IMG/VR virus record: IMGVR_UViG_3300046006_002184
Coordinates: 1-22,756 of that record
DNA from: a virus
Direction: 5' to 3' (one strand)
Length of the DNA: 22,756 bases
Made by a program: the position numbers and the translations under genes. Below are positions 1 through 22,756 of the stretch, in pieces (the stretch's first letter is position 1; every line of letters begins with the position of its first letter). The notes beneath the pieces are model-generated. The model was not told where the DNA came from, ran no database searches, and worked only from the letters and a program-made list of their open reading frames with translations.

Positions 1-1
1 A

Positions 2-925
2 GATGCTTACGATCCTACAAACTTCGTAACTACACAAACCTACGGATTGGCTCCACAAAATGTAACCTTAACAGTGCAGTATTTAGTGGGAGGAGGAGCA
101 GCTTCAAATGCGATGTCGAATCAATTAACAATTCCTATCGCGACAAGCGTAAGTAATTTAGCAAACAAATTAACGTATCAAAATACTATAGCTACCAATA
201 ATGCTAATCCGGCAGTTGGTGGTGGCGATGGAGATACAGTAGAACAATTAAGATTGAATATTTCGGCTGAATATCCAAGTCAATTAAGAGCGGTTACTCA
301 AGAGGATTATTTGGCTAGAACTCTAAGTATGCCTTCTAAATTTGGAAAAGTTAGTAAAGCGTATGTAACAAAAGACGACGCTACTTTTAAAAACTACATG
401 GCATCAGATATAGCAGAAAGAGACTCTATGCTAATCAGCATGTATATTTTGGGTCTTGATAGCAACAATAACTTAGCAGTTCCATCCGCAGCTTTAATGC
501 AAAACGTACAGAATTGGTTGAGCGAATACAGAATGTTGACAGACGCTGTTAATATTAAGAGCGCTTATATAATTAATATTGGATGTAATTTCGATGTTAT
601 TATTAGACCTAATTTTAATGGTCAAGACGTTATTGCAAGATGTTTATTGTCATTACAAGATTACTTCAACATTGACAATTGGCAGGTGAATCAACCCATT
701 ATTTTATCAGAAGTATACAGTATACTAGATCAAGTTAGTGGAGTTCAAACTGTTAAAAAAGTAGAAATTGTAAATAAGTCTGGAGTTAACAATGGTTATT
801 CTCAATACGGTTATGATATTTCAGCCGGCTCATTAAACAACGTAATATATCCTTCACTAGATCCTTCTGTATTCGAAGTAAAATACCCAACTTCGGACAT
901 TCAAGGTCGCGTAGTATCTTTTTAA
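2..925 (+). CDS. Baseplate wedge protein, T4 gp6-like (5' partial)
   Basis: Likely baseplate wedge subunit of a contractile tail. The reading frame is open from base 2 and runs without a stop into the visible protein, so the gene begins outside the window. The TTG at 47 is probably only an internal Leu codon, because the residues before it (DPTNFVTTQTYG) read naturally into what follows. The segment GGDGDTVEQLRLN followed by RAVTQEDYLART is the pattern of the baseplate J/gp6 family, where a Gly-rich acidic stretch precedes an R-A-V-T-x-x-D-Y motif. About 308 residues are visible; T4 gp6 is about 660, so roughly half may be missing. The stop lies 11 nt before the next gene, and large structural genes follow as in a T4 baseplate cluster. 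The family call is good; the exact gp6 equivalence is inferred. Confidence 0.75.
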   Translation, partial: DAYDPTNFVTTQTYGLAPQNVTLTVQYLVGGGAASNAMSNQLTIPIATSVSNLANKLTYQNTIATNNANPAVGGGDGDTVEQLRLNISAEYPSQLRAVTQEDYLARTLSMPSKFGKVSKAYVTKDDATFKNYMASDIAERDSMLISMYILGLDSNNNLAVPSAALMQNVQNWLSEYRMLTDAVNIKSAYIINIGCNFDVIIRPNFNGQDVIARCLLSLQDYFNIDNWQVNQPIILSEVYSILDQVSGVQTVKKVEIVNKSGVNNGYSQYGYDISAGSLNNVIYPSLDPSVFEVKYPTSDIQGRVVSF

Positions 926-936
926 ACTAAACAACA

Positions 937-2043
937 ATGGCAGTATATAAAATATTTCCTACAGCTGACACCTCTCTATACTCTAGATTTCCAACTCAAA
1001 ACACTGGATTGGACGAGATATTAGAGGTTTCCGTAAAAAATGGAATTAACGTAGCAGTAAACCTATACGAACCCCAACCGAATACTCCGATATTAAACGA
1101 CGATTTAAGAAGATCTTTAATATCTTTTACGGATGCTGATATCCAAACAATAAAATCTTTTACTACTGGATCTTGGAGCGCAGGATTAAAACTATATTTA
1201 GCTAACGCTGAAAATTTAACAACTACGTATAGTCTTGAAATTAGACAAGTCTCTTCTTCTTGGGAAATGGGCACAGGTAAATTTTCAGACTATCCTGTAA
1301 CGGTTAACGGGGCCTCTTGGGAAAGTCCAACTAGTTTTACTGGAACTACAAATCTATGGATAGATAGCTCTTACTATCTAACCCCAGGCGGCGGCAACTT
1401 TACAGGCTCTTATGCAACTCAATCATTTTCTTATAAGGATAGCAAAGACATAAACGCAAATGTAACGAGTCTAGTAAATAGTTGGTTTAGTGGATCTATT
1501 TATAATAACGGATTTATTGTTAAGCATCCAACCGCAATAGAAAATGATTCTGGTAGTTATATAGTATTGAATTTTTTCTCTGTAGATACTCATACCATAT
1601 ATCCTCCTACATTAGAAATGAAATGGGACGATAGTGCTTATACCACGGGAAGCTTGAGCGTTATATCTAATAATCAATTTATCGCCTCTCTTGATAATAA
1701 CGTAGGAAGCTTTAAAGCCAATACGGGAAAATATAGATTTAGAGTGAACGCTAGAGATACCTATCCAGCAAGAACTTTCACAACCTCTTCTGTGTACCTT
1801 ACCAATAAAGCTTTACCTCAACAATCTTATTGGGCAATTCAGGATGTTAAGGCTGAAGACATCGTTGTAGATTTTGACAACAACTATACTAAAGTAAGTT
1901 GCGATGGTACAAGCAGTTATTTCGATGTATACATGAATGGACTAGAACCAGAAAGATATTATAAATTATTGTTGAAAACAGTATTACCTGACGGAGAGTC
2001 AATAGAAATAGACAATAACTCTATCTTCAAAATAACAAGATAA
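937..2043 (+). CDS. Virion structural protein with DNRLRE-like N-terminal domain
   Basis: A 368-residue predicted beta-rich protein, probably part of the baseplate or tail surface. The N-terminal half has the pattern of DNRLRE/carbohydrate-binding-like domains: A-D-T-S-L-Y-S near residue 10, a following N-x-G, then later S-S-W-E-M-G-T-G and a repeated Ser/Gly/Trp pattern (about 105-160), ending in a strand-rich segment to about residue 235. The C-terminal third (about 255-368) is a separate all-beta-looking segment that begins with TGKYRFRVNARD. No signal peptide, transmembrane segment or enzyme motif is visible. The leader is ACTAAACAACA before ATG, with no Shine-Dalgarno. The stop codon TAA shares one base with the next ATG, so the two genes are translationally linked. 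DNRLRE domains occur in surface and adhesion proteins; the role here rests on that and on position. Confidence 0.55.
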   Translation: MAVYKIFPTADTSLYSRFPTQNTGLDEILEVSVKNGINVAVNLYEPQPNTPILNDDLRRSLISFTDADIQTIKSFTTGSWSAGLKLYLANAENLTTTYSLEIRQVSSSWEMGTGKFSDYPVTVNGASWESPTSFTGTTNLWIDSSYYLTPGGGNFTGSYATQSFSYKDSKDINANVTSLVNSWFSGSIYNNGFIVKHPTAIENDSGSYIVLNFFSVDTHTIYPPTLEMKWDDSAYTTGSLSVISNNQFIASLDNNVGSFKANTGKYRFRVNARDTYPARTFTTSSVYLTNKALPQQSYWAIQDVKAEDIVVDFDNNYTKVSCDGTSSYFDVYMNGLEPERYYKLLLKTVLPDGESIEIDNNSIFKITR

Positions 2044-2381
2044 TGGCAAACGTTGATTTAATAAAACAAGTTTACGGAATAAACACTTACAATAAGGCTA
2101 TAGATACTAATTTTACGGAATTAATATCTCCCACTCTCGCGGTAACTGCAAGTGTTGTAACCGTTAGCGATTTTTTTAGTTACTACGATCAACTATTCTT
2201 CGACATCCCCGTATCAGGATCTATAAATTCTCACACGTATCTAGTTCAAAGAAGCCAACAATATATTGGAGGATCTGTAATAGACGCTGAGAAGCAAGCA
2301 CTGATAGAAGAGATTAATTCTTTAAGACAACAAATTTTGGATTTAAGTCAAACGTACCTTAATATAAGCAATATAGTATAA
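2043..2381 (+). CDS. Small structural-cluster protein with C-terminal coiled coil
   Basis: A 112-residue protein of unrecognised family. The first 75 residues are mixed hydrophobic/Ser/Thr with no motif I can name. The last 35 residues, starting at about DAEKQALIEEI, show heptad-like spacing of hydrophobic residues (L, I, L, I, L) among E, K, Q and R and are likely a short coiled coil, which would suit oligomerisation or docking to a larger partner. It overlaps the gene before it by one base and the giant gene after it by one base (TAATG at each junction). It is therefore almost certainly co-translated with both and may be a chaperone or small subunit for one of them. That last point is inference. 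Confidence 0.5.
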   Translation: MANVDLIKQVYGINTYNKAIDTNFTELISPTLAVTASVVTVSDFFSYYDQLFFDIPVSGSINSHTYLVQRSQQYIGGSVIDAEKQALIEEINSLRQQILDLSQTYLNISNIV

Positions 2382-5300
2382 TGGAATTAGTTAATATAAC
2401 ATACACTGGGCCTGGAGTACAAGAGCAAACCTATTTGAATCAAGACGTACAATTACTTACGTCTAATTTTATAAATGCTCAATTCGGTAATACTAACGAT
2501 TACATAGAATCGTTTATTTACGATATTACTGGTCAGTTATTACAGTCCAACTATAACGCTTTAGATTATTATCCTAATTTAACTGCGGATTCTCAGACCA
2601 ATTTATATTCTAGTATCTCTTTAGATCCTAAAAATGATTTACAAAGATCTGGGTATAATAGAGGTGCTTTAAATATTCAATACAGCTTTTTAACCAATCT
2701 ATTTAATTCTCAATACGGAAAGTTTTATTGGATCAAAGAAATTTCTAACTCTAGAACCGAGATTAAATTAGCATCTCAAACCATAAGCGATAGCGGTATC
2801 TTGAGCGGATTTAGTGCGTATCAATCTTACGTTGCTAGCAAAAATTACTACGCTGATTTCTATCTTAACTTTGGAAACAATGAATTGATCATTGCAACAA
2901 ACGTAGCGTACACAACCGATAATGAAGGATCTTACCTTTTAATCAAACTATATGAACCTCTTCCTATAGATTACGATGTTAAGACGCAATTATGGATATC
3001 TAATAAAGTAGCAGAGTCAGTAAGTTTTAACGTAGACATTCAAATAGAATCAGAGGAACCTGCTTCTCAAAACAATTTAAGAGGTCCAAATTTTAAAGTT
3101 AGAGTAGAACAAAAAGTAGGCCAAACTACGCCTTATTATACCTACAACAGTTTATTGACTAGTAATGTAAGTTCTTCTTTCCAACAATTGATGAGCTACT
3201 ATCAAGATAAGTCTGTAGCCATCAACGTAGACTATACGAACTTTGAAAACTTTATTCACTTTAGTTCTGCCGAAGAGAGATTAAACAATTTCGTTTACAA
3301 ATTAAGATTGATAGAGAGCTATAATGCTCAAATATATTCTAGCTCTTTATTCGCGGTTAGTGGATCTGTAAACAATCAATTAGCCTCATCTTCTATAGGA
3401 TCTCTACAAAGCTCTATCACTAATTTAGTAGAGAAATTTGATCCTTACGAATACTATTTGTACTTTAGTTCAGGAAGTTATACTTGGCCAAAAAGAACAA
3501 ATACAAAGCCTTACGTACTTTATTCAGTATCTTCTTCTCAAGCTAGCAACTGGTTAGGCACTGTAGACACTGTACCTACTCCAACTGCTTCTTCTTTACT
3601 TTACTCAGCTTCTTTTTACGATTACACTAATAAGGATCTATTAAGAAATACTGCTCCTCAGTATCTATTGGACGACGATAACAATCAACCATATCTGACT
3701 TTCTTGGATATGATTGGTCAACACTTTGATAACATCTGGATCTATTATAAGGATGTATCTAATAGATTTAACGCTACCAATAATCCTGAGACTGGCGTGT
3801 CTTTGGATCTTGTTGCCGATGCTTTGAAAGGATTGGGCATTCAATTATACACCAACACAAACGTATCTGATAACGTTTACTATAGTTTATTTGGTATCAA
3901 TCAAGATGGAACTTTACTGCCTCCTACAGGGTCTGAAGTAATTACAAATTATGTAAATGTAACTAGTAGTTTACAAACTTTGGCAGCAGATACTATTCAG
4001 AAAGAAATTTACAAAAGAATATATCACAACTTACCTTACTTACTTAAGACAAGAGGAACACAAAGAGGCATAAAAGCATTGTTAAGTACTTTCGGTATTC
4101 CAGATAATATTCTTACCGTAAATGAATTTGGTGGATATCCTATTGCAAGTAAAGATGGAGTTTTTAGTATAAACAACGAAAAAGTATCCATCATAACTGG
4201 AAGCTTTAGTGCGTCTTTATCAAGTTCTTTACTATCTCCAGAAACCACAATACAATACTATAGCACTAATAATAGAATTAATATACCTGATGTAGAAGTT
4301 GGATTCAGTCCTGCAAACTCTATCAATGCTTTTGTTACTTCCTCTTTGGGTTATTTTAACATAGATCAATATATTGGAGATCCTGGATACGCACAATCCA
4401 GTTCTTACGGGGCATTAGACACTTTAAGACAGTCTACATTTCAATTCACTACAGGTTCTCACAGCGTTTGGGAATACATTAGATTAATTAAGTACTACAA
4501 TAATAGCGTATTTAAAATGATAAGGGATTTTGTTCCTGCAAGATCTAATGTTTCTACTGGTATCGTTATTAAGTCACACATTCTAGAAAGAAACAAATAC
4601 GCTAGACACGAGCCTAGTTCAAGCTTTGACAATAACCTAAGTCAGTCTATAGAACTACTAACAATAACTGGGTCTGCTGCAAATAGCATATCAGGATCTA
4701 CTGCTTGGGAATCGCCATTACTAACTCTAATTGGCTACGCGCCTTACACATCTTCTCAAGGAGTAGAAAAATACACTGGCGAATTTAGCGGATCTGTTAT
4801 TACAGCGACTACACTAACTACTTTTGCTAAACAATACGAAGTTTCTCAAAATTTTACAGTTACTGCTTCGGGGTTTGTAACTCAATCTTTGGGAGCCACA
4901 TATCAAAACGTTACAGGATCAGTTAGATCTAAAAAATATTTCGATTTAGATTACACCTCTAATCAATCTACGCCTATAAATTACGGAATAGTAACTCAGT
5001 CCATATCGGCAAGCCAAGTTCCAGGTTACGATAACAATGCCGCATATACTAATCCTAATATTCCTTACGCAGAGCTACAAGATTCAAACTACGCATTACA
5101 AAGTTTTACAATTCCTAGATATTATGGATCAAAAACAATTAGTGCAACTTACAACGATTATACAATAGGAGACAGCTCTTACGGTAGTACGGCGGCTATC
5201 GATAAAATAAAATATCAATACGGTTACTTGGTGGACATGTATTCTTCGTCCTTTCAATTACCTGGCAGAGTAAATGCTCAGATAAAGTACATGTTAGATA

Positions 5301-6439
5301 ACAATCAAAATGTATTGGATTTAACCAAGGCAAATGCAAACGTATTCACTACGCAAAATGTGTTTATGTCAGGAGAACCCGTGAATATATCGCTTTTCAA
5401 CTACGATCCCAATAATAACATGGCGCAGTATCTTACTAACAATCAAAACGTTAATATATACGAAGGAGGATTTAGGTATAGCCCAATTCTGCATAGTACA
5501 GATGGATCTAACAATAATAAAGTATACTCTTTAAATACACCTATAGAAGTAACTACCACTACCTCCACTCCGTCTTACACGTATTTAGCCCCAACTGATC
5601 AAGGCTATTGGGGATCCGTAACTGTTGTAATGAGTGCGCCTCCTGGTATCCTATTACTTAATTTTACAGCTAGCGCAAAAGTGACTCCTAATGCCGCACA
5701 AGACACTTGGGTAAATGTGTTAGTAACAAATACGGCTAGACCTTGGTTAGCGCCTTACGATACATTTAGTCATACAGAACAAATAGCTGCAGCTCAATCT
5801 TCTCCGTATTATTACACTGTAAATATCCCCACATCTCCTTATAACTGGGTAATGGGCGATACTCTCACTGTATCTATATCTCAAGAATATTTTTATGATA
5901 ATACTGGAGCATCGATATCTAGTAGCGCATATTATACTTCTGTTACCGATTCTGATAGCAGGTGGTATGCAGTTGACGATAGAACAATAAGATTATCAGC
6001 CACTCAATCTTTGTATTACAATCAATTTATAGAGTTAAACACTGCTGCTGGATTAGAGACACCAATATCTAATTTTTCGTTAGATCAAATGGATTTAGTA
6101 AGATTGTATAATTCAGCTAGCGCCTGGGGAAATTTTAATCAATCTGAATATAGAGTAAACAATATATATTCTGAAGTTAGTTCTAGTGTTACTTTTTGGT
6201 ATTTTACTCTAGATAGAGAATTAAATGCAAAAGACACCGACACATACGCTATACCTGGTTATATTTCTAAGTACATAGCACTAAGAAGATCTCCTGATGA
6301 AACTAACCTAATATTAGCATTTTCAGGATCTTCGAACATTACTGACGATGGTTTGATATTCCCCCAATATATAGACCCCATTGTCAGAGATAATTCTGGT
6401 AACGTGGTAAAATCATTAAAACAACAAAACCTAATTTAG
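2381..6439 (+). CDS. Giant tail/baseplate structural protein with tail-protein-I-like segment
   Basis: A 1352-residue protein, rich in Tyr, Ser, Thr and Asn, with no enzyme motif. Around residues 540-575 it contains YHNLPYLLKTRGTQRGIKAL, followed by LSTFGIP. This resembles the conserved core of P2-type tail protein I, where a helical bundle is followed by a G-T-x-x-(A/G)-I-(K/R) turn before the fibre-attachment part. The preceding region (about 425-500; FLDMIGQHFDNIWIYYKD, then LDLVADALKGLGI) has the same helical character. The remainder, especially 600-1340, looks like repeated beta domains. In T4 the gene after gp6 is the large wedge protein gp7, about 1030 residues, so position and size fit a gp7 analogue, but I see no direct gp7 signature. 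The start overlaps the upstream stop by one base. Confidence 0.55.
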   Translation: MELVNITYTGPGVQEQTYLNQDVQLLTSNFINAQFGNTNDYIESFIYDITGQLLQSNYNALDYYPNLTADSQTNLYSSISLDPKNDLQRSGYNRGALNIQYSFLTNLFNSQYGKFYWIKEISNSRTEIKLASQTISDSGILSGFSAYQSYVASKNYYADFYLNFGNNELIIATNVAYTTDNEGSYLLIKLYEPLPIDYDVKTQLWISNKVAESVSFNVDIQIESEEPASQNNLRGPNFKVRVEQKVGQTTPYYTYNSLLTSNVSSSFQQLMSYYQDKSVAINVDYTNFENFIHFSSAEERLNNFVYKLRLIESYNAQIYSSSLFAVSGSVNNQLASSSIGSLQSSITNLVEKFDPYEYYLYFSSGSYTWPKRTNTKPYVLYSVSSSQASNWLGTVDTVPTPTASSLLYSASFYDYTNKDLLRNTAPQYLLDDDNNQPYLTFLDMIGQHFDNIWIYYKDVSNRFNATNNPETGVSLDLVADALKGLGIQLYTNTNVSDNVYYSLFGINQDGTLLPPTGSEVITNYVNVTSSLQTLAADTIQKEIYKRIYHNLPYLLKTRGTQRGIKALLSTFGIPDNILTVNEFGGYPIASKDGVFSINNEKVSIITGSFSASLSSSLLSPETTIQYYSTNNRINIPDVEVGFSPANSINAFVTSSLGYFNIDQYIGDPGYAQSSSYGALDTLRQSTFQFTTGSHSVWEYIRLIKYYNNSVFKMIRDFVPARSNVSTGIVIKSHILERNKYARHEPSSSFDNNLSQSIELLTITGSAANSISGSTAWESPLLTLIGYAPYTSSQGVEKYTGEFSGSVITATTLTTFAKQYEVSQNFTVTASGFVTQSLGATYQNVTGSVRSKKYFDLDYTSNQSTPINYGIVTQSISASQVPGYDNNAAYTNPNIPYAELQDSNYALQSFTIPRYYGSKTISATYNDYTIGDSSYGSTAAIDKIKYQYGYLVDMYSSSFQLPGRVNAQIKYMLDNNQNVLDLTKANANVFTTQNVFMSGEPVNISLFNYDPNNNMAQYLTNNQNVNIYEGGFRYSPILHSTDGSNNNKVYSLNTPIEVTTTTSTPSYTYLAPTDQGYWGSVTVVMSAPPGILLLNFTASAKVTPNAAQDTWVNVLVTNTARPWLAPYDTFSHTEQIAAAQSSPYYYTVNIPTSPYNWVMGDTLTVSISQEYFYDNTGASISSSAYYTSVTDSDSRWYAVDDRTIRLSATQSLYYNQFIELNTAAGLETPISNFSLDQMDLVRLYNSASAWGNFNQSEYRVNNIYSEVSSSVTFWYFTLDRELNAKDTDTYAIPGYISKYIALRRSPDETNLILAFSGSSNITDDGLIFPQYIDPIVRDNSGNVVKSLKQQNLI

Positions 6440-6440
6440 C

Positions 6441-6449
6441 AATATTTAT
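6441..6449 (+). promoter_or_regulatory. AATATTTAT intergenic motif, copy 1
   Basis: AATATTTAT begins two bases after the stop of the 1352-residue gene and ends 17 bases before the ATG at 6467. It is one of four identical copies, each placed just after a stop codon and before an ATG in this window. Its complement reads ATAAATATT, close to the T4-type late promoter core TATAAATA but on the opposite strand. It may be a promoter, a processing site or an A/T-rich translation leader; the function is not established. Confidence 0.35.
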
Positions 6450-6466
6450 TTTTAAAGCCCATTTAT

Positions 6467-7126
6467 ATGTCTTATTTAAGTAGCACTTCAGTCGTAGTAG
6501 ACGCAATTCTAACCAAAAAAGGTAGAGAATTATTGGCCAGAAACGACGGCTCTTTTCAAATTACACAATTTTCTTTGTCAGACGACGAGATAGATTACAC
6601 TTTGTATAATCCAAACCATCCTTCAGGATCTGCTTTCTACGGAGAAGCCATAGAAGCGATGCCAGTATTACAGGCCTTCCCTGACGATACTGAAATCATG
6701 AAATATAAGTTGATCACTTTACCAAGAGGTACAGCAAAACTTCCAGTATTGGATATTGGATACAATAATATTAGCTTACGTCAAGGAGCTTCTTTGTCAA
6801 TTACACCTCAAACATTGAACTATTTGGGCGCTACAAGCACATATGAGCAATCAGGCTACGTTGTAACTATAGGAGATGTAAGAACAATGAGTAATGTTAC
6901 AGGAGTTGGTATAAACACGCCTGAGGTTACTTCTTTGAACGCTACAACAACCATTGGAACTAACGTAAGTAAGACAGTTATTGGTACCACAATTAACTTG
7001 ACCGCTACAACAGTAAATACTTTATTCGGTACAAACAGCACTCTTCAAACAACATTAATCGTTGTAGGTAGAGACTCTGGAGCTAGAATTAGTGTACCTG
7101 TAACAATCATTAAAACAAATCAATAA
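6467..7126 (+). CDS. Conserved-looking phage virion protein, function unknown
   Basis: A 219-residue protein. The N-terminal 60 residues read VVVDAILTKKGRELLARNDG followed by FQITQFSLSDDEIDYTLYN, a charged, helix-plus-strand segment of a kind I associate with small structural genes of large myophages near the tail and neck, although I cannot name a family. Residues 80-219 are almost all Thr, Val, Ile, Gly, Ser and Asn, and look like beta-sandwich or beta-solenoid material, including an apparent repeat of T-T-x-I-G-T-x-V and T-T-x-N-T-L-F-G-T units. No signal peptide or catalytic motif is seen. The ATG follows an A/T-only leader that contains the AATATTTAT motif, so this gene may have its own promoter within the structural cluster. 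Ten bases separate it from the next gene. Confidence 0.5.
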   Translation: MSYLSSTSVVVDAILTKKGRELLARNDGSFQITQFSLSDDEIDYTLYNPNHPSGSAFYGEAIEAMPVLQAFPDDTEIMKYKLITLPRGTAKLPVLDIGYNNISLRQGASLSITPQTLNYLGATSTYEQSGYVVTIGDVRTMSNVTGVGINTPEVTSLNATTTIGTNVSKTVIGTTINLTATTVNTLFGTNSTLQTTLIVVGRDSGARISVPVTIIKTNQ

Positions 7127-7136
7127 TACTTAGTAT

Positions 7137-8177
7137 ATGTCTTTCACAAAGCTTGATCCAACCGATTTCGTAGTATCCTCAGATTCAGTTACTGCACCAG
7201 CTTGGAGTACAAACGCACCAACATTAACATCATTTTATACTCTTTCAGGTAATGCGACTGGTAGTTATTACGTAGACGTATATCAAACCGCCTCTACTGA
7301 TAGCGCAGCAGCAGTACAATTCTCTATTGCTTACGGTCACATCGACGGAACTGGTTCAGTGCCTTTAAATAGTTTGGTACCTCAGAATACGCCTAGTAGA
7401 ATCACTTACGGTCAATATAGAAATCTTATTTACGGAGACGCTGAGTCTGCTGTAAACTTTGGAACTGGCAATACCTCTTCTTTAGATCTTATTGCAATTC
7501 CTATAGATAGAAATAGATACAAGGGAAATTTATTTCCAGGTACTTTTAATTTAATTCTAAAAAATGGTAGTGATTCTTTAAGATTGACTGATAACTCTAA
7601 CGACGTATCTACGGTTACTTACCTAGATTGTGGAAGAGCTTTTGATATTATTTCTGGTTCTAATGGCACTGCAGCAAGTTTAACGGTTACTCCTCAAGGA
7701 AATCCAACCAAAGGTTACACTAACTCCGGTTCTTACGGTTTATTTTTACCAGACGTTGGATTGATTATCTTGAATCCAAAAGCATTAGGAGCACCAGTAG
7801 CAAGCGGAGGTTTAAATGTAACATGGTCAACTCTTACCACAGTAAATGGTTTGAATAACGCTAAGATGTTTAGTTTAATTAGTGGCAGCGGCGCTTCAAG
7901 CGTTGGATTTACATTAAATTCTCAAGAAACAATATCTTCTGATTATGTGTTTGTAAGAATTAAAAATGGTGAGTATAATTACACTTCTAATCCTTCATTT
8001 ATATCTGGATCTGGTAATTTAGTTTATTCTAACTTTATCAATAGTCCTCAAACATATATGACAACTGTGGGCATGTATAACAATAACAACGAGCTTTTAG
8101 CCGTTGCAAAGTTATCAAAACCTTTAGTTAAAGATTTCACCAAAGAAGCATTAGTTAGAGTAAAATTAGACTGGTAG
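7137..8177 (+). CDS. Virion structural protein with a C-terminal module reused at 21242-21550
   Basis: A 346-residue protein with probable all-beta content. The middle (about 115-225) contains L-I-A-I-P-I-D-R-N-R-Y-K-G, a Pro-Gly-Thr-Phe turn and a later G-L-F-L-P-D-V-G-L-I-I-L-N-P segment. The C-terminal module (about 272-346) has the core KNGEYNYTSNPSF, then TTVGMYNNNNELLAVAKLSK and a closing R-V-K-L-D-W. The same core, order and ending occur in the 102-residue protein encoded at 21242. No hydrolase or lyase motif is seen. The gene lies 10 bases after its neighbour, and its stop is followed three bases later by the next ATG, so these genes are probably co-expressed. The structural role is inferred from context and composition; it could be a tail, neck or fibre-base component. 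Confidence 0.55.
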   Translation: MSFTKLDPTDFVVSSDSVTAPAWSTNAPTLTSFYTLSGNATGSYYVDVYQTASTDSAAAVQFSIAYGHIDGTGSVPLNSLVPQNTPSRITYGQYRNLIYGDAESAVNFGTGNTSSLDLIAIPIDRNRYKGNLFPGTFNLILKNGSDSLRLTDNSNDVSTVTYLDCGRAFDIISGSNGTAASLTVTPQGNPTKGYTNSGSYGLFLPDVGLIILNPKALGAPVASGGLNVTWSTLTTVNGLNNAKMFSLISGSGASSVGFTLNSQETISSDYVFVRIKNGEYNYTSNPSFISGSGNLVYSNFINSPQTYMTTVGMYNNNNELLAVAKLSKPLVKDFTKEALVRVKLDW

Positions 8178-8180
8178 TAA

Positions 8181-9290
8181 ATGAGTATCGCAAAGAATAC
8201 CATACGGTTTTCAGATATAACAACTACCCCAATAAAATTAAAGTATTCTTCATCTTTCGCCAGTTCATCTCTGGCTTCTTATGGAATTACTCAAAATAAA
8301 GGGGTAAATGTACCCACTGTTTTATCTGGTTCTGTACTAAGCCCAAACGTTCAGTATGCGCTTAAGTATAAAACTATACAACAGCTTTACTACAAAGAAT
8401 ACATTTCATCTTCTTTATTAGGAACAGGAAGTGGATACAATCCAAGTCTCCAATCTACAGCTGCATCAGGAAGTTACGATAACGATCTTAGATATTTTCC
8501 TACCGCAAGTGGAGATGAAATAAGATTCTTTGCAATACCTACAAGAACTTTTGGAGAGCAAATTGCTAGAAAAACCTTTACTTGGGAATCTACAAATAAT
8601 AGCACTTACAAAATTATAGACGACGGAAACGGAAATATTGTCGATGCATTCAATAATTACGAACACGTTGGTAATATTTTGTATGCTCAAGGTATTGTAA
8701 CTGTAGTCAATACAAACTATATCCCGGCTTTATCGGATAATCACTTTACTTTTTCCGTTTCTGTAATACCACCAAGCCCTAGTATATCGGTGAGTCCTAG
8801 TTTATCTATTACTCCTAGTGTTACTCCAAGTATTACGCAAACTCCAAGTGTTACGCTAACTCCAACTGTTTCCATAACACCAACAGTTAGTATTTCTAAT
8901 ACACCAGGTTTATCGATATCTTTGACACCTAGTATTACGCCTACTTTCAGTATTACGCCAAGCATAACACTTACACCAAGTAAAACGCCTACTGTATCGA
9001 TTACTCCTAGTGTTACCGTAAGTGTGTCTATATCGCCTAGTCTTCCTTCACTTTACGACTTCTATTTAGCCAACGAGTATAGTTGTGATTTCCCTGGATG
9101 TACTTTAATCAATACCGATGTGTTAGTGGCTATTCCTCAAGGATCCGGATACATTAGCACTCACTACTACTCTGATATTGGTCATACTGGATTTGTATAT
9201 AAGATAACTGAATACAGTACTTACGGAGTAGCAATTATATTAGACATCAGCGTCCATAGCACAAACTGTTCAACTGTATGTTCAGTATAA
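8181..9290 (+). CDS. Fibre-like protein: structural N-terminus, Thr/Ser/Pro repeat stalk, Cys-containing tip module
   Basis: A 369-residue protein in three parts. Residues 1-196 are a folded-looking region with LYYKEYI and, at about 110-180, AIPTRTFGEQIARKTFTW, then D-D-G-N-G-N-I-V and LYAQGIVTVVN. Residues 199-290 are a low-complexity stalk of S-I-T-P-S-V-T-type units. Residues 292-369 are a small module (YDFYLANEYSC, a second Cys four to five residues later, GFVYKITEY, then two closing Cys) whose layout recurs twice in the next protein. This is the architecture of a phage fibre or adhesin: virion-binding head, extended stalk and small terminal domain. Four Cys in the tip module could make disulphides or bind metal. 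It starts three bases after the upstream stop; no Shine-Dalgarno is visible. Host-surface binding by the tip is inference. Confidence 0.65.
   Translation: MSIAKNTIRFSDITTTPIKLKYSSSFASSSLASYGITQNKGVNVPTVLSGSVLSPNVQYALKYKTIQQLYYKEYISSSLLGTGSGYNPSLQSTAASGSYDNDLRYFPTASGDEIRFFAIPTRTFGEQIARKTFTWESTNNSTYKIIDDGNGNIVDAFNNYEHVGNILYAQGIVTVVNTNYIPALSDNHFTFSVSVIPPSPSISVSPSLSITPSVTPSITQTPSVTLTPTVSITPTVSISNTPGLSISLTPSITPTFSITPSITLTPSKTPTVSITPSVTVSVSISPSLPSLYDFYLANEYSCDFPGCTLINTDVLVAIPQGSGYISTHYYSDIGHTGFVYKITEYSTYGVAIILDISVHSTNCSTVCSV
8775..9050 (+). repeat. Thr/Ser/Pro peptide-repeat block in the 369-residue fibre protein
   Basis: This block encodes about 92 residues of imperfect six- and twelve-residue units around S-I-T-P-S-V-T. 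It is rich in Thr, Ser and Pro with Val, Ile and Leu at the remaining positions, and has almost no charged residues. At the DNA level the units are degenerate (ACT, ACG and ACA for Thr; CCT and CCA for Pro), so the coding repeat is much stronger than the nucleotide repeat. Confidence 0.9.
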
Positions 9291-9297
9291 GAATAAA

Positions 9298-9306
9298 AAT
9301 ATTTAT
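9298..9306 (+). promoter_or_regulatory. AATATTTAT intergenic motif, copy 2
   Basis: AATATTTAT lies eight bases after the stop of the 369-residue gene and 12 bases before the ATG at 9319. With the two following bases (AA) the complement reads TTATAAATATT, which contains the exact T4-type late-promoter octamer TATAAATA, but pointing away from the downstream gene. The 28-base gap is otherwise A-rich and contains AAAAAGAGATAG just before ATG. Confidence 0.38.
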
Positions 9307-9318
9307 AAAAAGAGATAG

Positions 9319-11922
9319 ATGCAAATATTAATAACATTAACGGACTATGGTAACTCTGTCGGACCCTTCAATATCCGATACAATACCTCGTTCACCGGCG
9401 CCGGCACTTTGACCGCTACCAGTGTTCCGTTAGATGTTTTAATTGCTGGAAAGGAAGTTTATGTAGACGATTTTAGTTACTACGTAGAATTAGAGAATTT
9501 AGACCCTTACGGAAGCGGCAATAGAGTCAGATACAATTTTGTTGTTCCTAGTTATAGCCTCACTCCTAGCGTTACAGTTACTCCAAGCATAACTTTAACT
9601 CCAAGCATAACTTTAACTCCTAGTGTGACATTGACTCCTAGCGTTACTAAAACTCCTAGTGTATCATTAACTCCTACGGTTTCAATTACTCCAAGCGTTA
9701 CATTAACACCGAGTATTACTAGAACTCCCAGTGTAACTCCTACAGTTTCAATTACGCCTAGTGTAACTCTAACTCCGAGTATTACTAGAACTCCTAGTGT
9801 AACTCCTACGGTTTCAATTACTCCAAGTATTACTCTAACGCCAAGTATTACATTGACTCCAAGTACTACACCTACAATTTCAATTACACCTACATTCACT
9901 CTTACTCCAAGCGTTACATTGACTCCGAGCACTACGCCTACGGTTTCAATTACGCCAAGCATAACGTTAACACCTAGTGTAACATTAACGCCTAGTGTAA
10001 CTCCTACAGTTTCTATAACGCCTTCAGTTACTCTTACTCCAAGTATTACTAGAACTCCTAGTGTAACTCCTTCGATAACGTTAACTCCGAGTATGACTCC
10101 GACTGTTACTATCACTGCGACAGTGTCTATAACACCAAGTTTAACTCCTACTATTACAGTGAGTCCTACGGTTAGTATAACGCCTAGCATTACATTAACT
10201 CCAAGTACAACAGCTACTGTTAGTGTAACGCCTAGTGTAACAATAACACCTAGCGTAAGTCAAACTATTAGTATTACGCCTAGTGTATCTATAACTCCAA
10301 GTATTACGCTAACTCCGAGTATGACTCCTACGGTATCAATAACACCTTCTATAACAAGAACGCCTAGTTTAACGCCTACTATTACAGTGAGTCCTACTAT
10401 CAGTATTACGCCTACAGTATCTATAACTCCAAGTATTACGCCTAGCGTAACATTAACTCCGAGTGTAACGCCAACTGTTAGCATTACTCCTAGTATAACA
10501 ATAACGCCTAGTATAACAAGAACACCATCGTTAACTCCTAGTTTATCTGTAACTCCATCAATTACGACTACACAACAAGCTTTAGCTTACTTTACCGATC
10601 TATCTCAGTACTCTACTGCTTTCTTAGCTTGCGCTAATGGCAATCCTACTGTTAATAGATACATGATGCCAGGAGATACGAGTCCAGTTTTAAATCACTA
10701 CGTTTATACGGATACTGGTTTAACGACTACTTATGATGGTGGTACTAACTATCACAAAATGCAAAGAGGCGCTACAGTATGGGCAGTAAAAATTGGAGCT
10801 CTAGGCCAGATCTTAGACTTTGTAGATTGTTCTACTATACCATCGATATCCTTGACTCCTAGCGTCACTCCTTCAGTTTCCATTACGCCTTCTATATCTA
10901 GGACTCCATCTATGACTCCTACTATATCGATTACTCCTACAATCAGTATTACTCCTAGTATCACATTAACCCCTAGTATTACACCAACTCAGATGCCGTT
11001 TAGTTTTGTGAGATCTACATCTACTTATGCTACTACGTATCTCGCTTGTTTGGGCACTATTACCGGAACTACTATTTGGCAAGCCCCAGCTTATGGAGCG
11101 GTTCCTACTGTAGGAGCTCGATTATATACGGATAACACCCTAACCACTTACTGGAATCCCGCTACTACTAGTGGATATTATTTATTTCAAAGAAGTCTTG
11201 ATAAATACGCAGTAACTGTAGACGCCTATGGATATATTAATAATGTAGTTTATGACTGTTCGGGAGTTCCTTCTGTATCTTTAACTCCTAGTGTGACTCC
11301 TCCGGTATCTCTTACGCCTTCTTTGACACCGCCTGTTACTCCTACATATAATAGTTACTATGTTGAAGCTCATAATTGTGGATTAGGATGCGAATACGGA
11401 TCACAGTTCGACACTTACGCCAAGTTCCCTAGTAATTATTCTGCTGTAGTCGGAAAATTCTACTTGCAAGCTAGCGGATTCCAAGATTATTCGTACAAAA
11501 TTATAAATTCAGTTGATCCATCATTAGGTGGAACATTGTGTAGTACAACGCCTTACGATACCTGTTACGCAGCTTGTGGCACAACTCCTCCAGTATCTCT
11601 TACGCCTTCTGTGACGCCACCTACCACTCCTTGTCCTAGCGTATCTGTTTCGACACCAGTTAATTATGATATATTCATAATGTATGAATATGGATGCCTT
11701 GACGGTGATTGTGTTGATAATGGGATTGAAGCATATGGCGCGTTTACACCAGGCTTTAGTCCAAATCCTACAAGATATTATAGACCAACTTCTGGTACAG
11801 GATTTGCTTATAAAATTGGAAGTATATTCCAATCTGGTTCACCTGCAATACTAATGAATTCTACTTCTTATGTATCTTGTCCTACAGCAGCACAATGTAC
11901 TGCTCCACCAGCACCAGAATAA
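9319..11922 (+). CDS. Large mucin-like fibre protein: Thr/Ser/Pro repeats linking four small modules
   Basis: An 867-residue fibre-like protein. Residues 1-76 form an N-terminal domain without Cys, probably for attachment. Residues 80-417 are a very long Thr/Ser/Pro repeat. Module A1 (about 420-505) and module A2 (559-648) are related: both carry Y-x-T-x-x-L-A-C, later (V/L)-Y-T-D-x-x-L-T-T and a Q-R before a closing D-C-S. They are joined by a second repeat (508-557). Module B1 (677-754) and module B2 (783 to about 863) match the terminal module of the preceding 369-residue protein: Tyr-rich start, two early Cys, Y-K-I in the middle and two late Cys. Short S-L-T-P linkers join these as well. 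The stalk is about two-thirds Ser, Thr and Pro, uncharged apart from occasional Arg or Lys, and resembles an O-glycosylated mucin stalk. The glycosyltransferase cassette follows downstream. No trimer-forming collagen repeat, peptidase or lyase signature is visible. Fibre identity is inferred from architecture and position. Confidence 0.65.
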   Translation: MQILITLTDYGNSVGPFNIRYNTSFTGAGTLTATSVPLDVLIAGKEVYVDDFSYYVELENLDPYGSGNRVRYNFVVPSYSLTPSVTVTPSITLTPSITLTPSVTLTPSVTKTPSVSLTPTVSITPSVTLTPSITRTPSVTPTVSITPSVTLTPSITRTPSVTPTVSITPSITLTPSITLTPSTTPTISITPTFTLTPSVTLTPSTTPTVSITPSITLTPSVTLTPSVTPTVSITPSVTLTPSITRTPSVTPSITLTPSMTPTVTITATVSITPSLTPTITVSPTVSITPSITLTPSTTATVSVTPSVTITPSVSQTISITPSVSITPSITLTPSMTPTVSITPSITRTPSLTPTITVSPTISITPTVSITPSITPSVTLTPSVTPTVSITPSITITPSITRTPSLTPSLSVTPSITTTQQALAYFTDLSQYSTAFLACANGNPTVNRYMMPGDTSPVLNHYVYTDTGLTTTYDGGTNYHKMQRGATVWAVKIGALGQILDFVDCSTIPSISLTPSVTPSVSITPSISRTPSMTPTISITPTISITPSITLTPSITPTQMPFSFVRSTSTYATTYLACLGTITGTTIWQAPAYGAVPTVGARLYTDNTLTTYWNPATTSGYYLFQRSLDKYAVTVDAYGYINNVVYDCSGVPSVSLTPSVTPPVSLTPSLTPPVTPTYNSYYVEAHNCGLGCEYGSQFDTYAKFPSNYSAVVGKFYLQASGFQDYSYKIINSVDPSLGGTLCSTTPYDTCYAACGTTPPVSLTPSVTPPTTPCPSVSVSTPVNYDIFIMYEYGCLDGDCVDNGIEAYGAFTPGFSPNPTRYYRPTSGTGFAYKIGSIFQSGSPAILMNSTSYVSCPTAAQCTAPPAPE
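9556..10569 (+). repeat. Main Thr/Ser/Pro peptide-repeat tract of the 867-residue fibre
   Basis: About 338 codons of units such as S-I-T-L-T-P and S-V-T-P-T-V, giving a T-P-(S/T) step roughly every six residues. Ser in the T-P-S triplet is nearly always AGT or AGC, whereas Ser in T-V-S is TCA, TCT or AGT. This patterned codon choice suggests growth by duplication of larger units. The opposite strand stays open for long stretches only because of this repeat. Confidence 0.92.
9709..9840 (+). repeat. Tandem 66-bp near-identical DNA repeat inside the fibre stalk
   Basis: Copy one is 9709-9774 and copy two 9775-9840, in frame (22 codons each). They differ at 7 of 66 bases, with one amino-acid change (Val to Ile). 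A related partial copy starts at 10039. This is the clearest nucleotide-level duplication in the tract and a probable site of slippage or recombination. Confidence 0.8.
10840..10989 (+). repeat. Second Thr/Ser/Pro repeat block, between modules A1 and A2
   Basis: Fifty codons of S-I-T-P/S-V-T-P-type units joining the two A modules of the 867-residue fibre. Shorter linkers of the same composition lie at about 11263-11346 (between A2 and B1) and 11581-11664 (between B1 and B2). Confidence 0.85.
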
Positions 11923-11938
11923 TTAAAAAATACGAAAA

Positions 11939-12103
11939 ATGTATAATATAGAATTTATTTATCTAAAAGCTGATGGTGTAACACAGGTTACATTCCCATA
12001 TGTGGCCTATACCAACAGTTATCAAGAAGCAATTGAACAAGTCCAAGTTGAAGCTAATAAGCGTTTAGAAAAAATGGGTGGAACTATTGTATCTATAAAC
12101 TAA
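11939..12103 (+). CDS. Small protein of 54 residues, unknown function
   Basis: An ATG at 11939, 16 bases after the fibre stop, opens a 54-codon frame ending in TAA at 12101-12103. The protein starts MYNIEFIYLKADGVTQV and ends in G-T-I-V-S-I-N. It has a plausible beta-beta-alpha-beta pattern: two strands, a helix rich in E, A, Q, K and R (about 29-45), then a Gly-Gly turn and a last strand. Codon use resembles its neighbours, and it fills an otherwise empty 237-base gap. No signal peptide or membrane segment is visible. I do not recognise the family. Its place between the fibre and the glycosylation genes could suit a small accessory or regulatory protein, but nothing shows this directly. Confidence 0.6.
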   Translation: MYNIEFIYLKADGVTQVTFPYVAYTNSYQEAIEQVQVEANKRLEKMGGTIVSIN

Positions 12104-12159
12104 TAATAGCACTTTAAAAATAAATTTAAAAATATAAAATAAAAGTTTTAAATTAAGTT
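12104..12159 (+). promoter_or_regulatory. Very AT-rich leader before the glycosylation cassette, possible promoter
   Basis: Fifty-six bases that are nearly all A and T, containing AAAATAAAT and AATATAAAATAAAAG. The latter is one inserted A away from the T4-type late core TATAAATA on the coding strand. This is the longest non-coding gap before the sugar genes, which then run with overlaps or only a few bases between them, so it is the best candidate for a promoter of that set. No hairpin terminator is visible here. Confidence 0.35.
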
Positions 12160-13416
12160 ATGGCCAAAATATTTGTTTCGATCGCTTCTTATAGAGATCC
12201 CGAATTACTTCCCACACTTGAAAATTTATTAGAGAACGCAAAGTACCCTCAAGACCTTGTCATTTGTATAGGGTGGCAACATTCAAAAGAAGACAAATGG
12301 GACACTCTAAAGAAATACAAAAAGGACCCACGATTTAAGATTATTGATATCGACTATAAGGAGTCCAAAGGCGTTTGTTGGGCAAGAAGCGAAATACAAA
12401 AGCTTTACACTGACGAAGACTATTACCTTCAATTAGATTCTCATCACAGATTTACAAAAGATTGGGACGTACAATTAAAAGATCTATTGCACTATCTTAT
12501 GTGTAAAGGTCATGAGAAGCCTTTACTATCAGCTTACATTCCCGGATACTTCCCTGAAAAAGATCCTGAAAATAGGGTTAACGAAGTTTGGGGTTTGAAC
12601 ATAGATAGATTTATGCCCGCAGGCGCAATATTCTTAAGACCTCATCACATAGATAAATTTCAAGAATTAAAAGAACCCTTCTTAACTAGATTCATATCCG
12701 CTCACTTTATTTTTACAATTGGAAAATTTGCAAAAGAAGTGCCTTACGATCCTAATTTATACTTTCATGGAGAAGAGAGTTCTTTAGCAGCTAGAGCTTA
12801 CACTCATGGATACGATTTATTTGCTCCACACAAAGTGATTGTATGGCACGAATACACGAGAGAGGGAAAGAAAAGACATTGGGACGACAGTCAAGATTGG
12901 AAACAAAAAGACGACGACTCATACGCAAGATTTAGAAAACTATTTGGTATGGATCCGGGTTGCACGCCTTGTCAAAGAAAAGCATTAGCGCCTTATGGAT
13001 TCGGACCAGCTAGATCTTTAACAGATTTTGAAAAATATGCAGGTTTAAAATTCGCAACAAGACAAATACACAGAGAGACTTTAAAAAACAGTCTTCCTCC
13101 AATAAAATCAGATTACGAATCAGGTCTTGCTTCTAGCCAAAAATATTGCATAGACATTTATAAAGGCTCTTTAACAGAAACGGATTACGATTCTTTTGTT
13201 GTTGCATTTTTGGATGAGAACGGAGAAGACGTATACCGACAAGATTGTAATAAGGGAGAAATTCAAAGTATGATGAATCTTGAGGCTAATAATAAGTTCA
13301 TTCATATATGGAGAAATTTTGAAGCAGTAGAAAGACCAGTATGTTGGAGAGTTTGGCCTCATTCAGAGTCTAAAGGCTGGATGGAAAGAATAGAACAAAA
13401 AATATCATATGAATAA
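12160..13416 (+). CDS. Glycosyltransferase, GlcNAc-transferase (PF11397-type) family, copy 1
   Basis: Predicted sugar transferase of 418 residues. It opens with IFVSIASYRDPELLPTL (residues 4-20), the hallmark start of the GlcNAc family that includes the polypeptide alpha-GlcNAc-transferase of Dictyostelium Skp1 and related mucin-type enzymes. Further family features are W-A-R before the sugar site, D93-S-H-H-R-F as the DxD-like nucleotide-sugar/metal motif, Y-F-H-G-E-E (E205/E206, a probable catalytic acidic pair) and H-G-Y-D-L-F followed by V-W-H. Residues 1 to about 300 are the catalytic domain; about 325-418 form an extra C-terminal domain shared with the next gene. No signal or membrane segment is seen, so it should act in the cytoplasm. 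It overlaps the next gene by 8 bases. Donor and acceptor are not shown by the sequence; GlcNAc onto Ser/Thr or Pro of the fibre is a hypothesis. Confidence 0.8.
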   Translation: MAKIFVSIASYRDPELLPTLENLLENAKYPQDLVICIGWQHSKEDKWDTLKKYKKDPRFKIIDIDYKESKGVCWARSEIQKLYTDEDYYLQLDSHHRFTKDWDVQLKDLLHYLMCKGHEKPLLSAYIPGYFPEKDPENRVNEVWGLNIDRFMPAGAIFLRPHHIDKFQELKEPFLTRFISAHFIFTIGKFAKEVPYDPNLYFHGEESSLAARAYTHGYDLFAPHKVIVWHEYTREGKKRHWDDSQDWKQKDDDSYARFRKLFGMDPGCTPCQRKALAPYGFGPARSLTDFEKYAGLKFATRQIHRETLKNSLPPIKSDYESGLASSQKYCIDIYKGSLTETDYDSFVVAFLDENGEDVYRQDCNKGEIQSMMNLEANNKFIHIWRNFEAVERPVCWRVWPHSESKGWMERIEQKISYE

Positions 13417-14680
13417 TAAGTTACAGACCATACTCGTACATTTGCCAGCTTATAGGGACCCAGAATTGGTACCAACTATTAAGAACGCACTAGAAAATGC
13501 AAAGTATCCAAAGAGAATACACTTTGGTATTTGTAGACAATTCTGTGAGACTGACGAATTTGACAATCTTGATGAGTTTAGAAAAGATTCAAGATTTCAT
13601 ATAATGGATGTTCCTTACAAAGAAGCAAAAGGTTTACCGTGGGCAAGAGCTCAAATCAACGAAACGCTTTTGACCAACCAAGATTATATTTTACAGTTAG
13701 ATTCTCATCATAGATTTGAAAAGGATTGGGACGTAACTCTAATAGACATGCATAGTGAATTAGAAGCTGATGGGTACAAACCAATCTTAGGGGCTTATTT
13801 ACCTTTGTACAATCCGTTTAACGATCCAGAAGGACGCACAATGGAGCCATGGCAGCAGACCTTTGCTTGCTTCTATCCTCATGGAACCATATTCATTAGA
13901 CCAGGATTATTAACTGGTTGGCAAGACATGACCAAACCGCCAATGAGTAGATTTTTATCAGGTCATTTTTGTTTTGCAAGAGCTGAATGGGCCAAAGAAA
14001 TTAGACACGATCCGGATATCTACTTTAGTGGAGAGGAATTAAACTTAACAGTTAGATCTTACACTCATGGATACGATTTATTCCACCCACACAAATTAGT
14101 TGTTTGGCATTCTACAATGAGAGAAGAAAGAGCAGGTATGTTGAAGTGGGACGACGATTCTAAATTGGGAGTGAATTGGTTTAACAAACAAGAGTATGCT
14201 AGAAAGAAGATCAGAGTCTTATTGGGAACTGAAGAGGATCCTAACATAGATTTAACTGGTTACGATTTAGGAACGGTAAGAAGTTTAAAAGACTACGAGA
14301 AATACGCAGGCTTTCACTTCAAAAGAAAGGCTGTTCAAAAATACACTTTGGACAATAAGTATCCACCGAATCCATTGATAGAAGACGACGAGTTATGGGA
14401 GCAATCTTTTATGAAGTCATTCTACTATTTAGTTAATATAGAAAAACATAATTTACCGGGCACAGATTACAAACACATACTTGTTGCGTTCGACGACGAA
14501 AACGGAAAGTCTATCAATAATAAGTACATAACAGGACTTGATCTAGAAAACTTTATGAACAAAGGCGAGAGAATACATTACGAAGAATTTTTCTTAACCG
14601 ACACAGAACCAAAGAGAGTTGTTTATTGGGCTTACAGCGAACAAAGAGGTTGGTGTGAAAGAGTAGAACACGCAATATAA
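13409..14680 (+). CDS. Glycosyltransferase, GlcNAc-transferase (PF11397-type) family, copy 2
   Basis: A 423-residue paralogue of the upstream gene, in the same order of motifs: L-P-A-Y-R-D-P-E-L at 12-20, G-L-P-W-A-R, D98-S-H-H-R-F-E-K-D-W-D-V, Y-F-S-G-E-E, T-H-G-Y-D-L-F-H-P-H-K, and R-S-L-K-D-Y-E-K-Y-A-G before the C-terminal accessory domain (about 335-423, ending in G-W-C-E-R-V-E). The two copies are clearly diverged outside the motifs. The replacement of S-I-A-S-Y by H-L-P-A-Y and the altered loops after the catalytic site suggest different donors, acceptors or positions in a glycan. The start ATG lies inside the end of the previous gene (8-base overlap) and only one base separates its stop from the dehydratase start. 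Family membership is firm; specificity is unknown. Confidence 0.8.
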   Translation: MNNKLQTILVHLPAYRDPELVPTIKNALENAKYPKRIHFGICRQFCETDEFDNLDEFRKDSRFHIMDVPYKEAKGLPWARAQINETLLTNQDYILQLDSHHRFEKDWDVTLIDMHSELEADGYKPILGAYLPLYNPFNDPEGRTMEPWQQTFACFYPHGTIFIRPGLLTGWQDMTKPPMSRFLSGHFCFARAEWAKEIRHDPDIYFSGEELNLTVRSYTHGYDLFHPHKLVVWHSTMREERAGMLKWDDDSKLGVNWFNKQEYARKKIRVLLGTEEDPNIDLTGYDLGTVRSLKDYEKYAGFHFKRKAVQKYTLDNKYPPNPLIEDDELWEQSFMKSFYYLVNIEKHNLPGTDYKHILVAFDDENGKSINNKYITGLDLENFMNKGERIHYEEFFLTDTEPKRVVYWAYSEQRGWCERVEHAI

Positions 14681-14681
14681 G

Positions 14682-15650
14682 ATGAAAAAAAGAGCATTAA
14701 TTACCGGCATAACGGGTCAAGATGGGTCATTTTTAGCAGAATTGCTTCTTTCTAAAGGATACGAAGTGTTTGGATCTATACGTAGACATTCAATAGACGA
14801 AGTGATTAATTCAAGAATTGGTCACATAATAAAAGACGTTAATTTAGAATACGCGGACCTTACGGATTTAGATTCTATGCAAAAGATAGTTGACAAATCA
14901 AAACCAGACGAAGTATATAATCTCGCGTCTCAATCGGATGTTAAGGTTAGTTACGAGAATCCAATATACACAGCAAATACTATCGCAATTGGCACACTAA
15001 ATTTATTGGAAGCCATAAGGCATCATTCTACAAATAGTAATGTGTATCAGGCTTGTACTTCTGAAATGTTTGGAGGTTCTATAGATGAAGACGGTTATCA
15101 GAGAGAAACCACTCCATTTAAACCTGCGAATCCTTACGCATGCGCCAAAGCATTTTCTTTTAATGTTGGAGTTAATTATAGAGTGGCTTACAACATGTAT
15201 ATCAGTAATGGTATTTTATTTAATCATGAATCTTCTAGACGAGGAGAAAATTTTGTTACAACTAAAGTGGTTAAGGCCGCAGTTAAAATACACAAAGGAC
15301 TTCAAGCGGATTTAAAATTGGGCACCCTAGATTCGTATAGAGATTGGGGTCACGCTAAAGATTATGTTAAGTCAATGCATTTAATTTTACAACAAGACAA
15401 AGCAGACGACTATGTATGTGCTACTGGCAAGGTTCATAGTATAAAGGACCTTTGCGAATATGTTTTCAGAAGATTGGGAATGGACTATAGAGATTATGTT
15501 AAATTAGACCCAAACTTTGTGAGACCTCAAGAAACTAAACATTTTAAAGGCGATCACAGCAAATTAACAAGAGATACTGGTTGGATACCAGAATTTAGTT
15601 TTGAAGATACGATGGACGAAATGATTGATTTTTACTTAAACAAAATATAA
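14682..15650 (+). CDS. gmd: GDP-mannose 4,6-dehydratase
   Basis: Converts GDP-D-mannose to GDP-4-keto-6-deoxy-D-mannose, the branch point to GDP-fucose, GDP-rhamnose and GDP-perosamine. This is an extended short-chain dehydrogenase of 322 residues, close to the usual 320-370. Visible features: NADP-binding G-I-T-G-Q-D-G-S at 9-16, A-S-Q-S-D-V near 88, catalytic T126-S127-E128, the active-site pair Y152-A-C-A-K156, and NGILFNHESSRRGENFVT, which is strongly GMD-specific. Near the C-terminus, R-P-Q-E-T and the final T-G-W-x-P-x-x-S-F also match. The stop overlaps the next ATG by one base. No downstream reductase, epimerase or aminotransferase (fcl, rmd or per type) is seen in this window, so the product must be completed by host enzymes, by genes elsewhere on the phage, or used as the keto sugar. 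Confidence 0.93.
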   Translation: MKKRALITGITGQDGSFLAELLLSKGYEVFGSIRRHSIDEVINSRIGHIIKDVNLEYADLTDLDSMQKIVDKSKPDEVYNLASQSDVKVSYENPIYTANTIAIGTLNLLEAIRHHSTNSNVYQACTSEMFGGSIDEDGYQRETTPFKPANPYACAKAFSFNVGVNYRVAYNMYISNGILFNHESSRRGENFVTTKVVKAAVKIHKGLQADLKLGTLDSYRDWGHAKDYVKSMHLILQQDKADDYVCATGKVHSIKDLCEYVFRRLGMDYRDYVKLDPNFVRPQETKHFKGDHSKLTRDTGWIPEFSFEDTMDEMIDFYLNKI

Positions 15651-16390
15651 TGATAAATTTATTAAGGCTTTACGATCCTATTTTACAGAAAGTTAGAATA
15701 GGCAATTTTTGGGATGGAGGTTACGTAGTAGCACTACAATCCTTAGGCAGAAGTTCGGCTCTATTTAGTTACGGAGTTGGTAACGATATCTCTTTTGAAA
15801 AAGCCTACGTAGATGCAACAGGCAGAATGGCATACTGTTTCGATCACACTATAGATGATATCGCAATAGAAGATAATTACAAACCTAATTTAATTTATAC
15901 AAAAGAAGGTTTGTCAGGAGTTAAGGCCGAAAACATGAATAACTTCTTAGAACATTACAAAGAAAGAAATGCTAGCGATAGGGTGTTATTCAAATGCGAT
16001 GCCGAAGGAGCAGAGTACGAATTCATTTTAAATACCGATATTGCAGAAATGGCCAAGATTACTACAGGATTAATCTTCGAATTCCATTATTTGTCTAATC
16101 CAGTTAGAAGAGAGGAATTTTTCCAATCTATGGCAAAATTAAACGAACACTACTTGCTTTGTCATGTACACGGTAATAATTACGCAAATAATTTTGTGTA
16201 TGAAGAAGTACTTCCAAACAATTACATAAAACCGTATTCTATACCTGACGTTATTGAATTTACTTTTATTAATAAGGATTTAGTACCTTATACAATGGTG
16301 GACAATAAAGTATATCCGTGCAGTTACTTGGATAGAAGAAACAATTTATCAAAAGACGATTTAGACTTAAGCTTTTTAAATTTATTATAA
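15650..16390 (+). CDS. FkbM-type SAM-dependent methyltransferase
   Basis: Predicted O-methyltransferase of 246 residues, probably methylating a sugar hydroxyl. The segment R-I-G-N-F-W-D-G-G-Y-V-V (about 16-28) and S-Y-G-V-G-N-D-I-S-F-E (about 40-50) form the SAM-binding start, and D117-A-E-G-A-E-Y-E matches the D-(V/A)-E-G-x-E motif of FkbM proteins. E-F-H-Y near 145 and H-G-N-N-Y near 175 are plausible substrate- or metal-side residues. No membrane segment is visible. It sits between the GDP-mannose dehydratase and a glycosyltransferase, with one-base overlap upstream and one base downstream, so methylation of a deoxy sugar or of the finished glycan is the likely role. The precise acceptor is unknown. 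The methyltransferase fold is well supported, subfamily less so. Confidence 0.7.
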   Translation: MINLLRLYDPILQKVRIGNFWDGGYVVALQSLGRSSALFSYGVGNDISFEKAYVDATGRMAYCFDHTIDDIAIEDNYKPNLIYTKEGLSGVKAENMNNFLEHYKERNASDRVLFKCDAEGAEYEFILNTDIAEMAKITTGLIFEFHYLSNPVRREEFFQSMAKLNEHYLLCHVHGNNYANNFVYEEVLPNNYIKPYSIPDVIEFTFINKDLVPYTMVDNKVYPCSYLDRRNNLSKDDLDLSFLNLL

Positions 16391-16391
16391 G

Positions 16392-17249
16392 ATGATTTAT
16401 ATATCACTAACAACGGTTCCTAATAGAATGGAATTTGAAAGATCCGCAAAACTAAACCTACTTTCTTTATTAAATCAAAATACAGACAAAGATTATAAGG
16501 TTCTTTATAATGTACCTTTATTGTACAAAGAAAAGAACGAAGAAATTATAATTCCTGAGTGGGTATTAGAATTACAAAAAGAAAACGATAAATTGGTTTT
16601 AAATAGAGGAGAAGATTATGGTCCTGTTACAAAAATAGTTGGAGGTGTTTTATACACAAACGAACCAGACGATGTATTGATTGTGTGCGATGACGACCAC
16701 GAGTATCACGAAGACATGTTAGAATACCACGTAAAGAAATTAGACGAGTATCCTAATTGCGCTATAGCTTTTAGAGGAGATAGACTCCATGAAAAAAGAG
16801 AGTGGGAAGAGGATGGAATTAAGAAGCACATATTCTTACACATAGGAGACAACTTTCCAGTTAAACAAGACATGAATTTGGCCATTACAGGTCATTGGCA
16901 TTCCGTATCGTATAAAAGATCTTTCTTTGACGATAGCTTTTTAGATAAGGATTTTTTAATGAACTTCCACTGGTCAGACGATATTATTATGGCTTATTAC
17001 GTTGCTAAAAAAGGATACGAAATTAAGTGCGTAGCGTGGGACAAAGAAACAGATTTTAGATTAGTTAATCATTTTGGTAGACCATGTAATAGTTTTCCTT
17101 TAAAGAATACTTTACCATTCGAAAGTAGCGGATGCCACGTTTTAAGAAATAGAACGGGAGAACATGTTAACGATCAAGCCACTTATCCAGTAGAATGGGT
17201 TAGTTTCATATTGGATTACTACGCAAAAATACACGAAAAAAATGACTAA
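16392..17249 (+). CDS. GT-A-type glycosyltransferase
   Basis: A 285-residue predicted glycosyltransferase. The N-terminal M-I-Y-I-S-L-T-T-V-P-N-R-M start is the first beta strand and loop of a small GT-A fold. D75-Y-G-P-V-T-K81 is the G-P-x-x-K feature of several bacterial and viral GT-A enzymes, and V-C-D100-D-D102-H supplies the DxD nucleotide-sugar/metal motif. Residues about 195-210 (W-S-D-D-I-I-M-A-Y-Y-V-A-K-K-G-Y-E) resemble the acceptor-side acidic pair and the following helix. No signal peptide is seen; it is probably cytosolic. The gene ends with an 8-base overlap with the carbamoyltransferase start (ATG at 17242), strong evidence of coupled translation. It could act before the carbamoyltransferase in building one glycan; the sugar donor cannot be read from sequence. 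Confidence 0.7.
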   Translation: MIYISLTTVPNRMEFERSAKLNLLSLLNQNTDKDYKVLYNVPLLYKEKNEEIIIPEWVLELQKENDKLVLNRGEDYGPVTKIVGGVLYTNEPDDVLIVCDDDHEYHEDMLEYHVKKLDEYPNCAIAFRGDRLHEKREWEEDGIKKHIFLHIGDNFPVKQDMNLAITGHWHSVSYKRSFFDDSFLDKDFLMNFHWSDDIIMAYYVAKKGYEIKCVAWDKETDFRLVNHFGRPCNSFPLKNTLPFESSGCHVLRNRTGEHVNDQATYPVEWVSFILDYYAKIHEKND

Positions 17250-18894
17250 TATAGGATTTTACGGATCTCATAATTCGGCTTTCGCAATAGAAAAAGACGG
17301 AGAAATTCTCTGTGTATTGGAATTGGAAAGATTTGTAAATTACAAAAATGGAGGAATAGCGCAATACAAAACTGTAAAGGATATCCACTTAACAATGGAA
17401 AATGTTGTTTCGTGGATTTTAAAAACTTACAACATAGAAGAGTTCGATAATTGTATGGTTAATTCTGTGACAGTTAATATGCACGGTAAAGCATATAATT
17501 TACACCACATGATACCTCACAAAAATACAGTTTTAATAAATCACCACGAAGGTCATGCTGCAGGAGCTTTTTACCAATCAGATTTTCAAGATGCATTGAT
17601 ATTTTCTTTTGATGGTGGAGGAAATGATGGTAAATTTAATATATACAAAGCGAATAGAAAAGAGGGCGTAACTTTGTTAGAAGCAGTTTCTAATCCTAAA
17701 CACAATAACGATCATGTTAAATACGATTTAGGTTTTCCTTATGCAACCTTTGGAGATTTTTTCGCAGACATAAATCAAGAGCCTATCGTAGATGGTAACC
17801 TAGTTTACCCTGGAAAAATAATGGGATTGTGTTCTTATGGTAACGTGCACGAAGATTGGATTCCTTATTTTATGGACTACTATAAAGAGAATGCGCAAAG
17901 CGGAGAATACGAAGCAGAAATTCAAAGATTGATCGGCGATAGAATCGGAGTTACATTTAATAAACACGATAGATTATCCGGTCAAACTGCTTACGATATT
18001 GCGGCTACAGCGCAAAGAGCTTTCGAAGAATGCTTCTTTGAAGTAGCGAATCCTTATTTAGAACAATACAAAGATCTACCAATTTGTATAGCTGGAGGAT
18101 GCGGATTGAATATATTACTGAACACAAGAATAAAACAAGAATTGAATAGAGAAGTATTTGTGGGTCCGAATCCTAACGATTGTGGATTAGCTTTAGGTTT
18201 ATTGTTAGCACATACAAAGCCAGAGCAAGCGGTAGATATTACCTATAAAGGAATTCCAATATTAGATTACGGAGCAATTACAGAATACTTCAATACAGGT
18301 TGCGCTAAACTAGTCAAGAAAATAGTAAAAGAAAATACAGAAGACTATCCTTCTGACTCTATTACTAACATTGATGAAGTTATAGACGATTTAATAAACG
18401 GATCTATCATGGGTGTAGTTAGGGGAAATTCGGAACATGGACCAAGAGCCTTGGGAAATAGAAGTATCATATGTGATCCTACAATTCCAGAAATGAAAGA
18501 CATTCTAAACGCTAAAGTAAAACATAGAGAGTGGTATAGACCTTTTTCACCTATGGTTAGATTAGAAGACGTTTCTACTTACTTTGAATGGGAAGGAGAA
18601 TCAAGACACATGAGTTTCTGTCCAAAAGTAAAAGAAGAGTGGAAAGATAAATTAGTGTCCATTACTCACGTAGATGGTACAGCGAGAGTGCAAACAGTTA
18701 CAAGAGAACAAAACGCTTGGATATACGACGTTCTTACTAAGATGCACGAAAAAACAGGCGTTGGTGTTTTATTGAACACTTCTTTTAACGTAAATAGAAA
18801 ACCAATACTTTCTACCTTAAAGGACGCTTTTAAAATATTTAACGAATCTGAAATGGACAGGTTGATAATAGAAGATTACTACTTTATAAAATAA
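17242..18894 (+). CDS. NodU/CmcH-type O-carbamoyltransferase
   Basis: Transfers a carbamoyl group from carbamoyl phosphate, through carbamoyl-adenylate, to a hydroxyl, typically on a sugar or antibiotic. The 550 residues contain both expected domains: an ASKHA/TsaD-like N-terminal domain and the C-terminal carbamoyltransferase domain. Markers are H101-H-E-G-H105 (metal-binding His pair), F-S-F-D124-G-G-G-N-D-G, I-M-G-L-C-S-Y-G, A-G-G-C-G-L-N (284-290), and the diagnostic R394-G-x-S-E-H-G-P-R-A-L-G-N-R. The end, L-N-T-S-F-N-V-N-R-K-P-I, also fits. It looks complete and intact. Neighbouring dehydratase, methyl- and glycosyltransferases suggest a decorated deoxy-sugar. The alternative, a phage carbamoyltransferase acting on 5-hydroxymethylcytosine in DNA, cannot be excluded, but no DNA-modification partner is visible here. 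Confidence 0.88.
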   Translation: MTNIGFYGSHNSAFAIEKDGEILCVLELERFVNYKNGGIAQYKTVKDIHLTMENVVSWILKTYNIEEFDNCMVNSVTVNMHGKAYNLHHMIPHKNTVLINHHEGHAAGAFYQSDFQDALIFSFDGGGNDGKFNIYKANRKEGVTLLEAVSNPKHNNDHVKYDLGFPYATFGDFFADINQEPIVDGNLVYPGKIMGLCSYGNVHEDWIPYFMDYYKENAQSGEYEAEIQRLIGDRIGVTFNKHDRLSGQTAYDIAATAQRAFEECFFEVANPYLEQYKDLPICIAGGCGLNILLNTRIKQELNREVFVGPNPNDCGLALGLLLAHTKPEQAVDITYKGIPILDYGAITEYFNTGCAKLVKKIVKENTEDYPSDSITNIDEVIDDLINGSIMGVVRGNSEHGPRALGNRSIICDPTIPEMKDILNAKVKHREWYRPFSPMVRLEDVSTYFEWEGESRHMSFCPKVKEEWKDKLVSITHVDGTARVQTVTREQNAWIYDVLTKMHEKTGVGVLLNTSFNVNRKPILSTLKDAFKIFNESEMDRLIIEDYYFIK

Positions 18895-18904
18895 AAACAA
18901 AATA

Positions 18905-21229
18905 ATGCCCCATTCTACCAATATATTTAAACAAGAAATAGTAGACTTTGTAAAAAATAAGTTTAATAAGACAAGCACAGTTTTAGACATCGGTGCAGGA
19001 TGCGGTACTTATGCCGATTTTTTTAGAAATCATTTTTACGGGATGGACGGTGTTGAAATATTCGAACCATACGTAGATCAGTTTGCGCTAAGAGAAAAAT
19101 ACAAAAACTTATTCGTACAAGACGCAACTACTTTTGATTTTAATTACTACGATTTAATTATAGTAGGAGACATACTAGAACACATAGAAGAATCAGAAGG
19201 CATTAAATTTATAGAACGCATATACGAAAAGTGTAACGATCTAATAATAGGAATTCCATTCAATTCAGAACAGGGCATTTATGAAGATAACAAATACGAA
19301 ATACACCTACAACCTAATTTAACTAACGAAAGTTTTTTAGAGAAGTACAAAGGATTTAGACCACTGTGTATTAGATACGATTACGGAATCTACATTAAAG
19401 ATAATCAATCAAATAAAAAATTAGATATCGTTTTAGATTCTAGAAAATTAGATTTTGAAAATATAAAACAACAATTGGAAAATCAATATCAAGATTGTAA
19501 AGTAATAAGCTATCTAAAAGATGAAACACAAAAATTAAAAAAGTCTAAATTAACTGTAGTAACAGGATTGTGGGATATCGGTAGACCTGGTAGATCTTTC
19601 GAACACTATATAGAGTGTTTTCAAAAATTATTGGAAACAGACTGCAATATGTACATTCATATCTCCGCAAAACACGAACATTTGGTTTGGGAAAAAAGAG
19701 ATAAATCTAACACCGTTGTTAAAATATGGGAGTTAGAAGACATGAAACAAATGTACGATTCTTTTTGGGATAAAACTCAACAGATACGTAACGATCCAGC
19801 TTGGTACAATATGACAGGAGAAAATGGTTGGTTGAAAAATTCTCCTCAAGCCGTTTTAGAGTGGTACAATCCAATAGTAATGTCCAAGTTCTCAATGTTA
19901 CACAACGTTACGGTATGGGATCCATTCGAATCAGAATATTTCATGTGGTTGGATGCAGGTATTACTAATACTGTTTACGAAAAATATTTTACGGAACACA
20001 AGATACTAGATAAGATTATTCCTCACTTCGATCCATTCTTATTCTTAAGTTACCCTTACGAAGCTAACGACGAAATACACGGATTTGATTTTAATGCAAT
20101 TAATCGTTATGCTGGAGAAACTGTTAAATACGTTTGTAGAGGCGGTCTTTTTGGTGGAACAAGAGAAAGCATCATATCTGGAAACTCGATGTATTGGCAC
20201 TTACTAAATAATACATTACGTGATGGATACATGGGTACAGAAGAGAGCATCTTTAGTATTATGGCTTATCAAGATCCTCATACGTTTAAAAGATACTCTT
20301 TGGATTCTAATGGATTGATCGTTAAATTTGCGCAGAACTTATTAGAGGATAATATACAATTAGAACCGGTACCAGAGGGCAAAGTTGCACCTATCGTAAA
20401 GAAGGTTAATACTTCTAATTTAAAGATGTCAATCTATATGTTGACATTTAATTTCCCTAAACAAGTAGAACACACAATACAAACTTGGTTAAAACACGAT
20501 AAGTTTTTAACTCAGACTAGAAATATATTAATAGATAACTCTACTAACGAAGAAGCGAGAATAGCTAATAAAGCGTTATGTGATAAATATAATTTCGAAC
20601 ACATTATCACTAACGAAAATACTGGTATAAACGGCGGTAGAATGAGAGCTGCTCAACACTTTCAAGAATCTGATAGTGATTATTATCTATTCTTAGAAGA
20701 CGATATGGGAATACATGCTCCAGATCAAACCGGATACTGTAGAAATGGATTTAGATTCTATGTTCCTAACTTATACGATACCGCATTAAAAATTATAGAA
20801 GGATCTGATATAGATTTTTTAAAGTTATCGTATACCGAAGTTTACATGGATAATAACATTCAAGTGTCTTGGTATAACGTACCTCAAACAGTAAGATCAG
20901 AGTTTTGGCCCAACTACGATAAATTACCTACTAATGGATTAGACCCTAATTGTCCAAGAACAAAATTTGATTCTATAGAAGTTGTAGATGGAGTTAGTTA
21001 TATAACAGGCGATATCTACTACTGCAATTGGCCAACCATAGCAGGCAAAAAGGGAAATCAAAAGATGTTCTTAGATACTACATGGGCAAGACCTTACGAA
21101 CAAACGTGGATGAGTTATATGTTCCAAGAAACTCAAAAAGGCAATTTAAAACCAGCCATATTGTTGGCGAGTCCAATCAATCATAATAGAATAGAATTCT
21201 ATACACCTGAGGAAAGACGAGAGAACTAA
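18905..21229 (+). CDS. Three-domain fusion: SAM methyltransferase, HtrL/YibB-like domain, GT-A-like glycosyltransferase
   Basis: A 774-residue multidomain enzyme. Residues 1 to about 165 are a class I methyltransferase: V26-L-D-I-G-A-G-C-G34 is motif I and D-I-L-E-H-I-E-E is the post-strand-4 motif. Residues about 216-490 begin L-T-V-V-T-G-L-W-D-I-G-R-P and include Y-F-M-W-L-D350-A-G-I, the pattern of HtrL/YibB-type proteins, a putative glycosyltransferase family seen in polysaccharide loci. Residues about 506-774 start with M-S-I-Y-M-L-T-F-N-F-P, carry E-N-T-G-I-N-G-G-R and L-F-L-E598-D-D600-M, and resemble a GT2-like GT-A domain. The linker regions are short, and a 165-215 charged segment joins parts one and two. 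The gene starts 10 bases after the carbamoyltransferase stop. Fusing methyl and two glycosyl steps suggests substrate channelling. Domain boundaries are approximate and activity is unproven. Confidence 0.68.
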   Translation: MPHSTNIFKQEIVDFVKNKFNKTSTVLDIGAGCGTYADFFRNHFYGMDGVEIFEPYVDQFALREKYKNLFVQDATTFDFNYYDLIIVGDILEHIEESEGIKFIERIYEKCNDLIIGIPFNSEQGIYEDNKYEIHLQPNLTNESFLEKYKGFRPLCIRYDYGIYIKDNQSNKKLDIVLDSRKLDFENIKQQLENQYQDCKVISYLKDETQKLKKSKLTVVTGLWDIGRPGRSFEHYIECFQKLLETDCNMYIHISAKHEHLVWEKRDKSNTVVKIWELEDMKQMYDSFWDKTQQIRNDPAWYNMTGENGWLKNSPQAVLEWYNPIVMSKFSMLHNVTVWDPFESEYFMWLDAGITNTVYEKYFTEHKILDKIIPHFDPFLFLSYPYEANDEIHGFDFNAINRYAGETVKYVCRGGLFGGTRESIISGNSMYWHLLNNTLRDGYMGTEESIFSIMAYQDPHTFKRYSLDSNGLIVKFAQNLLEDNIQLEPVPEGKVAPIVKKVNTSNLKMSIYMLTFNFPKQVEHTIQTWLKHDKFLTQTRNILIDNSTNEEARIANKALCDKYNFEHIITNENTGINGGRMRAAQHFQESDSDYYLFLEDDMGIHAPDQTGYCRNGFRFYVPNLYDTALKIIEGSDIDFLKLSYTEVYMDNNIQVSWYNVPQTVRSEFWPNYDKLPTNGLDPNCPRTKFDSIEVVDGVSYITGDIYYCNWPTIAGKKGNQKMFLDTTWARPYEQTWMSYMFQETQKGNLKPAILLASPINHNRIEFYTPEERREN

Positions 21230-21236
21230 TATTTAT
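21228..21236 (+). promoter_or_regulatory. AATATTTAT intergenic motif, copy 3
   Basis: The motif starts on the last two bases of the TAA stop of the 774-residue gene and ends five bases before the ATG at 21242. It is so close to this start that a classical promoter for the same gene would give a nearly leaderless transcript. This favours either a role as a translation-leader or processing signal, or a leaderless late transcript. Confidence 0.33.
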
Positions 21237-21241
21237 TCTAT

Positions 21242-21550
21242 ATGGCATACCCTACCTCATACCTACCATTTCGATTAGGATTCTCTGCGGAATCTACAGT
21301 GTACCAAACAGAAGTTAAGTGTCGCGTAAATGAAAACGACTTCAATTACACTCTAAATCCAAGCGCAATTAAGAGCAGTACTACCGGATCTTATATAAAT
21401 GCAGTCACAGGTTCGGAATTCCACCCTTACGCTACAACTGTGGGTTTATACAACGACAAAGAAGAATTGTTGGTTGTGGGTAAATTATCGACTCCGTATC
21501 CGATTCCTTCTAATACCGATATTACCTTCGTCATTCGTTGGGATAGTTAA
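21242..21550 (+). CDS. Stand-alone copy of a virion-protein C-terminal module
   Basis: A 102-residue protein that is largely one module: C-R-V-N-E-N-D-F-N-Y-T-L-N-P, then TTVGLYNDKEELLVVGKLS, and a closing F-V-I-R-W-D-S. The same order occurs in the last 75 residues of the 346-residue virion protein at 7137-8177 (E-Y-N-Y-T-S-N-P; T-T-V-G-M-Y-N-N-N-N-E-L-L-A-V-A-K-L-S; R-V-K-L-D-W). The N-terminal 25 residues (M-A-Y-P-T-S-Y-L-P-F-R-L-G-F) differ and may be a docking peptide. It is most likely a small structural or capping subunit that occupies an equivalent site to the larger protein. It is flanked on both sides by the AATATTTAT motif. The homology call is confident; the role is inferred. Confidence 0.65.
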   Translation: MAYPTSYLPFRLGFSAESTVYQTEVKCRVNENDFNYTLNPSAIKSSTTGSYINAVTGSEFHPYATTVGLYNDKEELLVVGKLSTPYPIPSNTDITFVIRWDS

Positions 21551-21558
21551 ATATTTAT
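21550..21558 (+). promoter_or_regulatory. AATATTTAT intergenic motif, copy 4
   Basis: The first A of the motif is the last base of the preceding TAA stop, and 13 bases separate it from the ATG at 21572. The spacing to ATG is similar to copy 2 (12 bases) and copy 1 (17 bases). Confidence 0.35.
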
Positions 21559-21571
21559 TAGAAAACAGTCT

Positions 21572-22069
21572 ATGTCAAATTGGTTTACGTACGATGGTAA
21601 TCACGATCCCATTAATTTTGTAAAACCGCTTACTCAGCTTTCTGATTTTCCAGAGAACGTGGTTGGATTCGTTTACAAAGTCACAAACAATAAGACCGGC
21701 AAATTCTACGTCGGTAAAAAAATCCTTAGAAACGTTTTAACAAAGACCCTAACAAAGAAGGAGATTTCAGAGTGGGTAAAACCAGGACGCGTCCCAAAGA
21801 AAAGAAAGGAGATCAAAGAGAGCAATTGGGCCGACTACTACGGATCTAGTAAGTTGATCATAGACGATATTAAACTTTTTGGTAAAGATATATTCACTAG
21901 AGAAGTATTAAGGCTATGCACCACAAAGAAACAGATGAGTTATTGGGAGACCTATTATCAAATGACCTTAAGAGTTTTAGAGGTGGAAAGCTATAACGAG
22001 AATATAGCAGGCAAATGGTACCGCAGGGACGTCAATCCCATCACACCCGAGCTCGAGGCCGAAGAGTAG
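21572..22069 (+). CDS. GIY-YIG-type endonuclease
   Basis: Predicted small DNA nuclease of 165 residues. The GIY and YIG motifs are present in variant form as F33-V-Y35 and Y46-V-G48 within GFVYKVTNNKTGKFYVGKK. Conserved downstream positions fit as well: an Arg in F-T-R110-E and the catalytic-type Glu in S-Y-W-E126-T-Y. W-A-D-Y-Y-G-S-S (86-93) and the final Y-N-E-N-I-A-G-K-W-Y-R-R are typical of phage GIY-YIG proteins, many of them labelled Seg-like homing enzymes. There is no obvious extra DNA-binding domain beyond the core, so it may be a free-standing homing enzyme or a nuclease in phage DNA metabolism. It is the last gene on the + strand before the terminator, a common place for such insertions. 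The fold call is fairly firm; homing activity is unproven. Confidence 0.75.
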   Translation: MSNWFTYDGNHDPINFVKPLTQLSDFPENVVGFVYKVTNNKTGKFYVGKKILRNVLTKTLTKKEISEWVKPGRVPKKRKEIKESNWADYYGSSKLIIDDIKLFGKDIFTREVLRLCTTKKQMSYWETYYQMTLRVLEVESYNENIAGKWYRRDVNPITPELEAEE

Positions 22070-22101
22070 TAACAATTACGATAAGATATTAAGCGAAAAT
22101 A

Positions 22102-22127
22102 AAAGGGAGCCCAAATGAGCTCCCTTT
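22102..22127. terminator. Bidirectional rho-independent terminator between convergent genes
   Basis: The perfect 9-bp inverted repeat AAAGGGAGC ... GCTCCCTTT encloses an 8-base loop. On the + strand it is followed by CTTATTT, and on the - strand by TTATTTTCGC, so a T-rich tail exists on both sides. It lies 33 bases after the stop of the nuclease gene and 23 bases beyond the stop of the - strand gene, exactly where two converging transcripts would meet. Confidence 0.85.
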
Positions 22128-22149
22128 CTTATTTACTAACTGTATGGTC

Positions 22150-22755
22150 CTAATACATTAAACCTCTGTGTTCAATTCCATTCATAAACTCCTCTTGATC
22201 TGTTAGAGCCAGACTGAATGTGTCTGGAAATATCCAAGTGTAAGGAATATTTTTGGTCGGTTTCTTTTCACCATGAGAGATTGCGATGTGCTTCCAAAAG
22301 AAACAGGTCTTGTCTTCAATGTTCAGATACTTCTGTTCAGTCATTGGGTTTAACGGGTGATTCACTAGCAGATCCATCTGATACAACCATTGCTCTGCCG
22401 GTTTATTCTCAGGTGTGAATGCTCCGGCTTCGTTAATAGTGTACTTAACTTTACCGTTTAGGTTCTGACCACCGAATATCTGGTGCAATCCATCGAAGTG
22501 ACCAGTACCACCGAATAAGATAGACTCGGGATCTACCAAGTGTGGATAACTCATTGCGATGTATCTTGCAGTGTTCTTACATGGATACAAAGGACTTCTA
22601 AAGTTTTGATACTCTTTAAAGTAAGTCTCCAACTTCTTAGCGAACTCCATCATTGTGTACTTTCCACGTCGGCCTTCTTCAACGTCTTGTAAAAGATAGG
22701 CTAACACTTTACCAGCAATTCTAGGTCCGTTTAATAACCAACTCTTAACGTCTGT
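22150..22755 (-). CDS. Phage protein of unknown function (N-terminal end outside window)
   Basis: Encoded on the - strand, with the stop at 22150-22152. A GTG at 22705-22707 could serve as a start, but the frame stays open through 22755 and the residues before it (S-W-L-L-N-G-P-R-I-A-G-K) read as ordinary protein, so the true start is probably beyond the window edge. About 202 residues are visible. It is more charged and Trp/His-rich than the structural genes and looks like a soluble globular protein. Features include YTMMEFAKKLETYFKEYQNF, C-K-N-T-A-R-Y-I-A, ILFGGTGHFDGLHQIFGG and a C-terminal H-I-A-I-S-H-G-E. None of these lets me name a family. Its opposite orientation separates it from the late block, so it may belong to a different expression class. 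Confidence 0.6.
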   Translation of the reverse strand, partial: TDVKSWLLNGPRIAGKVLAYLLQDVEEGRRGKYTMMEFAKKLETYFKEYQNFRSPLYPCKNTARYIAMSYPHLVDPESILFGGTGHFDGLHQIFGGQNLNGKVKYTINEAGAFTPENKPAEQWLYQMDLLVNHPLNPMTEQKYLNIEDKTCFFWKHIAISHGEKKPTKNIPYTWIFPDTFSLALTDQEEFMNGIEHRGLMY

Positions 22756-22756
22756 C

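Follow-up and report, generated by a model that had tools for sequence, protein, structure and literature searches.

Bead-and-string fibre genes beside glycosyltransferase genes in a viral tail locus: candidates for mucin-like, O-glycosylated tail fibres

Introduction

Glycosylation of virion proteins in the mycobacteriophages Che8, Corndog and Myrna was reportedly described by Freeman et al. 2023. According to two further reports, phage-encoded glycosyltransferases modify virion proteins in these phages, acting on capsid and tail tube subunits at their C-termini (PMC12363180, PMC12619734). In the Xanthomonas jumbo phage XacN1 at least two glycoproteins were detected by proteomics, and ORF334, a PF11397 homologue, is located beside a carbamoyltransferase (PMC5852040). 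ORF334 lies about 9 kb from a baseplate-adjacent protein of 3,313 aa that has a P-T-P-T stretch close to its C-terminus; the glycoproteins are not tied to this protein in the available text. In Trypanosoma cruzi, a transferase attaches alpha-GlcNAc to Thr of Thr-rich mucins (PMC3769586).

The DNA analysed here (positions 1 to 22,756 of IMG/VR virus record IMGVR_UViG_3300046006_002184; hereafter the window, 22,756 nucleotides) carries two linker-bearing genes, F1 and F2, followed by glycosyltransferase genes. The locus is syntenic with the tail block of Flavobacterium phage vB_FspM_immuto, with which it shares the upstream tail gene order (33-73% identity) and in which later genes are annotated as tail fibre and tail spike. 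In contrast to the window, the immuto region has no linkers and neither of the two transferase families discussed below. Like the mycobacteriophages, the window encodes glycosyltransferases, whose action on virion proteins is here proposed only. The proposed targets differ, namely T-P-S or poly-Thr strings inside modular tail fibres, as do the enzymes, which belong to PF11397 or phrog_4417, with the linker type predicting the enzyme family. XacN1 shares the PF11397 gene beside a carbamoyltransferase, but its tail is unrelated and the glycosyltransferase is not directly beside the linker gene. The T. cruzi mucins share a Thr-rich string as target of a polypeptide GlcNAc transferase, again proposed only for the window, whereas they belong to a eukaryotic Golgi pathway and a GPI-anchored coat and the phage system would be cytoplasmic.

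Layout of F1 and F2

F1 (8181-9290, 369 aa) and F2 (9319-11922, 867 aa) are both encoded on the + strand, as are all features given below. A bead-and-string architecture with two reused module types had been proposed in the initial annotation, and this was borne out: two module families, A and B, are strung on T-P-S linkers. F1 consists of an N-terminal domain N1 (aa 1-195, 8181..8765), a T-P-S linker (8766..9050) and module B0 (9054..9287). N1, which lies directly 3' of a 346-aa tail gene, is the conserved head of the fibre in related tail loci (33 segments across 32 loci). In F2, the N-terminal domain N2 (aa 1-77, 9319..9549) is followed by a long linker of 338 aa (9550..10563), module A1 (10591..10833), a linker (10834..10989), module A2 (10999..11262), a linker (11263..11343), module B1 (11344..11583), a linker (11584..11658) and module B2 (11662..11907). 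N2 was also found at the head of fibres and short proteins in five other phages (L011, L016, L042, L068 and L099); homology between N1 and N2 was not supported by their pairwise score (z 0.1).

Of the 84 prolines in the main linkers, 77 have Thr on their N-terminal side and 83 have Ser or Thr as the next residue. Thr and Ser account for 250 of the 502 linker residues (342 when Pro is included), about every second residue being Ser or Thr, and in the long F2 linker these occupy alternate positions. The linkers thereby have the long, repetitive, Pro/Thr/Ser-rich character of mucin-like regions. The joining of all modules by T-P-S strings was likewise confirmed, with one stretch, between A2 and B1, of mixed T-P-S/T-P-P type. 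At the DNA level the linkers are 18-bp-type tandem repeats; long minus-strand open reading frames within them (e.g. 9552-10190) mirror the repeat and were rejected as genes. Dense O-glycans on the F1 and F2 linkers appear probable, and the strings may be functional themselves.

Glycosyltransferases and glycan cassette downstream of F2

The first of two PF11397 (GlcNAc) glycosyltransferase genes, GT1 (12160..13416), begins 237 nt past the end of F2 and is followed by GT2 (13409..14680); both score far above the curated Pfam cut-off of 21 bits (238.6 and 183.6 bits, respectively). We take PF11397 to be the family containing the polypeptide O-GlcNAc transferases of protist mucins, with the T. cruzi UDP-GlcNAc:polypeptide alpha-GlcNAc transferase presumably a PF11397/GT60 member. 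A phmmer search found no solved relative of GT1. GlcNAc transfer onto polypeptide Thr or hydroxyproline, the activity characteristic of this family, is a candidate activity of GT1 and GT2, GT1 being the candidate linker-modifying enzyme.

A glycan cassette follows, comprising a GDP-mannose 4,6-dehydratase (14682..15650; PF16363, 363.5 bits), an FkbM-like methyltransferase (15650..16390; PF05050, 21.8 bits, just below the cut-off of 22.7), a family-2 glycosyltransferase (16392..17249; PF00535, 25.7 bits, cut-off 23.3), a Nol-like carbamoyltransferase (17242..18894; PF16861, PF02543; phrog_1601) and a 774-aa fusion of methyltransferase-like, HtrL/YibB and family-2 glycosyltransferase-like parts (18905..21229; PF09612, 50.9 bits), of which the methyltransferase and glycosyltransferase parts score under their cut-offs. 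The slot that the cassette occupies is variable and is bounded by the fibre genes on one side and a conserved 102-aa gene on the other.

This position, together with the fact that phage glycosyltransferases often target the host surface or DNA, is what would be expected if F1 and F2 were ordinary modular fibres with unstructured spacers and the glycosyltransferases unrelated morons at a cargo hotspot, modifying host surface polysaccharide with seroconversion or superinfection exclusion as the effect. We consider this unlikely, in view of how linkers and transferases are distributed among related loci.

Association of linker type with transferase type

Seventy-seven non-redundant homologous tail loci, retrieved by means of a neutral gene upstream and with at least 5 kb downstream, were compared. 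PF11397 was present in 16 of the 21 loci whose linkers are of T-P-S type and in 0 of the 56 others (Fisher 1.5e-12). This T-P-S class was set by composition, and for some of its loci poly-Thr or P-T would be the better reading. Poly-Thr linkers were accompanied by a different family, phrog_4417, found in 12/12 such loci and 4/65 others (Fisher 5e-11), three of its loci being without linkers. Taken together, a transferase of either family was found in 29 of 33 loci with linkers and 3 of 44 without. The same pattern was seen in clusters that only later scans turned up, and in three clusters with P/T linkers (L086, L130, L150) neither enzyme was found in the available sequence, which in L150 stops within a linker ORF. 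The genes are also closely spaced: the first PF11397 gene lies 20-266 nt past the linker ORF in 15 of 16 loci and the phrog_4417 gene 16-38 nt past it in 12 of 13. In all of these the transferase gene sits within 300 nt of a linker ORF, the kind of coupling to a virion-protein gene that is expected of phages glycosylating their virions.

Within this tail lineage, the letters of the linker thus appear to predict which transferase family sits downstream. The moron explanation predicts neither this nor the 16-266 nt spacing, nor the fact that nearly all linker-free loci having this slot lack both families. It does draw support from other phage lineages, where 29 of 48 PF11397 clusters lack a linker ORF within about 10 kb and six have one within 0.5 kb. 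The idea that PF11397 always marks a linker gene in phages was accordingly rejected, and a relaxed search for T/S/P-rich neighbours in the linker-free PF11397 loci of those lineages found no excess.

As adjacent genes hitchhike, linker and transferase might also co-occur merely as one recombined block that has spread, with no enzyme-substrate relation. Kinship was corrected for by counting independent pairs on a tree built from two tail genes. For any glycosyltransferase against any linker about 7.4 pairs agreed and 0 disagreed (median p 0.008), and for poly-Thr against phrog_4417 the ratio was 5.8 to 0 (median p 0.03); T-P-S against PF11397 alone gave about 4.4 to 0 (p 0.125) and is under-powered. 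Such independent pairs are few, with roughly ten independent gains to draw on, which leaves hitchhiking some room, but gain and loss of linker and transferase match each other on many branches, and no pair runs the opposite way.

Both alternatives are further weakened by Gram-positive phages, in which phrog_4417 also lies beside poly-Thr-tailed proteins. The moron explanation leaves this pairing unpredicted, and its carrier here is another one, the major tail protein. In 9 of 15 regions (1.3 expected), the strongest Thr run fell in one of the two ORFs immediately upstream of phrog_4417. In phiFL1A, the major tail protein gp50 ends in TTTTTSTTTTTTSSTTTTTTTQASSK and gp51 is phrog_4417. The Lactococcus phages 1706 and bIL285 likewise combine phrog_4417 with a poly-Thr tail. 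Hitchhiking alone is therefore regarded as improbable, more so than the moron explanation. No Pfam or PDB match was obtained for phrog_4417; because of its invariant DxD motif and gene context it is proposed as a putative transferase.

Proposed model

In related phages a gene dedicated to sugar transfer nearly always comes after such strings, and this suggests phage-made, mucin-like, sugar-coated fibres. From gene context and the module and linker data, we consider it reasonably probable that F1 and F2 are O-glycosylated, mucin-like adhesion fibres. They would serve a large, immuto-related myovirus as accessory tail fibres. In each, N1 or N2 would be the conserved head fixing the fibre to the baseplate, and a long extended string in which every other residue is Ser/Thr would separate this head from the A and B beads, whose outer position would let them touch the host surface. 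The strings would be O-glycosylated by the phage's own enzymes: GT1 and GT2 would start or extend a glycan at Thr/Ser within the T-P-S repeats, while its making and decoration would fall to the GDP-mannose dehydratase, family-2 glycosyltransferase, methyltransferase, carbamoyltransferase and YibB fusion. The result would be stiff mucin-like spacers that keep the beads off the virion and may aid adhesion.

More broadly, there is perhaps an even chance that many tailed phages encode a counterpart of mucin-type O-glycosylation, in which dedicated polypeptide O-glycosyltransferases travel with a string-bearing virion gene and give a sugar-coated, bead-tipped structure for adhesion or shielding, with PF11397 serving T-P-S strings, phrog_4417 serving poly-Thr, and fibres or the major tail protein as carriers. 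If true, this would explain the purpose of threonine-rich strings in many phage tail proteins, give phrog_4417 a function, extend virion glycosylation beyond capsid and tail-tube C-termini to fibres, and provide a testable rule leading from linker letters to the transferase downstream. Glycosylated fibres would bear on host recognition and on visibility to host defences and immune systems.

Module families and their origin

The A-type motifs Y-x-T-x-x-L-A-C, Y-T-D-x-x-L-T-T and D-C-S, noted in the initial annotation, are present in both A1 (YSTAFLAC, YTDTGLTT, DCS) and A2 (YATTYLAC, YTDNTLTT, DCS). Of the traits ascribed to the B modules, the Tyr-rich start and central YKI hold for all three, whereas four cysteines occur in B0 and B2 only, B1 having five. 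Against 500 shuffles, pairwise scores were z=10.6 for A1/A2, 10.4 for B0/B2, 4.7 for B1/B2 and only 2.3 for B0/B1, so that membership of B1 needs profiles. HMMs built solely from modules of other phages recovered all five (A1, E=3e-31; A2, 4e-23; B1, 1.5e-17; B2, 1e-15; B0, 2e-10). The A model did not match B modules and the B model matched A modules at E>1 only; on these cross-searches and the pairwise scores, homology between A and B was rejected, and by sequence they are two unrelated small module families.

AlphaFold2 gave confident models for A1 (pLDDT 96.3) and B2 (pLDDT 88.7); as one member per family was modelled, a shared fold within each family rests on the profiles. Neither model had a PDB fold match at E<=0.001, and BFVD returned one strong match for B (prob 1.0, TM 0.71, E 1.1e-3), an uncharacterized phage protein. 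The fibre modules had no Pfam match and no credible PDB sequence match, so that no known receptor-binding or lectin domain was recognised in them; the best PDB matches of the B profile, to influenza HA1 (E 0.11-0.96 over 34 columns), were dismissed as chance. By tblastn against 50,697 phage records, A1, A2 and B2 found nothing except a weak match of B2 to an Arthrobacter minor tail protein, and a profile search of genome contigs with a narrower A alignment found no bacterial relative. Two families, phrog_21885 and phrog_15511, match module A and a linker-plus-module stretch, but have no assigned function and no stated link to glycosylation. The beads are taken to be disulphide-capable and to lie at the outer end of the fibre; their terminal position on tail-fibre-like genes and fast module turnover make a role in binding plausible.

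These modules had been suggested to stem from repeated duplication and subsequent diversification. The strict form of this idea, in which duplication in place within F1 and F2 produced receptor-binding domains on passive linkers, agrees with the reality of the module families, yet we regard it as very improbable, given that in module trees the nearest relative of each window module belongs to another phage: A1 to L038 (65% identity), A2 to L008 (58%), B1 to L014 (57%, support 96), B2 to L008 (42%) and B0 to L098 (39%). No window module has another window module as nearest neighbour, and at this sampling neither A1/A2 nor B0/B1/B2 forms its own clade. The set therefore came together mostly by shuffling of old shared subtypes. 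Recombination, probably aided by the repetitive linker DNA, would exchange beads among fibres and among phages, and such shuffling on a common string would be an easy way to arrive at new combinations at the tail tip. The duplication part of the suggestion does hold in a relative, L021, where three module-plus-linker units of 429 bp stand in tandem with 87% matches.

Gene order of the tail region and the downstream cassette

The 22.8-kb virus record carries part of a myovirus tail region, in which a Baseplate_J gene, located at the window's left edge, is followed by genes for a 1352-aa, a 219-aa and a 346-aa protein and then by the neighbouring tail proteins F1 (369 aa) and F2 (867 aa). The same tail-gene order is found in the Flavobacterium phage immuto (33-73% identity), whose genes past the shared block are annotated as tail fibre and tail spike. 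F1 consists of an anchor domain (N1), a linker and module B0, and F2 of an N2 domain, a 338-aa linker and the modules A1, A2, B1 and B2, in this order and separated by further linkers. Among the 502 linker residues 250 are Thr or Ser and 92 are Pro, and the sequence is regular, beyond mere compositional bias: positions -3, -1, +1 and +3 around the prolines hold Ser/Thr almost throughout, with I/V/L or P at the even positions.

Downstream of F2, GT1 and GT2, both PF11397 glycosyltransferases, are followed by a GDP-mannose dehydratase, an FkbM-like methyltransferase, a family-2 glycosyltransferase, a carbamoyltransferase and a methyltransferase/YibB/glycosyltransferase fusion. The latter (18905-21229; 774 aa) combines a methyltransferase-like, an HtrL_YibB and a family-2 glycosyltransferase-like domain.

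Association of linker type with transferases

Related loci were collected in three scans with the 219-aa upstream gene as bait, which is neutral as to linkers and transferases; 171 loci formed 114 clusters at 95% identity, 77 of them with at least 5 kb downstream. In this set, PF11397 was present in 16 of 21 loci with T-P-S linkers (a class defined by composition) and in 0 of 56 others, and phrog_4417, a second putative transferase family, in 12/12 poly-Thr loci versus 4/65 others. Any transferase was found in 29 of 33 linker loci versus 3 of 44 without linkers, the gene usually lying directly 3' of the linker gene. The T-P-S exceptions include L065 and L129, for which poly-Thr is the better reading (phrog_4417 is present in L129), L086 and L130, whose P-T linkers are almost free of Ser, and L150, which stops within a linker ORF. 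The hypothesis was derived from the first scan, and the pattern was repeated in clusters unique to the later ones. Since the loci are related, a tree-aware test is the fair one: approximately 7.4 independent pairs agreed and none opposed for any transferase with any linker (median p 0.008), 5.8 to 0 for poly-Thr with phrog_4417 (median p 0.03), and 4.4 to 0, short of significance, for T-P-S with PF11397 alone.

Three loci (L052, L060, L177) carry phrog_4417 without any linker ORF; here the string may have been lost from the fibre, or the enzyme may have another target.

Homologues of phrog_4417 occur in 74 named phages, whose hosts are mostly lactobacilli, enterococci, staphylococci and lactococci. 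In 9 of 15 regions (1.3 expected) the strongest Thr run belonged to one of the two ORFs just upstream of phrog_4417; in phiFL1A its carrier is the major tail protein, encoded directly upstream, and in VPE25, bIL285 and Planchet the carrier lies five ORFs downstream, at the place of the major tail protein or equivalent. Pairing with poly-Thr thus extends beyond a single gene block. From its sequence context, phrog_4417 is a candidate poly-Thr O-glycosyltransferase. In many Gram-positive phages this family, with an invariant DxD, stands beside Thr-run proteins of the virion region, often the major tail protein (L202 4345-5909, phiFL1A gp50-gp51, and 14 others, L203-L216). The PF11397 pairing is less clean, as 29 of 48 clusters from other phages lacked any linker ORF in the surrounding 10 kb or so. 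PF11397 and carbamoyltransferase genes also occur in L107, L108, L109 (XacN1) and L110 (RAS14), roughly 9-10 kb from a baseplate-adjacent protein of >3,100 aa that has a P-T-P-T stretch close to the C-terminus.

Because transferase pairing follows linker type, the simplest account has the enzymes acting on the strings, in a putative glycosylation. The T. cruzi transferase that modifies Thr in mucins is taken to be a PF11397 member. This transferase (PMC3769586) and the glycoproteins of XacN1 (PMC5852040) make such string-directed action plausible. In mycobacteriophages, phage enzymes are already known to glycosylate capsids and tail tubes, according to work cited in PMC12363180 and PMC12619734; a literature search of incomplete coverage found no paper on mucin-like phage fibres.

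Module families and their exchange

The module motifs described in the initial annotation were all found in the sequence. Kinship of A1 with A2 and of B0 with B2 is far beyond that of shuffled sequences; B0/B1 likeness is weak by itself (z=2.3), and the place of B1 in the B family is supported by profile. Models built only from modules of other phages detected 5/5 window modules, the A model did not match B modules, and the B model reached at best E>1 on A modules. AlphaFold2 models of A1 and B2 (mean pLDDT 96.3 and 88.7) had no match among solved structures at E<=0.001, and the sole strong viral structure match of B was an uncharacterised phage protein. Additional Cys-rich module types, many of them singletons in the locus set, were observed within bead-and-string fibres of L009 (5220-9791, aa 754-918), L014 and L099.

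Counting near-duplicates, module A occurs in 29 loci and B in 21, on N1, N2 and other proteins, B with both T-P-S and poly-Thr linkers. In L008/L009 the F1/F2 position is taken by one protein of 1524 aa, headed by N1, which bears five A modules, one B and two Cys modules of a different type. Repeated duplication followed by diversification had been proposed for these modules. Tandem copies do occur, as L021 has three 429-bp module-plus-linker units in tandem, but the closest relative of every window module is a module from another phage; by these sequence relationships, therefore, exchange is dominant and tandem duplication occasional.

In many relatives the variable cargo slot is closed by a 102-aa gene (21242-21550 in the window), whose product is homologous, via immuto_165 and immuto_166, to the C-terminus of the 346-aa product of the 7137-8177 gene. 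Directly past the slot, also in many relatives, lies a SegE-type GIY-YIG endonuclease (21572-22069), which could aid movement of the fibre/glycan block.
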